A stretch of 64,000 nucleotides of DNA from assembly GCA_022843745.1 (NCBI GenBank), contig JALHNB010000018.1, positions 62,001 to 126,000 of the forward strand. Reading direction: 5' to 3'. The DNA is from Anaerolineae bacterium (GTDB taxonomy: Bacteria > Chloroflexota > Anaerolineae > Aggregatilineales > Phototrophicaceae). The notes under the pieces were generated by a model, which saw only the letters and a list, made by a program, of their open reading frames with translations, was not told the origin of the DNA and ran no database searches. A program made the translations under genes and the position numbers. Positions within the stretch are counted from its first letter, which is position 1, and each line of letters begins with the position of its first letter. Shown piece by piece: positions 1 to 64,000 of this stretch.

Positions 1-216
1 TAGCAGATGAGCGATTGCTCGTATCGCTGACCTTGCACGACGTTTTCCGAGAACATAAGCGGTGACATATTGGATTTGGTGGTTTGTCGTGGTTTGAAGC
101 ACCCTTATCAGTTCTTTGACAGGTGCTTCTTTTTCCAGGCGGATTTGGACAAAATTGACCGTTGGGTCTTCGATCAGGTCGATGATTTCGCTGGCAGTCA
201 ATGTCTTACGAATCAC
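1..216 (-). CDS. HEAT-repeat-like protein, 3' part beyond the window
   Basis: This open frame starts at GTG 216 and runs off the left edge, leaving 72 codons. The start lies 2 nt beyond the ywbE stop codon and is preceded by a G-rich Shine-Dalgarno stretch (GGGGAGTAGG), so translational coupling to ywbE is likely. The visible N-terminus is one amphipathic helix pair followed by YVLGKRRARSAIRAIAHLL, which resembles a HEAT or PBS-lyase repeat. Such repeats are protein-binding solenoids, but the function cannot be assigned from this fragment. The HEAT assignment is inference from the residue pattern. Confidence 0.55.
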   Translation of the reverse strand, partial: MIRKTLTASEIIDLIEDPTVNFVQIRLEKEAPVKELIRVLQTTTNHQIQYVTAYVLGKRRARSAIRAIAHLL

Positions 217-218
217 CC

Positions 219-416
219 CTACTCCCCGATCTCCTTGACCCTGCCGACATGCCCACTGACCAACCGAACCTTGATCCCGTGTGGGTGCGTTGCCGAACTC
301 GTCAAAATATCCTTGACGATTCCCCGTGTCAGCTTGCCCGATTTTTGATCTTGCTTCAGCACGATTGCGACTTCGATCCCTGGCTTTATATCCTTGCGAT
401 TGCGTCCGTCTGGCAT
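219..416 (-). CDS. ywbE: YwbE family protein
   Basis: This 65-residue protein has the full YwbE (DUF2196) pattern. It has an N-terminal GRNRKDIKPG followed by VLKQDQKSGKLTRG, a central TSSATHPHGIKVRL and a C-terminal GHVGRVKEI. The family is small, soluble and widespread, and its biochemical role is not established. Length matches the family norm, and the invariant KDIKPG, TRG and HPHGIKVR blocks are intact, so this is a real gene despite its size. It lies downstream of glpK on the same strand, with one palindromic repeat between them. The partial HEAT-like gene follows after 2 nt. Confidence 0.9.
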   Translation of the reverse strand: MPDGRNRKDIKPGIEVAIVLKQDQKSGKLTRGIVKDILTSSATHPHGIKVRLVSGHVGRVKEIGE

Positions 417-455
417 TGGGTTTGGCCTTTTTGATTAAAAATGGATGTCGATTTT

Positions 456-478
456 GGGCGCAAGCCTTGCGCCCCTAC
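456..478. repeat. Family A palindromic repeat
   Basis: GGGCGCAAG and CTTGCGCCC are inverted around one base and followed by CTAC. This is the commonest short repeat of the window. Lying between glpK and ywbE, it could form a hairpin at the glpK 3' end. Confidence 0.8.
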
Positions 479-488
479 GAAAGTCCTT

Positions 489-1997
489 TTAACTCTCTTT
501 CGGCTTCTCCCAGCCCTTCGCGCGTTCAACGGCTCGCTGCCAATCAGCGTACAGCGAGTCGCGCACGTCCGCCGACATGCTTGGCTCGAACGTGCGCTCG
601 ACTGCCCAATGCTTGGCGATAGCATCCTGTGACGGCCAATATCCGGTTGCCAGCCCTGCCAGATACGCCGCGCCGAGCGCTGTTGTCTCGGTGACAGCCG
701 GACGCTGCACTGGAACGCCCAAAATATCGGCCTGAAACTGCATCAAAAAGTCGTTGCGTACCGCGCCGCCATCGACTCGCAGCGCTTGCAACGCCAATCC
801 AGAATCGGCTTTCATCGCATCCACCACATCGCGAGTCTGGTAGGCGATGCTTTCCAGCGTAGCGCGGACGATATGCGCCCTTCCCGTCCCGCGTGTCAGG
901 CCGACAATCGCTCCCCGCGCGTACTGATCCCAGTAAGGCGCACCCAGCCCGACGAACGCCGGGACGAGATACACGCCGCCCGTATCCTCGACGCTCCGCG
1001 CCAACGCTTCGGTTTCGCTGCTGTCCGCGATCAAACCGAGACCATCGCGCAGCCATTGCACCGCTGCCCCAGCGATAAACACGCTGCCTTCCAGCGCATA
1101 TTGGACTGGCTTGTCGTCGCCTGCTTTCCAGGCAATCGTCGTTAACAGGTTATTTTTCGAGGGGATCGCTTCGTCCCCGGTGTTCATCATCATAAAGCAG
1201 CCCGTGCCGTAAGTGTTTTTCGCCATACCCGGTGTGTAACAGGCTTGCCCGAAGGTCGCCGCGTGTTGGTCGCCCGCGATGCCGCCGATTTTGACCGGAG
1301 CGCCCAGAATTTCCGCATCTGTTTCACCGTAGACCATGCTGCTTGGCACGACCTGCGGCAGCATCGACGCGGGGATATTCAACCGCTTGAGGATCGTGGT
1401 TGACCACCAGTGCTTATAAATATCGAAAAGCATGGTGCGGCTGGCGTTGCTCACGTCGGTGATGTGCAGCCGTCCACCTGTCATTTTCCAGACGAGGTAG
1501 CAATCGACAGTGCCGAATGCCAGTTTTCCCGCCTCGGCTTTTTCCCGCGCACCGGGGACATTATCCAGAATCCAGGCAACTTTCGTGCCGGAAAAATAAG
1601 CATCGGTGACGAGTCCGGTTTTTTCGAGGATGGTTTTATCAAAACCCTCGGCCTTGAGTTGATCGCATAAGCCTGCCGTGCGCCGATCCTGCCAGACGAT
1701 GGCGTTGTTGATCGGTTCGCCTGTCTCGCGATCCCAGATGATGGTCGTTTCGCGCTGGTTGGTGATGCCAATCGCCTCGACATCAGCGGCGGAGAGATGC
1801 GCGGTTTGCAGCGCCTCGCGTGCCACGCGAATTTGCGATCCCCAGATTTGCGCCGGATCATGCTCGACCCAGCCGGGTTTGGGGTAAATCTGCGGAAATT
1901 CCTGCTGCGCCGTCGCGACGATATGCCCAGCGCGGTCAAATACGATTGCGCGGGAGGAAGTCGTACCCTGGTCAAGGGCGAGAATATGCTTTGCCAT
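489..1997 (-). CDS. glpK: Glycerol kinase
   Basis: This enzyme phosphorylates glycerol to sn-glycerol 3-phosphate with ATP in the cytoplasm. The 502 residues match the usual length of FGGY-family glycerol kinases. The N-terminal phosphate-binding loop [11 protein letters not shown] is at about residues 7-17. [10 protein letters not shown] and [12 protein letters not shown] are near 243-275, and the second ATPase-domain segment [19 protein letters not shown] is near 405. The ATG at 1997 has AGGATAAATTT in front of it. It lies directly downstream of a GntR/FCD regulator and the sugar-uptake genes, but no glycerol facilitator or glycerol-3-phosphate dehydrogenase is visible. The substrate could be glycerol released from a glycoside, which is inference. 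The family assignment is secure; related FGGY sugar kinases lack this motif set. Confidence 0.96.
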
Positions 1998-2079
1998 AAA
2001 TTTATCCTGATTCGTTAAAAATTTGGCTAAGTTTTATCGCAAAGCGTGGGTAAACGCGAGTCTATGCAAGCACGAGGCT

Positions 2080-2733
2080 TCACGATTCGATGTGAATACG
2101 CGACCAGATCAGCATGATATGTTCGTGCATGAGTTGTGCGGCTTCTTCGGGGTTATTCTGGCGCAGCGCGTTGACAATCGGGTTGTGCGTGTCGGCGACT
2201 TCGTTCAGGTCGGCAAAATAGCGCGGGTGTGTTTGCGAGATGAAGCGCTGAATTTGCGAGTACAGGGGCATCCACGCACGCAGCAGGGTTTTGCTATCCG
2301 ACCATTCGCAAATGCGCTGATGAAATTCGAGGTCATGATCGACCAATATAGAGACATCATCTTTCTGTGCTGCTTGCCGCATGTGGTCAACCAATGCTTC
2401 GAGTTCTTCACATTGCGCAGGCGTGATGCGAAGTGCGGTACGGCGGGCGGCGGCGCTTTCGACCACACTGCGAATGGTGAACAATTCGTGCATCTCGTCC
2501 ATCAGGATGGGCGTTACATAGCTGGCGGTACGCGCTTTTCGCTCGACCAGCGCGTCCGTTTCCAGCCGTTTGAGCGCTTCGCGTACTGTACCCTGGCTGA
2601 TACCCATACTCTCGGCAATTTCTAACTCCACCAGGCGCGTCCCAGGCGGCAGCACCCCGTGAATGATTTCCATTCGCAGCCGCTGCCAAACCTGATCTGC
2701 AATCGAAGCGCCAACCTCAGTACGTTTTCTCAT
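2080..2733 (-). CDS. GntR family regulator, FadR-type FCD domain
   Basis: A 217-residue transcription factor. The winged-helix DNA-binding domain covers about residues 10-78, with the recognition segment GISQGTVREALKRLE. An all-helical FCD ligand domain covers about 85-212. FCD domains often hold a metal through Asp and His side chains. Candidates here are D and H in DHDLEFHQRICEWS, H in DTHNPIVNAL and H in LMHEHI. Members usually respond to organic acids or sugar acids and repress nearby catabolic genes. It lies between the glycosidase/transport block and glpK on the same strand, so autoregulation with that block is a reasonable inference. A candidate operator is at 9709-9731. Confidence 0.92.
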   Translation of the reverse strand: MRKRTEVGASIADQVWQRLRMEIIHGVLPPGTRLVELEIAESMGISQGTVREALKRLETDALVERKARTASYVTPILMDEMHELFTIRSVVESAAARRTALRITPAQCEELEALVDHMRQAAQKDDVSILVDHDLEFHQRICEWSDSKTLLRAWMPLYSQIQRFISQTHPRYFADLNEVADTHNPIVNALRQNNPEEAAQLMHEHIMLIWSRIHIES

Positions 2734-2755
2734 AATTTTTCTTTAAAGAGTCTAG

Positions 2756-2850
2756 CTTCTAGTCATTAGTCGATAGTCATTAGTCGATAGTCATTAGCCG
2801 ATAGTCGATAGTCGAATTGCTAAAGACTAAAAGCTAAAGACTATCGACTT
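2756..2850. repeat. Heptamer-phased simple repeat
   Basis: About eight consecutive 7-bp units of the type TAGTCAT/TAGTCGA are followed after a short spacer by units of the type CTAAAGA/CTAAAAG. The two halves are partly complementary and could pair. The repeat lies between the GntR gene and the upstream propeller-like gene. A related heptamer block is at 55797-55870. Confidence 0.8.
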
Positions 2851-2867
2851 AGGATTTAGGACGACGA

Positions 2868-4043
2868 TCATTCTGCGCTATCCAGTCGAATTTCCTGCAA
2901 GCACATGGCGTATGTGCTTCCCGGCGGGTTGACCTCGATGCTCGCGCCAAAGGCCATGTTGGTGAAATTGGATGAGTAGCACAGCCACATGGTTTTGCCA
3001 TCCGCGCTGATAAATTTCGACGGGATGTTGACGAAATAGGCCTGCGCCCCAAATTTTTCCATGTAGACGATCTGCTTCCAGGGGCCGGTGATCTGCTCGG
3101 CTTCCAGAATATAGGTACTCATGGTGTCTACGGTAGGCCAGCCATCGGTGATGCACATCAGATAGCGCTTCAAGGCCGGATTGTACGTGACCGTCGTGTG
3201 TCCGACTCGCCCATTCCATTCGACCAGCGGCTTGATCGCGCTGAAATCGGATGTCCAGACGGGCGCACCGCTGCTGTCATGTCCGCCGAAAAATTCATAA
3301 GCGTTCGGATCGTTGATGGTTTCCAGCGAGGGCGTTACGCGCGTGAGATAGACCTGATCGCCCGCGATCCACGCCAGATTCGAGTCGGGACGCACCGCGC
3401 CATGCCCCACCAGATAGGCTTTGCCGTCCGGCGAGTGCTGCATATTTTTGCCAAAATCGACAAAATGCGGCGCTCCGATTTTGATCTTGCCGCCGTTTTT
3501 GCCGGACTCACCAAAAATGGGCGCTCCCGGCGTGTGCGGCGATTCTTTCCAGGTGAGGCCATAATCATTTGAGATACGGAAGCCGACAAACGGCCCCAGA
3601 ATATCCCAGTTCAGCCCACGATTGGTTTCGTCCAGTGAGTAGGTGCCGTAATACCACACGCCGTTAAGCACCAGACTGCCGCAGGGATAGCGTCCACCGT
3701 AGGGCGCACACGGCGCGTACAGAATGCCGAGATTTTCGACGGTGAGGTTCAGCGGATCATCGCCCAATATACGCGCCTGCCCTGTGCCGGATAAGCCATC
3801 GTCGCGCGTCTTGTTCAGCGGGTTTCGACAGTCCGATGAGGCGCGTGTCGCGTTGTCGCCAGCTTCAGGATTAAAAACGCCATCCGTCCAGGGGGAGTAC
3901 AAAATATCATCTTCCGCCCACGAGGGATACCACGTATCGACTCCGGTGTAGTTGGCGTATCGACCTGTAAATGTGACTTTCTGAATGGTCTCCGAGGCTT
4001 CGAGTGGGCAGTCCTGCGGAGGATTTGACGGCCATGTAAACAT
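2868..4043 (-). CDS. Predicted beta-propeller glycoside-hydrolase-like protein
   Basis: About 391 residues with no signal peptide, so probably cytoplasmic. The sequence is rich in short beta segments with repeated aromatic and Asp/Gly motifs. Examples are DILYSPWTDGVF, FRISNDYGLTWKES, HSPDGKAYLVGHGA and VTYNPALKRYLMCITDGW. This is typical of five- or six-bladed propellers such as DUF4185-like and GH43/GH117-like proteins. I cannot name a catalytic triad with confidence. The ATG at 4043 is chosen over the TTG one codon upstream. AAGGAAAG precedes it. It lies between the GH63-like gene and the GntR regulator, suggesting a role in processing the imported glycoside. The enzymatic role is inference. 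Confidence 0.6.
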   Translation of the reverse strand: MFTWPSNPPQDCPLEASETIQKVTFTGRYANYTGVDTWYPSWAEDDILYSPWTDGVFNPEAGDNATRASSDCRNPLNKTRDDGLSGTGQARILGDDPLNLTVENLGILYAPCAPYGGRYPCGSLVLNGVWYYGTYSLDETNRGLNWDILGPFVGFRISNDYGLTWKESPHTPGAPIFGESGKNGGKIKIGAPHFVDFGKNMQHSPDGKAYLVGHGAVRPDSNLAWIAGDQVYLTRVTPSLETINDPNAYEFFGGHDSSGAPVWTSDFSAIKPLVEWNGRVGHTTVTYNPALKRYLMCITDGWPTVDTMSTYILEAEQITGPWKQIVYMEKFGAQAYFVNIPSKFISADGKTMWLCYSSNFTNMAFGASIEVNPPGSTYAMCLQEIRLDSAE

Positions 4044-4091
4044 CAATCATCTTTCCTTCAGTGAGTTAGAGTGTGCTACATACTTTGCTTT

Positions 4092-4185
4092 ACCTCACCC
4101 CGACCCCTCTCCGCAAGCAGAGAGGGGCTTCCAATCTGCTTTGCTCCCCCTCGCCATGTATGGAGAGGGGGCTGGGGGGTGAGGT
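4092..4185. repeat. Family B C-rich/G-rich inverted repeat
   Basis: About 94 bp. It begins with ACCTCACCCC and ends with the complement GGGGTGAGGT, with internal CCCCTCTCC and GGAGAGGGG arms. It fills most of the gap between two glycoside-hydrolase-type genes. One of eight copies in the window. Confidence 0.8.
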
Positions 4186-4202
4186 GAAACTGAGCCAGCG
4201 AA

Positions 4203-6131
4203 CTACGGCAGCGGGTCTTTATAGCGTTCGAGCAGCAGTTCGATCACCGTCGCGCATGACCAGTTGTAGTCCGGGAAGCCGATGCGCTTGTTCGGGTCCC
4301 AGCCGCCGCCGGATGCCGAATTATAGTTTTCGTGCAGGAAGGGTGTGCTCTGGAACATCACCAGAATACGATCTGCGACTTCTTCGGCTTCGGCATGATA
4401 ACCGTAGCGCCAGAGTGTCTGGATGATCCAATAGACGAAGTGCGGCCAGACACGCCCGCGCCAGTAGCCGTTGGGATCATAAGCCGGGTCATCATACGAC
4501 ACGCTCGGATAGGGTTTCTCGCCGAAAAACTCGGCGGGATTGAGCATGTGCTGCTCGATAATTTTCTTGATCTCTTCCGGCGGCAGCGGCACACCCGCCC
4601 ACAGCGGCAAAAACATATTCGGCGTTTTCACGCGGTTAAACGGCTCTTTCGTGCCACTCTGGACATCATAGAACATGGCATCTTCGGGGAAATACATCGT
4701 GTCGATCATCAGTTGACCCAGTTCGTGAGCCTGCTTTTGCCACTGCGCTGCGTCATCCAAAAGGGCAAGTTCACGGGCGATGGATGCCAGACACTTGAGT
4801 TCCATGACGATAAAAGCGTTCAGATCAGGCGATTCCAGGCCATAAATCCATTCGTTGCCCTGTGGTCGCCCGTAAACGGGGTCGAAGCGCGGCGAATCGT
4901 CGGCGATCTGACCTGCGTTGTAATACTGCGCCAGACCACGTTCCGAGCCGTGATATTTGAACCAGAATTTGAGCTGCGAAACCAGACTGGGGTAAATGTG
5001 CGCCAGCCAGACACGATCCTGTGTGCGCTCGTAGGTTAACCACGCCGCCCAGGTCATGATCGGTGATTGGCCTTCACCTGCGCGGTGGGTATCGCTCATC
5101 GTACCGGGCATCGCCCCGCGTGGGCTGAGGTTGTCGGCGAAACAGGTGATGGCTTCCTGCGAGAGGTGCGGCGCAAATTCCCGCGCACCGACGCAGCTAA
5201 AAGCCGTATCCCAGAAAAACGCAATCGCTAAAATATGCTTGGTCGTCCAGGGGATATGCCCTTGCCCGGTGTAACCGCCTTCACCCTGAATATACAGGCT
5301 GTTGAGGCTGGTGATGGCGTGGGCATAAAGCCGCTGATGCGTTTCATTGGCATATTTCGCGGGCAGCGCGGGTGCTTTGTTCAGAATTTCCTGGATACGC
5401 GCCGTCTCGATTTGCGGTGACCAGCTTATGGCGATCTGTTTCCAGCTTTTTTCGGCGGCACGGGCGCGGCCTCGTGTCAAGCCAAATGACAGGCTGACCG
5501 TCAATTCGGCGCTGCCGTTCGGCGCAAGCGTGATTGTCCGATCCGCCAATTCCGCGAGGCAGACCGATTCGAGCGTGGTTTCCGGCATTCCCGCCACAAA
5601 TTCGCTCACCCAGATAAAGTTGCGACCATGTTCGCGATGTGTGAAAAGCGTTGTCCACGAACCTTCTGGCTCATCCTCGATGCTGACGCAGTGACCCGGT
5701 TGCAATGCGCCTTCCCAGTTGGGTGGCGTGCCTTTGCCGGGATAATCAAAACGCAGCGTCAATGTTCGTTCGCTGGTCGATAAATTTTCGAGTTTGAATT
5801 GAACTGCCAGCACATTGCGCAGAGGCCATGCCGCCGCTGCTGTCAGCCGCAGAGTCGGATTTTCGTCGATTTCCGTCACCACATCGGGGCGAAAATTGCG
5901 TGATTTGAAGGGTAAATCGAGCATTTTGCCCTCTTCCAGAACCGACCACCCCAATAGCTGCTCAGTGACTACCGTCCCTCCCCAACCCTGTAGCGCCTCA
6001 GCGAATTGCAGGCCGGATGCTTCGGGATTTTTCCAGGTCAGTACCATCCAGGAGTGACGATCACTCCAGGCGGCAGGCTGCTCGGTGTAGGGAACTAAAT
6101 TATCAAGATTTAAATTGTCTGCCCAGGCCAC
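4203..6131 (-). CDS. GH63/MGH1-like glycosidase
   Basis: A 642-residue protein with an N-terminal beta-sandwich region (about 1-240) and an (alpha/alpha)6-barrel of the GH63/GH37/mannosylglycerate-hydrolase type (about 260-640). Family landmarks are PWTTKHILAIAFFWDTAFS near 290, GLESPDLNAFIVMELKCL near 430, and PNGYWRGRVWPHFVYWIIQT near 545. The last carries the conserved G-WRG-W-P region. FPDYNWSCATVIELLLERY is at the C-terminus. Enzymes of this clan hydrolyse alpha-glucosides or mannosylglycerate by inversion. No signal peptide is present, so it should act on an imported sugar. The start is GTG 6131 with GGAGAATCATC in front. The permease genes lie upstream. Substrate unknown. Confidence 0.82.
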   Translation of the reverse strand: MAWADNLNLDNLVPYTEQPAAWSDRHSWMVLTWKNPEASGLQFAEALQGWGGTVVTEQLLGWSVLEEGKMLDLPFKSRNFRPDVVTEIDENPTLRLTAAAAWPLRNVLAVQFKLENLSTSERTLTLRFDYPGKGTPPNWEGALQPGHCVSIEDEPEGSWTTLFTHREHGRNFIWVSEFVAGMPETTLESVCLAELADRTITLAPNGSAELTVSLSFGLTRGRARAAEKSWKQIAISWSPQIETARIQEILNKAPALPAKYANETHQRLYAHAITSLNSLYIQGEGGYTGQGHIPWTTKHILAIAFFWDTAFSCVGAREFAPHLSQEAITCFADNLSPRGAMPGTMSDTHRAGEGQSPIMTWAAWLTYERTQDRVWLAHIYPSLVSQLKFWFKYHGSERGLAQYYNAGQIADDSPRFDPVYGRPQGNEWIYGLESPDLNAFIVMELKCLASIARELALLDDAAQWQKQAHELGQLMIDTMYFPEDAMFYDVQSGTKEPFNRVKTPNMFLPLWAGVPLPPEEIKKIIEQHMLNPAEFFGEKPYPSVSYDDPAYDPNGYWRGRVWPHFVYWIIQTLWRYGYHAEAEEVADRILVMFQSTPFLHENYNSASGGGWDPNKRIGFPDYNWSCATVIELLLERYKDPLP

Positions 6132-6142
6132 GATGATTCTCC

Positions 6143-6251
6143 TATCGGGTTAGCCCTAAATTCTAGTCAGGTTAGCCCTGAATTCTAGTCAGGTAAGTCT
6201 TGAATGCCTGCCGGGATAACCCTGAATGTTTGTCAGGTTAACCCTGAATGC
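6143..6251. repeat. Degenerate 22-bp tandem repeats overlapping a CDS end
   Basis: Five tandem units of about 22 bp share a core GGTTAGCCCTGAATnnnnGTCA. The unit nearest the permease encodes its last residues and its stop codon; the others continue into the intergenic space toward the glycosidase start. Confidence 0.8.
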
Positions 6252-7128
6252 CAGTTAAGTTGACGCCACGCACAAAATAGCGCTGTAAAAAGATGAAGAC
6301 CAGCAAGACCGGGAGCGTAATCATGACGCTGCCCGCCATCAAACGCGGCTGGTCGGTGTACCATTGGCCTTGTGCCAGATTCGCGCCCAGTTGGACGGTA
6401 TAGAGGTCGATTTTGTCCACAAAAATCAATGGGCCGAAAAAGTCATTCCACTGTCCCATGAATGTGAAAAGCCCCAGTGTCGCCAGCGCGGGCTTCATCA
6501 GCGGCAGCGCGATCTTGTAATAGACCTGAAACGTGTTGCAGCCGTCGATCCGCGCGGCATCTTCGAGGTCTTTCGGCAGTGAAAGCATGTATTGGCGCAG
6601 CAGGAATGTCCCATAGGCCGATCCCAACATGGTCGGGACGATCAGCGGATAGTGTGTATTCACCCAATTGATCTGGTAAACCAGAATGTACAGCGGGATG
6701 ATCGTCGTGATGGCTGGAACCATCATCGTACTCAGAACCACCAGAAACAATTTATCGCGTCCCGGAAAATCCAGCCGCGCGAAGGCGTACCCCGCCAAAG
6801 ATGACGTAATCAACTGCCCCAGAACGCTGAGTCCGGCAATTTTGAGCGTGTTCAGGTAAAACAGCCCGAACGGAAGGTCGCGCGTTAAGCCCTGATAATT
6901 CTCCAGTGTTGGCTCCTGGGGGATTATCGTCGGCGGAAATTGAAAGGCTTCAAATTCCGTTTTCAATGAGCCAGAAATCATCCAGTAGAACGGGAATAGC
7001 GCGGCGATGCTCAGGACAATCAGGATCGCGGTGATGATCGTTTTCTTGATGCGCGTGGCGGTTCTTAAGCTCATCTGCCAGCGGGGAGCCGCCGCAGACG
7101 GTGGCGCAGCGGTCAAAGTTCTACTCAT
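6238..7128 (-). CDS. Carbohydrate ABC transporter permease, MalG-type
   Basis: A 296-residue inner-membrane subunit of a CUT1 sugar importer. Six hydrophobic segments are visible, the first being IIALSIAALFPFYWM-like at about 33-55. The cytoplasmic EAA loop that contacts the ATPase is EDAARIDGCNTFQVYYKIALP at about 190-210. The N-terminus (1-30) is Ala/Pro-rich and cytoplasmic. It pairs with the permease gene 77 nt upstream and the Tat-exported binding protein beyond it. No ATPase gene is in the block, so a shared MsmK/UgpC-type ATPase encoded elsewhere is expected. Its C-terminus VNLTGIQG and stop lie inside a 22-bp tandem repeat array. Confidence 0.93.
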   Translation of the reverse strand: MSRTLTAAPPSAAAPRWQMSLRTATRIKKTIITAILIVLSIAALFPFYWMISGSLKTEFEAFQFPPTIIPQEPTLENYQGLTRDLPFGLFYLNTLKIAGLSVLGQLITSSLAGYAFARLDFPGRDKLFLVVLSTMMVPAITTIIPLYILVYQINWVNTHYPLIVPTMLGSAYGTFLLRQYMLSLPKDLEDAARIDGCNTFQVYYKIALPLMKPALATLGLFTFMGQWNDFFGPLIFVDKIDLYTVQLGANLAQGQWYTDQPRLMAGSVMITLPVLLVFIFLQRYFVRGVNLTGIQG

Positions 7129-7164
7129 TTTTATCTACTCTCGTTCTCGTTTACTATTTCTCTC

Positions 7165-7208
7165 AAATGTTGACAGAACCTAGTTCTCTCAAATGTCAAC
7201 AGAACCTA
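7165..7208. repeat. Two direct copies of a transposon-like end sequence
   Basis: Two 26-bp direct repeats start, read on the minus strand, with TAGGTTCTGTTGACATTT (7208-7191) and TAGGTTCTGTCAACATTT (7182-7165). The first supplies the TAG stop codon of the upstream permease. The same 18 bp forms the ends of the element at 28570-28741. Confidence 0.75.
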
Positions 7209-8102
7209 ATAATGCACCCAATATTTCGACACGCGAACCTGAACGAAGGTCGCCGCAAACATGATGAGCGTCAGAATCCAGGCCATCGCCGAGGCATAAC
7301 CCATCTTGGCCGAGCCGATTGCGGTCTGCCACAGATAATAGACATAGACATTGGTTGAGTTAACTGGCCCGCCCTGCGTCATCACGTAAATCAAGCCGAA
7401 GGATTGGAATCCGCCAATAAAACTAATGACCAGCACAAAGAATATTTGCGGTGTAAGCATCGGAATCGTGATGCGGAAGAATTTTTGAAGGTCATTCGCG
7501 CCGTCGATGGTCGCCGCTTCATACAGGTGATCGGGAATGCCCTGAAGGCCCGCCAGATAAATGATGATGTTGTACCCCAACCCTTGCCACACAGTCGCGA
7601 AAACAACGGAAGGCATCGCCAGATTGGGATCAGACAACCATTTCTGGCCTTGAAGCCCAATCGACTTGAGGAGATAGTTGATAAGCCCAAAATCGCTGTC
7701 GTACATCCAGCGCCAGAGCAGGCCAACCGCGACCACCGATGTCACCAGCGGCAGAAAAAACGCGATGCGGTAAAAGGTAACGCCAGGGACTTTCTGATTG
7801 AGCAAAACGGCTAGAACCAGCGGTATCGTGACGGAAAGCGGAATGCTGAGGACAACATAGCGAAGTGTATTTCCGAGAACTTTCCAGAACATTCTGTCGC
7901 CCGTCAGCAGTTGAATAAAGTTCTTGACACCAATGAATTCTGGCGGTGTCACAATATCCCATTTGGTAAAGCTCATGATGAGCGAAACGATGATCGGGAT
8001 AAAGATGAACGCGATCATGCCCACAAACAGCGGCGTAATGAACAGGTATCCCTCATATCGTGACCAACGGATCGAGCGTCGGGGGGTGGCGGTTGTCGCC
8101 AT
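7206..8102 (-). CDS. Carbohydrate ABC transporter permease, MalF-type
   Basis: A CUT1 permease of about 298 residues from ATG 8102, which follows GAGAGGAAAATTG. An in-frame upstream extension exists but has no ribosome-binding site and would add non-family residues. Hydrophobic segments begin with YLFITPLFVGMIAFIFIPII. The EAA loop is YEAATIDGANDLQKFFRITI near residue 195-215, and a further segment is FFVLVISFIGGFQSFGLIYV. It forms a heterodimer with the MalG-type subunit encoded next. The stop codon TAG coincides with the first base of a repeated transposon-end-like sequence. A hairpin repeat in the 200-nt gap upstream may lower expression relative to the binding protein. Confidence 0.93.
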   Translation of the reverse strand: MATTATPRRSIRWSRYEGYLFITPLFVGMIAFIFIPIIVSLIMSFTKWDIVTPPEFIGVKNFIQLLTGDRMFWKVLGNTLRYVVLSIPLSVTIPLVLAVLLNQKVPGVTFYRIAFFLPLVTSVVAVGLLWRWMYDSDFGLINYLLKSIGLQGQKWLSDPNLAMPSVVFATVWQGLGYNIIIYLAGLQGIPDHLYEAATIDGANDLQKFFRITIPMLTPQIFFVLVISFIGGFQSFGLIYVMTQGGPVNSTNVYVYYLWQTAIGSAKMGYASAMAWILTLIMFAATFVQVRVSKYWVHY

Positions 8103-8239
8103 CAATTTTCCTCTCTCACAGTGTGAAATTTCTTTCTGGTCGCTGCTCACCCCGCGAATGATTCTCACAGTATGAGCAAAGACGTTTTCGCCTGAGTACA
8201 CCACATCAATGATTCGGGCGCTTCCCGTAGGGGTTTCCC

Positions 8240-8264
8240 GTAGGGGCAGGTCTCAGACCTGCCC
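8240..8264. repeat. Family A palindromic repeat
   Basis: GTAGGGGCAGGTCTCAGACC is followed by TGCCC. It lies just after the binding-protein gene and before the first permease, a usual place for a stabilising hairpin that favours binding-protein mRNA. Confidence 0.75.
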
Positions 8265-8310
8265 TTTCTCAAGAGATGTGGCGATACGTGCGAAGATGGA
8301 ATGCGCAGAT

Positions 8311-9633
8311 TTAGCTGTTGTTTGCCAGAATCTCTTCCATACCAAGCTGAATTTCCTGAAGTGCGTCCGCTGCCGGTACCTGACCCAGGAAAGCCGCCTC
8401 GGAATTTGGAATGATGAACTGTGTCAGAATTTCGTTGTGGTTGATGCCAAGTGAATCGCTCGAAACGACATCGGCATTCGTCACATCCAGGAAGACCTGA
8501 CCGCCGCGCTCGACCATCTCTGGTGTCAGGAAGGCTTCGGGTGCGCCTGCGGGGATTGAGAATCCGGTGCGCCCCAGAACTTTAGCGCCGTCGCCAATCG
8601 ACATGTGCTTGAGGAATGCCCATGATTCCTCAGGATGTTCGGTAGTCGCGACCATGCCAAAGCCGGATGTCCAGAGCATACTGGTCAGCGGGCCGCCTTC
8701 ATAGGCGCGTGGCATGGGGACGACGTGCCAGTCAATTTTGTCGCTGTTTTGCAGCAGTTGCACAGTGTCAATTGTATGGCTCGACCACATCGCCAGTTTC
8801 CCCGAAAGCTGGCGCGTGCCAGAATCCTGAACGGCTAACTGCTCCGGCGAGGGTGAAATGCCATCGACGAGAATGGTATCGACCAGCCATTGCAGCGCTT
8901 CGGCGTTCTTCGGGTCATTGGCGGTTGGGACGGTAAAGTCCCCGGTACGGCGGTCAAAGAAGCCCGGCCCATCGTTCGCCCACAGATATTGCTCGTAGAC
9001 CCAGGGGCCAGTCGGTGTCATCCAGCCAAAGGTCTTATCGGTGTCATCACCGGAGGTGAGCGCCTTCGCTTTTTCGACCAGTTCTGCCCATGTCCAGCCA
9101 TCTTCCGGCGGTTCGACTCCCGCAGCATCAAAGATGCCCTTGTTATAGATGACGGCATGAGAGACGTAATCTTTTGGCATCCCGAACAGCTTGCCATTCT
9201 GCGTGTAGAGGTCGAGTAATTTTTGGGGAACGGGGCCACCCTCGAAATCGGCATCGCCTTCGATAAACGTATTGAGGTCAGCCAGAAGCCCAACATTTGA
9301 CCAATTGATCGGCGGGCCGTAGGTGGCAACGGCGGTCATGTCCGGTGGGTCGCCTGCCGCGATGCGCGTATTCATTTTCGCCAGCATTTCCGGCCAACCA
9401 CCTGGTACAGGTGTCCAGGTCATTGCGATTTCGGGGTGCGCTTTATTAAACAGGTCAACTGCTTCCTGGTGAACTTCGTCCAGGCCAAAGCCCATAATCT
9501 CGACGGGCGTAGCGTCCTGCGCTTGCGGTGCTGCGAATACCTGTGACACACCAGTGGCTGCCAGAAGGGTAGACCCCCCTGCCGCTGAAGCTGCACGTAG
9601 AAAATCCCGACGACTAAGATTTTTGGATGGCAT
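8311..9633 (-). CDS. Tat-exported sugar-binding protein of an ABC transporter
   Basis: About 440 residues, a family 1 extracellular solute-binding protein. The N-terminus carries a twin-arginine signal (NLSRRDFLRAASAAGG, then a hydrophobic stretch and VFAAPQA). The protein is therefore exported folded. Typical SBP1 segments are FNKAHPEIAMTWTPVPGGWPE, MNTRIAAGDPPDM, GKLFGMPKDYVSHAVIYNKG and a later KLAMWSSHTID. ATG 9633 follows AAAGGGAAAATA; a TTG five codons upstream overlaps that site and is rejected. It is the first gene of the transport block and has a strong promoter at 9727-9755. The sugar is unknown. Confidence 0.93.
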   Translation of the reverse strand: MPSKNLSRRDFLRAASAAGGSTLLAATGVSQVFAAPQAQDATPVEIMGFGLDEVHQEAVDLFNKAHPEIAMTWTPVPGGWPEMLAKMNTRIAAGDPPDMTAVATYGPPINWSNVGLLADLNTFIEGDADFEGGPVPQKLLDLYTQNGKLFGMPKDYVSHAVIYNKGIFDAAGVEPPEDGWTWAELVEKAKALTSGDDTDKTFGWMTPTGPWVYEQYLWANDGPGFFDRRTGDFTVPTANDPKNAEALQWLVDTILVDGISPSPEQLAVQDSGTRQLSGKLAMWSSHTIDTVQLLQNSDKIDWHVVPMPRAYEGGPLTSMLWTSGFGMVATTEHPEESWAFLKHMSIGDGAKVLGRTGFSIPAGAPEAFLTPEMVERGGQVFLDVTNADVVSSDSLGINHNEILTQFIIPNSEAAFLGQVPAADALQEIQLGMEEILANNS

Positions 9634-9708
9634 TATTTTCCCTTTCAAATTAAAAAATAGGTTTATGCAGAATAAGATTTGCGCGTTAATCTTAACCGCG
9701 CCGGGTGG

Positions 9709-9731
9709 AGATTATCGATTATCAATAATCT
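9709..9731. promoter_or_regulatory. Near-palindromic operator candidate
   Basis: A 23-bp imperfect palindrome AGATTATCGATTATCAATAA plus TCT, with two mismatched pairs and an unpaired centre. It overlaps the -10 element of the binding-protein promoter. A dimeric repressor such as the GntR protein encoded at 2080-2733 could bind here. Confidence 0.5.
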
Positions 9732-9755
9732 ACCGACATGGAGGGGATTTGTCAA
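9727..9755 (-). promoter_or_regulatory. Sigma70-type promoter of the sugar-transport block
   Basis: On the minus strand TTGACA (9755-9750) is separated by exactly 17 nt from TAGATT (9732-9727). The leader to ATG 9633 is about 90 nt. Confidence 0.65.
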
Positions 9756-9787
9756 ACAATGATGCGGAATTGGTATTTTTGTCCAGA

Positions 9788-10165
9788 CTATAACCTGTCG
9801 CTTGGCGAACTCAATTCAATTGCCCGTCCATCAGGGTCTTGCACAACTGCCCGCTTCCCCCACTGGCTGTCCTGCGGTGCGGTCAAAATTGTCATTCCTT
9901 GAGCTTGAAATTTCTCAATAACCGCGTCTAAATTTTCGACCTGAAAACCGAGCATCGTCGCGCCCGCATTTCTCCTGTCTGGCGCGTTCCCCGGCTTGCC
10001 TGGAAAAATCTCAATCACGATTTCTCGCATTATGCTTGCATAGTGGATTGGCCCCGAACCATGCTGTTCCTGCGTGAATTCCAGACCTAACGCGCGATAA
10101 AAAGCCAACGATTTCTCGACATCAGCTGCGCGAATGACGATCAGATTCAATGAAGGTTGTGCCAT
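9788..10165 (-). CDS. VOC/glyoxalase-fold protein
   Basis: About 125 residues with two beta-alpha-beta-beta-beta modules of the vicinal-oxygen-chelate superfamily. The first is LNLIVIRAADVEKSLAFYRALG; the second contains GFQVENLDAVIEKFQAQG and ends with AVVQDPDGRAIEL. Members bind a divalent metal or act as antibiotic-sequestering dimers. The first-position metal His is replaced by Asn/Ile-type residues here, so catalysis is uncertain. ATG 10165 is taken; GTG two codons upstream is possible. The bicupin gene lies immediately upstream on the same strand, about 9 nt away, and co-expression is likely. Confidence 0.85.
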   Translation of the reverse strand: MAQPSLNLIVIRAADVEKSLAFYRALGLEFTQEQHGSGPIHYASIMREIVIEIFPGKPGNAPDRRNAGATMLGFQVENLDAVIEKFQAQGMTILTAPQDSQWGKRAVVQDPDGRAIELSSPSDRL

Positions 10166-10174
10166 AGTCACGAT

Positions 10175-10804
10175 TTATACCCGGTCAGTTTTGGGTTGGG
10201 CGGGGTTATGGGTGTGATTCCACAGATGACCGAGGCGCTTTTGACCTTCAAGCGTCGTTTCAAAATAAACGGCGCGGACAGGCTCATGAACCAGTGGAAA
10301 ATCATGGTGATGCCCCATGCCAGTTGCAACACAGTCGCCTTTTTTGACCTCGTAGGGTTTGTTTTCGGAAACGGCGACACCGCTTCCCTGGAAAATAATC
10401 CAATATTCGTCGCAATCGTGATAATGGCGATCAAAATTGGTTTCTTTAGCGTAAGCATGTGAATCGCCGTTGTCGCGAGGGTCGTCACTTTTCCTGACGG
10501 AGAACAGGCCGGAGCCGCCTAATTCATCGCCCCAATGACCCGCCATATAGATGAGAGTGGTTGGTGTTTGCGTCTCGGTCACGGCAAACGGCGCTTCACC
10601 TTCACGAGTGTCGAGATTTGCGCCTTCTTCCGCCGAAATTGTTTTGCTCGCGTAAGTGATCGTGCATTTCCCTGCCCCGACGATCAGCTTTTCCTTCGCA
10701 GCGCGGCGCTCAAACGTGTGACTCGCGCCAATGGGCAGCTCGACAATTTCGTAGAATCGAAGTTCACACCAGCCGCGATCCGCTTCACTTTGGAAAACGG
10801 GCAT
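10175..10804 (-). CDS. Bicupin-like protein
   Basis: About 209 residues with two cupin-type barrels. The N-terminal half has ELPIGASHTFERRAAKEKLI and a Gly-rich turn but no clear metal His pair. The C-terminal half has RHYHDCDEYWIIFQGSG and GDCVATGMGHHHDFPLVHEP, with His, His, Glu and a distal His in positions expected to hold a metal ion. Such proteins are often sugar isomerases, epimerases or dioxygenases, and the reaction is unknown. ATG 10804 follows AGGGGAG; an in-frame start seven codons earlier lacks such a site. It is followed closely by the VOC gene. Confidence 0.75.
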   Translation of the reverse strand: MPVFQSEADRGWCELRFYEIVELPIGASHTFERRAAKEKLIVGAGKCTITYASKTISAEEGANLDTREGEAPFAVTETQTPTTLIYMAGHWGDELGGSGLFSVRKSDDPRDNGDSHAYAKETNFDRHYHDCDEYWIIFQGSGVAVSENKPYEVKKGDCVATGMGHHHDFPLVHEPVRAVYFETTLEGQKRLGHLWNHTHNPAQPKTDRV

Positions 10805-10945
10805 TTTATGGACTCCCCTGCTCACTATTTGATGTCAATTGTATTCTATATGAAGGGGATCGGGGAGATTCTCGTGATCAGAGGATGGGAAATCGGCGCG
10901 GGTTCGGGGCATGGGTGATGAAAAGTCATTGGCACCAATGGTACA

Positions 10946-10969
10946 GCGCGCAAAGCTTTGCGCCCCTAC
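10946..10969. repeat. Family A palindromic repeat
   Basis: Core GCGCAAAGCTTTGCGC is a perfect palindrome followed by CCCTAC. It lies between the bicupin and hypB genes. Confidence 0.75.
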
Positions 10970-11012
10970 AAAAAAAACTGCGCAACATGGAATGTAAATC
11001 TTAACCTAATGT

Positions 11013-11037
11013 GGGCGATACGCCGTATCGCCCCTAC
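11013..11037. repeat. Family A palindromic repeat
   Basis: GGGCGATACG and CGTATCGCCC are inverted around one central base, then CCTAC. It lies just after the hypB stop codon and could act as a 3' hairpin. Confidence 0.75.
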
Positions 11038-11048
11038 ACAAGCCTAAA

Positions 11049-11726
11049 CTACCACACGCTCGGCTGGCGCTCGGCCTCGACCTCATTCGCGACCCAATCG
11101 AGCCACGCATTCACGCCTTCGCCAGTCTTGCAGGACAGCGCGAATGTCTCCAATCCAGGGTTGAGCGCCTCGACTCCGCGCCGGAAATAATCCATATCAA
11201 ATGGCACATACGGCAGCAGGTCGATTTTATTGATGACCAGCACATCGACTCCGCGATAAATGCCCGGATATTTATACGGCTTGTCCGCGCCTTCCGGGAT
11301 CGAGGCGACCAGCACACTTTTATGTGTGCCAAGCTGGAAATTCGATGGGCAGATCAGATTGCCGACATTCTCGACAATCAACAGGTCAATTTCGCCCAGT
11401 GTGAGCTGCGGCATAGCATCCTGGAGCATAATCGCGTCCAGGTGACAATTGCCGCCCGTGTTAATCTGTACCGATTTGACTGCCCCGGCAGCATCCGCAC
11501 GGTCAGCATCCAGGCTGGTCGCGATATCACCATTGATGACCGCCAGCCGCAGCCGATCCTGTAGACCCTGAATAGTTCGCTCAACCAGGGATGTCTTGCC
11601 TGCGCCGGGGGAAGCCATAAAATTCAGGCTGTACACACAGGCTGCGTCCAGATGTGCGCGATTTTCGGCAGCAACGCGGTCATTCGCGCTCATGATTTTT
11701 TCGACAACGGGGATTCGCTTCGTCAT
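11049..11726 (-). CDS. hypB: Hydrogenase/urease nickel-incorporation GTPase HypB
   Basis: HypB uses GTP hydrolysis to help insert nickel into hydrogenase (and sometimes urease) apo-enzymes. The 225 residues contain the P-loop SPGAGKTSLVE near 39-48. Also present are the switch region INGDIATSLDADRADAAG, the metal-site motif NTGGNCHLDA near 89-98, ENVGNLICP near 119, and the guanine-specificity motif NKIDL near 166. The N-terminal CxxCxC motif and any His-rich stretch are missing, as in many HypB proteins. Its ATG overlaps the hypA stop by 4 nt (ATGA), indicating translational coupling. No hydrogenase structural gene or hypCDEF lies in the window. Confidence 0.96.
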   Translation of the reverse strand: MTKRIPVVEKIMSANDRVAAENRAHLDAACVYSLNFMASPGAGKTSLVERTIQGLQDRLRLAVINGDIATSLDADRADAAGAVKSVQINTGGNCHLDAIMLQDAMPQLTLGEIDLLIVENVGNLICPSNFQLGTHKSVLVASIPEGADKPYKYPGIYRGVDVLVINKIDLLPYVPFDMDYFRRGVEALNPGLETFALSCKTGEGVNAWLDWVANEVEAERQPSVW

Positions 11727-12106
11727 GGTGTCACTTCCTTTTCATTCACTTCGTCAACGTCAATTGCTTCCAGATAGAATTCTTCGCCAGCCGCTATCCG
11801 CACCTCCGCGCTGCCACATTCAGGACACGTAAAATCATCACCGTGCATGGGATAGTGCGCGTAACAAATTTCGCATTCAAATTCGGCGGGGATGCGTCGG
11901 AAATGCAGGCGTGAGCCTTCGGCGGGTGTATTCTGGCTGATGATGTCCCAATAAAACTGGACAGAGTCATCTATAACAGAGGAAAGCTGGCCGATCACCA
12001 GATGCAAATCGGTAATGTGCGGAGTATGCGCGGTTTCAGGCTGCGCGTTTCCAGCGTACTGCAATGCCAGATTGAGGACACTGGCCGTGATAGCGAGTTC
12101 GTGCAT
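11723..12106 (-). CDS. hypA: Nickel metallochaperone HypA
   Basis: HypA delivers nickel with HypB. The start MHELAI supplies the nickel ligands (N-terminal amine, His2, Glu3). The 127 residues end in a zinc-binding domain with ECEIC and TCPEC, two CxxC pairs separated by about 15 residues. Asp/Glu-rich residues follow at the C-terminus. Length and layout are standard. It is the first gene of a two-gene hypA-hypB unit with a 4-nt overlap. The client enzyme must be encoded elsewhere. Confidence 0.95.
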   Translation of the reverse strand: MHELAITASVLNLALQYAGNAQPETAHTPHITDLHLVIGQLSSVIDDSVQFYWDIISQNTPAEGSRLHFRRIPAEFECEICYAHYPMHGDDFTCPECGSAEVRIAAGEEFYLEAIDVDEVNEKEVTP

Positions 12107-12214
12107 ATTTTGCTCTTCCCTTATGGTTAGAGCGTAGCATGGCCCGCGCAGGCTGTCCCCTGAATTTTGTCACTGAAAAAGGGTTATGATTCTAAGGGAT
12201 TATCTTGAAAATCA

Positions 12215-12261
12215 CTCACCTCACCCCTAACCCGCTTCGCGTCCAATGCGTTGGAGAGGGG
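12215..12261. repeat. Family B repeat, short copy
   Basis: CACCTCACCCCTAACCCGC is followed by TTCGCGTCCAATGCG and TTGGAGAGGGG. This is a truncated version of the longer inverted repeats elsewhere, lying between hypA and the ribbon-helix-helix gene. Confidence 0.65.
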
Positions 12262-12314
12262 AATAAGAATCGTTGTCGGATATGGTGAAGCAATAAAAAA
12301 TATTCAAGTAGCCT

Positions 12315-12785
12315 CTAGGGTTTTATATCGTCTGTGGGGTCGCTCAAATGTAAGGATGTGAGTCGGGCGATACGCAATTTTTTCCACAAAATCGACCAGT
12401 TATAAACGGCTTCCTGAATCGCCTCATCCGCGAGGTCGGCAGGTTTGACTTTTTCCTCGCGCACGGCGTTGAGAATTTTGCTGCCAACGATGGAGACGAG
12501 AATCACGATGACGGTCAGCGCCCACTCGATGCGGTCATGACGGGGTTCGTTGGGGATTGCCGAGGGTTTGGGTGTGTCTGCGAGCGCTTCGTTCTGCTGA
12601 TTAATCTGGTTGAGTTCGTTTTCGACCTGCTCGTTTTGCTCGACATACAACCACAGCGCAGCCCGCACGACATCGGCCTCGCTGTCATATCCATGCGTGT
12701 CGATGGCTTGCTGGATGCGCGTTTTCAGCTCCGGGGAGATGCGTGCGCCGACTCGTTCACTGAATGGGCTTTCCTCTTTTGGCAT
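12315..12785 (-). CDS. Ribbon-helix-helix protein with a membrane segment
   Basis: About 156 residues. Residues 10-55 (RVGARISPELKTRIQQAIDT, then EADVVRAALWLYVEQ) fit a ribbon-helix-helix DNA-binding or dimerisation unit. A Gln/Asn/Glu-rich coiled-coil stretch follows (about 50-70). A single hydrophobic segment ALTVIVILVSIVGSKIL lies near 88-104 and a charged tail follows. A membrane-tethered RHH protein is unusual, and the role is unknown. The start is uncertain: ATG 12785 is used, with GGATGGG just upstream, while GTG 12806 and ATG 12794 are in frame. No partner toxin gene is adjacent. Confidence 0.65.
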   Translation of the reverse strand: MPKEESPFSERVGARISPELKTRIQQAIDTHGYDSEADVVRAALWLYVEQNEQVENELNQINQQNEALADTPKPSAIPNEPRHDRIEWALTVIVILVSIVGSKILNAVREEKVKPADLADEAIQEAVYNWSILWKKLRIARLTSLHLSDPTDDIKP

Positions 12786-12900
12786 ATTTCCCATCCCACT
12801 TATCACTATTACCTAATATCTACATATTGTACCCCAATGGCTCATTTTGTCGCTGGGTTGTGACGATGGACTGATGCGCCAAAAATATCCCCTGATTTTT

Positions 12901-12924
12901 GGGGTTGTCAAATTTGACAACCCC
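12901..12924. promoter_or_regulatory. Perfect 24-bp palindrome at a promoter
   Basis: The half-site GGGGTTGTCAAA is followed directly by its exact complement. The right half contains the -35 hexamer of the downstream promoter. This is the geometry of a repressor operator for the peptide/sugar transport operon. Confidence 0.7.
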
Positions 12925-12942
12925 GGTTGGAAGGTTCATAAT
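12914..12942 (+). promoter_or_regulatory. Sigma70-type promoter of the Opp-like operon
   Basis: TTGACA (12914-12919) is separated by 17 nt from CATAAT (12937-12942). The transcript would start about 95 nt before ATG 13044, which has AAGGAG seven nt upstream. Confidence 0.75.
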
Positions 12943-13043
12943 AGCCTTCAGCGAGTCGAAATTCTTCTTTATATTCAGGCGATTTTAAACCTCTGTTGGT
13001 ATGAGCTTGTATATAGAGAAGAGAAAATCATCAAGGAGTATAT

Positions 13044-14708
13044 ATGTTTAGACGAAGCAGTTCTTTACTAGTGGTATCGTTGATAGCGCTCATGGCTCTC
13101 AGCCTGTCTGCGCCGTTGTTCGCGCAGGATGCGATGGCAACCACTGCCGAGTGTGGCAGTGAAGGTTATGCCGGTAATTGGAAATCGCTTGAGATGGTGG
13201 ACAGCATGACCCTCAAGATCACGCTGTGCAATCCTGACCCGGCGTTCCCCTCGAAAATCGCGTTCTCCGGTTTCCCCATTAACTCTGCGGAATACCTGGA
13301 AACCACAGGTGGCGGTGGTGATCTGATCCAGAACCCCATCGGCACTGGCCCGTACATGCTCGAAAATTGGGAACTGGGCAGCGAAGTTGTCCTGACCCGC
13401 AACGATGCCTATTGGGGCGAAGTTGCCAAAGAACCAACCGCCATTATCCGCTGGAACTCGGAAGCGACACAACGCCTGATCGAACTCCAGTCCGGCAATG
13501 TGGATGGCATCGCCAGCATCGGCACGGGCGATTTTGAAGTCGTTCAGATGGATTCCAATCTGGCGCTGATCCCTACCTCGATCACCAACGTTTTCTATCT
13601 CGGTTTGAATAACCGATTCCCGCCGCTAGATAACCAGCAGGTGCGCCAGGCCATTGCCCACGCGATTGACAAACAGCGTATTGTCGATAACTACTATCCT
13701 GCTGGCTCGGTTGTCGCCACCCAGTTCATGCCCCCGGTTCTTTTTGGCTATACACCCGAAGTTGAACCGCTGGCTTATGATGTTGATCTGGCGAACCAGA
13801 TGCTCGACGAAGCTGGTTTCCCGAAGGACGCGAACGGCGTTCGTTTCACGCTCGACCTGCACTATCGTGACGTGGTGCGCGGTTACCTGCCCACCCCAGG
13901 TGTCGTCGGTGCTGATCTCCAGGAACAGCTTGCCGCTGTCGGTATCACGCTGAACGTTGCCGCTATCGAATCCGGCGCGTTCCTGGACGCCGTAGCAGCC
14001 AGCAACGAAGCCATGTTTATGCTGGGCTGGGGCATGGATTATCCCGATGCCACCAACTTCCTCGACTTTCACTTCGGTGCTGGTTCGGCCTCCACACCAC
14101 GTTTTGGCGACCTCTATCCTGAAATAACCGACCCGCTGACACAAGCTGCTCAATTGGGTAAGCCCGAAGATCGTTATCCGATCTATGTTGAGGCGAACAC
14201 TGCTATCCGGGACCTCGTACCGATGGTGCCGATTGCTCACGGCGCAGGCGCAAATGCCTGGAAAGCCAGCATCGAAGGCGCGTATGCCGCTCAGGTTGGC
14301 GTCACCCTGCTTTCGAAGATGGAAGACCCGGACGATGACAATATCATCTACATGCAGAACGCTGAACCGATCAGCCTGTTTTGCGGTGACGAAACCGACG
14401 GTGAAACCTTCAGCGCTTGCGGTCAGATCAATGAAACGCTGCTGAACTACAATCCCGATACTGGCGAGGTTATTCCCTGGCTGGCGAGCGAATTCAACAT
14501 CAACGAAGATGCTACCGAATTCACGTTCACCATTCGTGATGGTGTAACCTTCACCGATGGCTCTACACTGGATGCAGCCGATGCTTATACGTCATTGTTG
14601 ATGGCGTGGGATGCAGCTCACCCACTCCATGTCGGACGTACCGGTACATTTGAGTATTTCGGCTCGTTCTTTGGTGGCTTCCTGAATCCGCCGCCCGCAA
14701 CAGAGTAA
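13044..14708 (+). CDS. Circularly permuted family 5 substrate-binding protein
   Basis: A 554-residue exported binding protein of the Opp/Dpp/nickel type, with a Sec signal at 1-27 (hydrophobic LLVVSLIALMALSLSAP, cut near LFAQ). Known family 5 proteins begin with the segment that has ETLLxYDPDTGEVxPWLAE and FTLRDGVxFxDG. They continue through SVEVVDDxTVxxTL and PxGTGPYxxxxW. Here the order is rotated. The mature protein starts at KSLEMVDSMTLKITLCNPDP and PIGTGPYMLENW, continues through the ligand lobe, and ends with INETLLNYNPDTGEVIPWLA and FTIRDGVTFTDGSTLDAADA. The C-terminus (FEYFGSFFGGF) would join directly to the N-terminus in the canonical fold. Strong AAGGAG start site. Two permeases follow. 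Confidence 0.88.
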   Translation: MFRRSSSLLVVSLIALMALSLSAPLFAQDAMATTAECGSEGYAGNWKSLEMVDSMTLKITLCNPDPAFPSKIAFSGFPINSAEYLETTGGGGDLIQNPIGTGPYMLENWELGSEVVLTRNDAYWGEVAKEPTAIIRWNSEATQRLIELQSGNVDGIASIGTGDFEVVQMDSNLALIPTSITNVFYLGLNNRFPPLDNQQVRQAIAHAIDKQRIVDNYYPAGSVVATQFMPPVLFGYTPEVEPLAYDVDLANQMLDEAGFPKDANGVRFTLDLHYRDVVRGYLPTPGVVGADLQEQLAAVGITLNVAAIESGAFLDAVAASNEAMFMLGWGMDYPDATNFLDFHFGAGSASTPRFGDLYPEITDPLTQAAQLGKPEDRYPIYVEANTAIRDLVPMVPIAHGAGANAWKASIEGAYAAQVGVTLLSKMEDPDDDNIIYMQNAEPISLFCGDETDGETFSACGQINETLLNYNPDTGEVIPWLASEFNINEDATEFTFTIRDGVTFTDGSTLDAADAYTSLLMAWDAAHPLHVGRTGTFEYFGSFFGGFLNPPPATE

Positions 14709-14733
14709 ATAATTTCCAGGGTGTTCCGTAGTA

Positions 14734-14761
14734 GTAGGGGCGACGCATGCGTCGCCCCTAC
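14734..14761. repeat. Family A perfect palindrome
   Basis: 28 bp, exact: GTAGGGGCGACGCA and its complement. It lies 25 nt after the binding-protein stop, where a hairpin could separate its mRNA from the permease genes. Confidence 0.85.
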
Positions 14762-14813
14762 AAATAACATGTGAAAATGTACGAAAGCCCGACGAAATAA
14801 AGAAAGAAAATAT

Positions 14814-14862
14814 GGGGCGACCCGGCGACCAATGCAAATTCCTTTGGACGGGTCGCCCCTAC
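14814..14862. repeat. Family A repeat with long loop
   Basis: GGGGCGACCCG and CGGGTCGCCCC are separated by 24 nt and followed by TAC. A second hairpin in the same gap, ending 20 nt before the permease start. Confidence 0.75.
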
Positions 14863-14882
14863 TGAAATTGAGATAGAATTCT

Positions 14883-15959
14883 ATGTCCACTTTTTTGATA
14901 CGCCGTCTCGTATCGGCCATACCCGTCTTATTCGGCATTCTGCTGGTGACATTTACGCTGAATCGTTCGATCCCTGGCGATCCCTGTCGGGCGATCCTCG
15001 GTGAGAAAGCGACTGCCGAGACCTGCAACGCCTTCAGTGCGCGTTTTGGCCTCGACGAGCCGATCCCCGTGCAGTTTCTTATCTACATACGGAATGTGCT
15101 TCAGGGCGATCTCGGTACATCTTTCCGCTTTGGCCGCACGGTTGTCGATCTATTGATCGAACGCTTGCCCACCACCATCGAGTTAGCCATGAGCGCCCTG
15201 TTCTTAGCCATCATGGCTGGCATCCCGCTGGGCATTATTTCAGCCTACCGTCACAATTCACGCCTGGACGTGGCGACGATGATTTTTGCCAACACAGGCG
15301 TTTCGATGCCTGTTTTCTGGCTTGGGTTGATGCTGTCGTTCTTCTTCGCGGTGACGCTGAAGGATACGCCGTTCGCGCTGCCGCCTTCAGGCCGCCTGAC
15401 CGCCGGACTAAATCCGATCCCCTTCTATATGCAATGGGGGCTAGCTGCCAGTGAGGAAACCGCCAGCAATATTTTGGTTTTTCTCTCACGCTTCAATATC
15501 CTCAATGGGATTTTGACCTTCAATACCGAACTGCTGATCGATTCTTTCCGGCATCTCATCCTGCCAGCCATTGCCGTTGGTACGATCCCCCTGGCGATCA
15601 TCGCCCGCATGACCCGCGCCAGCCTGCTCGATACACTCAGTCAGGACTATACGCGCACGGCACGCGCCAAAGGGCTGCGAGAAATGTCGGTGGTCGTGCG
15701 ACACGCGCTGCGTAATTCACTTTTGCCCGTCGTGACCATCATTGGCTTAAATTTTGGCGGCCTGGTCAGCGGCGCAGTGCTGACCGAGACGATCTTTGGC
15801 TTCAGTGGTATTGGTCGAACCTTATTTGATGGCATTACCGCGCGGGACTACGCCCTGGTGCAAGGAGTCACGTTGGTGACGGCGGTGGCCTTCGTCCTGA
15901 TAAATTTGTTTGTGGATATTTTATACGGCTACCTTGATCCTCGTATCCGTCTGAGTTAA
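14883..15959 (+). CDS. Opp/Dpp-type ABC permease, DppB family
   Basis: A 358-residue inner-membrane protein of the peptide/nickel/oligosaccharide importer class. The N-terminal signature is FLIRRLVSAIPVLFGILLVT and RSIPGDPC. The periplasmic/cytoplasmic segments VQFLIYIRNVLQGDLGTSFR are typical of DppB. The EAA-type loop is DYTRTARAKGLREMSVVVRH near 255-275, and the last helix ends in VDILYGYLDPRIRLS, the usual C-terminus of this family. It partners the DppC-type subunit encoded 20 nt downstream. No DppD/DppF ATPase genes follow, so the ATPases must be shared or encoded elsewhere. Confidence 0.94.
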   Translation: MSTFLIRRLVSAIPVLFGILLVTFTLNRSIPGDPCRAILGEKATAETCNAFSARFGLDEPIPVQFLIYIRNVLQGDLGTSFRFGRTVVDLLIERLPTTIELAMSALFLAIMAGIPLGIISAYRHNSRLDVATMIFANTGVSMPVFWLGLMLSFFFAVTLKDTPFALPPSGRLTAGLNPIPFYMQWGLAASEETASNILVFLSRFNILNGILTFNTELLIDSFRHLILPAIAVGTIPLAIIARMTRASLLDTLSQDYTRTARAKGLREMSVVVRHALRNSLLPVVTIIGLNFGGLVSGAVLTETIFGFSGIGRTLFDGITARDYALVQGVTLVTAVAFVLINLFVDILYGYLDPRIRLS

Positions 15960-15979
15960 CGAAAGAACCAATTTGAATT

Positions 15980-16942
15980 ATGGATGTCCAGCGCACAGAC
16001 CCTAAAGTAGCCGTTCTTGAGACAAAATCGCCCGTCAAAACCATCCAGAAATCCGAAAACCCCTGGGTCATCCTGCTGCGCGATCTGCTGCATCACCGTT
16101 CGGCGGTGTTAGGTCTGATTATTATCGGCTCATTGATACTGGTCGCGCTGTTTGCCAATGTAATCGCCACGCATGACCCGCTGAAATCCATGATCGGTGT
16201 AACGGGCGAAGTCCCTCCCCTGCCGCGCAAAGACCCCTGTATTCCGGCTTTCGGCTGCACCGAACCCATGCACTTGATGGGTCTGGATTTAAATGCTCGG
16301 GATGTGTTCAGCCGCTTGATCTATGGGGCGCGGGTGTCGCTGCCCATCGGCATTATTTCGCTGGGGTTTGCGTCGATTCTTGGCTCGTTGATCGGCATTA
16401 TTTCCGGCTACCTCGGCGGTTGGGCAGATAACATCATTATGCGTATTATGGATGTGCTGCTGGCATTTCCCTCGCTGCTATTGGCAATCGCCATTGTTAC
16501 GATTCGCGGCCCTAGCCTGGAAAACGCCCTGATCGCGATTGGCATCGTCTCGATTCCCGGTTATGCACGGTTGGCGCGCGCCAGCGTACTTTCGGTCAAG
16601 GAACTCGAATTTGTCACCGCGGAACGTGCGCTTGGAGCCAATCACGGACGTATTATTTTTTCGCATATTCTTCCTAACAGCCTCGCTCCGTTGATCGTAC
16701 AGACGGCATTAGGTGTCGGTGGTGCGGTGCTTTCGGCTTCGGCGCTCTCATTTCTTGGCCTCGGCGCGCAGCCTCCTATCGCGGAATGGGGCGCAATGTT
16801 GGCCGAGTCTCGTGCTTACATTTTCACGAGTCCCCACTTGGTGCTATTTCCGGGGCTGGCGATCATGATAACCGTCCTCGGCTTCAACCTCCTCGGTGAT
16901 GGCCTCCGCGATGTGCTTGATCCCCGCCTGCGTGGACGCTAA
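15980..16942 (+). CDS. Opp/Dpp-type ABC permease, DppC family
   Basis: A 320-residue membrane subunit. A cytoplasmic N-terminal tail of about 45 residues ends at the first helix SAVLGLIIIGSLILVALFAN. The DppC signature MGLDLNARDVFSRLIYGARV (usual form GTDxxGRDxxSRxxxGxRxS) is near residue 98. The EAA loop ELEFVTAERALGANHGRIIF is near 212-231. The C-terminus LGFNLLGDGLRDVLDPRLRG is canonical. It forms the translocation pore with the DppB-type protein. A family A repeat and the DUF5107 gene follow. Confidence 0.95.
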   Translation: MDVQRTDPKVAVLETKSPVKTIQKSENPWVILLRDLLHHRSAVLGLIIIGSLILVALFANVIATHDPLKSMIGVTGEVPPLPRKDPCIPAFGCTEPMHLMGLDLNARDVFSRLIYGARVSLPIGIISLGFASILGSLIGIISGYLGGWADNIIMRIMDVLLAFPSLLLAIAIVTIRGPSLENALIAIGIVSIPGYARLARASVLSVKELEFVTAERALGANHGRIIFSHILPNSLAPLIVQTALGVGGAVLSASALSFLGLGAQPPIAEWGAMLAESRAYIFTSPHLVLFPGLAIMITVLGFNLLGDGLRDVLDPRLRGR

Positions 16943-16971
16943 ATCCGTTTATTGTCGCAGCAATCTGCCCA

Positions 16972-16995
16972 GGGCGCACGGCTGTGCGCCCCTAC
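16972..16995. repeat. Family A palindromic repeat
   Basis: GGGCGCACGGCTGTGCGCCC is followed by CTAC. It lies 30 nt after the DppC-type stop codon. Confidence 0.75.
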
Positions 16996-17033
16996 ACGAT
17001 GTGCCTTTACCACGAATGCGGTATCCATAAAAA

Positions 17034-19151
17034 ATGTCTCAACTAAAATTTACAACTCTGTCCATCTCCGCAGCCGATTTGGGCGGTGAAAACCCGCTGC
17101 CGAATCTTCAGCAATCCGGCGACCTCCACGCGGTAGAGGCTGATGCCAACGTGCCTGCCGACATGATCGAAAATATGAAATATGGTCGTGTCAGCAATAT
17201 TTTGCCGTACACGCTGCAAGATCAATACGAGCGCGAACGTCACGAGTCGCTGTTTAAAGTTGCGATTCTGGAAAACGAAATTTTACGGGCAACATTTTTG
17301 CTCGATTACGGCGGACGTTTGTGGTCGCTCTATCACAAGCCGTCCGAGCGCGAACTTTTATCGTCGAATCCGGTGTTTCAGCCTGCCAACCTCGCCCTAC
17401 GGAATGCCTGGTTTAGTGGCGGTGTCGAGTGGAACATCAGCACGATTGGTCACTGGCCGCTGACATGTGCGCCTGTTTTTGCCGCGCAGGTTCAGGCCGA
17501 TGAAGGGAAGCCCGTTTTGCGCCTGTACGAGTGGGAACGCCTGCGACAAGTGCCGTTCCATCTCGATTTTTATCTGCCGGATGGGTCGCCCCTGCTCTAT
17601 GTCCATGTGCGCATCATCAACCCACACGATCATGACATCGCGATGTATTGGTGGTCGAATGTGGCCGTGCCGGAAACGCCGAAAACCCGGGTGATCGTCC
17701 CCGCCGAGCAAACCTACCGCTTCGGTTACACCCGTTCACTCGATATTTTACCTGTGCCGACCTTCGAAGGCGTGGATATGACCTATGCCACCAACGGCAG
17801 TCGCGCGATGGACTTCTTTTTTCACATCCCCGATGGTCAGCGCCGCTGGATGACCGCCCTTGATTCTAAAGGCAAGGGGCTGGTGCAAATCTCGACGGAT
17901 CGGCTCAAAGGTCGCAAGCTGTTTTTGTGGGGTATGGGACAGGGCGGACGCAGGTGGCAGGAATTTTTGTCCGAACCGGGCAAACCCTACATCGAAATTC
18001 AAGCCGGACTCGCGCGGACGCAGCTTGAGCATTTAAAAATGCCCGCCCGCACCGAATGGGATTGGTTGGAAGGTTACGGCTCACTGGAAGCTGACCCCGC
18101 GCTTGCCCATTCACTTGATTGGCAGACCGTTCAGCAGCATGTCAGCCAGCAGATCGAAAATCTGACTCCTAATTTTGATGCCGAATTTGCGCGTTCGCGG
18201 ACAATCCAGGAAATCGAAGCCTCGGAAATCCGGCATCTCGGTTCAGGCTGGGGTTATCTGGAAAAACGGCGGCGCGAACTGGCGGGTGAAGCACCCTTTG
18301 CCTCCCCTGCGCTGGCGTTTGACGAATCATCGCTGACCGCAGAGCAATTACCCTGGCTGCATCTGCTCGAAAACGGCAGCCTGCCCGTCGATTTTGACGA
18401 AGATCATCCGTCATTCATGGTGCAGGAAGATTGGCGTGGCCTGCTGGAACGTGCCGCGAAAACCGACACGAATGGTCACGCATGGCTGCAACTGGGCATT
18501 ATGGATTTTTACGCCGGACGCACTGGCGACGCGAAACACGCTTGGGAACAATCCTTAGCCCAGAAGCGCACATTTTTGCCGCTGCGTAATCTGGCAGTTC
18601 TGGCGAAAAACGAAGGTGATCTCGAAAAAGCTGTCGATTATTATTTGCAGGCGTATGCGCTCAAGCCGGAACTCGCGCCCCTGGTGATCGAACTCGGCCA
18701 GACATTGATCGACGCCGGAAAGCCGCAGCAGTGGTTGGATATGCTGAATACAAATTTACCCCTCCCCCCAACCCCCTCCCCGCTTCGCAGAGAGGGGGAG
18801 CAAAACGAATCTCAAGTCCCTCTCTATGAGCGAAGCGAAATGGGGAGGGATTTAGGGAGGGGTTCTAAATTGCTGACTGCGCTTCGCAAATTAGGCCGCA
18901 TTCGCCTCTTGGAAGCCCGCGCCGCGTTGATGGTCGAGGATTTTGAGCGAGTCGATCGATTTTTCGCGGACGGAATCGTGATTCCCGATTTGCGCGAAGG
19001 TGAGATCAGCCTGTCGGAATTCTGGCTGCAATTTCACGCCGCCCGCATCCGCGCCGCCGAAAACCTCGCGCCGGAAGTTGACATCAGCGAACGTGTCCGG
19101 CAGGAATATCCGATTCCCCGGAATTTCGATTTTCGCATGTCCGAGACATGA
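17034..19151 (+). CDS. DUF5107 protein with C-terminal TPR region
   Basis: A 705-residue cytoplasmic protein. Residues about 40-340 match DUF5107, a beta-sandwich domain related to galactose-mutarotase/GH-type folds. Landmarks are LENEILRATFLLDYGGRLWS, FSGGVEWNISTIGHWPLT and a later LFLWGMGQGGRRWQEFLSEP. Residues about 470-580 look like TPR helices (WLQLGIMDFYAGRTGDAKHA, LRNLAVLAKNEGDLEKAVDY). DUF5107 proteins usually occur with plant-glycan or oligosaccharide uptake genes, so the adjacent Opp-like importer may carry an oligosaccharide. A family B repeat is inserted in frame after the second TPR (18753-18871) and adds about 38 Pro/Arg-rich residues. Confidence 0.83.
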   Translation: MSQLKFTTLSISAADLGGENPLPNLQQSGDLHAVEADANVPADMIENMKYGRVSNILPYTLQDQYERERHESLFKVAILENEILRATFLLDYGGRLWSLYHKPSERELLSSNPVFQPANLALRNAWFSGGVEWNISTIGHWPLTCAPVFAAQVQADEGKPVLRLYEWERLRQVPFHLDFYLPDGSPLLYVHVRIINPHDHDIAMYWWSNVAVPETPKTRVIVPAEQTYRFGYTRSLDILPVPTFEGVDMTYATNGSRAMDFFFHIPDGQRRWMTALDSKGKGLVQISTDRLKGRKLFLWGMGQGGRRWQEFLSEPGKPYIEIQAGLARTQLEHLKMPARTEWDWLEGYGSLEADPALAHSLDWQTVQQHVSQQIENLTPNFDAEFARSRTIQEIEASEIRHLGSGWGYLEKRRRELAGEAPFASPALAFDESSLTAEQLPWLHLLENGSLPVDFDEDHPSFMVQEDWRGLLERAAKTDTNGHAWLQLGIMDFYAGRTGDAKHAWEQSLAQKRTFLPLRNLAVLAKNEGDLEKAVDYYLQAYALKPELAPLVIELGQTLIDAGKPQQWLDMLNTNLPLPPTPSPLRREGEQNESQVPLYERSEMGRDLGRGSKLLTALRKLGRIRLLEARAALMVEDFERVDRFFADGIVIPDLREGEISLSEFWLQFHAARIRAAENLAPEVDISERVRQEYPIPRNFDFRMSET
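18753..18871. repeat. Family B repeat inserted in frame inside a CDS
   Basis: AATTTACCCCTCCCCCCAAC at the left and a complementary GGGGAGGGATTTAGGGAGGG plus GTTCTAAATT at the right enclose an inner inverted pair (CTCCCCGC/AGAGAGGGGG). The reading frame of the DUF5107 gene stays open through it, reading LPLPPTPSPLRREGEQ in part. Confidence 0.85.
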
Positions 19152-19181
19152 TTCTATAATTCTGATGGTTAACCAACATTT

Positions 19182-19200
19182 GGGCGCAAGCCTTGCGCCC
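19182..19200. repeat. Family A palindromic repeat
   Basis: GGGCGCAAGCCTTGCGCCC is identical to the core at 456-474. It lies 30 nt after the DUF5107 stop. Confidence 0.75.
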
Positions 19201-19289
19201 CTGCAAATCCCGATCATCTCGTCACGATGTTTCTGAGTCCCTCGCTGCTTAATGCGTACCAAGTGGATGAGGTAACGAGCCAATCACGG

Positions 19290-19295
19290 TATAAT
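19290..19295 (+). promoter_or_regulatory. Candidate -10 element
   Basis: TATAAT lies 44 nt before ATG 19339. No convincing -35 hexamer is found at 16-18 nt spacing. Confidence 0.35.
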
Positions 19296-19338
19296 TTTCT
19301 GAGCTTTAGAACTTATTTTGAACCCAAAAGGAACAATT

Positions 19339-20532
19339 ATGGATACCGTCACGCCAGAATCAGTCGGGATGTCGTCGGAACGGTTGGAGCGTATTCGCCC
19401 GTTCATCGAGCGTAATATCAACGAAGGAAAATTCGCAGGTGTGGCGACATTGATCGCACGGCAAGGTCGCGTGGCCTATTTCGATTGTGTCGGCATGATG
19501 GACAAGGAGGCGGGTAAGCCCATGCAGGCCGATACGCTTTTTCGCATCTACTCGATGACCAAGCCGATCACCAGTTTTGCGCTGCTGATGCTCTACGAGC
19601 AAGGCCTGGTGCGGCTCAGTGATCCGGTATCGCGCTTCATCCCGGCCTTTAAAGATTTAAAAGTTTTCAGCCGACCCTTACCAGCAGGTATGGTACTCGA
19701 CAATTTGCAGCGCGAAATCACGGTGCATGATCTGTTTACACATACCTCCGGCCTGTCCTATGGCTTCAACGAGGACTCCCCTGTCGATGCCATGTACCGG
19801 AAAATCGAACTTCTGCGGCCTGATCGCAAGAGCGTGAAAGAATTTATTGACGATCTGGTCACGCTGCCGCTGGTGAATCAGCCGGGGACGGTCTGGCGTT
19901 ACAGCGTCGCGACGGACGTGATTGGCTATCTGGTAGAACTCATTTCCGGGATGCCGCTGGGGCAATTTTTCGAGGAGCGCATTTTCCGGCCTCTGGGGAT
20001 GGTCGATACGAGTTTCGCCGTACCGCCGGAGAAAATAAATCGCTTCTCGACAGTATACGGGCTTCACCCCGCAGGCGGGATTGTGCCGATTGAAACCCCG
20101 GATAAAAGCGCGTTTACGATGGCGGATCGTGCGCAATCCGGCGGCGGTGGACTGGTATCGACGGTTTCGGATTATCTGCGATTCGCCCAAATGCTGCTTA
20201 ACGGCGGTGAATTGGACGACACACGGCTGATGAGTCGCAAAACTATCGAACTCATGACGATGAATCACCTGCCTGCACACATGCTGCCATTTGGCGTTGG
20301 AAATGTCGGCTACGGCTTTGGCCTGGGCGTGAGCGTCGTGATGGATTTGGCGCAGTACGGCAATATCGGCTCCGTTGGCGCGTATGAATGGGGAGGTGCG
20401 GCGAATACGCTGTTTTGGGTTGATGCGAAAGAAAAGCTGATCGGCATTCTGATGACTCAGTTTATGCCCGCGTGGCATTTCCCGCTGGCGGATGATTTCC
20501 GCGTGATGGTTTATCAGGCGATTGCGGATTAG
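19339..20532 (+). CDS. Beta-lactamase-fold serine hydrolase
   Basis: About 397 residues, class C beta-lactamase/esterase family (EstB-like), with no signal peptide. The catalytic Ser-x-x-Lys is in YSMTKPITSFALLMLYEQG near residue 74-77. The second motif Tyr is in RYSVATDVIGYLVE near 190, where the Asn of the lactamase YxN motif is absent. This favours an esterase or peptidase over antibiotic hydrolysis. EWGGAANTLFWVD near 358 carries the third-motif equivalent. The start ATG 19339 follows AAAGGAACAATT; an in-frame extension of seven codons upstream lacks a binding site. The gene stands alone. Confidence 0.9.
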   Translation: MDTVTPESVGMSSERLERIRPFIERNINEGKFAGVATLIARQGRVAYFDCVGMMDKEAGKPMQADTLFRIYSMTKPITSFALLMLYEQGLVRLSDPVSRFIPAFKDLKVFSRPLPAGMVLDNLQREITVHDLFTHTSGLSYGFNEDSPVDAMYRKIELLRPDRKSVKEFIDDLVTLPLVNQPGTVWRYSVATDVIGYLVELISGMPLGQFFEERIFRPLGMVDTSFAVPPEKINRFSTVYGLHPAGGIVPIETPDKSAFTMADRAQSGGGGLVSTVSDYLRFAQMLLNGGELDDTRLMSRKTIELMTMNHLPAHMLPFGVGNVGYGFGLGVSVVMDLAQYGNIGSVGAYEWGGAANTLFWVDAKEKLIGILMTQFMPAWHFPLADDFRVMVYQAIAD

Positions 20533-20647
20533 CGGTGTGACAGAGTGCAATAAGGCGTTTTTCATTATTAAGCAGATAGCCGACGAGTTTTCGTAGGGAC
20601 ACGATGATGCAGTTTAAGAATTAAAGACGGAGTTCAACGTAGGGTGT

Positions 20648-20675
20648 GTAAGGGCGAGGCATGCCTCGCCCTTAC
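20648..20675. repeat. Family A perfect palindrome
   Basis: 28 bp: GTAAGGGCGAGGCA and its exact complement. Confidence 0.8.
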
Positions 20676-20787
20676 GAAATCCGTACTCCGGGTTATTTTG
20701 TTAAACACGATTATCGTGTCCTAATGGGCGACGTGTACCAATTGACAGGAAACCCGCGTTTTGCGCATATTTTGGATGGTGGAAAAT

Positions 20788-20811
20788 GGGCATGATGCAT
20801 CATGCCCCTAC
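20788..20811. repeat. Family A palindromic repeat
   Basis: GGGCATGATGCATCATGCCC followed by CTAC. Confidence 0.75.
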
Positions 20812-20966
20812 GAAAATGGTTCGCGATGACCGACTTATTTGCGAGATAGATTAATTATTGCGGTATAAATGCCGATGATCGCCTGATGATGCGGCATGGT
20901 CGAAACCATAGGCCACGAGTGGTTTGAAAGTTCTGACAAAAATGTTGTAAATTTATCTTCACATCG

Positions 20967-20995
20967 TTGACATGGGGGCGAGAACCTCATGATAT
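20967..20995 (+). promoter_or_regulatory. Sigma70-type promoter of the PP2C-adhesin gene
   Basis: TTGACA (20967-20972) is separated by 17 nt from TGATAT (20990-20995). ATG 21036 follows about 35 nt after the expected start of transcription, with GAAGAGA as ribosome-binding site. Confidence 0.6.
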
Positions 20996-21035
20996 GATGT
21001 GAAGTAGACGTGCGCTAAAAATTGAAGAGAAAATT

Positions 21036-24000
21036 ATGGAACTGGCAGCTTTTTCTGATAGAGGTATCGGGACTCGTGAGCGACTCGAGGATTATGCGGC
21101 GGATCGAATCATCGAAACAGCCGGAGGGCTTACGCTGCAAATCACGCTGGTGAGCGATGGTGCTGGCGGTGGCGAGGCAGGAGAACTGGCGGCACGGCTG
21201 ACCTCGCGCACGATTTTTGAATACCTGGAAATCAGTAAAGAAACTTCCATTCCGCAACTGCTGATCCGAGCCGTCGAGCAGGCGAACAAAGCGGTTTATG
21301 ACGAACTGCGGGGCGCGGGAACAAGCACGGTGGCGCTGGCGGCGGTTCATCTGAATGATGGCTCAGAGTATGGGCGGTTGTATATCGCGCATGTGGGGAA
21401 CAGCCGGATTTACCTGATGCGCGATGGGCGGATGGTGCGGCTGAATATCGACCATACGCTGGCGAATGAATACACTTATGCGGGGCAAATGTCATTTGAA
21501 GAGGCGAAACAGCTTGACGCTTCGGATTATGTAACGCGCTCGATAGGGATTGGCGCAGAGGTCAATGTCGATATTGGCTTTTATGCGGAACGCGGCAAGG
21601 ATTTCGTCAACAGCCGCCGGGCTTTCCGTATCGGTCAAAAAGGGATGAAGCTGGAAGAAGGCGACACGGTTTTCGTTGCCTCGGATGGTTTGTTCCCGTA
21701 TATCAACGAAGAAGAATTTCTGAAACATGCGCTGGACGATAATGTCGAACGCGCCACACGGACTCTGATTAAATACGCGGCGGATCGTGGCCCGGAAGAC
21801 AATATTGCGCTGTCGCTGCTGTTTGTTCCCTCGCGCAATCGCAAGACGGTGCGGACGATGGAGCGTTTCAGCCGCCAGCAGCGTGTCGGCATTGGCGTTT
21901 TCGCGATGGCGATTTTACTGCTGATCGGTTTTCTGGCGCTTCAGGTTTTGGGCGGCGAACGGCAGCGGGTGGCGTTCCAGGCGACTCAAACGCTGGTGCA
22001 GCAGTTGATTCTGGAAGCCTCGTATACGCCGACCCCGACTCTGCCGCCGCCGAGTATCACGCCCACTCAGCCCGTTGTGGCGGGTCAGGTGGGCAGCCGA
22101 TTTTCGCCATCGCAACCAGTCGGCCTGGCGGTGTTCGCGGGGCGTTATATCGACCCGTTGCAGCCGGATGAGATCAACTATATTTCGATTGCGGGCGCGG
22201 ATATTCTGAGCAGCGGACAGACGACCAATCAAGCGAACTTATATCTGCAACCCGGCAGCTCGATTCGCCTGAATCAGGTGATTGACACCCCTGGCAGCGA
22301 ACAGATTGATTTGCTTCTCAAGCGTGGCAGCGATCTTTTCGTCAATCCAGGTGTTTTTGGCAACGGCGGGATTTCGATTGGCCTGGAGCAGAATCCTGAT
22401 ATTCGGATGCAAAGCCAGAATGCCTGCATGTCCGTCCGGCAGATTTCGGCAGATTCGACCAAACCGAATGATACCGATAAAGTCGCGGTAACGTGCTACG
22501 GCGGGATGTGCAGCTACAATTTCACCAATGGCGTGCCGGAAGCTATTCCGCTTGGTCAGCAGGCGCTGCTGGATGTCGATAATCAGCAGTTCATTTCCAC
22601 ATCTGCGGTTGATGCGGCGCAGGTGCGGGAATACAGCGAAACGATCTGGCAGCTTTCCCAGCGAGAAGACCAACTAAGCTGTCTTTCAAGCTGGTTGGAT
22701 GAAGATAACGACACGGTTAATTACCCCATCGACGAATGCCCGACTGAGATCGGTTCGGCAGCGACGAGAGGCTGCCCGGACGCGGATGATGATGGAATTC
22801 AGGACAGCGTCGATCAATGCCCGGCGGAACCCGGCCCGGAATCCAATAATGGCTGCCCCCTGCCCGATCTGGACGATGACGGCCTGGAAGGAAACGCGGA
22901 TCTTTGTCCGTTTGACGCTGGCCTTGCCGAAAATGACGGCTGTCCGACAGAAGGCCCCCAGGCTACCCAACGTGTAATCGTATTGACGCAAATGGTTGTC
23001 GAACAAATGGCTGCGACGGCGGTCATGACGCCAACGCCAACGATACCACCCACCGCGACGGCGATTCCGCTGCCACAAGCGCGCGATGATGATTATTCCA
23101 CGTCGGGTGGCGATTCTTTGAGCATCCCGTCGCCGGGTGTGCTAGGGAACGACACGTTGAACGGTGCGGCGCTCACGCCGCTCAATGGCACGACTACCGA
23201 AGGCGGAACGATCTCGCTTGACCGGGGCGGAGGTTTTGAATATACGTCGCCAACCACATTCTCTGGCGTGGATTCATTCAACTATACGCTGACAGGCGAC
23301 AATGGCAGCGATACGGCACGGGTGACGATTAATGTTTTGCAACCGCCCCTTCTGCCCCCAGTAGCCGATTTTTCGGTGTCCCCGGTCATCGGCAGCGCAC
23401 CGCTAACCGTCTCGATTAGCGATGCTTCTACCGGGCCGATCAACAGTTATAGCTGGGATTTTGGCGATGGCACTTTACCAAGCGTCTCGTCCGACCCTGG
23501 CAGCCATACCTATGATGCCCCTGGTACATTTACGATTACACTCACCGTTTCAGGGCCAGGTGGCTCAGATTCAGCCACTCAGAATGTGGTGGTCAATTCG
23601 CAGCCACCTGTTGCCTGTTTTACGCCGACCAGTTCAACGATTGGCGTTAATGGCTCGGTGAATTTTGACGCAAGCTGTTCGACGGGTTCGATTGACAGCT
23701 ATAGCTGGGATTTTGGCGATGGCAGCACAGGCAGCGGCACCTTTATCAGCCATACATTTACAACCGCAAGTATCTTCACTGTCACACTGACCGTGAGTGG
23801 CCCCGGCGGTGTGGATCAGGCTAGCGGAAGCGTTAATGCCCAACTCGCCGCGCCACAGGCCTGCTTCACCCCGGTCAATTCGAACATCAGCATTAATGGC
23901 TCGATCACCTTCAACGCAAGCTGCTCGACGGGTTCAATTACCAGCTATAACTGGGATTTTGGTAACGGTATCGTCAATAATGCCGGTCAATCGCCCAGCC

Positions 24001-27000
24001 GTACCTATAATGCTGCGGGTACTTTCAACGTTCGGCTGACCGTCGTCGGCCCTGGCGGACAGGATGACTTTTTCGGCAGTGTGAATGTCAGCGGCTTGCC
24101 CGTCGCCTGTTTTACGCCAACGGATATAACGGTTGCTCCCAATGCCCCCGTAGCTTTCAATGCGGGCTGCTCAAGCCCACTCGGCACGCTTACCTTTAGC
24201 TGGAATTTTGGTGATGGCACGACGGGCAGCGGACAAAACCCCAGCCATCCCTATACGACACCGGGAACGTATACCGTCGTTTTGACGGTCACGGGCGCAG
24301 GCGGCGTACAGAATACATTTAACGGTACGGTCAGGGTCGGGAATGTCCCGGTTGCTGTGAATGACCCCTCACCTGCTACACGCTATCAGGTGACAATGAA
24401 CAGCGCCCTCAATGTGTCGGCTGCTTTGGGGGTACTCACCAACGATACGCTTAACGGGGCTTCGATCACTACCAATTCCGCCCCTACGCCGAATACCGGG
24501 ACACTCAATTTTAATCGCAGTGACGGTAGTTTCAGTTATACGCCAAACACAAATACTGCTGGGCCAGTCTCATTTACCTATACCCTGCGAAACGCAGTCG
24601 CCACCGTAAACGGAACTGCTAACATCTGCGTCAATCCGATTGCGACGGATGATTCCTACGCGATATCCGCTAATACGGCATTGGTAATTGCCGCGCCCGG
24701 CCCTCGTGCCAATGATCTTCCGGCTACAGGCACGACTGTCACCTTCCCTGGAACCGTACCGGATGGAACCCTGAGTGGCACGTCCGCAGCCGGTGCATTC
24801 ACATTTACGCCCGATACGGATTTCCTCGGCTCCAGTGTATTTAATTACACGCTGAATGCGGGGGTTTGCACCGATACAGGCAGCATCAGAATTGATGTCC
24901 TGGAGTCCAATAACCCGCCAGTTGCGACGGATAATAATTTTGATATGGTGGAAGGGACAACATTTGTCGTTCCTGCCCCCGGCATTATGGCGGACGACAG
25001 CAATGGTGATGCGGGTGAGCCAGGTTTTGGCATCACGGCTTCCCTGGTCACTGGCCCCGCGAGTGGTACGCTGGTATTCAATGCCGATGGCTCATTTACC
25101 TATACGCCAGTGGTCGGTTTTACGGGTGTCGTCAGTTTTACCTATACGGTAAGCGATGGCAGCCTGACCTCTGCCCCCGCGACTGTCACCATTACCGTGA
25201 CTGCCAATAATGCCCCTGTCGCCAATAACAATTCCTACGTTACGCTGCAAAATACGACGCTGACCGTTCCAGCCCTGACAGGCGTTTTAATCAATGATTT
25301 TGATCTGGATGCCGACCCGCTGACGGCTGTACTGGGAACCACCGTAGCCAGCGGGACGCTGACGCTGAATGCGAATGGCTCGTTCACCTACATACCGCCA
25401 AATGGCTTCACTGGCTTAGTTACTTTTACCTATCGGGCTTTTGACGGCGCAGTCAACTCGAACCTTGCCACCGTCTCGATTGCGGTTGGCAACGCGAACA
25501 CGCCGCCAATCGCTAATAACGACAACTACACGATGTCCGCGCCAGCGACTACGTTGACTATTAACGCTGCCAACGGTGTACGCGCAAATGATACCGATCT
25601 TCAAAGCGCTACCAATACCCTGATCATCGCACTTGTTACGGATGTGACCAACGGTACGCTAACGCTCAATGCGAATGGCTCGTTTACCTATACGCCAGAC
25701 GTTGGCTTCAACGGTGTGGAAACCTTCACCTATCAGGCCACTGATCCGGGTGGTGCGGTATCGAATATTGCCACTGTGACCATTGCGGTTGATTCGAATA
25801 CCGCCCCTGTTGCTGTCAACGATAGCTATACCGTCAATCAAAATGACTTTATCTTTGTTCCGGCGAATGGTGTGCTGGGGAACGATACCGATATTGACGG
25901 CAATGCAACTATCGCTGGCGCTATCCAGGTGAGTAGCGCCAGTAACGGCTCACTCTTTTTATATAGCGATGGCTCGTTCGACTATTTTCCAAACTTCGGC
26001 TTCTTTGGAACAGACAGCTTTACCTATCGAGCCGTTGACAATAATTCTGTTTTCTCGAATGTCGCTGTTGTGACGATTACCGTTAATCAGGTTCCGACTG
26101 CGGTTGATGACATTTACGCCACAGCCTTTGATACACCGCTGAATGCCAATGTGCTGACCAATGACCAACCCGCAGGTCTCACGGTTTTTGGCGCTGGTGC
26201 TTTTCCTTCTTTCTACGGCGGCAGTGTGACGCTGGCCGCCAACGGAGCCTTGAACTACATCCCGCCACCGTTCTTTTTTGGTCAGGATTTCTTCTACTAT
26301 CAGGTCACTGACGGTGTCTTAGTTTCGAATTACGCCATCGTCATTATCAATGTAGGCTTTAACACGCCACCTACCGCGAATAATGATGCTTACACGACTG
26401 CGGCTGATACGCCTTTGGTTCGCAATGCCGCACAGGGTGTCCTGGCGAATGATAGCGATCCCGAAGCCAATAACCTTGAGGCATTTGTAACGAGCAATCC
26501 AACGAATGGCACGCTGGTGCTGAATGCGAATGGCTCGTTTACTTATACGCCGAATACAGGCTTTAACGGTGGTGACAGCTTCTCTTATCAAGCCAGTGAT
26601 GGCCTGGATTTCTCAAATGTCGCGATAGTGACGATTACAGTCGGTGTTGGTGGTGGCAACTCGCCACCTGTCGCCAGTAACGACACTTACTCGACGAGTT
26701 CTGCCAGGACGCTGACGGTCAACGCGCCAGGTGTCCTGCGGAATGATACCGATGCCAATGGCGATCCATTAACAGCGAACCTCGTGACCACTGTGACTCG
26801 TGGTACGCTGGTTTTCAATACCGATGGTTCGTTTGTCTACACGCCCCCGAATGCACGTTTCAAAGGGACTGTGACCTTTACCTATCAGGCCAGCGATACG
26901 GCGGGTGCTTTGTCCGGTATCGCCACTGTGACGATTGCCGTCAGTGTGCCGCCGCCGCCGCCCGTTCCGATTGAAGTGCCTGCGCCGCCGCCTGCCACGC

Positions 27001-27407
27001 GCTGCACCGATACCAACTTTGAAAACCCCGGCATGATCCGCAGTAATTTCCTGGATGATGTTGATCGCGCCAATCTCTACTGCCGTTTGATCGCGGCGGG
27101 TGGCAACTATATGTACTGGCTCGGCAGCCCGATCACCAACGGCGGCAATATCGGTACTCGGAGCGTCATTGACCTGGGATTGATCGCTGCTGTGGATGTT
27201 TTCAGCATGTCCGGCGTGACAGAGTTCGTGAATGATGTCAATATCTGCTTGCAAGGCAGTGGTTACATCATCTACATGAATGCCAGCGGTCAGCCGCGTG
27301 TGCCGCAGCTTTGGAGCAACTGGACGACACCTTCCTTCCCTGGCTACACCTGCACCACACTCTACGCGCCGGGGACGGTGATTCTGGTGTCGAATAAGCC
27401 GGAATAG
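21036..27407 (+). CDS. Membrane PP2C phosphatase fused to an adhesin-like stalk
   Basis: 2123 residues. Residues 1-265 form a PP2C/SpoIIE-type Ser/Thr phosphatase. Motifs are SDRGIGTRERLEDY, LVSDGAGGGEAGELAA (metal Asp), VGNSRIYLMRDG, VASDGLF (metal Asp) and PEDNIALSLL (metal Asp). The usual GDSR Asp is Asn here. One membrane helix (GIGVFAMAILLLIGFLALQV) spans about 285-305, so the phosphatase is cytoplasmic and the rest is outside. A Pro/Thr linker, a FecR-like region (about 350-520) and calcium-type thrombospondin-3 repeats (about 550-637, DADDDGIQD, DLDDDGLEG) follow. Then come four PKD domains (SYSWDFGDG type, about 770-1110) and about ten cadherin/VCBS-like repeats (GTLTLNANGSFTYTP type). 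A Cys-containing C-terminal domain (about 1990-2123) ends the protein. Confidence 0.9.
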   Translation: MELAAFSDRGIGTRERLEDYAADRIIETAGGLTLQITLVSDGAGGGEAGELAARLTSRTIFEYLEISKETSIPQLLIRAVEQANKAVYDELRGAGTSTVALAAVHLNDGSEYGRLYIAHVGNSRIYLMRDGRMVRLNIDHTLANEYTYAGQMSFEEAKQLDASDYVTRSIGIGAEVNVDIGFYAERGKDFVNSRRAFRIGQKGMKLEEGDTVFVASDGLFPYINEEEFLKHALDDNVERATRTLIKYAADRGPEDNIALSLLFVPSRNRKTVRTMERFSRQQRVGIGVFAMAILLLIGFLALQVLGGERQRVAFQATQTLVQQLILEASYTPTPTLPPPSITPTQPVVAGQVGSRFSPSQPVGLAVFAGRYIDPLQPDEINYISIAGADILSSGQTTNQANLYLQPGSSIRLNQVIDTPGSEQIDLLLKRGSDLFVNPGVFGNGGISIGLEQNPDIRMQSQNACMSVRQISADSTKPNDTDKVAVTCYGGMCSYNFTNGVPEAIPLGQQALLDVDNQQFISTSAVDAAQVREYSETIWQLSQREDQLSCLSSWLDEDNDTVNYPIDECPTEIGSAATRGCPDADDDGIQDSVDQCPAEPGPESNNGCPLPDLDDDGLEGNADLCPFDAGLAENDGCPTEGPQATQRVIVLTQMVVEQMAATAVMTPTPTIPPTATAIPLPQARDDDYSTSGGDSLSIPSPGVLGNDTLNGAALTPLNGTTTEGGTISLDRGGGFEYTSPTTFSGVDSFNYTLTGDNGSDTARVTINVLQPPLLPPVADFSVSPVIGSAPLTVSISDASTGPINSYSWDFGDGTLPSVSSDPGSHTYDAPGTFTITLTVSGPGGSDSATQNVVVNSQPPVACFTPTSSTIGVNGSVNFDASCSTGSIDSYSWDFGDGSTGSGTFISHTFTTASIFTVTLTVSGPGGVDQASGSVNAQLAAPQACFTPVNSNISINGSITFNASCSTGSITSYNWDFGNGIVNNAGQSPSRTYNAAGTFNVRLTVVGPGGQDDFFGSVNVSGLPVACFTPTDITVAPNAPVAFNAGCSSPLGTLTFSWNFGDGTTGSGQNPSHPYTTPGTYTVVLTVTGAGGVQNTFNGTVRVGNVPVAVNDPSPATRYQVTMNSALNVSAALGVLTNDTLNGASITTNSAPTPNTGTLNFNRSDGSFSYTPNTNTAGPVSFTYTLRNAVATVNGTANICVNPIATDDSYAISANTALVIAAPGPRANDLPATGTTVTFPGTVPDGTLSGTSAAGAFTFTPDTDFLGSSVFNYTLNAGVCTDTGSIRIDVLESNNPPVATDNNFDMVEGTTFVVPAPGIMADDSNGDAGEPGFGITASLVTGPASGTLVFNADGSFTYTPVVGFTGVVSFTYTVSDGSLTSAPATVTITVTANNAPVANNNSYVTLQNTTLTVPALTGVLINDFDLDADPLTAVLGTTVASGTLTLNANGSFTYIPPNGFTGLVTFTYRAFDGAVNSNLATVSIAVGNANTPPIANNDNYTMSAPATTLTINAANGVRANDTDLQSATNTLIIALVTDVTNGTLTLNANGSFTYTPDVGFNGVETFTYQATDPGGAVSNIATVTIAVDSNTAPVAVNDSYTVNQNDFIFVPANGVLGNDTDIDGNATIAGAIQVSSASNGSLFLYSDGSFDYFPNFGFFGTDSFTYRAVDNNSVFSNVAVVTITVNQVPTAVDDIYATAFDTPLNANVLTNDQPAGLTVFGAGAFPSFYGGSVTLAANGALNYIPPPFFFGQDFFYYQVTDGVLVSNYAIVIINVGFNTPPTANNDAYTTAADTPLVRNAAQGVLANDSDPEANNLEAFVTSNPTNGTLVLNANGSFTYTPNTGFNGGDSFSYQASDGLDFSNVAIVTITVGVGGGNSPPVASNDTYSTSSARTLTVNAPGVLRNDTDANGDPLTANLVTTVTRGTLVFNTDGSFVYTPPNARFKGTVTFTYQASDTAGALSGIATVTIAVSVPPPPPVPIEVPAPPPATRCTDTNFENPGMIRSNFLDDVDRANLYCRLIAAGGNYMYWLGSPITNGGNIGTRSVIDLGLIAAVDVFSMSGVTEFVNDVNICLQGSGYIIYMNASGQPRVPQLWSNWTTPSFPGYTCTTLYAPGTVILVSNKPE

Positions 27408-27437
27408 GGTCAAAAATTCGCGAGATTTTCCGAGACA

Positions 27438-27532
27438 ACCTCCCCCCAACCCCCTCTCCGAATTCAGAGAGGGGGAGTTAGGCAAGTCTTAAGCCCCTCC
27501 CTATTGCAATGGGGAGGGGTTTGGGGTAGGGG
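27438..27532. repeat. Family B inverted repeat
   Basis: About 95 bp. It starts with CCTCCCCCCAACCCCCTCTC and ends with GGGGAGGGGTTTGGGGTAGG plus GG. It lies between convergent genes and may form a bidirectional 3' structure. Confidence 0.8.
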
Positions 27533-27580
27533 ATGCCTTCAGTACACATGAGCGACCTAGCGTGTGCCCCTATAACGATG

Positions 27581-27988
27581 TTACAACGCCCGCATCCGGT
27601 TGCCTTTGGGGTTATGTTCAACTTCCGCCAGCCCCAGAACCTCCATCAGCGGCGGAATATACATGCCGAAGCGCCCGCGCAGCCCTTTTTTCAGGCCGTA
27701 CCAGCCGCCAACCGGATTCTGCTCTGAACGTCCCCAGGCTTCGATTGTGCCTTCTTTAGCAGGCTTTTGCTCGTCCGCGCTGCCCAGTTCCATCCAATCG
27801 CCATGCTTTTTCAACATCGTGTGTAAATCCTCGATGCAGCGAAGATCGTAGAGGAGCACAGTTTTGCCAACCGTACAGACCAGCACTGGCGGTTCATGGC
27901 TCTCATCGCGGTAAAGGGTATATTCCGATGTTCCTGGCGGGGTTTTGAGCTGCCAGGGGCTTTCTTTCGTTCCGTTTCCTTGTGTCAT
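27581..27988 (-). CDS. Conserved protein of unknown function
   Basis: About 135 residues. It starts MTQGNGTKESPWQLKTPPGT and contains YRDESHEPPVLVCTVG, LHTMLKKHGDWMELG, DEQKPAKEGTIEAWGRS and a C-terminal GWYGLKKGLRGRFGMYIPP. The dense conserved-looking pattern marks a defined family that I recall from soil bacteria next to SRPBCC proteins. I know no assigned function. ATG 27988 follows GGAGCCTACAA; an earlier in-frame start would overlap the SRPBCC gene. It is the last gene of a three-gene minus-strand cluster opposite an ECF sigma factor. Confidence 0.8.
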   Translation of the reverse strand: MTQGNGTKESPWQLKTPPGTSEYTLYRDESHEPPVLVCTVGKTVLLYDLRCIEDLHTMLKKHGDWMELGSADEQKPAKEGTIEAWGRSEQNPVGGWYGLKKGLRGRFGMYIPPLMEVLGLAEVEHNPKGNRMRAL

Positions 27989-28001
27989 TTGTAGGCTCCT
28001 A

Positions 28002-28460
28002 TTAATTTTTTTCGGCTTCACGTTTCAGGTCGGCAGCGTATTGTTCGAATGTCGGTTTGAAGTCTGGCAGCGAACCGCCGATCATCGGCAGCATGAGTCC
28101 GCTGATGACCTCTTTCATGCTGAAATTCGTCGTCCCATCCGCATTGCCCGTCAACATATAAGTGCGGACACCTTTGAACATGGGCGCAAAACCATCCTCC
28201 CAGACCATTTTTGTCGGCGGCGTTAGCTCAGTTATCTTAAGGTTAAACGTTCGGTCAGGGCTGGAGATGGATTTAAGTGTGACTTTTTCATTCAGCGCGA
28301 TTCGGCCTTCCAGACTAATCACCGTTGAGTTCCATTTTGGTATATTCGCTGCATTTGTCAACAAAGCCCAGATTTTTTCGGGTTTTGCGTGGATGTTGAT
28401 TGAGACGGAACACTCCCGTCTGAAGGTTGATTTCGAATCAGTGGCTTTACCATTTGCCAT
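28002..28460 (-). CDS. SRPBCC/START-fold protein
   Basis: A 152-residue helix-grip protein of the polyketide-cyclase/AHSA1-like type that binds hydrophobic ligands in a deep cavity. Landmarks are CSVSINIHAKPEKIWALLTN near residues 17-36, PKWNSTVISLEG near 41, GTTNFSMKEVISGLMLP near 108, and the long C-terminal helix FEQYAADLKREAEKN. No catalytic role can be read from the sequence. The next gene begins 14 nt downstream, so they form one unit. The divergent ECF sigma factor may control it. Confidence 0.88.
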   Translation of the reverse strand: MANGKATDSKSTFRRECSVSINIHAKPEKIWALLTNAANIPKWNSTVISLEGRIALNEKVTLKSISSPDRTFNLKITELTPPTKMVWEDGFAPMFKGVRTYMLTGNADGTTNFSMKEVISGLMLPMIGGSLPDFKPTFEQYAADLKREAEKN

Positions 28461-28518
28461 CGGTATATCGACTCACTTTCTATCTAGTGTTCTCAGAGAT
28501 ATGAATGCAAAAACATCC

Positions 28519-28542
28519 GGGTACAGCACGCTGCACCCCTAC
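28519..28542. repeat. Family A repeat, diverged
   Basis: GGGTACAGCACGCTGCACCC followed by CTAC, an imperfect palindrome. Confidence 0.55.
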
Positions 28543-28569
28543 AAAAATTTGAGAGTGTTTGCCCTTCGT

Positions 28570-28741
28570 TAGGTTCTGTTGACATTTCAGCCAAGTGATG
28601 TCATTTCCTGGCATCCCCACCCCAAACCCCTCCCCATTGCAATGGGGAGGGGCGTAAAATCGGCTTGACTCCCCCTCTCCAATGCTTTGGAGACGCGCAG
28701 CGGTCGGGGGGGTGAGGTTGAGCAAATGTCAACACAACCTA
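28570..28741. mobile_element. MITE-like element with 18-bp terminal inverted repeats
   Basis: 172 bp. The left end TAGGTTCTGTTGACATTT and right end AAATGTCAACACAACCTA are inverted copies with 17 of 18 matches and begin or end with TA. The interior (about 28616-28718) is a family B inverted repeat. There is no coding capacity. The right end supplies the TAG stop of the adjacent minus-strand gene. A TA-targeting IS630/Tc1-type transposase could have moved it, which is inference. Confidence 0.65.
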
Positions 28742-29041
28742 GTTATCAAAGAAATGATACGAGCCGACTTCTTCCAGATCGGTGACGACAGGTTGTTCCT
28801 CGCAGCGTTCTTTGATTTCCGCCTGAAATGCCTGAAATGCTGGCAGTTTCGGTAATGGATTGGTGTCTGTCTCGATGGAAACCAGATGAATGAAGGTTAC
28901 GCCATCGTTCTGCTTGAAGGTAGCGTATCGCAGCCCTGGCGGGCTGTTTTGACGCAGCTCTTCAAAAACTTTCTCGACATAATGCTGATTTTCGCTTGCC
29001 CGGTCAGGTTTGACTTTGTAACGAACGATAAGCCGTTGCAC
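28739..29041 (-). CDS. Dimeric alpha/beta-barrel protein
   Basis: 100 residues with the ferredoxin-like pattern of antibiotic-biosynthesis-monooxygenase/stress-responsive barrels. It has a first strand QRLIVRYKVKPDR, a helix ENQHYVEKVFEELRQNSP, a strand GVTFIHLVSIET and a second helix PAFQAFQAEIKERCEEQP, ending EEVGSYHFFDN. Such proteins are homodimers that act as oxygenases, isomerases or ligand binders, and the function is open. The start is GTG 29041 after GGAGATTTTATC. Its stop codon TAG is the first three bases of the MITE-like terminal repeat. The ECF sigma gene is divergent, 126 nt away. Confidence 0.8.
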   Translation of the reverse strand: MQRLIVRYKVKPDRASENQHYVEKVFEELRQNSPPGLRYATFKQNDGVTFIHLVSIETDTNPLPKLPAFQAFQAEIKERCEEQPVVTDLEEVGSYHFFDN

Positions 29042-29167
29042 GATAAAATCTCCTTATGTTCAATGGATTCACTCAATATGACGACGATGATGCGGCAAAG
29101 GGTGCGGTCAGCGTGAAAAATCGCTATACTTTGCACATCAGTTTCGAATCTCCCGGCATATTCAAAG

Positions 29168-30133
29168 ATGAATCTAACCACGATTGACGAACAAGAGTTT
29201 GGCACGCTGACCGAACCCTACCGCCGCGAATTGCAGGCTCACTGTTACCGGATGATGGGTTCGGTGCAGGACGCGGAAGATATGGTGCAGGAAACATTTC
29301 TGCGGGCGTGGCGAAGGCGCGAAACGTTTGAAGGACGAGCTTCGTTTCGTGCATGGCTCTATAAAATCGCGACCAATGCCTGTTTGGATCGACTCAAAAG
29401 GCTGCCCTGCCGCGTTGTGCCGATGACCTATCAGGCCGTTTCGTTGGTCAACGAACCAATTCCCCCATCGGTGATGGAACCCATCTGGTTAGAGCCGTAT
29501 CCCGACGATTTGCTGGGTGACGACAATCCTGAAGAAACTTTTTCATCACGCGAACATATCACATTGGCGTTCATTGTGGCTTTGCAACTGCTCCCGCCCC
29601 GCCAACGCGCAGTCTTGATTTTGCGCGATGTGCTGGATTGGCATGCGGATGAAGTCGCGGCGCTGCTGGACATGACGGTTTCTGCCGTCAAAAGCGCACT
29701 GCATCGAGCGCGTTCCACATTGGCGAATCGTGACATGAGCGAGAATCATGTGCTGGACGAGGCCGCGAAAACGCAGCTTCAGGATTATATACGGGCCTGG
29801 GAAACGGCAGATGTGAACGGTCTGCTCAAATTATTGAAGGATGATGCGACTTTCAGTATGCCGCCAATCCCCTCCTGGTATCGCGGACGCAGCGAAGTTG
29901 GCGGGCTGGTTTCCAAAACGATTTTCAGTGGGGATGCCAATGGGCGCTGGCGATTGCTGCCGACTCGCGCCAACCGCCAGATCGCGTTTGGGCTGTATCG
30001 CCAATCACAAGGCGGCTACGAGGCTTACGGGATCCAGGTGCTGACGTTTCAGGGTGGGCTGATCGCCGACATTACGACGTTCAGAAATCCGGGGCTGGTG
30101 GAGCGCTTTGGTCTGCCCGCGACGACGAATTGA
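29168..30133 (+). CDS. ECF sigma factor with C-terminal SnoaL-like domain
   Basis: A 321-residue sigma70-family factor of the SigG/SigX5 type. Region 2 (about 15-85) includes HCYRMMGSVQDAEDMVQETF and SFRAWLYKIATNACLDRLKR. Region 4 (about 135-190) has LPPRQRAVLILRDVLDWHAD and the recognition helix MTVSAVKSALHRARSTL. A SnoaL/NTF2-like domain follows (about 200-315: YIRAWETADVNGLLKLLKDD, GRSEVGGLVSKT, FQGGLIADITTFRNPGLV). Such factors usually lack an anti-sigma partner, the C-terminal domain being regulatory. The three small genes facing it (SRPBCC, barrel, unknown) are likely targets, which is inference. Confidence 0.92.
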   Translation: MNLTTIDEQEFGTLTEPYRRELQAHCYRMMGSVQDAEDMVQETFLRAWRRRETFEGRASFRAWLYKIATNACLDRLKRLPCRVVPMTYQAVSLVNEPIPPSVMEPIWLEPYPDDLLGDDNPEETFSSREHITLAFIVALQLLPPRQRAVLILRDVLDWHADEVAALLDMTVSAVKSALHRARSTLANRDMSENHVLDEAAKTQLQDYIRAWETADVNGLLKLLKDDATFSMPPIPSWYRGRSEVGGLVSKTIFSGDANGRWRLLPTRANRQIAFGLYRQSQGGYEAYGIQVLTFQGGLIADITTFRNPGLVERFGLPATTN

Positions 30134-30167
30134 TTGACGTGACATATTGATGAATGACTCGTTTTCA

Positions 30168-30190
30168 GGGCGCAAACCTTGCGCACCTAC
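30168..30190. repeat. Family A repeat, diverged
   Basis: GGGCGCAAACCTTGCGCACC followed by TAC. Confidence 0.65.
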
Positions 30191-30269
30191 AACACCTTCG
30201 ATGTTGATTTTTGTAGGGACTGATAAAAACGCATCTGAAAATTCGAACTTCCACGCCAAAACGGTAACT

Positions 30270-30294
30270 GTAGGGGCAGGTCTCATACCTGCCC
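30270..30294. repeat. Family A palindromic repeat
   Basis: GTAGGGGCAGGTCTCATACC followed by TGCCC, nearly identical to the copy at 8240. Confidence 0.7.
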
Positions 30295-30314
30295 GCCGTG
30301 TCTCATGTCATCAT

Positions 30315-30339
30315 GGGCGGGTCTCAGACCCGCCCCTAC
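30315..30339. repeat. Family A palindromic repeat
   Basis: GGGCGGGTCTCAGACCCGCC followed by CCTAC. It forms a head-to-tail pair with the copy at 30270. Confidence 0.7.
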
Positions 30340-30398
30340 AAGAGATTCGCCGAATATTCAGATGGGTTCTTATTTTTTCCCCGTGACGGTATAACCTC

Positions 30399-31712
30399 TT
30401 ATTTCTTCTTCCGTTTGACCTGATCGGTGGTACTGAGCAGCGCGATGAGGCCGTCTGCCAGCGTTTGCCGCCACCAGAGATAATCATGCCCGCCATTATA
30501 TTCCACGTAAGTGAGTGGATAGCCTTTCGCCCGCAGCACATCGCGCATATGGCGATTCATGCTGTGGTGGCTCATCCCCTCGCCCAATGATGAAATCCCC
30601 TTGTTTTCCAGCAGCCCAATATCGAGATAAAAATTCAGTGGCAGACGTTCGGCTTCGACAAACTGGCGGATCAGCCAGCCCGGTTCGTTATCGTCTTTTG
30701 GATCTCTGACGGCTGGATGCCACCAGTACGAGCCGGATTGCGACAGCACATTGCCGAAAATGTCGGGGTTTTTGAGCGCGTTCCATGTCGAGGCGATCCC
30801 GCCATAGCTTGATCCAGCGATGAATGATTTCGCAGGGTCGTCGGTGATGTTGTAGTGCTCGTGTACCCAGGGCATCAATTCCTCGCGCACGAAACGCGGA
30901 AAATTTTCGTTCGGCGGCAGGTCATTGGCGCGGGCATCTTTGGCATTATCCACCATGACGCAGACCATCGGCGGGATTTTGCCCTCTGCTAGCAGGTTAT
31001 CCAGCACCGTTGGCGTGGGAACAACCGTCATGTACGATCCGCCGTCGAACGTGAACAGAAAATGATAAGGCTTATGCCCTTTTTGCTCGTATCCCGGCGG
31101 CGTATAGACCCAAACCCGGCGCTCATTACCCAGAATTTCGCTTTTGAATTTGGACTCTTTGACTTCGCCATGCGGAATATCGGCGCGTTTTTCGACATGC
31201 GGCTGTGGCGCTGCTTTCGGCCCGCGCAGGATTGAGAGGCTGAATTCCGGCCAGCCATCGGGGTCGTTATCATCTTTGGGAAACAAAAATGTCTCCGAAT
31301 TGAGGGGGTCGGTTTTGGACATCTCAAAATAGCGCTCCATCTGCTCTTTTTCAGTTTTTAACGCCGAAAGTGGCAGGAGCGAATCATTGGGTACGATGCT
31401 GTAGGTGGTCAGGATATCACCACGCACTTTTCGGGTGAGATACCACAGATGTGTATACGGCACGCGGGTCAGCAGCCCCGCAGATAGATTTTCCCAATCC
31501 ACCAGCAGCGACCTGAAGAGAACATTTTGCGTGTTTTTGTCACCTTTATAGAGAAAAGTCACCCAAAAATATTCGCTGTTGCCCTCCACAGGCTCGAATA
31601 TCGGTGTTCCTTCAGCTTCGATGCTTTTCCAAAAGGTGTCTAGAGCTTCAAAATCGCCCGCTTCGAGTTCGGCTTGTAATTTCTGCAAACGCGGACTTTC
31701 AATGTTAGCCAT
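30399..31712 (-). CDS. Enterochelin-esterase-like alpha/beta hydrolase
   Basis: A 437-residue cytoplasmic protein resembling Fes/esterase-D. The N-terminal beta-sandwich (about 1-180) has FWVTFLYKGDKNTQNVLFRS and LTRVPYTHLWYLTRKVRGD. The C-terminal hydrolase (about 190-430) has RRVWVYTPPGYEQKGHKPYH and the nucleophile elbow AGSSYGGIAS. The conserved Asp is in NFYLDIGLLENKG and the His in GGHDYLWWRQTLADGLIAL. Fes enzymes hydrolyse siderophore esters, while related members act on acetylated sugars. No siderophore genes are nearby, so the substrate is open. Its start overlaps the stop of the upstream ADP-ribosylglycohydrolase by one base, so the two are co-translated. Confidence 0.88.
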   Translation of the reverse strand: MANIESPRLQKLQAELEAGDFEALDTFWKSIEAEGTPIFEPVEGNSEYFWVTFLYKGDKNTQNVLFRSLLVDWENLSAGLLTRVPYTHLWYLTRKVRGDILTTYSIVPNDSLLPLSALKTEKEQMERYFEMSKTDPLNSETFLFPKDDNDPDGWPEFSLSILRGPKAAPQPHVEKRADIPHGEVKESKFKSEILGNERRVWVYTPPGYEQKGHKPYHFLFTFDGGSYMTVVPTPTVLDNLLAEGKIPPMVCVMVDNAKDARANDLPPNENFPRFVREELMPWVHEHYNITDDPAKSFIAGSSYGGIASTWNALKNPDIFGNVLSQSGSYWWHPAVRDPKDDNEPGWLIRQFVEAERLPLNFYLDIGLLENKGISSLGEGMSHHSMNRHMRDVLRAKGYPLTYVEYNGGHDYLWWRQTLADGLIALLSTTDQVKRKKK

Positions 31713-33775
31713 TAACTAGCTGCCTTTACCGTTACACTATCCGTCGCCATGCGCCCTTCTTCGATGACCAATGCGACTCCACCACCTGTATAGGGCGCTT
31801 CAAGATCGTAGGCATCAAATAGCAGCTCGCCATTGATCCAACCCTGCAAGTGTTCACCCGTCACCTGTAAGCGCAGCGCATAACCAACGCCAAGTTCGCG
31901 CGAAAAATCGACTTCCGCCAGCGTTCGCTCGCCTTTGACCACACGCGCTTTACCATCATCGCAGAGCAGCAGTGCGTAATACCGCTTCATCCCCTGCACC
32001 CGCGCCGCAATCCCGGCAGATTTTGCCATATGTGGGGTGATCGTTGCGCTGACCTGATAGTCCTTCCATTCGCGCGTTCCGGTCATTAGTAACCCGCGAC
32101 CCTCATTCTGGATCGTGCGGAATGGCTCTCCCCACCAGCCTTCAAAGGATGAATCCAGGCCATTGACCCACGCGCGTCGCCAGATTTTCGATTGGTATGC
32201 CGGACGAGTCAAAACCAGATCAGGTGTGCCATCCCAACTGACATAATCCAGGTAAATCGTGCCGGGTTCGTCGTCACTGACTTCAAAGCCAATCTGGGCG
32301 ATGGGCGCACTGTTGATGCCCTCAATCGTCCATTCAAATGTGTGATCCGCGTTGGCTTGTAGCGCGGCTTCTGGCCCATCCACCGTTTGCAGCTCGTCAT
32401 TTTCGCCGTAAAAACGAATAAAAAGTTGGCATTTAGCGGGTGTGCTCCCTGCCGAAACCCGCGCCCGGAGTGTTTGCCCCTGATAAATGGTCGGCGAGGC
32501 GTGAAGCTCGTAGCCGATCATGTTGATCGCATCTGGCGGCGTAAAGGTTGGTGTCGTGATTCGCCCACCTTTACCTGTGTAATTAATCGCGAGGCTGCGT
32601 TCGCCGCTGGCGCTATGTCCTTCCACATTAACAATGCGAACCCGTTCGCCGTCTTCCGACGTGAAGCCCTGAACCGAGCCGGGGAGTTCAAAATGAAAAC
32701 GTGCGCCATTTTTCGGTGAAATCGGCGCTTCGCCTGCCAACGTTCGCCCCATATTGACGAGGTGAATCGTCTCGGTCACGGCATCGGAGATCGCGCGTCC
32801 GCCATCGGCAGTCGGTATATAGAGGCGATCCGCCACCGGGCCGCGCCAATCCGGGCCAGCGTCGATGCCCGCCAGTCCGTTCTTGATCCCCAGAAGGCAG
32901 CCGACATTGCCGGAATTGCAGTCGGTGTCCCAGCCGGATGTGTTAACGATCATCAGCGATTTCTGGAAATCATCGTCGCCGTAGAGCAGGCTGGAGATAA
33001 TCAGCGCGTGATTGGGAACCATGTGGCAGTTGCCGCCGTACTTGTCGTAGCCATAATTGGCCTGGATCAGGTCGCGGGTGTCACGCCAATTCGGTAGTTC
33101 CTCATGCCATTCGCGGATTTCGTCGATCATGCGGTAGATAATTGAGTCTTTGGGGATGAACGAAACGCCTGTGTCGATCAATTTGTTGATGTCGCTTTCG
33201 ACAAACGCCTGCGCTTCCATCGCCGCGATTACCTGTGCGCCATAGATGGCCTCGCCGTCGTGGCTGACGCTGCCCGCCCGCCGCGCAAATTCCGCCGCTA
33301 ATTCGGGATCGCCCGGAGCGATAATGCCCCATCCATCAATGAAGATTTGTGAGCCGATTTGCTCCGCGACGACCTTGCCATTGAGCGCGATTGAGCCGCT
33401 GTGTGGCGCTTTGATTCCATGCTTGAGTCTCAAGAATGCGGTGTGTTCCGTTGAGTTACCATTCCCGCCCCACCACAAAATTACTTTTTTCTCAATTAAG
33501 TAGTTGAGCCAAGTATCCCCGATCTGTTCAGCGGTAATGTCGCGGCTGATGCCGTAATCCTGCATAGCGCGAATGAACGTGAACGTGCCGGAAATGTCAT
33601 CGTCGGTGACGATCAGGGGTCTGTCGAGCTTGTCGTGGACGTAGTAGTTGATCTCCCCTAATTTGGGCATAATTTCTTCGTAACGCCATCCCTCGAATGG
33701 GCGGCCCAAATAAACTCCAATAATCTTGCCGAGAACCCCAGCGTATACTTTTTCCAGATAATTATTTGGAAGCAT
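31712..33775 (-). CDS. ADP-ribosylglycohydrolase-fold protein with C-terminal beta domains
   Basis: 687 residues. The N-terminal domain (about 1-345) has the DraG/ADPRH fold: GVLGKIIGVYLGRPFEGW at the start, the metal-site motif TDDDISGTF near 57-65, and GWDTDCNSGNVGCLLG near 275-290. This corresponds to the family GGDTDxxA magnesium site. Two beta-rich modules follow: a carbohydrate-binding-like one (about 370-520) and a LamG/DUF1080-like one (about 540-685; ITPHMAKSAGIAARVQGMKR, HLQGWINGELLFDAYD). The family removes ADP-ribose from proteins or small molecules. Fusion to sugar-binding-like modules suggests a glycoside or nucleoside substrate instead, which is inference. No signal peptide. 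Confidence 0.85.
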   Translation of the reverse strand: MLPNNYLEKVYAGVLGKIIGVYLGRPFEGWRYEEIMPKLGEINYYVHDKLDRPLIVTDDDISGTFTFIRAMQDYGISRDITAEQIGDTWLNYLIEKKVILWWGGNGNSTEHTAFLRLKHGIKAPHSGSIALNGKVVAEQIGSQIFIDGWGIIAPGDPELAAEFARRAGSVSHDGEAIYGAQVIAAMEAQAFVESDINKLIDTGVSFIPKDSIIYRMIDEIREWHEELPNWRDTRDLIQANYGYDKYGGNCHMVPNHALIISSLLYGDDDFQKSLMIVNTSGWDTDCNSGNVGCLLGIKNGLAGIDAGPDWRGPVADRLYIPTADGGRAISDAVTETIHLVNMGRTLAGEAPISPKNGARFHFELPGSVQGFTSEDGERVRIVNVEGHSASGERSLAINYTGKGGRITTPTFTPPDAINMIGYELHASPTIYQGQTLRARVSAGSTPAKCQLFIRFYGENDELQTVDGPEAALQANADHTFEWTIEGINSAPIAQIGFEVSDDEPGTIYLDYVSWDGTPDLVLTRPAYQSKIWRRAWVNGLDSSFEGWWGEPFRTIQNEGRGLLMTGTREWKDYQVSATITPHMAKSAGIAARVQGMKRYYALLLCDDGKARVVKGERTLAEVDFSRELGVGYALRLQVTGEHLQGWINGELLFDAYDLEAPYTGGGVALVIEEGRMATDSVTVKAAS

Positions 33776-33814
33776 AAGACACTTTCTATGGCTTGTTTAA
33801 ATAAATTGCGTGAA

Positions 33815-34740
33815 TTATATGCGTCCAGAAGTGCTTTTGACAATTACTTCGTCACTCACATCATCAAATGGTCTGGTCGTTCCGTTTCGTTCTCGCTCAT
33901 GTGGACAGTAGCCATAAGACCCAAACGCCATATTACAATTGTGGCATAACACTCTCAAATCATCACGTCTAGGCATTGTGTATAATCCATACCAAAATGC
34001 CGATGTGCTTTGGGTTTTGCGTTCTCTACTGCCCCCGCCATTTATATGGTCAATAGCGAGAAATTCAATGGTAGATTCACCGCAGCAGGCACACTTTCCA
34101 CCATATTTTTCGATAACGGCCATTCGTATTTGCCGTCGCCTTTGGAGCGCACGAGGCCTTTTTTCATACTCTGCTTTGCACGTATTACATTGATAATGAC
34201 TTCTTTCTGCTGAGACTCGCACCCAATTCTCATCAACGATCAGTACAACGCCACATTTTCGACATTTACTCCCTTGTGGAATTGACTCCGATGCTCGTTC
34301 TTCATGCCACTGCTGTTTTTCTGCTGCGTTACATGCTTTGCAAATTAGATGCAACCTTTTCTGTTGTCCGCTATTCCAGTTTTCTGCTGTTAATGAAATT
34401 CCGCATTTCCGACACTGTTTCCCTTCTGGCATTGGTTTCGCCCCTCTTATCTCGCGCTTCTGTTGCCCAATTACTCCGCGACATGTCTTGCAAATTAGGC
34501 CTTGCTTGCTCTGAATTTTACGATTCGAGTTTTCTACGGTTAATATGATCCCACATTTTCTACACCGTTTGCCTTCTGCTATCGGTTTCGTTGCATGTAT
34601 TTCCTCTCGTTGTTTTGCAGCTTCTTCACGGCATGGATGCAAATCCGCTGTAACCTCCTTTGCCCTCGCGGATTCCAGTTTTCAGCAGTGAGCGCTTCTC
34701 CACATTTTCGACATATTCGCGGTTTTGGTTTGCGCGGCAT
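33815..34740 (-). pseudogene. Zinc-ribbon/HNH protein, frameshifted near its 5' end
   Basis: The intact downstream frame (from TTG 34642) encodes 275 residues with tandem zinc-ribbon units: RCRKCGIILTVEN, QCRKCGISLTAENWN and KCRKCGVVLIVDENW, each followed by a CxxC such as LICKTC. An HNH-like domain follows (GGKCACCGE, EFLAIDHINGGGSRERK, LRVLCHNCNMAFGSYG). Another unit is readable from ATG 34740 in a different frame: RICRKCGEALTAENWNPRGQ, then RICI. The frames join if one base is restored near 34634-34640. The original protein therefore had four ribbons. HNH proteins of this kind may cut or bind DNA. The shift is either a real mutation or an assembly error. Confidence 0.72.
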
Positions 34741-34806
34741 AATTTGCCTTTGTCTCAATCATAATTGTACTAATTGAGACATTTATGATTCGAGTATAGA
34801 GAGAAA

Positions 34807-34835
34807 TTTTAAGATGTCAAGTTATTGCGTATAAT
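34807..34835 (+). promoter_or_regulatory. Promoter candidate of the HTH gene
   Basis: TATAAT at 34830-34835 is a perfect -10 element. The -35 hexamer TTTTAA at 17-nt spacing is poor. A start of transcription near 34842 makes TTG 34861 the likely start codon. Confidence 0.45.
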
Positions 34836-34860
34836 CTCTTATGCAAGATGGAGATTTCAG

Positions 34861-35208
34861 TTGAAAAATGAAGGTTTCGCACTACGTGAATTTATTCTGG
34901 ATGAGATGAAACGGCGGAGTATGTCCAATCGTCAATTCGCTGTTGTGATTGGTGTCTCAAATGCGACGATTAACCGTGCTGTAGACGAAAATAATCCGGC
35001 AGAGCCAACATTGGATTTCTTGCTCAAGCTATCAAAAGCGACCAGTGTGAGTGTGATAGCCCTGGTTGAGATGGCTTATCCTGATCTTGTCGAGCTAAAT
35101 CAGCCCAGCCCTGCCGCGCTCATCATGGCGCAGAAGATCGAAAAATTGCCTGCACATTTACAGGAGGCGATTGCCGCGATTATTCGGGGGAGTCCAGAGG
35201 GATCGTAG
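34861..35208 (+). CDS. Small XRE-like helix-turn-helix regulator
   Basis: About 115 residues. The N-terminal half is a Cro/C1-type HTH domain: FILDEMKRRSMSNRQFAVVI, then GVSNATINRAVDENNPAEP and TLDFLLKLSKATSVSVIALV. A short helical tail follows (LPAHLQEAIAAIIRGS). The TTG at 34861 is chosen because GGAG lies 7-10 nt upstream and the earlier in-frame start would lie inside the promoter. It is divergent from the zinc-ribbon gene and may regulate it or act elsewhere. Its TAG stop is part of a 29-bp palindromic repeat. Confidence 0.78.
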   Translation: MKNEGFALREFILDEMKRRSMSNRQFAVVIGVSNATINRAVDENNPAEPTLDFLLKLSKATSVSVIALVEMAYPDLVELNQPSPAALIMAQKIEKLPAHLQEAIAAIIRGSPEGS

Positions 35209-35233
35209 GGGCGACTCGCCGAGTCGCCCCTAC
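35205..35233. repeat. Family A palindrome that supplies a stop codon
   Basis: 29 bp: GTAGGGGCGACTCG, central C, then the complement. Bases 35206-35208 (TAG) end the HTH gene. It could also serve as a terminator hairpin; a short A-rich tract follows. Confidence 0.85.
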
Positions 35234-35259
35234 AAAAATTTGCATTTTAGAAATTGCGC

Positions 35260-36237
35260 TTACCACGCATAGGCTTCGGGTGCTGTGCCGCCCGGCCCTG
35301 GGAAGATTTCGTCAAGCTGTTTCATCTGCTCGTCATTGAGCTTGATTTCCAACGCACGTAGGCTGCCTACCAATTGGTCGGTGGTGCGCGGCCCGATGAT
35401 CGGCGCGGTCACAACCGGATTTTTGAGCAACCACGCCAACGCGACATCCGCCGGGTTTTCGCCCAGGTCTTTGCAGAAGGCTTCCCACTTTTCAAGCTGT
35501 GGACGCTGCTTTTCAACTCTGTCGTCCATTGTTGAACGTCGGCCATCCTTCATTTTTTGTAGTACGCCGCCGAGCAAACCACCCGCCAGCGGACTCCAGG
35601 GGATCAGTCCGACACCGTAATCCTCGCAGGCCGGGATTACGTCCATCTCGACCATACGCGCGTTCAGGTTGTACAAGCTCTGTTCGGAAACAAGGCCGAG
35701 AAAATGGCGCTGTTTGGCGATCTCGTTGGCTTTGGTGATATGCCATCCGGCGAAATTGCTGCTGCCGACATACAGAATTTTGCCCTCGCGGACAAGCTGC
35801 TCCATCCCCTGCCAGATTTCCTCCCAGGGTGTGTCGCGGTCAACATGGTGCATCTGATACATATCAATATAGTCGGTTTGCAGGCGCTTAAGGCTGGCTT
35901 CGCAAGCACGGCGAATATTCAGCGCGGAAAGTTTGCCTTCGTTCGGCCAGTCGCCCATCGGCCCATAGAGCTTGGTGGCGATGACGGTTTTTTCGCGTCG
36001 TCCCCCACCTTGCGCCCACCAGTTCCCGATAATTTCTTCGGTATGACCGTTGTGGCTGCCAACGTTGCCCATTTTGCCGTAGCGGTTGGCGGTGTCGAAA
36101 AAGTTGATACCCAGATCGAGCGCTTTATCCATGATCGCATGGCTGTCTGGCTCGGTGGTTTGCGGGCCAAAGTTCATTGTCCCCAGGCACAGGCGGCTGA
36201 CTTTTAGCCCCGTGCGTCCCAGATAAGTGTATTCCAT
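35260..36237 (-). CDS. Aldo/keto reductase, copy 1 of 3
   Basis: A 325-residue NADP(H)-dependent oxidoreductase with the (alpha/beta)8-barrel of the AKR superfamily. The catalytic tetrad can be placed: Asp and Tyr in FFDTANRYG near 51-58, Lys in ATKLYG near 87, and His in YQMHHVDRD near 127. The cofactor phosphate loop is in APIIGPRTTDQLVGSLRALE near 275-295. It begins MEYTYLGRTGLKVSRLCLGT, typical of YajO/YdhF-type reductases. It is the last of three tandem paralogues on the minus strand. The intergenic gaps hold a family B and a family A repeat. Substrate unknown; probably sugar-derived carbonyls. Confidence 0.93.
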   Translation of the reverse strand: MEYTYLGRTGLKVSRLCLGTMNFGPQTTEPDSHAIMDKALDLGINFFDTANRYGKMGNVGSHNGHTEEIIGNWWAQGGGRREKTVIATKLYGPMGDWPNEGKLSALNIRRACEASLKRLQTDYIDMYQMHHVDRDTPWEEIWQGMEQLVREGKILYVGSSNFAGWHITKANEIAKQRHFLGLVSEQSLYNLNARMVEMDVIPACEDYGVGLIPWSPLAGGLLGGVLQKMKDGRRSTMDDRVEKQRPQLEKWEAFCKDLGENPADVALAWLLKNPVVTAPIIGPRTTDQLVGSLRALEIKLNDEQMKQLDEIFPGPGGTAPEAYAW

Positions 36238-36277
36238 CGTCGATTTGCCTTTCTCAAGAATGTTAATTCATTTGTAT

Positions 36278-36389
36278 CCCCCTCACCCCCGACCCCTCCG
36301 CTACGCGACAAGGGGCGAGGGGAGAAAAATTCCGTATCCAAGTGCCTGTCTCCATTGTGGGAGAGGGACGCTTCGCGAGGGTGAGGGGA
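36278..36389. repeat. Family B inverted repeat
   Basis: About 112 bp between reductase copies 1 and 2. The left arm is CCCCCTCACCCCCGACCCCT and the right arm is CGAGGGTGAGGGG. The inner part is diverged. Confidence 0.75.
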
Positions 36390-36400
36390 TTAACAGAAAC

Positions 36401-37372
36401 TTACCAGGCGTAGGCTTCCGGCGCAGTGCCACCGGGGCCGGGCCAGATCGTATCGAGCGTTTTCATCTGCTCGTCGCTCAGGTTGATTTCCAATGCGCGG
36501 AGGCTGCCCGTCAATTGGTCGATGGTGCGCGGCCCGATGATCGGCGCGGTCACGACTGGGTTTTTGAGCAGCCACGCCAGCGCGACATCGGCTGGTTGTT
36601 CGCCAATTTCTGCGCAAAATGCTTCCCATTTTTCCAACTGCGGGCGCAGCTTTTCGATCTCACGCTGCTGATTTTCCGAAGCGCGGCGACCTTTTTGGGC
36701 TTTTTCCAGCGCTCCGCCGAGCAACCCTCCTGCTAATGGCCCATAGGGAATCAGACCGAGGCCGTAATCTTCACAGGCCGGGATCACATCCATCTCGATC
36801 ATCCGTGCGCGGAGGTTGTATAAACTTTGCTCTGAGACGAGGCCGAGAAAATGGCGCGATTTGGCGAGTTCATTGGCTTTGGCGATATGCCATCCGGCGA
36901 AATTGCTGCTGCCGACATACAGAACTTTACCCTCCTGGACAAGCTGTTCCATCGCTTGCCAGATTTCTTCGAAGGGTGTGTTGCGGTCAATATGGTGCAT
37001 CTGATACAAATCAATGTAATCGGTTTGCAGACGTTTGAGGCTGGCTTCGCAGGCACGTCGAATATTCAACGCCGAGAGTTTGCTTTCGTTCGGCCATTTG
37101 CCCATATCACCATAAACTTTGGTAGCCATGACCACTTTTTCGCGCCGTCCGCCGCCCTGCGCCCACCAGCGCCCGATGATCTGCTCGGTATAGCCTTCAC
37201 CGAATTTCTCGCCATAGCCGTTGGCGCTGTCGAAAAAATTGATGCCCAGTTCGAGCGCTTTATCCATCATGGCGTAGCTATCCGGCTCGGATGCCTGTGG
37301 GCCGAAATTCATCGTACCCAGACAGAAGCGGCTCACTTTTAGACCGGTACGGCCCAGATAGGTGTATTGCAT
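36401..37372 (-). CDS. Aldo/keto reductase, copy 2 of 3
   Basis: 323 residues from ATG 37372, aligned with its neighbours; ATG 37381, three codons upstream and close to AAAAGG, is the alternative. The tetrad is in FFDSANGYG (Asp, Tyr), ATKVYG (Lys) and YQMHHIDRN (His). The insert AQKGRRASENQQREIEKLRP near 220-240 is the main variable loop compared with copy 1. The C-terminal third (LKNPVVTAPIIGPRTIDQLT onwards) is nearly identical to copy 3. This points to recent duplication or gene conversion. Confidence 0.93.
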   Translation of the reverse strand: MQYTYLGRTGLKVSRFCLGTMNFGPQASEPDSYAMMDKALELGINFFDSANGYGEKFGEGYTEQIIGRWWAQGGGRREKVVMATKVYGDMGKWPNESKLSALNIRRACEASLKRLQTDYIDLYQMHHIDRNTPFEEIWQAMEQLVQEGKVLYVGSSNFAGWHIAKANELAKSRHFLGLVSEQSLYNLRARMIEMDVIPACEDYGLGLIPYGPLAGGLLGGALEKAQKGRRASENQQREIEKLRPQLEKWEAFCAEIGEQPADVALAWLLKNPVVTAPIIGPRTIDQLTGSLRALEINLSDEQMKTLDTIWPGPGGTAPEAYAW

Positions 37373-37413
37373 GGATGACATTTGCCTTTTCAATAATGAT
37401 GTTTGTATTACAA

Positions 37414-37437
37414 GGGCGCACGGCTGTGCGCCCCTAC
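37414..37437. repeat. Family A palindromic repeat
   Basis: GGGCGCACGGCTGTGCGCCC followed by CTAC, identical to the copy at 16972. It lies between reductase copies 2 and 3. Confidence 0.75.
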
Positions 37438-37458
37438 AAGGCGTTGTTCGTTTTTACG

Positions 37459-38430
37459 CTACCAGGCGTAGGCTTCCGGCGCTGCTCCACCGGGGCCGGG
37501 CCAAATTGTATCGAGTGTTTTCATCTGCTCGTCGCTCAGGTTGATTTCCAGAGCGCGGAGGCTGCCCGTCAATTGGTCAATGGTGCGTGGCCCGATAATC
37601 GGCGCGGTCACGACTGGATTTTTGAGCAGCCACGCCAGCGCGACATCGGCTGGTTGTTCGCCAATTTCGGCGCAGAAGCCTTCCCATTTTTCCAACTGGG
37701 GACGCAGTTTTTCGATTTCTTTTTGGCGGCCTTCCTCGGCGCGGCGACCCTCTTTGGCTTTTTGCAGCACACCACCCAGCAACCCACCACCCAGCGGACT
37801 CCAGGGGATCAGGCCGAGGCCATAATCCGCGCAGACTGGGACGACTTCAAGTTCGACCATACGCGCGTTGAGGTTATATAAACTTTGCTCGGAAACCAAC
37901 CCCATATAATGACGCGCTTTGGCGATCTCGTTGGCTTTGGCGATATGCCATCCGGCAAAATTGCTGCTGCCTGCGTAGAGAATCTTGCCTTCGCGGACAA
38001 GCTGCTCCATTGCCTGCCAGATTTCTTCCCAGGGCGTGTCGCGCTGGACATGGTGAAACTGGTACAGGTCGATATAATCGGTTTGCAGGCGCTTCAGGCT
38101 GTCTTCGCAGGCCTTCTTGATGTGCAGCGCCGAAAGTCCGCTTTCGTTCGGCCAATCGCCCATGCGATTATAAACTTTGGTCGCGAGGACGACTTTTTCG
38201 CGTCGTCCGCCACCCTGCGCCCACCAGCGCCCGATAATCTGCTCGGTGATGCCTTCGCCCAATTTCCAGCCATAGACATTGGCGGTGTCATAAAAATTGA
38301 TGCCCAGCTCAAGGCCTTTATCCATAATCGCATAGCTGTCCGGCTCAGTCGTTTGCGGGCCAAAATTCATTGTTCCCAGACAGAGGCGGCTGACTTTCAA
38401 GCCTGTGCGACCCAAATAGGTATACTGCAT
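37459..38430 (-). CDS. Aldo/keto reductase, copy 3 of 3
   Basis: 323 residues from ATG 38430, which follows GGAGTTTTGACC. The tetrad is in FYDTANVYG (Asp, Tyr), ATKVYN (Lys) and YQFHHVQRD (His). The active-site loop differs from copies 1 and 2 at positions near the His (QFHH rather than QMHH) and in the region NVYGWKLGEG. The three copies may therefore accept different carbonyl substrates. It is the first gene of the tandem array, and the upstream gap holds repeats only. Confidence 0.93.
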   Translation of the reverse strand: MQYTYLGRTGLKVSRLCLGTMNFGPQTTEPDSYAIMDKGLELGINFYDTANVYGWKLGEGITEQIIGRWWAQGGGRREKVVLATKVYNRMGDWPNESGLSALHIKKACEDSLKRLQTDYIDLYQFHHVQRDTPWEEIWQAMEQLVREGKILYAGSSNFAGWHIAKANEIAKARHYMGLVSEQSLYNLNARMVELEVVPVCADYGLGLIPWSPLGGGLLGGVLQKAKEGRRAEEGRQKEIEKLRPQLEKWEGFCAEIGEQPADVALAWLLKNPVVTAPIIGPRTIDQLTGSLRALEINLSDEQMKTLDTIWPGPGGAAPEAYAW

Positions 38431-38574
38431 GGTCAAAACTCCTTATAAAAAAGATAAATCCGTTATGTGAGGATGTAAAAACTGGCGGGGTGTCCGGCGG
38501 AGCGATTCTCGCACCGGAATATAGATGATGGAAATAATACCCTGTTTTGCGGATTTGACCAACAAATTGTAATG

Positions 38575-38626
38575 CACCCTCACCGCTTCTCCAATGCGTT
38601 GAAGAGAGGATGGGGGTGAGGTTGGC
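38575..38626. repeat. Family B repeat, short copy
   Basis: CACCCTCACCGCTTCTCC on the left and GAGAGGATGGGGGTGAGG on the right, with a small loop around CAATGCGTTG. Confidence 0.7.
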
Positions 38627-38637
38627 TAAACTTTAGA

Positions 38638-38662
38638 GGGCGACCCGCCGGGTCGCCCCTAC
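38638..38662. repeat. Family A palindromic repeat
   Basis: GGGCGACCCGCCGGGTCGCC followed by CCTAC. It lies 10 nt after the stop of the giant beta-helix gene, where it may act as a terminator hairpin. Confidence 0.75.
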
Positions 38663-38672
38663 AGATGAATGT

Positions 38673-41600
38673 TTATTCGACTTCGAACGACCAGAAAATC
38701 CGATCCGTGACATCCCAACCGTTGCCGTCGGTGACGATGATTGTCCAGAAATACGTGCCGGGTGACAGTGCATCCGGATTCGGCAGGGTGTAGCTTGTCC
38801 CAGTCTGTGTCGTGGACTCATGGATGATCGTAAGTAGATCAGGCGTGTCGTTAATCACCACCGTATAGCCGGCGAGACTGCCGGGGGCGCGATTCCAGCG
38901 GAAAGTCGGTGTGGTATCGGTAGTTGTGGTGTTATTGAGTGGGATTCTCAATAACGTCAGTTCAAATCTCCGGCTAAGGCTCAATGGCCCCCAGTTTCCA
39001 GCCGCATCGTCGCCTCGCACACACCAGTAGTACACATCCTCACCCGGAAGCTGGGTAGTGTTGGGCAGCGTGAAGCTCGTGCTGGTAAGTGGTGAGGACT
39101 GGTAGAATGGATTTGGACAATTCGGATCAACGTCGATAACGAGTTGATAACGTTTCGCGCCCGTCATTGTGTTCCAGCGGAATGCCGGTGTCAGGTCGCT
39201 GGTGAAGCTGTTATCAGCAGGTGAAACCAGCACGGGTGATGTGGTCGGCGCAACGGTATCGACGGTGAACGAACGCGCCGCGCTGTAGGGGCCGGGTAAA
39301 TTTGCGCCATTCAACCCGCGTACTCGCCACCAGTGCTTCTGATCGCTCAGGGTGACGTTGGATTCAACCGCCCGCGCCGGGCCAGTCGCCGTAAAGACAA
39401 CCGTTGTAAAGGCTGCGTCTGTGGCAATGTCAACCTGATAGAAGGTGGCGTTCGGGACAGCGCCCCAGGAAAGTGTCGGCGTGGTGTCATTGACGAAGCC
39501 ATTGTTGGCGGGTGAAACCAGCATGGGCGCTTTTATCACCGCTGCCGTTGTCAGGAACAGGCATGGCGAAAATTCAGACGTGTTGCTGGTCAGGATATTC
39601 GTCGCCGTCGCCGTGATGATCGTGCTGGTGGTGAATGTCCCGCCGAAAGTGATCGGCGCGTCGCCATTGCTGTCCGTCGTCACTTCAACAAATCCGAGAT
39701 AGGTTCTCCCTTCGCCAAAGCCTGTTGGGTCGCAGGCCGGGCTGCTGAAAAATTCGATGCGGAAATCGAGATCGGGTGCGCTGGTCAGGCTGCCTGTCAC
39801 CTGTGTGGGCGTGATCGCGTTCAAAATCGGGAAATTCTGGTATTCGTCCAGTTCGCCAGCATCGTTCAGAGTCGGAGTCATGCCAGCGTAAACGAGCGAA
39901 ATGCCGAGCCTGCCGTTGGAATAGACCGAATTGCCGAGGATGAGATTGCCTATCGTGCCGGGTGAATAGACACCGATGCCGACCCAGGGATTGTAGGCGA
40001 CCACGTTGCCCTCTCCGGGATTCGTCCCGCCGATGAGGTTGTCATTGCCGCCATAACCCATCGCGATCCCATAATCTCCATTGGGTATACCTGCCGTTCC
40101 AGCCGCGTTGGTGCCGACAAAGTTGCCCTGCACCGTATTCTCTGTCGCGCCATACAGGTCGATGCCTGTCGCGCCATTGCCGGAGACGACATTGCCCGCG
40201 CCTGTTGTCGCACCGCCAATAAGGTTCAGCGTTGCCGGGCCTGTGATCAAAATTCCGGTAAAGTCGTTGCGCAGCCTTGCCGTACCCGCCGCATTGGTGC
40301 CGACATAATTGCCTTGCACGGTGTTGTTTTGACCGGATGCGATCAGGATACCCGCTTCGGTATTGCCAGAGATGACGTTCCGTGCGCCAGTGGTTGACCC
40401 GCCAATGAAATTACCGGATGCCTCGTCTGCAATGAGGACACCGTTGACCGAGTTGCCCAGGTCGCCTGTGCCAGCCGGGTTCGTGCCAATATAGTTGCCC
40501 AAAATGCTGTTGCCCTGGGTGTTTGTGCCGGAGAACGTGACACCGCTTTCCAGATTACCAGAGATGATGTTCCGTGCGCCGATGACCGTGCCGCCAATCG
40601 TATTGCCAGCCGCGCTATTGGTGATGACTACGCCACCGCTTTGATTGCTGATACGGGTATTGCCGGAGGGGTTTGTGCCGATGAAATTGCCCTGCACGAA
40701 GTTTCCGGTTGAGTCAATTCCCGAAATGATGAGGCCGAAACCAACGCCCCCGGAGATGACATTGCGTGTGCCGGGGATGATGCCGCCGATCAGGTTATCT
40801 GCCGCGTCGCTGATGAACAGCCCTGACCCTGTGTTCCCCAATGCTGCTGATCCAGCCGCATTCAGGCCAATATAGTTCCCTTGAATGGTGTTATCCGGGC
40901 CGTTTACCAGGATGCCAACCTCTTCATTGCCGGAAACGACATTGCGCCCGGTAGCAACCGTGCTGCCGACCAGGTTGTCGAAGGTTTGCTCACTCAGGCT
41001 GATGCCGTTTTGCCCGTTGCCCAGATCAGCAGTGCCAGCCGCGTTGAGGCCGATATAGTTGCCCTGGATAAAGTTCGTATTGGCGCGTGTCTCCGTTCCG
41101 GGATCATCCACATAGCCATCAATACGAATTCCATTATTGATGTTACCCGAAATGACATTGCGTGCGCCGGAGACTGTCCCGCCGATGGTGTTATTGGATG
41201 CCCCCGCCCAGATAAATACGCCATTGAGTCCGTTCCCAAGCGCACGAGTCCCGCCGGGGTTCGTGCCAATGTAATTCCCCTGAACGAGATTGTTGGACGT
41301 GCCTTCATCGGCGATGCTCACGCCTGCGTAAACGTTGCCAGAGAGGGTGTTACGAGCGCTGGCGGTTGTGCCACCAACAAAATTATTGGATGCGCCTTCG
41401 TTAATCAGAACGCCAACGCTGTTGGGCAGCGCGGCTGTGCCTGCGGCGTTCAGACCAATGGTATTAGCCTGTACACGATTATTGGTGGCAAGGGTGGCGA
41501 TCAAAACGCCTGGCCCATAAATCGAGTTTACTTCGTCGCCGTTGCCAGAGATGACATTGCGCGAGCCGGAAGCTGTGCCACCAACAAAATTATTGGATGC

Positions 41601-44216
41601 GTTGTCGTCAATGATGACTCCTGCACCCACATTGCCCAGGTCAGCCGTGCCGTTCGCGTTCGTGCCGATGTAGTTGCCGAGTACCCTGTTGCCCTGCGAA
41701 TCCGGGCCAGTGATGTAGATGCCGCCTGTGAAGCCACTGTTATCGCCATTGCCGGAAATGAGATTACGCGCCCCACTGGTTGTGCCGCCAATGGTGTTAT
41801 TGGGGGAGCCAAAAATATCGACCCCTGATCCTCCCAAAGCGCCATTGCCGATGGCGACATTCCCAGTGACATCGGTGCCGATGTAATTCCCCTGAATGGT
41901 AATCCCACCTGCGCAATGACAGATAAAAATGCCGCTGTAGGCGTTACCGGAGATGATATTGCGCGTGGCGGCGGTTGTCCCACCGATAACCATATTCGAC
42001 GTATCTTCGATTGAAATGCCGTTCATATCGTTGGCAAGTGCCGCTGTGCCAGCAGCGTTCAAGCCAATTATATTGCCCTGGATGCGATTTCGGCTCGCAT
42101 CACCGCCAGTCGAATAAACCGATATGCCGTTAAAACCGTTGCCGGAGATCACATTTCGACTGACGAGGTTATTTGGCGCACCATCAAAAGCGATGCCGTC
42201 GAAAGTATTGCCAAGATCGGCACTGCCAGTGACATCGGTGCCGATGTAGTTGTTTTGAATCGTGTTGGTGGTTGTGCTGTTATAAAGCCCGATGCCATTT
42301 ACGCCGTTGCCGGAAATAATGTTGCGCGTATTGGAGGATGCGCCGCCGATGGTGTTATTGGTTGTGCCGGGGTCAGCCAGCGTGATACCCTCAGCATCGT
42401 TGGGCAGAATCGCATTCCCTGCACTGGTCAGCCCGATCATGTTTCTTTGAATGAGGTTGCGCTTCGAGCCGTTGTATATTCCAATGCCGCTGGTGCCGTT
42501 GCCAGAGATGAGGTTGCTCGCAGCAGCGGTTGTGCCGCCGATAGTGTTGTTCGAGGCATTCGTGATGACGACACCCTCATTCGTATTGCCCAGGTCAATC
42601 AACCCCGTCACATCAGTGCCGATATAATTACCTTGAACGAAGTTGCCGCTGGTTGTATCCAGCTCGACACCATCTTCACCGTTTCCGGCGATGATATTCC
42701 GCGACCCAGCGGTTGTCCCGCCAATAATGTTGCCCGTTGAGGTGGTGTCGCCAATCAGAACGCCGTTTCCGGTATTCCCGATCATCCCCGCGCCATCGCC
42801 ACTCGTACCGATGTAGTTGCCCTGAACACGATTATTTTTCGATTTGTTGTAGATTTCTATACCAGGGCCGTTATTGCCAGAAATCACATTGCGGGCTGCG
42901 GGTGTCGTCCCGCCAATCGTGTTACTGGATGCGCCATCTCCCAATGCAACGCCGCTGGGGCCATTGCCCAACCCCGCTGTGCCTGTAGCATCGACCCCAA
43001 TATGATTGCCTTCGATTCGATTGTTCTTCGCGTTGACACCACTGAGGAAAACCCCATCGCTGCCAAAGCGATTAATCACCAAACCTTTGATGGTGCTGCC
43101 GCCTCCCGAAATCAGCAGACCAAACGAGTTCCCGGCAAACTGTCCATCAATCTCGATCAGCAAGGTCGCGGCGGTGCTGTCAGTTGCCGCAGCACTCCCC
43201 GGCTGGCTGTAGCCATTGATGATGACTGCACTGGTGATCGCTGGCAGGCCAGTCGAAACCTGAATGGTCTGGACACCGCTGCCTGCAATGTTGAAGTTAA
43301 TCGTATCTTTTCCGGGGTTAGCGTTAGCGTTGAAGATGGCCTGACGCAGGCTGCCCGCGCCGGAATCAACGGTGTTGGTGACGACAAACGTCGTTGCCGC
43401 CTGTTCGCTGCCCAGGTCGCTGACTTCAGGAATCGGCGTTTCGGTTGCTTCGGGTATGGCTGTCGCTTCCGGCGTGATAATCGTCGCGGTGGCGTCCAGC
43501 GCGAAAGCATCAATCGCGACGATGCCTTCCAGCGGGATGATACGCGCGACGTGTGTGCCTTCTGCCAGACCACTCACCGCCGTCCGTGTGCCGATCAGCA
43601 TATCGGCGCTGTTGGCATTAATCGTTTGCACGACTGCGCCGTCAATTTCAATCGCGAATGTGCCGAGAATCGCGCTCTGGACATACACGATTTCCAGGCC
43701 GCTGCCGACGAATGTGAGCGTAAGAATATCGTCTGTCGCGCCGCTGCTGGCGATAAAACTGCTGCCGCTGGCTGATTCGTTGAGATATTGCGTCCACGTA
43801 CCCGCCTGTTTAACCGCCGCGTTTTCCGATTCGACGATTTGCGTCAGTGTCGATTCCGGCGTGGGCGATTCTGTGACTTCTACGGTCACAGTAACCTCGG
43901 TGGTCGCTTCAACCGTAGGTTCTGTCGTGACTTCAGCAGTCGCTTCAGAAGTGACTTCGACGGTTGCTTCAAGGGTTGGCGCTTCTGTCGGAGCTTCTGT
44001 CGCTGTTGGCGCTTCTGTGGGGATTTCAGTTGGTGCTTCAGTCGGGATTTCTGTAGGGATTTCAGTTGGTACAGGGGTTTCGGTTGGCGCTTCAGCGGTA
44101 GTTTCAACCACCGCCTCGGCTGTTGCTTCACTTTCCTGCGCGGTCATGACGGAATTTACGGAAAAGGCGATCATTAAAAAAATGACAATAATTATGAGTA
44201 TATTTCTGCGATGCAT
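38673..44216 (-). CDS. Giant secreted parallel beta-helix protein
   Basis: 1847 residues. A Sec signal (hydrophobic ILIIIVIFLMIAFSVNSV, cut near VMTA) is followed by a Thr/Pro/Glu linker with repeats of PTEIPTEAPTE (about 30-130). A jelly-roll-like module (about 140-245) and a CSLREA-type entry motif come next (VTNTVDSGAGSLRQAIFNAN near 275). Then there are more than twenty right-handed beta-helix coils of NosD/PbH1 type (about 345-1480). Each coil has a version of NTIGGTTAAARNVISGN and NYIGTNAAGTADLGN. Three FnIII-like domains end the protein (LSWGAVPNATFYQVDIATD type, about 1530-1847). Likely a cell-surface or extracellular polysaccharide-binding or lyase-type protein. No catalytic residues identified. 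Confidence 0.9.
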   Translation of the reverse strand: MHRRNILIIIVIFLMIAFSVNSVMTAQESEATAEAVVETTAEAPTETPVPTEIPTEIPTEAPTEIPTEAPTATEAPTEAPTLEATVEVTSEATAEVTTEPTVEATTEVTVTVEVTESPTPESTLTQIVESENAAVKQAGTWTQYLNESASGSSFIASSGATDDILTLTFVGSGLEIVYVQSAILGTFAIEIDGAVVQTINANSADMLIGTRTAVSGLAEGTHVARIIPLEGIVAIDAFALDATATIITPEATAIPEATETPIPEVSDLGSEQAATTFVVTNTVDSGAGSLRQAIFNANANPGKDTINFNIAGSGVQTIQVSTGLPAITSAVIINGYSQPGSAAATDSTAATLLIEIDGQFAGNSFGLLISGGGSTIKGLVINRFGSDGVFLSGVNAKNNRIEGNHIGVDATGTAGLGNGPSGVALGDGASSNTIGGTTPAARNVISGNNGPGIEIYNKSKNNRVQGNYIGTSGDGAGMIGNTGNGVLIGDTTSTGNIIGGTTAGSRNIIAGNGEDGVELDTTSGNFVQGNYIGTDVTGLIDLGNTNEGVVITNASNNTIGGTTAAASNLISGNGTSGIGIYNGSKRNLIQRNMIGLTSAGNAILPNDAEGITLADPGTTNNTIGGASSNTRNIISGNGVNGIGLYNSTTTNTIQNNYIGTDVTGSADLGNTFDGIAFDGAPNNLVSRNVISGNGFNGISVYSTGGDASRNRIQGNIIGLNAAGTAALANDMNGISIEDTSNMVIGGTTAATRNIISGNAYSGIFICHCAGGITIQGNYIGTDVTGNVAIGNGALGGSGVDIFGSPNNTIGGTTSGARNLISGNGDNSGFTGGIYITGPDSQGNRVLGNYIGTNANGTADLGNVGAGVIIDDNASNNFVGGTASGSRNVISGNGDEVNSIYGPGVLIATLATNNRVQANTIGLNAAGTAALPNSVGVLINEGASNNFVGGTTASARNTLSGNVYAGVSIADEGTSNNLVQGNYIGTNPGGTRALGNGLNGVFIWAGASNNTIGGTVSGARNVISGNINNGIRIDGYVDDPGTETRANTNFIQGNYIGLNAAGTADLGNGQNGISLSEQTFDNLVGSTVATGRNVVSGNEEVGILVNGPDNTIQGNYIGLNAAGSAALGNTGSGLFISDAADNLIGGIIPGTRNVISGGVGFGLIISGIDSTGNFVQGNFIGTNPSGNTRISNQSGGVVITNSAAGNTIGGTVIGARNIISGNLESGVTFSGTNTQGNSILGNYIGTNPAGTGDLGNSVNGVLIADEASGNFIGGSTTGARNVISGNTEAGILIASGQNNTVQGNYVGTNAAGTARLRNDFTGILITGPATLNLIGGATTGAGNVVSGNGATGIDLYGATENTVQGNFVGTNAAGTAGIPNGDYGIAMGYGGNDNLIGGTNPGEGNVVAYNPWVGIGVYSPGTIGNLILGNSVYSNGRLGISLVYAGMTPTLNDAGELDEYQNFPILNAITPTQVTGSLTSAPDLDFRIEFFSSPACDPTGFGEGRTYLGFVEVTTDSNGDAPITFGGTFTTSTIITATATNILTSNTSEFSPCLFLTTAAVIKAPMLVSPANNGFVNDTTPTLSWGAVPNATFYQVDIATDAAFTTVVFTATGPARAVESNVTLSDQKHWWRVRGLNGANLPGPYSAARSFTVDTVAPTTSPVLVSPADNSFTSDLTPAFRWNTMTGAKRYQLVIDVDPNCPNPFYQSSPLTSTSFTLPNTTQLPGEDVYYWCVRGDDAAGNWGPLSLSRRFELTLLRIPLNNTTTTDTTPTFRWNRAPGSLAGYTVVINDTPDLLTIIHESTTQTGTSYTLPNPDALSPGTYFWTIIVTDGNGWDVTDRIFWSFEVE

Positions 44217-44327
44217 CGTATAGCCTTATAAACTATCGTTTGAGTATATGAATTACTCCATTTTATCAGTACACATGTCATCTGTAGCTTAAGAAGTCTA
44301 TTTCAGGGAGTGGTGGGAATGGAGAAG

Positions 44328-44355
44328 GTAGGGGCGCAACGCGCTGCGCCCCTAC
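44328..44355. repeat. Family A palindromic repeat
   Basis: GTAGGGGCGCAACG and CGCTGCGCCCCTAC, nearly perfect. It lies 22 nt after the acyl-CoA synthetase fusion stop. Confidence 0.8.
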
Positions 44356-44376
44356 GAAGGAATCACGGATTCTGAC

Positions 44377-47106
44377 CTACAAGTCGAGTTCGGCCTGCAT
44401 GGTTTTGCCGTTCGACAGGACGCGAATCTGAAAACCGGATGTTTCGAAAATATGCTTCATGGCTTCGGCTTCAGGGAGGATCGAGCCGACGATGCGGGTG
44501 ATGCCTTCCGCGCGGGCGATGTCAAGCTGCTGCTGCATGATGAGCTTACCCAGCCCTTTGCCCTGGTAAGCGTCGGTGATGACGATGGTAAATTCGGCTG
44601 TCGTCGTGCCGTGCAGCTTGCTCAGGCGCGAGGCGGCGATCATTTCGTCTTCGCCCGTCTCTGGATTTTCGCGGATGGCGACCAGCAGCATTTCACGGGC
44701 ATAGTCGATGAAACACAGACGCGAGAGGCGCTCATGGGCGATGCGCTGGCTGAGTTTCAGCGGGTCGAAATAACGCATATATACGGTACGCTCGGAAAGT
44801 GTCTCCTGGAATTTCGCCATCAACGGCTCATCTTCCGGGCGAACCGGGCGGATCACGATAGGCGTGTTGTCCTTGAGTGTCGCGGGCTGAATATACTGGC
44901 TGGGATAGGCGCGAATCGCCAGCGGGACGATTTTGTCCTCGGTCACATCTGGTGGATAAAGGACAACCCGTGCATCCAGCGCCAGCAGACGATCCGGCGA
45001 GGCCAGCAGCGGGTTAATGTCGATTTCTTTAATCCAGCGCTGCTCGGTGACGATCTGGCTAAAGCGCACAAGCAGTCTTTCCAATCCAGCCATATCAACC
45101 GACGCGCGTCCACGAACACCCTTGAGCGCTGTATAAATTTTCGTGTGTTCCATCATGCGCCGCGCCAGGGTCGTGTTCAGCGGCGGCAAGGCCAACGCCC
45201 GATCTTTAAATACCTCGACCAGCGTCCCGCCTGTGCCGAACAACAGCACCGGGCCAAACTGTGGATCAACACTGCTGCCGATAATCAATTCGTAGCCGTC
45301 GAGCTTCGCCATCGGCTGGACGTTCACGCCGTCGAAATGTCCCTCGCCCACTTTTTCGTTGACCGATGCCTGGATGCCTGTAAAGGCCTGCCAGACCGCC
45401 GAGTCATCCTGCAAATTCAGGCGCACACCACCGACATCGGTTTTGTGCGTGATGGTTTCCGAGTGCAGCTTCAGCACAACCGGGTAGCCGATTTCTTTGG
45501 CGGCCTGAACTGCTTCGTCCGGCGTGGTCGCGATTTTTGACGGCACGGTTGGGATGCCATAGGCGGCGAGAATTTGCTTGGATTCGTGTTCGGTCAGGAT
45601 GGTGCGCCCCTGCCCCCGCGCCCGTTCGATAATCTGGCTGACCAGTTCGTGCTGCGGTGCATCCTCTTCATCGTCACCAGCTAAAATTGGCGTTTCATAG
45701 AGACCGCGCAGGTTGTAGGTGTACAGCCACATATAATTGAAAAGCCGCGTCGCTGAGTCAGGAAAATTGAAGGTCGGAATATTGGCGCGGTTGAGAATCG
45801 AGACTCCCGCCGCGACGCTGCTCCCGCCCATCCAGCTTGCCAGGATTGGCTTACCTTCGATCTGGGCATACGGTTTGAGCAGTTCGGCGGTTTGCGTCGG
45901 GTCGGACATGGATTGCGGTGTCAGAATCACCAGCAGGCCGTCGCTGTTGGGGTCACGCGCGGCGATTTCCAGCGATTGTGCGTAGCGTTCCGGCCCGGCA
46001 TCGCCCAGAATATCAATCGGATTGGCGTGACTCCAGTGATCCGGCAGAATTTTGTTCAATTCGGCTTCGGTTTCCGGCGAAAGTTTTGCCAGTTCGCCGC
46101 CTTCGGTGATGAGCGCGTCTGTCGCCAGTACGCCGGGGCCGCCCGCGTTCGTCAGAATGGTCAAACGTGGCCCTTTTGGTCGCGGCTGCTTGGCGAGAAC
46201 TTCGGCGGTGTAAAAAATATCAGCGATTTTATCGACTCGCAGGACACCTGTGCGCCGGAAGGCTGCGTCCAACACTTCATCGCTGCCTGTGAGCGAACCC
46301 GTATGCGAAGCGGCAGCTTGCGCGGCGGCCTCGGTGCGTCCGGCCTTGATGACGATAATTGGCTTGATGTACGACACCTCACGCGCGGCAGACAAAAATG
46401 CGCGGGCATCGCCGATGCTTTCCATATAGATAATGATGCTGCTGGTGTGCGGGTCGTCGCCGAGGTAATGGATCAGGTCGCCCCAGTTGACATCGAGCAT
46501 CGAACCCACCGAGATAAAAGCGCTGAAGCCGACATTTTCCTCAAAGCTCCAATCGAGAACCGATGTGCAGAGTGCGCCGGATTGACTCAAAAAGGCGACG
46601 TTGCCCGGACGCGCCATCGCTCCAGCGAATGTGGCGTTCAGACCCGTCCTCGGCGACATTACGCCCAGGCAATTAGGGCCAATTAATCGCATGTTGCCGC
46701 GCCGCGCGGTTTCCATAACCTGTCGTTCCAACTCGATGCCGTGCGCCCCACGTTCTTTGAATCCCGCCGAAATGATAATCGCGCCGCGAACTCCAGCGTC
46801 CACACATTCCTGAATAATGCCGGGTACGGTATCGGCAGGCGTGACGACCACCGCCAGATCGACGTGTTCCGGCACGGATTTGATGTTGGGATAGGCTTTT
46901 ACGCCCAATACGCTCGGCCTGTTCGGATTCACAGGGTAGACCGTGCCACCAAATGGATTCGTGATGAGATTCCAGACGATGGTACGCCCGACGCTGCCGG
47001 GTTTTTCAGTCGCGCCGATGACGGCAATGGTCTTGGGCGAAAAAATCGCATCAAGCGCCTGATAGCCGTAGCGAAGCGTCTCAGGAGCGGGGTTTGGTTG
47101 CTGCAT
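44377..47106 (-). CDS. ADP-forming acyl-CoA synthetase fused to a GNAT acetyltransferase
   Basis: 909 residues. The CoA-binding Rossmann domain is at about 15-140 ([20 protein letters not shown]). Ligase domains are at about 150-470, with the phospho-His motif [20 protein letters not shown] near 262-282. An ATP-grasp domain is at about 490-715 ([49 protein letters not shown]). A C-terminal GNAT domain is at about 740-905 ([20 protein letters not shown] is the acetyl-CoA site). ADP-forming synthetases turn acyl-CoA plus ADP into acid plus ATP. The fused form is known from the Pat protein lysine acetyltransferases. Here the catalytic His appears retained. AAAAGGAG precedes ATG 47106. Confidence 0.93.
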
Positions 47107-47361
47107 TTGCTTCTCCTTTTAAGAAGGAAGTTAATCGTTGGATTTGGAGTGATGGAGGCACTATGGTTATGGAGTCCGTCCTTGAACCCATACCTTAATG
47201 CTCTTTAGCCTCTGGTTAACAACATCCTGCTATATTACCCCAAAGTGATGGTTTTACGCTCCGACATTTGTCACTTAATCGTGGTTCTGTATGGCACTAA
47301 ATGTACCTGGAACCATCCCTTACAATACTTAATCGTAAGAAGTACATGGTATAGGCAAGAT

Positions 47362-48651
47362 ATGCTCTCAACTGAAACATTGAAAAACGTTCGTCATAAT
47401 TTTACCGTCGGCATGTTGGATGGCGCATTCTTCGGCTTCGGCATGGGGTTCGCCTCGTTCGTCACCGTCGTGCCGCTGTTTATCAGCAGCCTGACCGACT
47501 CGACCACGCTGATCGGACTAATCGCGTCGGCGCACATCCTCGGCTGGCAGCTTCCGCAGCTTTTCACGGCTAACCACGTGTCGCGGCTGCGGCGCTACAA
47601 GTCGCTGGTCAAGATTATGACGCTGCATGAACGCTGGCCGTTTTTTGCGCTGGCGGGTTTATGCCTCCTGATTCCGGTGATCGGTACGCAAATCGCGCTC
47701 ATCCTGGCGTTTATTTTATTATTATGGCATTCGTTCGGCGGCGGGCTGGCGGGTACGGCCTGGCAGTCGATGATCGGCAAAATTATCCCTGCCAATCGAC
47801 TCGGCACATTTTACGGCTCACAATCGTCTGCCGCGAATCTGTTTTCCAGTGCAGGCGCGGTCATCGCTGGCATTATTCTCGCGCGTGTGGAAGCGCCCTA
47901 CAATTTCGCGCTGTGCTTTTTTATCGCTGGCGTGTTGATGATGTTTTCCTGGGTTTTTCTGGTAAAAATGCGCGAGCCGGAGCATGTTCCGGTTGAAACC
48001 GCGCCCATGCAGCAGCATTTGTGGAAGAACGCCCGCCGTATCCTCAGCAGCGACCATAATTATCGCTGGTTCCTCATCGCGCGTATTCTGGCGCAGTCAG
48101 CGGCGGCAGGCGTCAGCTTTTACACCATTTACGCGGTGCGGCAGTTTGGGATGCAGCCGGAGACGGCGGGTGTTATGGCTGGGCTTCTGCTCATCGGACA
48201 AACGTTTGCCAGCCCGGTTCTCGGCTGGGCAGGCGATCATTGGGGACATCGGCGTGTCTTTATCCTGGGCGTGCTGATTTTGACCGCCAGCGTGGTTCTC
48301 GCGATGGCCGCGACAAGCTTAACCTGGTTTTACGCGGTTTTTGCGCTTGCCGGGTTCGCGAATGCGGTGCTTTGGACGACGACGATGAGCATCACCGTCG
48401 AGTTTGGCAGCGCAGCCGAGCGCCCCTTCTACATCGGCCTGACCAATACGATTATCGCGCCTGCCACGCTCCTCGCCCCCATTCTCGGCGGATGGCTGGT
48501 GGATGGCATCAGCTTTCACGCCATGTTCGTGATCGCGGCAGTGGTAGGGCTGGCATCGGTGATTATTTTCCAGACGATGGTGTCTGACCCGCGCCACGTT
48601 AAGCGCTCAATTTCCGTCCAGACGGCGATTGCTCCTGTATCCGGGGATTAA
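47362..48651 (+). CDS. MFS transporter
   Basis: About 429 residues, twelve hydrophobic segments, cytoplasmic N- and C-termini. The start MLSTETLKNVRHNFTVGMLD precedes helix 1 (GAFFGFGMGFASFVTVVPLF). The central loop EPEHVPVETAPMQQHLWKNA separates the two six-helix halves. The MFS-type loop GWAGDHWGHRRVFILGVL near 280-300 matches the conserved G-x-x-x-D-R-x-G-R-R signature in its second-half form. ATG 47362 is chosen because 39 upstream in-frame codons form no membrane or family sequence. The substrate cannot be told. It is divergent from the synthetase fusion and shares a 255-bp intergenic region. Confidence 0.9.
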   Translation: MLSTETLKNVRHNFTVGMLDGAFFGFGMGFASFVTVVPLFISSLTDSTTLIGLIASAHILGWQLPQLFTANHVSRLRRYKSLVKIMTLHERWPFFALAGLCLLIPVIGTQIALILAFILLLWHSFGGGLAGTAWQSMIGKIIPANRLGTFYGSQSSAANLFSSAGAVIAGIILARVEAPYNFALCFFIAGVLMMFSWVFLVKMREPEHVPVETAPMQQHLWKNARRILSSDHNYRWFLIARILAQSAAAGVSFYTIYAVRQFGMQPETAGVMAGLLLIGQTFASPVLGWAGDHWGHRRVFILGVLILTASVVLAMAATSLTWFYAVFALAGFANAVLWTTTMSITVEFGSAAERPFYIGLTNTIIAPATLLAPILGGWLVDGISFHAMFVIAAVVGLASVIIFQTMVSDPRHVKRSISVQTAIAPVSGD

Positions 48652-48675
48652 CCAAATACGCTATCGGTGTCCTGT

Positions 48676-48700
48676 GTAGGGGTGCGCCCTGTACCCCTAC
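48676..48700. repeat. Family A repeat, diverged
   Basis: GTAGGGGTGCGCCCTGTACC followed by CCTAC. It lies 25 nt after the MFS stop. Confidence 0.6.
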
Positions 48701-48776
48701 AAACCAGTCAATATTCCCCCTTTCTGACTCGCCGTAGTACAATCCGAGTTATCTCGAAAGTTCAAGGATTACCCTA

Positions 48777-49709
48777 ATGTCCTCAAAATTGATTCTTCGC
48801 TGCCTGTCCGTGATCCTGCTGATCCCTGCCCTACTTGTCGGTATCGTATCCGCTGCACCACCTGCACAATCGACCTGTAACCCGGCGCTGGCGGCAGTCA
48901 TCCCCGGTGACAGTGTGCAAACAATCGAATCCGGCGATCTGACGCGCACCTATAAGCTGCATATCCCCGAAATTTATGATATTTCTGAGCCAGCCCCGCT
49001 GGTATTGAGCCTGCACGGATTTACATCAAATTCTGAGCAGCAGGAGCTTTATACAGGCTGGGACGAGATCGCCGATTCTGAGAATTTTTTGGTTGTCTAT
49101 CCGCAGGGAGCGCAGACTCCTTCACGCTGGAACGCGGGGCCAACATTGTTTACACGCGCGAATCCGGTTGATGATGTGGTGTTCATTCGCGAACTGATCG
49201 CCAAAATCACCGAAAATTATTGCATCGACACGGCGCGTATTTTCGTCAACGGCCTCTCGAATGGCGGCGGCATGACGAATCGCCTTGCCTGCGAGATGGC
49301 CGATCAGATCGCGGCGATTGGCACGGTTGCGGGTGCGTATTCGACACTTGGCGATGCGTGCGAACCTGCGCGTCCGATGCCTGTGATCTCGTTTCACGGC
49401 ACGGATGATCCACTTGTGCCTTACGAAGGAAGTCGAATATTCCCGCCGATTCAGGAATGGGCAGCGGAATGGGCAGCCCGCAACGGTTGTGACCCGACTC
49501 CCGAAATCATCTCAGCGACAGGCGACACCAGCGGCGTTCATTACGTCAACTGCGATGAAAACGCCGATGTCATTCTTTACACGATTGACGAAGGCGGTCA
49601 TACGTGGCCGGGTGGTCCTCCCCTGCCCATTCTCGGCAAAACGACTGATAACATCAACGCCAGCGCGACGATGTGGGAGTTTTTCGTGGCGCATCCTCTG
49701 GGCGAGTAG
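48777..49709 (+). CDS. Secreted PHB-depolymerase/feruloyl-esterase-like protein
   Basis: 310 residues with a Sec signal at 1-27 (LILRCLSVILLIPALLVGIV, cut near VSAAPPA). An alpha/beta-hydrolase of the LpqC/poly(3-hydroxybutyrate) depolymerase-like family follows. Landmarks are PLVLSLHGFTSNSEQQE near 73, LVVYPQGAQTPSRWN near 108, the nucleophile elbow VNGLSNGGGMTNRLACEMAD near 158-177, the Asp in FHGTDDPLVPYEG near 210, and the His in DEGGHTWPGG near 277. Such enzymes cleave plant-wall feruloyl esters or polyesters outside the cell. This fits the carbohydrate-degrading gene set nearby; the precise ester is unknown. Confidence 0.9.
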   Translation: MSSKLILRCLSVILLIPALLVGIVSAAPPAQSTCNPALAAVIPGDSVQTIESGDLTRTYKLHIPEIYDISEPAPLVLSLHGFTSNSEQQELYTGWDEIADSENFLVVYPQGAQTPSRWNAGPTLFTRANPVDDVVFIRELIAKITENYCIDTARIFVNGLSNGGGMTNRLACEMADQIAAIGTVAGAYSTLGDACEPARPMPVISFHGTDDPLVPYEGSRIFPPIQEWAAEWAARNGCDPTPEIISATGDTSGVHYVNCDENADVILYTIDEGGHTWPGGPPLPILGKTTDNINASATMWEFFVAHPLGE

Positions 49710-49905
49710 CATGTCAGCATGTCAGCATGTCAGCATGTCAGCTAAAAGCCAAGTGCTGAGTAAAAAGTGCATGTCAGCATGTCAGCTAAAAGCCAAGTGC
49801 TGAGTAAAAAGTGCTGAGTGCTGAGTTTTGCAATCTGAATTTTACTCATTACTTTCCACTTTAAACTCAGCACTAAAAGCTGAAGTGCTGATATGCTGAC
49901 TGGCT
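49709..49905. repeat. Octamer tandem repeats and duplicated simple sequence
   Basis: ATGTCAGC is repeated four times directly after the esterase stop, then twice again at about 49771. A block of about 45 nt (ATGTCAGCTAAAAGCCAAGT and CTGAGTAAAAAGTGC) occurs twice. A complementary run (CACTTTAAACTCAGCACTAA) could fold back on it. Confidence 0.8.
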
Positions 49906-49931
49906 GATAATCCAAAATGGTTTTCCCCTCG

Positions 49932-49960
49932 TTGGTAAAAAACCCCGCAGCGGGTAATAT
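49932..49960 (+). promoter_or_regulatory. Promoter of the sugar-acid cluster
   Basis: TTGGTA (49932-49937) is separated by 17 nt from TAATAT (49955-49960). The spacer holds the small inverted repeat CCCCGC/GCGGG. ATG 49995 follows CGGGGGAAAT. Confidence 0.55.
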
Positions 49961-49994
49961 TATTTCTATATGAATTAACAACAACGGGGGAAAT

Positions 49995-51161
49995 ATGGGC
50001 AGCGAACTAAAAATTACTGAAGTTAAAGTTTATCAGTTTAAATATGAGACGCAGAATATCGGCACGGACTACAACGGCTTCAACTGGGTGTATAAGCCGG
50101 ATGCACGGATGTGGCGCACCAGTTATGTGCTGCAAATTCACACTGACCAGGGCATCGTCGGCGAGTATCACGGTGGCGGCGCGACGGAATACGCCCAGCT
50201 TGAAATGTTTGTCCACTATCTCATCGGGCGCAACCCACTCCAGCGCGAATTGATCTACAACGACGTGAAACGCGCCCTGCGCAAATATGACCGTATGAGC
50301 ATGGGATTGGTGGACATTGCGCTGTGGGACATCGCCGGAAAATATTACAATGCGCCTGTGTGGGAGCTGCTCGGCGGCTACCGTAAGACTCTGCCTGCCT
50401 ACGCTTCCACTTATCATGGTGACGAAAATGGCGGCCTCGGTACGCCGGAAGATTTCGCCGATTTCGCACAGCAGTGTAAAGAGATGGGCTATAAAGCCTA
50501 CAAGATTCACGGTTGGGGCAACGCGCCGATTGAACGCGAAGTCGAAAATGTGCTGGCGGTGCGGGATCGCGTCGGCCCGCATATGGATCTGATGCTTGAC
50601 CCAGCTTGTGAGTATAATACCTTTGGCGACGCGCTCAAGGTTGGACGCGCCTGCGATGAAGCGAACTTTTTCTGGTATGAAGACCCCTTTAAAGACGGCG
50701 GCATTTCCGCTTTTGCGCATAAAAAATTACGCCAACTGATTAAGACTCCCCTGTTGATGGGCGAACACGTCCGCACACTCGAACCGAAAGTCGATTTCGT
50801 CGTCAACGAAGGCACGGATTACATGCGCGTCAACCCGACGTATGATTTGGGCATTACGGGTGCGATGAAAGTGGCTCATGCAGCGGAAGGCTTTGGCCTC
50901 GATGTGGAAATTCACGGCTGCGGCCCGGCACAGCGCCACTGTATGGCCTCAATCCGCAACACCAATTATTACGAGTTGGGGTTGGTGCATCCGAAAATCG
51001 GCAGCACGTCCGACCCAATCTACACAAATGGCTACAGCGATAATCTCGACTCGATTGACGCGAACGGGCATGTCCCCGTACCGGATGGCCCAGGCATGGG
51101 TGTTGGCTACGATTGGGATTTTATCGAGGCGCATCGCTCTGGTGTCCGCCAATATCCTTAA
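49995..51161 (+). CDS. Enolase-superfamily enzyme (mandelate racemase/muconate lactonizing type)
   Basis: 388 residues: an N-terminal capping domain (about 1-125) and a (beta/alpha)7beta barrel. Metal ligands can be placed at Asp in MDLMLDPACEYNT near 200, Glu in WYEDPFKDGG near 225 and Glu in LLMGEHVRTLEP near 251. The catalytic base motif is in KAYKIHGWGNAP near 172, a Lys-x-His form rather than Lys-x-Lys. A second base His may lie in VEIHGCGPAQRHCMAS near 302. Members dehydrate or epimerise sugar acids and dipeptides. The Lys-x-His motif and the neighbours favour sugar-acid dehydration, which is inference. First gene of a four-gene plus-strand cluster. Confidence 0.9.
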   Translation: MGSELKITEVKVYQFKYETQNIGTDYNGFNWVYKPDARMWRTSYVLQIHTDQGIVGEYHGGGATEYAQLEMFVHYLIGRNPLQRELIYNDVKRALRKYDRMSMGLVDIALWDIAGKYYNAPVWELLGGYRKTLPAYASTYHGDENGGLGTPEDFADFAQQCKEMGYKAYKIHGWGNAPIEREVENVLAVRDRVGPHMDLMLDPACEYNTFGDALKVGRACDEANFFWYEDPFKDGGISAFAHKKLRQLIKTPLLMGEHVRTLEPKVDFVVNEGTDYMRVNPTYDLGITGAMKVAHAAEGFGLDVEIHGCGPAQRHCMASIRNTNYYELGLVHPKIGSTSDPIYTNGYSDNLDSIDANGHVPVPDGPGMGVGYDWDFIEAHRSGVRQYP

Positions 51162-51228
51162 GAATCCTACCGATAATTCGACTCGTAATGATTTGGTGGC
51201 TTGCGTGTCCTCTGGCGAAGCTGTATTT

Positions 51229-51276
51229 CTCCCCTTTCTCCATGCAATGAGGAAAGGGGTCAGGGGATAGGGGATG
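51229..51276. repeat. Family B repeat, short copy
   Basis: CTCCCCTTTCTCCATGCAAT and its partner GAGGAAAGGGGTCAGGGGAT form a hairpin directly before the sialidase-like gene. Confidence 0.65.
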
Positions 51277-51287
51277 AGTTCTAGTTT

Positions 51288-52382
51288 ATGATGCGGCACG
51301 TTGAGATTTATCGCGAGGCGGGGCGCTTTGCGGGCTGGCCTGCGAATTACGGCATCTGGGGTTGGGGCGACGAAATCGTCGTCGGTTTCACGCTCGGCAC
51401 GATGAAAGCCGACCAGGGATTTCACGCGCGTGATCGCTTCAAACCGTTCGTAACGATGCAGGCGCGGACGCTGGACGGCGGCGAAACCTGGGATGTGCAG
51501 CCGTTTCCAGGCCGCACTCCCGGCAATCGCGGCCTGTCGGCGGACGAACATATGGAAGCGGGTATGGGCGTAGGTGACGTTCTGGACGGCGAAAACGCAC
51601 CCATTGATCCGCCCGGAAATATCAACTTTCTGCACCGTGATTTCGCGTTGATGTGCGCCCGCACTGGTCTGGAAGCGGGTGTAACTTCGTTTTTTTACAT
51701 CTCGTATGATCGCTGCCGGACGTGGCAAGGTTCGTACAAGCTGCCGATGTTCGGGCAGACCGGAATCGCCGCGCGGACGGATTATCTTGTGTTGGATGCG
51801 AATACCTGCCTGCTGTTTTTGACGGCGAACAAAGCTAATGGCGAGGAAGGCCGCGTTCTTTGCGCCCGGACATCCGACGGCGGCAAAACTTTTGTGTTCT
51901 TTTCGTGGATCGGCGCTGAACCACCCGGCGATGATTTTGCCATCATGCCCGCCAGCGTTCGACTCGATGATGGCCGGATTCTGGTCGCCATTCGCTACCG
52001 GAGCAGCTATTATTCTGGTATTGACCTCTATGAGAGTATCAACAATGGAATAAGCTGGAAATACCTCTTGCGGCCTGTTCAGTTCGAATCCGCACAGCAT
52101 TACAGCAACCCGCCGACCCTGACGAAACTTTCGGATGGTCGCCTGTGTATCACCTATGGCAACCGTGATGCGCCCTACAGCATTTGTGCCTGTTTGAGCG
52201 CGGACGGCGGCGCGACCTGGGGCAGCGAAATCGTTCTGCGATCTGGTGCGGGCAATCATGATTTCGGCTATACACGGACGGTCATGCGCACGGATGGTAC
52301 ACTCGTCACGGTGTATTATTGGAATGATTCGCCGGATGGTGAGCGCTACACCGCCGCGACGCTGTGGAATCCTGATTTTTAA
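51288..52382 (+). CDS. Sialidase-like Asp-box protein
   Basis: 364 residues with no signal peptide, a six-bladed propeller of the BNR/sialidase superfamily. Three or more Asp boxes are visible: RTLDGGETWDVQ near 60, RTSDGGKTFVFF near 190, and LSADGGATWGSE near 305. A degenerate box SYDRCRTWQG lies near 140. Arg residues in ARYRSS-type strands (VAIRYRSSYYSG near 231) could form the carboxylate-binding triad. Exo-sialidases act outside the cell, but cytoplasmic forms on imported sugar acids are known. The start at ATG 51288 or 51291 is equivalent. It lies between the enolase-type and aldo/keto-reductase genes. Confidence 0.82.
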   Translation: MMRHVEIYREAGRFAGWPANYGIWGWGDEIVVGFTLGTMKADQGFHARDRFKPFVTMQARTLDGGETWDVQPFPGRTPGNRGLSADEHMEAGMGVGDVLDGENAPIDPPGNINFLHRDFALMCARTGLEAGVTSFFYISYDRCRTWQGSYKLPMFGQTGIAARTDYLVLDANTCLLFLTANKANGEEGRVLCARTSDGGKTFVFFSWIGAEPPGDDFAIMPASVRLDDGRILVAIRYRSSYYSGIDLYESINNGISWKYLLRPVQFESAQHYSNPPTLTKLSDGRLCITYGNRDAPYSICACLSADGGATWGSEIVLRSGAGNHDFGYTRTVMRTDGTLVTVYYWNDSPDGERYTAATLWNPDF

Positions 52383-52426
52383 TCAAAATACTGCAATACA
52401 TATCAAGACACTTTGGAGGGATTATT

Positions 52427-53452
52427 ATGGAACATCGACTACTTGGCGGCTCTGGCTTTAAAGTGCCTGTGCTGAGTTTTGGGGCGGCGACATTTGGCGG
52501 GGGCAAAGAATTTTTTCAGGCCTGGGGCAGCAGCGAACAGGATGAGGCAAACCGTATCGTCGATCTGTGCCTGGATGCAGGTGTGACAATGTTTGATACA
52601 TCAGATGCCTACTCACTCGGCAGGTCTGAGGAGATGTTGAGCAAGGCGATTGGCAAGCGCCGCGACAAGGTGATTATCTCAACCAAATGCACATTTGCGA
52701 TGAGCGATGACCCCAATGATGTAGGTTCGTCACGTTTTCACATCATACGTTCGATTGAGGGCAGCCTGCGTCGTCTCAATACTGACTATATTGATATTTA
52801 CACCATGCACGGTTTTGACGCGCAGACACCCGTCGAGGAAACGCTCAGTACGCTCAATGATCTGGTGCGCAGTGGCAAGATTCGCTATCTGGCCTGCTCA
52901 AACTTTTCCGGCTGGCATCTGATGAAATCGCTGGCGATCTCGGATAAATTCGGCTGGTCGCGCTATGTGGGGCATCAGGCTTCGTATTCGCTGCTTGGGC
53001 GCGAGTATGAATGGGAACTGATGCCGCTGGGGATCGACCAGAAAGTCGGCACGATTGTCTGGAGTCCGCTGGCGGGTGGTCGCCTGAGTGGGAAATTCCG
53101 GCGCGGTCAGCCCATGCCTGAAAATACGCGAATTGGGCAAGGCGGCGGTGAAGGGCCAGTCGTTCTTGACGAGAAATTCTTTAACTTGATTGATGTGATG
53201 GATGAAGTCGCGACGGAAGCAGGCAAAACGGTTACGCAGGTCGCGCTCAACTGGCTGTTGCAGCGCCCTACCGTCGCCAATGTGATTATCGGTGCGCGTA
53301 ACGAGGAACAGCTCAAGCAAAATCTCGGCGCTGTTGGCTGGAATCTGACCGTAGAACAGGTCGCTAAAATGGACGCTGCCAGCAAACGCGACAAAACCTA
53401 TCCCTACTGGCATCAGAGCAGCTTCAACCGCAATCCCTTCCCGACGGCGTAA
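52427..53452 (+). CDS. Aldo/keto reductase, separate subfamily
   Basis: 341 residues, not part of the tandem set at 35-38 kb. It begins MEHRLLGGSGFKVPVLSFG. The catalytic tetrad is in MFDTSDAYSLGRSEE (Asp, Tyr), ISTKCTFAM (Lys) and YTMHGFDAQT (His). The cofactor loop is ANVIIGARNEEQLKQNLGAV. Sequence style is closer to potassium-channel beta-subunit/YajO-type reductases. GGAGG lies 9 nt before ATG 52427. It sits in the sugar-acid cluster and may reduce the keto product of the enolase-type enzyme, which is inference. Confidence 0.93.
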   Translation: MEHRLLGGSGFKVPVLSFGAATFGGGKEFFQAWGSSEQDEANRIVDLCLDAGVTMFDTSDAYSLGRSEEMLSKAIGKRRDKVIISTKCTFAMSDDPNDVGSSRFHIIRSIEGSLRRLNTDYIDIYTMHGFDAQTPVEETLSTLNDLVRSGKIRYLACSNFSGWHLMKSLAISDKFGWSRYVGHQASYSLLGREYEWELMPLGIDQKVGTIVWSPLAGGRLSGKFRRGQPMPENTRIGQGGGEGPVVLDEKFFNLIDVMDEVATEAGKTVTQVALNWLLQRPTVANVIIGARNEEQLKQNLGAVGWNLTVEQVAKMDAASKRDKTYPYWHQSSFNRNPFPTA

Positions 53453-53526
53453 AAGTACGAGGCTCGATTTTTGGCAAGCAAGTGAGATAATGCCAGCTTT
53501 GCTCTCGCTTGCTTGCTAAGGATCAC

Positions 53527-54783
53527 ATGATGCAGCCTGCCCCGTTGTTCAAACCCACGCCGCCGACACTCACCAACTTTCTCCGCAACATTCGCGATCT
53601 GCCGAATGCGGTAACGCTTTCGGGCATCACGGCGGGATTTATCGTCGTCCTCATCAGCTACACCGGGCCGCTGCTGATTATTCTCCAGGCTGCGGCGGCG
53701 GGTGGGTTAACCCCTGAACAAACATCGTCATGGGTGTGGGCGGTGGTCGTCGGCAACGGCGTGGCGACGATTTTCATGTCGCTGCTGTTTCGCCAGCCGA
53801 TCAACATGCCCTATTCGACAGCGGGTGCGGCGCTGCTTGTTACCAGCCTCTCACATTTTCCGCTTTCAGAGGCCATCGGCGCGTATATTATCAGCGCACT
53901 TGCTATCGCGCTGCTGGGCATGAGTGGTTTATTTGGTCGTGTGATGAGCCTGATTCCGCAGCCTGTGGTGCTGGCAGTTCTGGCAGGCGTTCTGCTGCGT
54001 TTCGGCCTGGGGATTTTTAACGCCATCGACGACAACCCTGGTAGTCCATTAAATCCCTTGATGATTGTGTCGATGGTCGCGGTATTTTTCCTGCTCAAGC
54101 GCTTCAGATTTCGTGCGCCGAGTCTGGGCGCGATGCTCATCGGCCTCATCATCGCCGCGACGATGGGACATCTGAGTTTTGCCCAGGTGCGTCTCGTGCC
54201 AACACTGCCCCTGATTTTTATGCCGACATTTTCGCTGAATGCGATGCTCAGTCTGGCGCTGCCCCTGTTCGCGCTGGCGATCAGTTCGCAGTACGCGCCG
54301 GGGTTTGCTGTCCTCCGTGCGAATAATTATGACGCGCCCGTCAACAGCATTTTGACGATCACCGGCCTTTTTTCTACCGTGCTGGCATTTTTCGGCGGGC
54401 ATGGCAACGTCCTCGGCGCACTGACGGCGGCGATTGTCGTCGGGCCGGACGCGCAGCCCGATCACGATAAGCGTTACGGCAGCGCGGTAGCCTCCGGCGT
54501 GTGGCATGTGCTTTTAGGCTTATTTGGGACGGCGATTGTCGATTTTTTTAGCATTTTTCCGGGCGTTTTTGTATCGACTATCGCGGGTCTGTCGCTGAGT
54601 GGCATTATCGCGTCGTCGTTGGGTGGCGCGATGGACAGGCCAGAACATCGCGAGGCGGCGATTGTCGCGTTCCTGTGTACGGCGGGCGATTTCACATTTC
54701 TGGGGATCGGTGCGCCATTCTGGGGACTGGTCTCGGGCATCGCCGTGCATATCCTGATGCAGGCCGGGCGGAAAAATGTCTGA
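53527..54783 (+). CDS. BenE-family benzoate/proton symporter-like transporter
   Basis: About 418 residues, ten or more hydrophobic segments. The start region NFLRNIRDLPNAVTLSGITA and AGFIVVLISYTGPLLIILQA, followed by GGLTPEQTSSWVWAVVVGNG and INMPYSTAGAALL, matches the BenE pattern. BenE usually has a Trp-Ser-Thr-Pro-Gly motif here; the Tyr-Ser-Thr-Ala-Gly variant suggests a different ligand. The family belongs to the seven-plus-seven-helix nucleobase/ascorbate transporter class. ATG 53527 follows AAGGATCAC; the TTG six codons upstream is rejected. It may import an aromatic or sugar acid for the preceding enzymes. Confidence 0.88.
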   Translation: MMQPAPLFKPTPPTLTNFLRNIRDLPNAVTLSGITAGFIVVLISYTGPLLIILQAAAAGGLTPEQTSSWVWAVVVGNGVATIFMSLLFRQPINMPYSTAGAALLVTSLSHFPLSEAIGAYIISALAIALLGMSGLFGRVMSLIPQPVVLAVLAGVLLRFGLGIFNAIDDNPGSPLNPLMIVSMVAVFFLLKRFRFRAPSLGAMLIGLIIAATMGHLSFAQVRLVPTLPLIFMPTFSLNAMLSLALPLFALAISSQYAPGFAVLRANNYDAPVNSILTITGLFSTVLAFFGGHGNVLGALTAAIVVGPDAQPDHDKRYGSAVASGVWHVLLGLFGTAIVDFFSIFPGVFVSTIAGLSLSGIIASSLGGAMDRPEHREAAIVAFLCTAGDFTFLGIGAPFWGLVSGIAVHILMQAGRKNV

Positions 54784-54793
54784 AAATCGGGTT

Positions 54794-54833
54794 GTAGGGG
54801 CGCATATCAGGGCGCATCGCCATGCGCCCCTAC
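54794..54833. repeat. Family A repeat, partly duplicated
   Basis: GTAGGGGCGCATATCAGG is followed by GGCGCATCGCCATGCGCCCC and TAC. It lies between convergent genes and is a plausible two-way terminator. Confidence 0.75.
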
Positions 54834-54846
54834 AGGAATTTATGAA

Positions 54847-55686
54847 TTAGCCGCCCATCATCGAGGGTTCGCCATTCACGCTCATCGCGCCGCCTTCCAT
54901 TTTGGGTGCATTCGCCGCTGAATTTTTCGCGGGTTCTTTGATGAACGACGTGATCGGGTTGATTCCACGCAGCATCATGCCCTGCCCTTTCGAGCGATGG
55001 GTGTCAATCGTCGGCGGGTCTTCCGGGTCGCGCATCTGCACCAGCATGGTCGTGCGTGGCTCGTTGCTCAGGTTTAGGCCAGAGCCGTGAATGGTCAGAT
55101 AGCTGAAAAATAACACGTCGCCGGGTTCTGCCGGGCAGGGTGTCGCTTCTTCAACGGGATATTCGTGAATGTCGAGGTGATTTCCGGTGCTGCTGGTGGG
55201 CAGTGGGCCGAGTTTGTGGCTGCCGGGGATAACGCGCACGCAGCCCTTTTCAATCGGCGCATTGTCGAAGTGGACAATCGCCGCGATCATCGAATCGTTG
55301 TCGTGTGGGAAAAATGGGTGATCCTGGTGCATTGGGAACGGTGAGCCTTTTTCCGGCGGCTTGATGAACATTTTCGTATGATGAAGCTGTACGTTGGGCG
55401 TACCCATAATATCCGCCGCCGCCCCGGTCAGGCGCTCATCCACGATCAGGCGGCTGAAGGTGGCATCGTAAAACTGCACATCATGGCAGTGCATCAGCTT
55501 GGTTTTTACTTCGGTGATTTCACGAGCGCCGCCCCAGGTCGCGTCTACCGTTTCATTCTGATAAATCCGGTCAATCAACTCATGTCCCGCACGGCGAAAC
55601 TCTGCCGCTTCTTCCTTCGTGAACATGCCCTTAACCAGCAAATAGCCATTATCCTGATAAAACTGAATCTGTTCTTGCGTCAGCAT
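54847..55686 (-). CDS. Phytanoyl-CoA dioxygenase-like (PhyH) protein, copy A
   Basis: About 279 residues, a non-heme iron(II)/2-oxoglutarate oxygenase fold. The facial triad can be placed: His and Asp in FPMHQDHPFFPHD near 117-122, and the distal His in YLTIHGSGLNLSNEPRTTML near 208, with the 2-oxoglutarate Arg nearby. The start MLTQEQIQFYQDNGYLLVKG is the usual PhyH opening and follows GGGAGTCGAGTA. An in-frame extension of 19 codons is rejected. Members hydroxylate small metabolites, and the substrate is unknown. It is the last gene of the minus-strand run and is separated from the AraC gene by heptamer repeats. Confidence 0.9.
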   Translation of the reverse strand: MLTQEQIQFYQDNGYLLVKGMFTKEEAAEFRRAGHELIDRIYQNETVDATWGGAREITEVKTKLMHCHDVQFYDATFSRLIVDERLTGAAADIMGTPNVQLHHTKMFIKPPEKGSPFPMHQDHPFFPHDNDSMIAAIVHFDNAPIEKGCVRVIPGSHKLGPLPTSSTGNHLDIHEYPVEEATPCPAEPGDVLFFSYLTIHGSGLNLSNEPRTTMLVQMRDPEDPPTIDTHRSKGQGMMLRGINPITSFIKEPAKNSAANAPKMEGGAMSVNGEPSMMGG

Positions 55687-55796
55687 TACTCGACTCCCAT
55701 AAAATGTGACTTTACGGACAGTGTAAAGCTGTTTTAGCGGCATGTATAGGGGAATGCAGGGACAAGGATGTTTGGAAAACGGACATGGATATAGCT

Positions 55797-55870
55797 GATA
55801 GCTTTTAGCTCATCCAGAATATCTTTTAACTGTTTAGGCTAAAAGCTAATGACTAAAAACTATTCGCTTA
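55797..55870. repeat. Heptamer-type repeats with inverted core
   Basis: AGCTTTTAGC and GCTAAAAGCT form a hairpin, and the right part reads in 7-bp steps (CTAAAAG, CTAATGA, CTAAAAA, CTATTCG). It resembles the block at 2756-2850. The last bases overlap the end of the AraC gene. Confidence 0.7.
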
Positions 55871-56759
55871 AAAACACCGTCCCACCCTGTTCGCGGAAGG
55901 CTGCTGGTGTGAAGCCCGTGCGCTGGCGAAAAATCGTGATGAAATGGCGCACGTCGCGATAGCCTGTCGCGTAGGCCACTTCGCTCACGCCAAGCTGCCG
56001 ATTGACGAGAAGCTGTTTGGCGACACCCAATCGAAAATCGGTCAGATAATCTTTAATCGAAACACCCATCACCTGCCGGAACAGGCGGTTGATATGCCGT
56101 TCGCTCAGGTGAACTTGTGCTGCCACGTCGCGCACCATCACCGGACGGCTGTAGTTATCGCGCAGATAACGGGCAACCTCTTTGACGATGGTTTCAGAGG
56201 GACTGTGTGCGGGCGCGTCTTCTGGCAGTGAAAGTGGTGTCACAGCACGGGCGGTATCCAGCAGCAGCTTGACGATTAGACCGCGCACAGACTCGGTATA
56301 GCCGATTTCTTTCAGCGCGATTTCTTCGGTGAGCATTTCCAGTGTGCGCTCCATCGCGGGTACATTCGCGCTTACCCACTGCGGCGTGGTGAAAAAGGCG
56401 TGCAGCAGCGTGTCAATCGGGTTCGCAGGTGTTTTCGACTGCGGCGGCACGAGCGTGTATGACCAGAAATAGATGCCGAGTGGGTCGGATTCGGACGAAA
56501 TGATTTCGTGCGGCTCGGTAGGTCGGGCGATAAAAACGTCCCCAGCCTGCACCGGGTAAATCACGCCGTTGATCTGAAAAGTGCCGCTGCCTGTGTAAGC
56601 GTAGCACACCTCAAAAAACGAGTGTACATGCAGATAATTGCGCCACCAGCGCGGCTCAAAAAACCCCCAGCTGAGAATCTGCGCGGAAAAATTTCCCAAT
56701 TGCAGATGCAGCGAGAGCGCGCGTAAATCGGTGAAGCGCTGGCGGGGAATTGCAGACAC
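55860..56759 (-). CDS. AraC family transcriptional regulator
   Basis: 299 residues. The N-terminal cupin-like ligand domain (about 15-140) contains FFEVCYAYTGSGTFQINGVI and AGDVFIARPTEPHEI. Residues about 195-295 form two helix-turn-helix units: RPVMVRDVAAQVHLSERHIN with RLFRQVMGVSIKDYLTDFRL, then LGVSEVAYATGYRDVRHFIT and FRQRTGFTPAAFREQ. AraC proteins of this form activate sugar-catabolic genes. Start GTG 56759 is 2 nt past the XisI stop, so translation is probably coupled. The PhyH genes on both sides are candidate targets. Confidence 0.94.
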   Translation of the reverse strand: MSAIPRQRFTDLRALSLHLQLGNFSAQILSWGFFEPRWWRNYLHVHSFFEVCYAYTGSGTFQINGVIYPVQAGDVFIARPTEPHEIISSESDPLGIYFWSYTLVPPQSKTPANPIDTLLHAFFTTPQWVSANVPAMERTLEMLTEEIALKEIGYTESVRGLIVKLLLDTARAVTPLSLPEDAPAHSPSETIVKEVARYLRDNYSRPVMVRDVAAQVHLSERHINRLFRQVMGVSIKDYLTDFRLGVAKQLLVNRQLGVSEVAYATGYRDVRHFITIFRQRTGFTPAAFREQGGTVFLSE

Positions 56760-56761
56760 GG

Positions 56762-57061
56762 CTATTCGCTGGGAACCGCCTCACCCGCGTAAGCCAACAC
56801 GATTTTCTCGCGTGGCACACCTGCTTGTATAAGCGCATCCAGCAGCGGTTTGTCTGTTGTATCTTCTTCAATGATGACCTGATCGCCATCAATACGCGCC
56901 ATCACCAATATACCTGCATCTCGACGATGTATAGGATAATCAATGATAGTAACCCCATAAACTTGATTTTCTTCATCACTCATGCGAAAAGTCTTTAGAT
57001 TGGAACCACCACCCGCATAACCGAAAACAGCCTGCTTTACCATATCTTTTAAGTTATCCAT
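56762..57061 (-). CDS. xisI: XisI family protein
   Basis: 99 residues that match the XisI (fdxN-element excision controlling factor) pattern. It begins MDNLKDMVKQAVFGYAGG, then VYGVTIIDYPIHRRDAGILV, then DGDQVIIEEDTTDKPLLDAL and ends with GVPREKIVLAYAGE. The family was named in heterocyst-forming cyanobacteria, where it is needed for programmed excision of the fdxN element. Most copies elsewhere are not linked to such an element. AGGAGG lies 9 nt before the start. It overlaps the XisH gene by 13 nt, the usual coupled arrangement. Confidence 0.88.
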   Translation of the reverse strand: MDNLKDMVKQAVFGYAGGGSNLKTFRMSDEENQVYGVTIIDYPIHRRDAGILVMARIDGDQVIIEEDTTDKPLLDALIQAGVPREKIVLAYAGEAVPSE

Positions 57062-57465
57062 TGCACAACCTCCTCTTTCTCCATGTCAATAACGACCAAC
57101 TTTATCGCATATCGTTTCAATAGAGATTTGATATTTGCATCCAAGCTAAGACGCTTATAAGCATCAGATGGGACTGCCAGGTAAAGAGGGAAAAGTATCT
57201 GCTCTCTTATAAGCGCCTCTTGATAAAATCCATATTGACCTACAGCAGTATATAACTCTTGCATATCAGTCTTGGGATTGTTGAAGCACTTTACCTCAAG
57301 GACAATGATTTGCTCAGATCGTCCATTTATACCACGCCGCATACTAAAATCTGCAAGCGCGTTATGTTGATCGCCACGAATAACATATGGTTTTTCGAGA
57401 ATCCGCCATCCATCTTTTTGAAGCGCGTTGATGATTTGTGGCTCACAGCTATCGTATGCTGGCAT
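57049..57465 (-). CDS. xisH: XisH family PD-(D/E)xK nuclease-like protein
   Basis: 138 residues of the XisH family. The start MPAYDSCEPQIINALQKDGW is the family signature (DAVKNALIKDGW in relatives), followed by ILEKPYVIRGDQHNALADFS. The PD-(D/E)xK-type core can be placed: Glu in CEPQI, Asp in ALADFSMRRG near 38, and Glu-x-Lys in IIVLEVKCFNNP near 53-55. A Gln/Tyr-rich helix (ELYTAVGQYGFYQEALIREQ) and the end IDMEKEEVVQW complete it. With XisI it forms a conserved gene pair whose true function outside cyanobacterial excision is unresolved. Twenty-two nt separate it from PhyH copy B. Confidence 0.88.
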   Translation of the reverse strand: MPAYDSCEPQIINALQKDGWRILEKPYVIRGDQHNALADFSMRRGINGRSEQIIVLEVKCFNNPKTDMQELYTAVGQYGFYQEALIREQILFPLYLAVPSDAYKRLSLDANIKSLLKRYAIKLVVIDMEKEEVVQWIT

Positions 57466-57487
57466 CTGTTGTTTTCCTCACCACTTC

Positions 57488-58378
57488 CTACTCGATTTTT
57501 GGGTGAACCGTCGGGAAGCCATAGGGTTTTCGGCCATTGTCCCAGTGATGCGCAATCGGCCAGCCCTGCCCGCCGATCAGCCGAAATTCCTCCGATTTTC
57601 CACTCATCCAGTAAAACATCCTGGCGGCATCATTACACTCGCGGAACTGTTCGCGCATCGATGAGTACGGGTACGGCAGCGAATAATCCGCCGTCGCGAA
57701 ATCGAAATCCGGCTCGATCACCCAATCGCGCGTGGGTTGTGTCATGCGGAAGTAATTATATTTGAGCAGATTGCGCAGCCTATTCGCCGTCGCGTTGCTG
57801 CGTCGATGCCAGATCGAGTAAACGGTGATAAAAATCGACCCCGCAGGCGCAATCGCTTTCACCCCGCCCCGGATGCCGTGATAATGCCCCATGTGGTTCG
57901 ACAGCGTGAACATAAAATGTGAGCCGGGGAGCAGTTCGGTTGGTCCGGTTTCGCGCGGCGTGTCCTGCGGATAATAAAACACCTGCAAATAATTTAACGC
58001 CGGCCCATAGACCGAGCCACCGTCGCGATGCCAGTTTTGCTCCGGGAATGGCCCCTGATTGCGATGATTGCTCATCAGCACGGGCAGGCCAAAGTTCGCG
58101 CCCAAAAGGGATCGCACCGCGCCTGCTGCCTGCGGATTGGCGATCACGTTCTTAAAAAACCAGTCTTCGTGGAGAATGTCGGACGGTTCTGGGCCGGAAT
58201 GCTCGTCTAAATAAGCGGTTGTGCGTTGGTTGATCTCATCGGGGACAACGCCTTCCAGCAGCAAAAAACCCTTTTTGCAAAAATCGAGTACCTGGCTGTC
58301 ATTCAATGTGGGTGGGCAATCGTAGGTGGGGTGCATGTTATCGTAGGTCGAGTGCATGTTATCGTGGGTCGGGTGCAT
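57488..58378 (-). CDS. Phytanoyl-CoA dioxygenase-like (PhyH) protein, copy B
   Basis: About 296 residues from ATG 58378. Non-heme iron/2-oxoglutarate oxygenase fold. The metal motif is His-x-Asp in PEQNWHRDGGSVYGPALNYL near 135-140, with the distal His in FITVYSIWHRRSNATANRLR near 210. PTELLPGSHFMF is the usual double-stranded-helix turn. The first 20 residues are three imperfect 8-residue repeats (MHPTHDN, MHSTYDN, MHPTYDC) from a 24-bp tandem repeat. The real start may therefore be at any of three Met codons. No strong ribosome-binding site precedes the first. It differs clearly from copy A. Confidence 0.87.
   Translation of the reverse strand: MHPTHDNMHSTYDNMHPTYDCPPTLNDSQVLDFCKKGFLLLEGVVPDEINQRTTAYLDEHSGPEPSDILHEDWFFKNVIANPQAAGAVRSLLGANFGLPVLMSNHRNQGPFPEQNWHRDGGSVYGPALNYLQVFYYPQDTPRETGPTELLPGSHFMFTLSNHMGHYHGIRGGVKAIAPAGSIFITVYSIWHRRSNATANRLRNLLKYNYFRMTQPTRDWVIEPDFDFATADYSLPYPYSSMREQFRECNDAARMFYWMSGKSEEFRLIGGQGWPIAHHWDNGRKPYGFPTVHPKIE
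58316..58378. repeat. 24-bp tandem repeats at a gene start
   Basis: On the minus strand ATGCACCCGACCCACGATAA is followed by C and two further similar 24-bp units beginning ATGCACTCGACC and ATGCACCCCACC. Each unit offers an in-frame ATG. Confidence 0.75.
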
Positions 58379-58379
58379 T

Positions 58380-58736
58380 TTATTGAATCCACTTTTCAAG
58401 AATAAATTCATATCCCAGGCCATAAGTACGCTCGTCATCTACCACCAGAACCGGGAACTGGATAATGCGCCAGCCATCCTGGATCGCGGCGGCTACCGTC
58501 TGGTAAGGCCATTCGTCAGGGCTATCCGGCAAGGGGGCGATGACACCATTTTTGACCAGCGACATGCCCATCACACGCCCGGTGACGCCGCTGTGCTGTG
58601 CCTGGAGATAGAGTAAATCCTGGTGGCCCTGCGCTTTGTCCTGAAGCTGCTGGATCACATCGCGCAGATGTTTTTCGGTCAGTTCGCCGCGTTTCAGTTC
58701 TTCGATACATTTCTCAAGCTGTTGAGTGATGGTCAT
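58380..58736 (-). CDS. Small hypothetical protein
   Basis: 118 residues, soluble. The first half is predicted helical and coiled-coil prone (QQLEKCIEELKRGELTEKHL, RDVIQQLQDKAQGHQDLLYL). The second half is beta-rich with PDEWPYQTVAAAIQDGWRII, QFPVLVVDDERTYGLGYEFI and a C-terminal LEKWIQ. I recognise no family. It ends directly before PhyH copy B on the same strand and was probably transcribed with it. No frameshift or truncation is visible. Confidence 0.7.
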   Translation of the reverse strand: MTITQQLEKCIEELKRGELTEKHLRDVIQQLQDKAQGHQDLLYLQAQHSGVTGRVMGMSLVKNGVIAPLPDSPDEWPYQTVAAAIQDGWRIIQFPVLVVDDERTYGLGYEFILEKWIQ

Positions 58737-58835
58737 GGCATTCCCCTGGCTATCCTCCGTAGAAATATATCGAAAGATAGATATTTGCGCTAATGGGAAT
58801 CACCCTGCCGCGCTCAGTTGGCTAATGGGCGTGAG

Positions 58836-59324
58836 TCATCCTCCAAAAATATCGTCGATGTCGTTGTAGCTGACGATGATAGTGCCAAAATCGTCCTCAT
58901 CCTCACCTTGCCAGGATACTTCTCCATTTAAAATGTATCCCCAGGGCTGGATGAAATGGTCGATCAGATAGTGCAGCCATTCGACATAAAAATAGAATTT
59001 CTCTACCCGATCCCACTCGATTGATAGACCGTCTGCGCTGGGTTTCCACTGGCAGTACAAGCCGGGCTGACTATCGGGCGCGTGATTTTTGTCCAGCGTA
59101 TAAAACGAATCCGCGCCGGGGCTGTAACCGACGAAATAGCCACCATCCTCACCAAGTGGCAGACCTGTGGCTTCACGCACGGGGTCGGGCAGTTTGTCGA
59201 TCACGTCAACACGCCATTTCATGTGACGCTGGTCATGGAAGGCTCTCAGGTAGGCGAGATGCGCTGGCTTAAGGGGTTTATCCAGATTGAAGCTGCCGGT
59301 AAAACGGGTCGTGTATCCCATCAT
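58836..59324 (-). CDS. Conserved hypothetical protein
   Basis: About 162 residues with an acidic C-terminus. The pattern GYTTRFTGSFNLDKPLKPAH, LRAFHDQRHMKWR, LPLGEDGGYFVGYSPGADSF and QPGLYCQWKPSADGLSIEWD recurs, as I recall, in scattered bacterial proteins of unknown role. FYFYVEWLHYLIDHFIQPWG and LNGEVSWQGEDEDDFG are also typical of that group. I know no function. The start at ATG 59324 or 59321 follows GAGAGGATTT; longer in-frame starts upstream lack a binding site. It is the first gene of the minus-strand run to the left, after RarA. Confidence 0.75.
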   Translation of the reverse strand: MMGYTTRFTGSFNLDKPLKPAHLAYLRAFHDQRHMKWRVDVIDKLPDPVREATGLPLGEDGGYFVGYSPGADSFYTLDKNHAPDSQPGLYCQWKPSADGLSIEWDRVEKFYFYVEWLHYLIDHFIQPWGYILNGEVSWQGEDEDDFGTIIVSYNDIDDIFGG

Positions 59325-59400
59325 AAATCCTCTCGAAATCAGAACACAAGTTCTGATTTTATGATACACGATCTATTCCGGAAATACAAACCAAAACCTA

Positions 59401-60621
59401 TCACTTCGGATAATATTTGCGATTTTTGAGCGCTTCCGGCAGCAGACTTTCCTCGCCATCACTCTTGCCGTAGCCAAGCTCTTTCATCAGCTTCGTTGGT
59501 GCGTTGCGAAGCTGCATGGGGATCGGCAGATTACCGGTGCGTTTCACGTCTTCCAGCGCTTCAAAAAATGCGTCACACGAGGCGCGGCTTTTGGGTGCGA
59601 GCGCCATATATGCCGTGCCATGCGCCATATTGATCTGGCATTCAGGATAGCCGATGACTTCGCAGGCTTTAAAGACCTCGTTGGCGACTACGAGCGCTGT
59701 CGGCTGTGCCATGCCGATGTCCTCGCTGGCGAAAATGACCATGCGCCGCGCGATAAACAGAGGGTCTTCGCCCGCATCCACCATTCGCGCCAGGTAATAC
59801 AACGCGGCATCGACATTGCTGGCACGCATACTCTTGATATAGGCGCTGATGGTGTTGTAATGCTCCTCCCCTGCCCGGTCATAGCGCAGGTGTTTGGATT
59901 GCAGCGCGTCCTTGAGGTTGTCCTTTGTGATCTCGTCGCCATAGAGTTTGGCCGCCGTTTCCAGCAGATTCAGTGACAGCCGCGCGTCACCGTTGGCATA
60001 ATCAGCCAGAAAATCACGCGCCTCGTCGGTGATGGTCACGCCAAGTGCTTCAATGCCATGTTGGATGATATTTTTGATGTCATCGACGGTGAGCGATTGC
60101 AGCACGAACACCTGCGAACGCGACAGCAGAGCCGAGATGACTTCGAAGCTGGGGTTTTCGGTGGTCGCGCCGATCAGAATAATCGTGCCGTCCTCGACAT
60201 ATGGCAGCAAAAAATCCTGCTGGGCTTTGTTGAAGCGGTGAATCTCGTCAAGAAATAGAATCGCGCCCTTGCTGCTTTTTGTCGCAGGTTTGGCTGCCGC
60301 GCCGTCTTCATCAAACAATTCTCCCTGGACAGGCCTTTTTTTTCGGATACCTTCGACGATCTCGCGTACTTCCGCTTTTCCTGCGGAAACCGCCGACAGC
60401 TCGAAAAATGGGCGATTCGTCTGCCGCGCGATGATCCGTGCCAGTGTCGTTTTGCCGACTCCCGGCGGCCCCCAGAAAATCATCGAGTGAATCTCGTTAT
60501 TGTGAATCGCGCGGTACAGCGGCTTCCCTGGCGCGACAAGATGTGCCTGACCGACGAAATCTTCGAGCGTTTCCGGGCGAATCAAGCTAGCAAGGGGTTG
60601 AGAGGATGGATTGGGATTCAT
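59401..60621 (-). CDS. rarA: Replication-associated recombination protein RarA (MgsA)
   Basis: A 406-residue clamp-loader-like AAA+ ATPase that acts at stalled replication forks. Walker A GPPGVGKTTLARIIA is near residue 51 and Walker B ILFLDEIHRFNKAQQ near 130. Sensor 1 is in LIGATTENPSFEV, and the arginine finger region is SALLSRSQVFVLQSL. The C-terminal tetramerisation region has LPIPMQLRNAPTKLMKELGY, typical of RarA. A 20-residue insertion with RPVQGELFDEDGAAA lies between Walker A and B, and overall length is slightly below the usual 430-450. A stand-alone housekeeping gene, opposite the histidine kinase. Confidence 0.96.
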   Translation of the reverse strand: MNPNPSSQPLASLIRPETLEDFVGQAHLVAPGKPLYRAIHNNEIHSMIFWGPPGVGKTTLARIIARQTNRPFFELSAVSAGKAEVREIVEGIRKKRPVQGELFDEDGAAAKPATKSSKGAILFLDEIHRFNKAQQDFLLPYVEDGTIILIGATTENPSFEVISALLSRSQVFVLQSLTVDDIKNIIQHGIEALGVTITDEARDFLADYANGDARLSLNLLETAAKLYGDEITKDNLKDALQSKHLRYDRAGEEHYNTISAYIKSMRASNVDAALYYLARMVDAGEDPLFIARRMVIFASEDIGMAQPTALVVANEVFKACEVIGYPECQINMAHGTAYMALAPKSRASCDAFFEALEDVKRTGNLPIPMQLRNAPTKLMKELGYGKSDGEESLLPEALKNRKYYPK

Positions 60622-60762
60622 ATCAAGCCTTTTGGATAGAAAATTCCATATTCCTTGTAAGAAATCGTTATAAAGTTTTTACAACTTAGCTTGGCTTCTA
60701 AATAGTCCTCTTAATATATTCTGTATAGAATGAACATGAATATTCACCTATCAGGATTTTCA

Positions 60763-62928
60763 ATGATTACCGAGCCAGATGATGCCTCAGAACAGGATCA
60801 ATTTCGAATACGGCTGCGTGAACTTCTAGGAGTCAACGATGAGCTTTCCAAAAGCGACTCATTTGACGATCTTTATCGCCGTGTTGTGGAGTCAGGCCGT
60901 ATGCGTCTGGGGTTTGAGCGAACCAGTTTATGGCTCTTTGATTCCAACCCCCTCTATTCCCTTGCCACCTTTGGGACAGATGAAGAAGGCGGCACACGCG
61001 ACGAGCGCGGTTATCGCCTTCAGACTGCGTTTGCTGAGCAGTTACCTGAATTTTTCCAGGCGCGTTCCATCCGCGCGTTTCGTTACGAGTCGGCATTATA
61101 CAACAACTGTTCGCAGATTATCGGATATGGCGAATCGGCGGTAACGCTTGTCTGGGATGGCGACCAGCGACTAGGATACTTTGTGATTGATAATTATCTG
61201 CGCCGTGAGCATATTTCGGACGATGTTGTCGAACTGCTCGGCCTGTACGGTGCAATTATCGGTCATCAGGTCACGCGCTTGCGCAATGAAACACGCCTCC
61301 GCTCAACCCAGGAAGCCCTGCGGCAATTTCAAGAGAAGCTGAAAACGCTGCATGAAGTCACCGGCGACCTGGCGATCACACGCTCATTCGAGGAATTTTG
61401 TCGCAGCGCTGTCGAATTAGGGCGTAGTAAACTGGGTTTCGAGCGTTTGGGATTGTGGTTTTATGACACCAAAGACGAGAATTTCCTGATTGGCTCGTTT
61501 GGCACGGACGAAAACGGTCAGCTACGCGACGAACGCGGCCAGCGTGTCCCGTCGAAAATGCCGCACCTCACCCCGACTCTGGATGGGCGGGCTTTCATTT
61601 CCACTGTGGCGGATACCCCTTTGTTCAACGATCATTTTGAAACGATTGGTTATGGCTGGAAAGCATCGGCACAAGTGTGGGATGGTCAGCGCAATATCGG
61701 TTGGCTTTCGACAGATAATTTATTCAGCCAACGCGCGATGAATGAGTACGATCTCGAATTATTGGTGTTATATGCCGATATGCTGGGGCATCTGACAGCC
61801 GCGCATCAGGTCGAAGAAGCACTGGCAGTCGAGCGCAATCTGCTGCGCACCATCATTGATACTGTTCCCGACCAGATATTCGTCAAAGATCAGGAGGGTT
61901 GTTACACGCTGGTGAATCGTGCTGCATCAGATTTTAGCAGAAGGCTTGGGATCAGTGAACAACCGATGATTGGCAAAACGGATTTTGAGCTTTTTCCACC
62001 CCAGGTAGCGAACTACTATTCTTCGACTGATTTACAGGTTTTTGCATCTGGGCAGCCTATCATCAATATTGAAGATTCTCTGCCTCTCCCCGATGGCAGC
62101 AAGGCATTTAACCTGACCACCAAATTTCCACTTCACGATCAACATAACAATATTGTGGGGCTGGTAGGTATTGCCCGCAATATTAACAACCTGAAAGAGG
62201 CCGAACGCGCCGCACACGAGTTGGCACTTGAACGCGAACGGGTGCGTCTGCTTCAGGAATTTATTTCGAGCGTTTCACATGATCTGCGCACCCCACTGAC
62301 GGTCATTATTTCCAGCCTCTACCTGCTCGAACGTTATACCGATCCACAAAAACAGAAAATCCAACTTGAAAAAATTAAGCGTCAGGCCTGGGTTCTGGAG
62401 CGTTTTATCGAGGATATTCTGACTTCCTCTCGCCTGGAAAATATCAATGAAATCGAGCGCTTCCCACTCCAGATCAACACACTGGTTACTCAGCTTGAAA
62501 CGCAGATACATTCCGGCGTTTCGGCGAAAAATCTGATACTGACGGTGCATCAGCAGCCAGAATTACCCCTCGTATTGGCGGATGATGCCAATCTTTATCG
62601 AGTGCTGACCAACCTCACCCAAAACGCGATCACCTACACCCCGTCCGGCGGTTCGATCACTATTCGCACTTTTGCAGATGCGGGTCAGGTGATCTTTGAA
62701 ATTGCTGATACAGGTATTGGTATTGCTGAAACTGATAAGCCGCGCATTTTCGATCATTTTTACCGCGCGGATAAAGCCCGCACTGCCGATACTGCCGGAA
62801 CGGGGCTTGGTTTAGCCATTGCCCACCGTATCGTCAAAATGCACGAGGGTGTTATCCAGGTCGAGAGCGAATTGGGCAAAGGCAGCATTTTTCGGGTCTT
62901 GATTCCAGCTTTTGTCGAGCAAAAATGA
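60763..62928 (+). CDS. Sensor histidine kinase with two GAF domains and a PAS domain
   Basis: About 721 residues, cytoplasmic, no membrane helix. Two related GAF domains (about 20-185 and 200-365) share the pattern LGFERxxLWxxD and FGTDExGxxRDERGxR. A PAS domain is at about 365-480 (DTVPDQIFVKDQEGCYTLVN) and a HisKA domain has its phospho-acceptor in ISSVSHDLRTPLTVII near 502. The HATPase domain has NLTQNAITYTPSGGSI, ADTGIGIAE and GTGLGLAIAHRIVKMHEG. ATG 60763 is chosen because AGGA lies 8 nt upstream; two earlier ATGs (60730, 60736) have no site. No response regulator is adjacent, so this is an orphan kinase. The GAF ligand is unknown. Confidence 0.9.
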   Translation: MITEPDDASEQDQFRIRLRELLGVNDELSKSDSFDDLYRRVVESGRMRLGFERTSLWLFDSNPLYSLATFGTDEEGGTRDERGYRLQTAFAEQLPEFFQARSIRAFRYESALYNNCSQIIGYGESAVTLVWDGDQRLGYFVIDNYLRREHISDDVVELLGLYGAIIGHQVTRLRNETRLRSTQEALRQFQEKLKTLHEVTGDLAITRSFEEFCRSAVELGRSKLGFERLGLWFYDTKDENFLIGSFGTDENGQLRDERGQRVPSKMPHLTPTLDGRAFISTVADTPLFNDHFETIGYGWKASAQVWDGQRNIGWLSTDNLFSQRAMNEYDLELLVLYADMLGHLTAAHQVEEALAVERNLLRTIIDTVPDQIFVKDQEGCYTLVNRAASDFSRRLGISEQPMIGKTDFELFPPQVANYYSSTDLQVFASGQPIINIEDSLPLPDGSKAFNLTTKFPLHDQHNNIVGLVGIARNINNLKEAERAAHELALERERVRLLQEFISSVSHDLRTPLTVIISSLYLLERYTDPQKQKIQLEKIKRQAWVLERFIEDILTSSRLENINEIERFPLQINTLVTQLETQIHSGVSAKNLILTVHQQPELPLVLADDANLYRVLTNLTQNAITYTPSGGSITIRTFADAGQVIFEIADTGIGIAETDKPRIFDHFYRADKARTADTAGTGLGLAIAHRIVKMHEGVIQVESELGKGSIFRVLIPAFVEQK

Positions 62929-62971
62929 TAAGATTGAGCGCAAGACAAATTCAATCAATGAGAGAGATTAC

Positions 62972-64000
62972 ATGGCTCATCAATCATCGCTTCTTTTGCC
63001 CGTCCCCCGCGAAATAAACTATACCTCCGGCGTGGTCGCCCTTGCCGAAAAACGCTTAATCGTCATTCCCGATTCATCACTGCTGTTCGAGGCGCAGGCC
63101 GCGCAGGATGCCCTGGTGGATTGCGCCGGGTTGCACTGGCAGATCGTCGCTGGCAAGGATTTTAAAGACAGCGGCCTTTTGCTCTCGATTGACTCCACAA
63201 TTGACCATGCTGAAGGTTACAACTTAACGATTGGGAACAACAAGATTTATATTCGCGGCGCGGACGCAGCGGGTGTGTTTTACGGCGTGTGTACCCTTCG
63301 CCAGCTTTTGCAGCAGCATGAGCAAGCGCTGCCCTCGCTGGTCATCAATGATTGGCCGGATTTTCCCGCGCGCGGCGTTATGCTCGACGTGAGCCGCGAC
63401 AAAGTGCCGAAAATGGAAACGCTATATAACCTGATTGATCGGCTGGCAAGCTGGAAAACGAATCAGGTGCAGCTCTATATGGAGCATACCTTTGCTTACC
63501 AGAATCACCCGATTGTCTGGGCAAATTCGTCGCCGTTTACCGCGCAGGAAATCATGGAACTGGATGTTTTCTGCCATCAGCGCCATATCCAGCTTGTGCC
63601 GAATCAAAATTCGCTCGGTCACATGGAACGCTGGCTAAAATTCGACGAATATCGCGACCTTGCCGAATGCCCCGATGGTTTTACGCATCACTGGTTTGGC
63701 AAAAACGCGCCCCCGTCGTCGCTCAATCCGCTTGACCCGCGCAGCATTGAGTTGATGGCCTCGCTCTACGACGAACTGCTACCCAATTTCACCAGCGATA
63801 TTTTGAATGTCGGCGGCGATGAACCCTGGGAAATGGGACAGTGCCGCAGCAAAGAGGAAATGGAGCGGATTGGCGAAGGCCGCCTCTATCTGAACTACAT
63901 CCTGAAGCTGTACGAAGAAGTCAAAAAGCGCGGCAAAACGATGATGCTTTGGGACGACATCATCATCAAATACACAGAACTCGTGCCGGAACTTCCCAAA
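62972..64000 (+). CDS. Glycoside hydrolase family 20 protein, 3' part beyond the window
   Basis: 343 codons are visible from ATG 62972, after GAGAGATTAC. The N-terminal domain (about 1-115; LLLPVPREINYTSGVVALAE, EGYNLTIGNNKIYIRGADAA, GVFYGVCTLRQLLQQ) is the GH20b zincin-like fold. The barrel starts with DFPARGVMLDVSRDKVPKME. The catalytic Asp-Glu pair is in ILNVGGDEPWEMGQ near 285-290. GH20 enzymes remove terminal N-acetylhexosamine by a substrate-assisted mechanism. No signal peptide is visible, so it may act on an imported oligosaccharide. The gene continues past 64000. Confidence 0.9.
   Translation, partial: MAHQSSLLLPVPREINYTSGVVALAEKRLIVIPDSSLLFEAQAAQDALVDCAGLHWQIVAGKDFKDSGLLLSIDSTIDHAEGYNLTIGNNKIYIRGADAAGVFYGVCTLRQLLQQHEQALPSLVINDWPDFPARGVMLDVSRDKVPKMETLYNLIDRLASWKTNQVQLYMEHTFAYQNHPIVWANSSPFTAQEIMELDVFCHQRHIQLVPNQNSLGHMERWLKFDEYRDLAECPDGFTHHWFGKNAPPSSLNPLDPRSIELMASLYDELLPNFTSDILNVGGDEPWEMGQCRSKEEMERIGEGRLYLNYILKLYEEVKKRGKTMMLWDDIIIKYTELVPELPK

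Follow-up and report, generated by a model that had tools for sequence, protein, structure and literature searches.

The window analyzed here, a stretch of 64,000 nucleotides from an Anaerolineae bacterium, encodes a family 5 solute-binding protein whose conserved blocks stand in rotated order: what is the middle and end of DppA comes first in this protein, and what is the beginning of DppA comes last. We find the same order in related proteins from many genomes of the phylum Chloroflexota, and in most loci that allow the comparison the gene is followed by genes for DppB- and DppC-type permeases. Taken as a whole, the observations very probably reflect a working, permuted substrate-binding protein of a Dpp/Opp-type importer, with a single origin in which fusion to another binding protein came first; the parts of this explanation differ in strength, and each is graded below where its evidence is given.

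Block order of the window protein

The gene is intact, as the original prediction held, running for 554 codons from its ATG behind an AAGGAG site, and the coordinates and the placement of motifs given in that prediction proved correct (Table 1). The region scanned for promoters held 4 promoter-like sites, compared to 1.9 ± 1.5 in shuffled sequences. The first 27 residues are Sec-like and stand ahead of the permuted chain, in agreement with the claim that the protein is, to judge by its sequence, secreted; cleavage would follow A27. Upstream of the binding-protein gene lie two adjacent ORFs on the minus strand (11049–12106) that resemble, by eye, HypB and HypA of nickel hydrogenase maturation.

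Table 1. Features of the binding-protein locus, in window coordinates
Feature	Position	Strand	Basis and remarks
Candidate sigma-70-like promoter, TTGACA-17-CATAAT	12914–12942	+	Consensus scan, 11/12 bases
Ribosome-binding site, AAGGAG	13033–13038	+	Read off the sequence
Circularly permuted family 5 solute-binding protein	13044–14708	+	554 aa, ATG; Pfam, phmmer, block profile
Predicted Sec signal peptide, residues 1–27	13044–13124	+	Read off the sequence; without lipobox Cys
Four Cys codons in all, residues 37, 62, 447 and 459	13152–14420 (span)	+	Read from the ORF
Core block, residues 46–412 (about DppA mature 124–490)	13179–14279	+	phmmer to 1dpp/3m8u; VIA-align
R279, equivalent to DppA R355 (R383 of precursor)	13878–13880	+	phmmer alignment; R in 73/75 permuted rows
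D332, equivalent to DppA D408 (D436 of precursor)	14037–14039	+	phmmer alignment; D in 75/75 permuted rows
Linker, about residues 418–432 (...MEDPDDD)	14295–14339	+	75-row permuted alignment; limits approximate
C-terminal block, about residues 433–541 (DppA mature 2–118)	14340–14666	+	Profile of 30 relatives
DppB-like permease	14883–15959	+	Pfam PF00528, PF19300; phmmer to E. coli DppB 8z1v, E 4.9e-79
DppC-like permease	15980–16942	+	Pfam PF00528, PF12911

The only Pfam family that passes an E value of 0.001 with this ORF is PF00496 (SBP_bac_5), which matches at an E value of 1.7e-74 in two stretches, the better of which pairs residues 45–348 of the protein with positions 64–365 of the profile. 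Homology to solute-binding protein family 5 is well above the curated cut-off (251.6 bits versus 32.4), while the protein scores far below the cut-off of the DppA equivalog NF043070 (165.6 bits versus 1005).

The rotation is apparent when the two parts of the protein are aligned separately with DppA (1dpp). phmmer pairs residues 49–412 with chain residues 127–490 (i-Evalue 1.5e-37) and residues 450–540 with chain residues 19–116 (i-Evalue 1.3e-4). A profile of the C-terminal block, made from 30 permuted proteins that were chosen from 95 and that include the window protein, matched residues 2–118 of 1dpp (E value 4.5e-27) and residues 3–120 of chain 3m8u (E value 1.8e-28) when compared with PDB sequences. 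Together the two blocks amount to nearly the whole of DppA, in the order 127–490 followed by 2–118, with the cut at about DppA 117–126. Both the rotated order and the position of the break are those that had been predicted. The canonical, unpermuted order of cluster C is absent from the window protein, in which phmmer and the profile place the core ahead of the N block, and on its sequence we file the protein as a permuted subclass, set apart from the canonical members of cluster C.

We take the cut to lie inside domain II, the additional subdomain of lobe 1, and the C-terminal block is presumably the first strand of domain I together with half of domain II, rather than lobe I alone. A linker of approximately 15 residues, which in relatives often reads DPGGRD, bridges the old C-terminus and the old N-terminus. 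Rotation at this place is feasible because the two chain ends of an oligopeptide-binding protein are near each other in domain I (PMC10924461). In the rearrangement that we propose, these neighboring termini would have been joined by the short linker, new ends would have been opened at about DppA 117–126, and the rotation would have left fold, cleft and docking surface as they were.

Among the 111 distinct related ORFs in the loci fetched up to L123, 95 are rotated and 9 are canonical, and the remaining 7 have no detected N block. The 95 rotated ORFs, on which many of the counts below are based, are a non-random set in which L104–L123 and some other loci were picked for long frames or for divergence.

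Transport partners, ligand residues and fused domains

For the E. coli transporter, PMC12136057 reports that R383 and D436 of DppA bind a dipeptide at its carboxyl and its amino terminus and that these two residues contact the DppB scoop loop at E41 and R42. The equivalent residues of the window protein are R279 and D332, both of which are conserved in nearly all or all permuted proteins (Table 1). The permease that would receive the ligand also has its part of this arrangement: the scoop loop of the window DppB reads E41-K42, compared to E41-R42 in E. coli DppB, and in the 68 DppB rows that adjoin permuted proteins, the window included, E41 is found in 67 and R, K or H at position 42 in all 68. 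The window gene thus has DppB/DppC-type neighbors as well as the dipeptide-end residues of a Dpp/Opp importer subunit. The ligand is likely a zwitterion, either a peptide or a peptide-like compound, and DppBC is the likely partner. We propose that the protein would close on such a ligand, dock on DppBC and, in the manner of DppA, pass the ligand on to the DppB scoop loop.

Several other features of the locus were noted. The scoop region of the window DppB has a pair of Cys residues, at positions 35 and 48, at which Cys is found in 55 and 54 of the 68 DppB rows, respectively. No ATPase gene adjoining the permeases was seen by eye among the ORFs listed to position 20000. Between the binding-protein and DppB genes lies a perfect palindrome of 28 nt, GTAGGGGCGACGCATGCGTCGCCCCTAC (14734–14761), which is a REP-like element; the genome has 50 sites with at most 3 mismatches to it, compared to 0 for the reversed control, and many of the changes are paired (compensating).

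The association with permeases extends to most of the family. DppB and DppC genes lie downstream on the same strand of 33 of the 42 ORFs whose downstream sequence is available for 2,600 nt or more, while one or both are lacking for the other 9; this count omits the larger loci L061–L071, which repeat ORFs already in the set. In 13 of 20 larger loci both permeases are found downstream on the same strand, in L067 and L068 the permeases are on the opposite strand, and in five of the 20 (L069, L071, L072, L075 and L080) there are no permeases. The last of these is the locus of the paralog in the window's own genome, which has no DppB or DppC within its 19 kb.

The genes that stand apart from permeases, that paralog among them, would be expected if the family were mainly a ligand sensor or an environmental receptor and not an importer subunit, and the same can be said of L110 and L117, in each of which a stretch in front of the permuted domain looks by eye like a membrane helix; L117 also has caspase and FHA domains there. 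We nevertheless consider a predominantly sensory family unlikely, as most of the testable ORFs, that of the window too, have both DppB and DppC downstream, and the adjoining DppB proteins retain their scoop charges. The L117 ORF (1908–5165, plus strand, from genome G123) encodes a caspase domain (PF00656), HEAT and FHA domains and the apparent membrane helix, followed by the permuted domain, and this chain is a possible transmembrane receptor.

The permuted domain is frequently fused to other binding-protein domains, and it is always the last domain of the chain: in none of the 95 ORFs do more than 12 residues follow it. In 34 of the 95 ORFs, between one and three further binding-protein domains stand in front of it, comprising 28 with SBP_bac_3, 3 with one Peripla_BP_6, 2 with two Peripla_BP_6 and 1 with both families; the partners were assigned by Pfam in examples, and in the other ORFs by similarity to those examples. 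Without the loci picked for long frames (L104–L123), fusions are found in 18 of 75 ORFs. L043 and L053 (at a contig end, with a Peripla_BP_6-like tail by eye), L101 (LysM-like), L110 and L117 were counted as single. The L101 ORF (3486–5558, minus strand) has a weak LysM match ahead of the permuted domain (E value 0.0021, 18.4 bits, below the Pfam cut-off of 20.9), and this part may anchor the permuted domain to the cell wall. In L074, two neighboring ORFs on the plus strand (5902–8772 and 9265–13275) have near-identical permuted domains, one with one Peripla_BP_6 domain in front and the other with two.

Fusions to family 3 domains have a complex history. A tree of 29 fused and 23 free family 3 domains needs 6 changes between the fused and the free state, 5 of which are forced by well-supported branches, and its main fused group contains three unfused members, from L077, L113 and L140. 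The L140 protein is on a very long branch. The L077 gene (9834–10625, plus strand) lies between the permuted gene and DppB, and that of L113 (frame from 247, 272 aa) lies just upstream of the permuted gene, as if in these two loci the fusion had split or had yet to form. Family 3 partners are found in several lineages, and therefore the partners have also been swapped or regained.

The recurrent fusions, with up to three binding-protein families per chain, point to importers that have several capture domains. A bolder reading, which we regard as possible but doubtful, is that the permuted domain is a docking adaptor for the one to three domains in front of it and that the rotation was born in a fusion. 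If this were true, a single DppBC pore would receive ligands captured on one anchored chain by domains of family 5, family 3 and Peripla_BP_6, and room for the front domains would come from the relocation of the chain end out of domain I and into domain II. A rotation that took place within a fusion would therefore have provided the rotated protein with a secretion signal at once.

Origin, predicted fold and spread of the rotated form

A search for proteins with the same block order and their placement on trees, which had been suggested as a check of the original prediction, put the rotated proteins on one side of a well-supported branch. In a tree of 75 rotated and 16 non-rotated rows, one branch separates the two sets (SH-aLRT 98), and a subset of 39 rotated rows is likewise separated from six near canonical sisters (bootstrap 99, SH-aLRT 98). 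In a quick tree of 64 rows, two canonical proteins, L003 and L008, fell within the permuted group, on branches with 2–3 changes per column; the later tree was rebuilt with only the six near sisters, leaving out L003 and L008. These sisters (L084–L089), the nearest canonical ones that were found in the phylum, have the normal order and are 34–37% identical over the core. The rotation most likely arose once, in the ancestor of a Chloroflexota-wide family.

Four fusions with family 3 domains (L097, L104, L098 and L105) branch deepest among the permuted proteins, the next fork being weak (89/74), and Fitch parsimony assigns a multi-domain state to the permuted root, on a chosen subset of 39 of the 95 ORFs that is enriched in fusions. 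These results suggest a fusion-first origin, which is far less certain than the permutation itself. In the ancestor of the family, the rotated domain had probably been fused in frame to the end of a secreted binding protein of family 3, and this partner would have provided the signal and the anchor for the new N-terminus; the single-domain form of the window protein would then be derived. We also considered anchoring alone, of the kind raised for Tp0684, as the cause of the permutation, but anchoring does not require a rotated chain, since the canonical sisters L084–L087 also have N-termini that look, by eye, like those of lipoproteins.

The same net block order would result from a composite, in which the core lost its own N block and acquired, at the 3′ end, an N block from a different family 5 gene, and the authors of the paper on the permuted protein Tp0684 say that an acquisition of this kind may be implied there (PMC4990184). 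Such a composite is improbable here, as several deep members (L079, L097, L098, L099, L109, L111 and L113) end precisely at the cut, with ..GGFKGE, as a single cut predicts.

Two AlphaFold models of the window protein were made. The first, with five permuted rows in the alignment, had a pLDDT of 52.3 and a pTM of 0.44, and its Foldseek match to 1dpe (E value 8.5e-19, TM 0.36) is given little weight in view of the weak model. The second (pLDDT 60.8, pTM 0.65) had eleven rows, six of which are pieces of three canonical homologues, encoded in viral-contig loci, and were entered as separate rows; because this canonical homology information was added by hand, the second run is not a blind test of the rotation. 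Mature residues 17–390 of the second model align with residues 122–495 of 1dpp over 339 residues (VIA-align Z 26.1, rmsd 3.4), and the best structural matches are dipeptide-binding proteins, at Z 26. The model thus supports the core fold of the window protein. In both runs, the C-terminal 110 residues have pLDDT values mostly below 50, and the structural aligner barely covers them. Neither model is a structure in which the C-terminal block fails to complete the lobe, the block being of low confidence in both. Because the model has low confidence there, the evidence for closure is the profile homology to DppA 2–118, from which we infer that the C-terminal block completes the lobe.

The Cys residues of the family come in pairs. 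In 75 permuted rows, an N-terminal Cys and C62 are both found in 66, neither in 5 and one of them in 4, and C447 and C459 are both found in 66, neither in 7 and one in 2. The window protein would accordingly be expected to have two disulfides, the first of which would pin the new N-terminus.

If the protein formed a domain-swapped dimer, each lobe would be completed by the C-terminal block of the partner chain, an arrangement that could accommodate both the short linker ahead of this block and its placement without confidence in the AlphaFold model. We think it quite unlikely that the protein is built in this way, given that the canonical termini adjoin in domain I (PMC10924461), such that a short linker suffices within one chain.

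The original prediction left it open whether other Chloroflexota share the rotation, and we find that they do. A further rotated copy, which matches residues 19–549 with 54% identity, is encoded on a different contig of the window's own genome. At E values ≤1e-60, matches are found in 16 of 41 genomes (its own and relatives), with all 19 matches crossing the junction in rotated order, and in 148 of 346 genomes (43%) sampled from the class, where, among the matches listed, the junction is crossed in all but G269 (at a contig end), some of the matches being partial. At E values ≤1e-50, 65 of 400 genomes from the phylum have a match, of which 53 are rotated, 11 are to the core of a canonical-like protein and 1 (G568) ends at residue 404. 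Rotated and canonical proteins are also distinct in their scores: of 60 genomes around one that bears a canonical protein, 25 have a match, either rotated (6 genomes, E ≤2.0e-158) or covering the core or little more (19 genomes, E ≥2.1e-69), with a gap between the two groups. The retention of the rotated order across so many genomes speaks for the earlier view that the permutation is functional and not a recent scramble.

Viral contigs, plasmids and a wide set of species were searched as well. Scans of viral contigs found no permuted relative; family 5 proteins turned up in three loci (L124, L163 and L197), all of canonical order. A plasmid search returned 3,976 records with a match, and in 24 of them the match extends over 80% or more of the query. 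The 25 plasmid rows among the matches listed are each joined from two pieces, as the canonical order predicts. A scan of 84,980 species with six peptides found five loci, four of them permuted and titled Chloroflexi, Anaerolineae or Aggregatilineales, and the fifth a partial core match only, from a spirochaete.

Although the genome of the window is a draft of 117 contigs, an assembly artefact in which two adjacent partial genes were misjoined is ruled out for practical purposes by the independent rotated copies, namely the second copy on another contig of the same genome, the 95 distinct rotated ORFs, which span 32 family labels in one phylum and 87 labels of source (with separate entries for the window and its own genome), and the rotated matches in the single-contig genomes G050, G066, G069 and G257, with none of the 111 scored ORFs having an N block on both sides.

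Comparison with known systems

The closest known proteins are the canonical members of cluster C (DppA, OppA, NikA and GbpA; PF00496), to which the permuted proteins are homologous over nearly the entire chain, with ligand-end residues as in DppA and with DppBC-type permeases as neighbors in both. Unlike these proteins, the permuted family has the rotated order, two conserved Cys pairs and frequent fusion behind other binding domains. We note as a warning that a profile search lists a permuted protein like any other member of the family, with its match in two stretches.

Importers of the GlnPQ type have tandem substrate-binding domains of one family that are fused to the permease. Both they and the present family have more than one binding domain per chain, but here the domains belong to different families and the last one is permuted. 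The E. coli DppABCDF system has the same transport scheme, with counterparts here to R383 and D436 of DppA and to E41 and R42 of DppB, as these are given in PMC12136057; E. coli DppA is unpermuted, while the window protein is permuted.

Our literature search, which had subscription journals and preprints outside its scope, returned among the matches listed no description of a permuted family 5 protein. It did find one published case in which the binding protein of an importer is naturally permuted, in another fold class: Tp0684 (TpMglB-2) of Treponema pallidum, an ABC-importer binding protein whose permutation is shared by its family. Its authors suggested that tethering may be the reason for the permutation, and they put forward the class ‘Type Ic / Cluster Bc’ (PMC4990184). 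Tp0684 differs from the present proteins in that it has a type I, cluster B sugar-binding fold, belongs to another sequence family and is permuted elsewhere, and in that the available part of its description notes no multi-binding-domain fusions, compared to the recurrent fusions found here (PMC4990184). The ‘Cluster Bc’ fold of Tp0684 is absent from the window protein, for which PF00496 alone passes in Pfam and the structural matches are dipeptide-binding proteins.

The phylum-wide family and its canonical sisters amount to a natural experiment on where the termini of a binding protein may lie, on anchor geometry versus docking and on the routes by which a secreted protein can become rotated. 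The idea known from Tp0684 is seen here in the family 5 class, across one phylum and with multi-domain fusions in addition.
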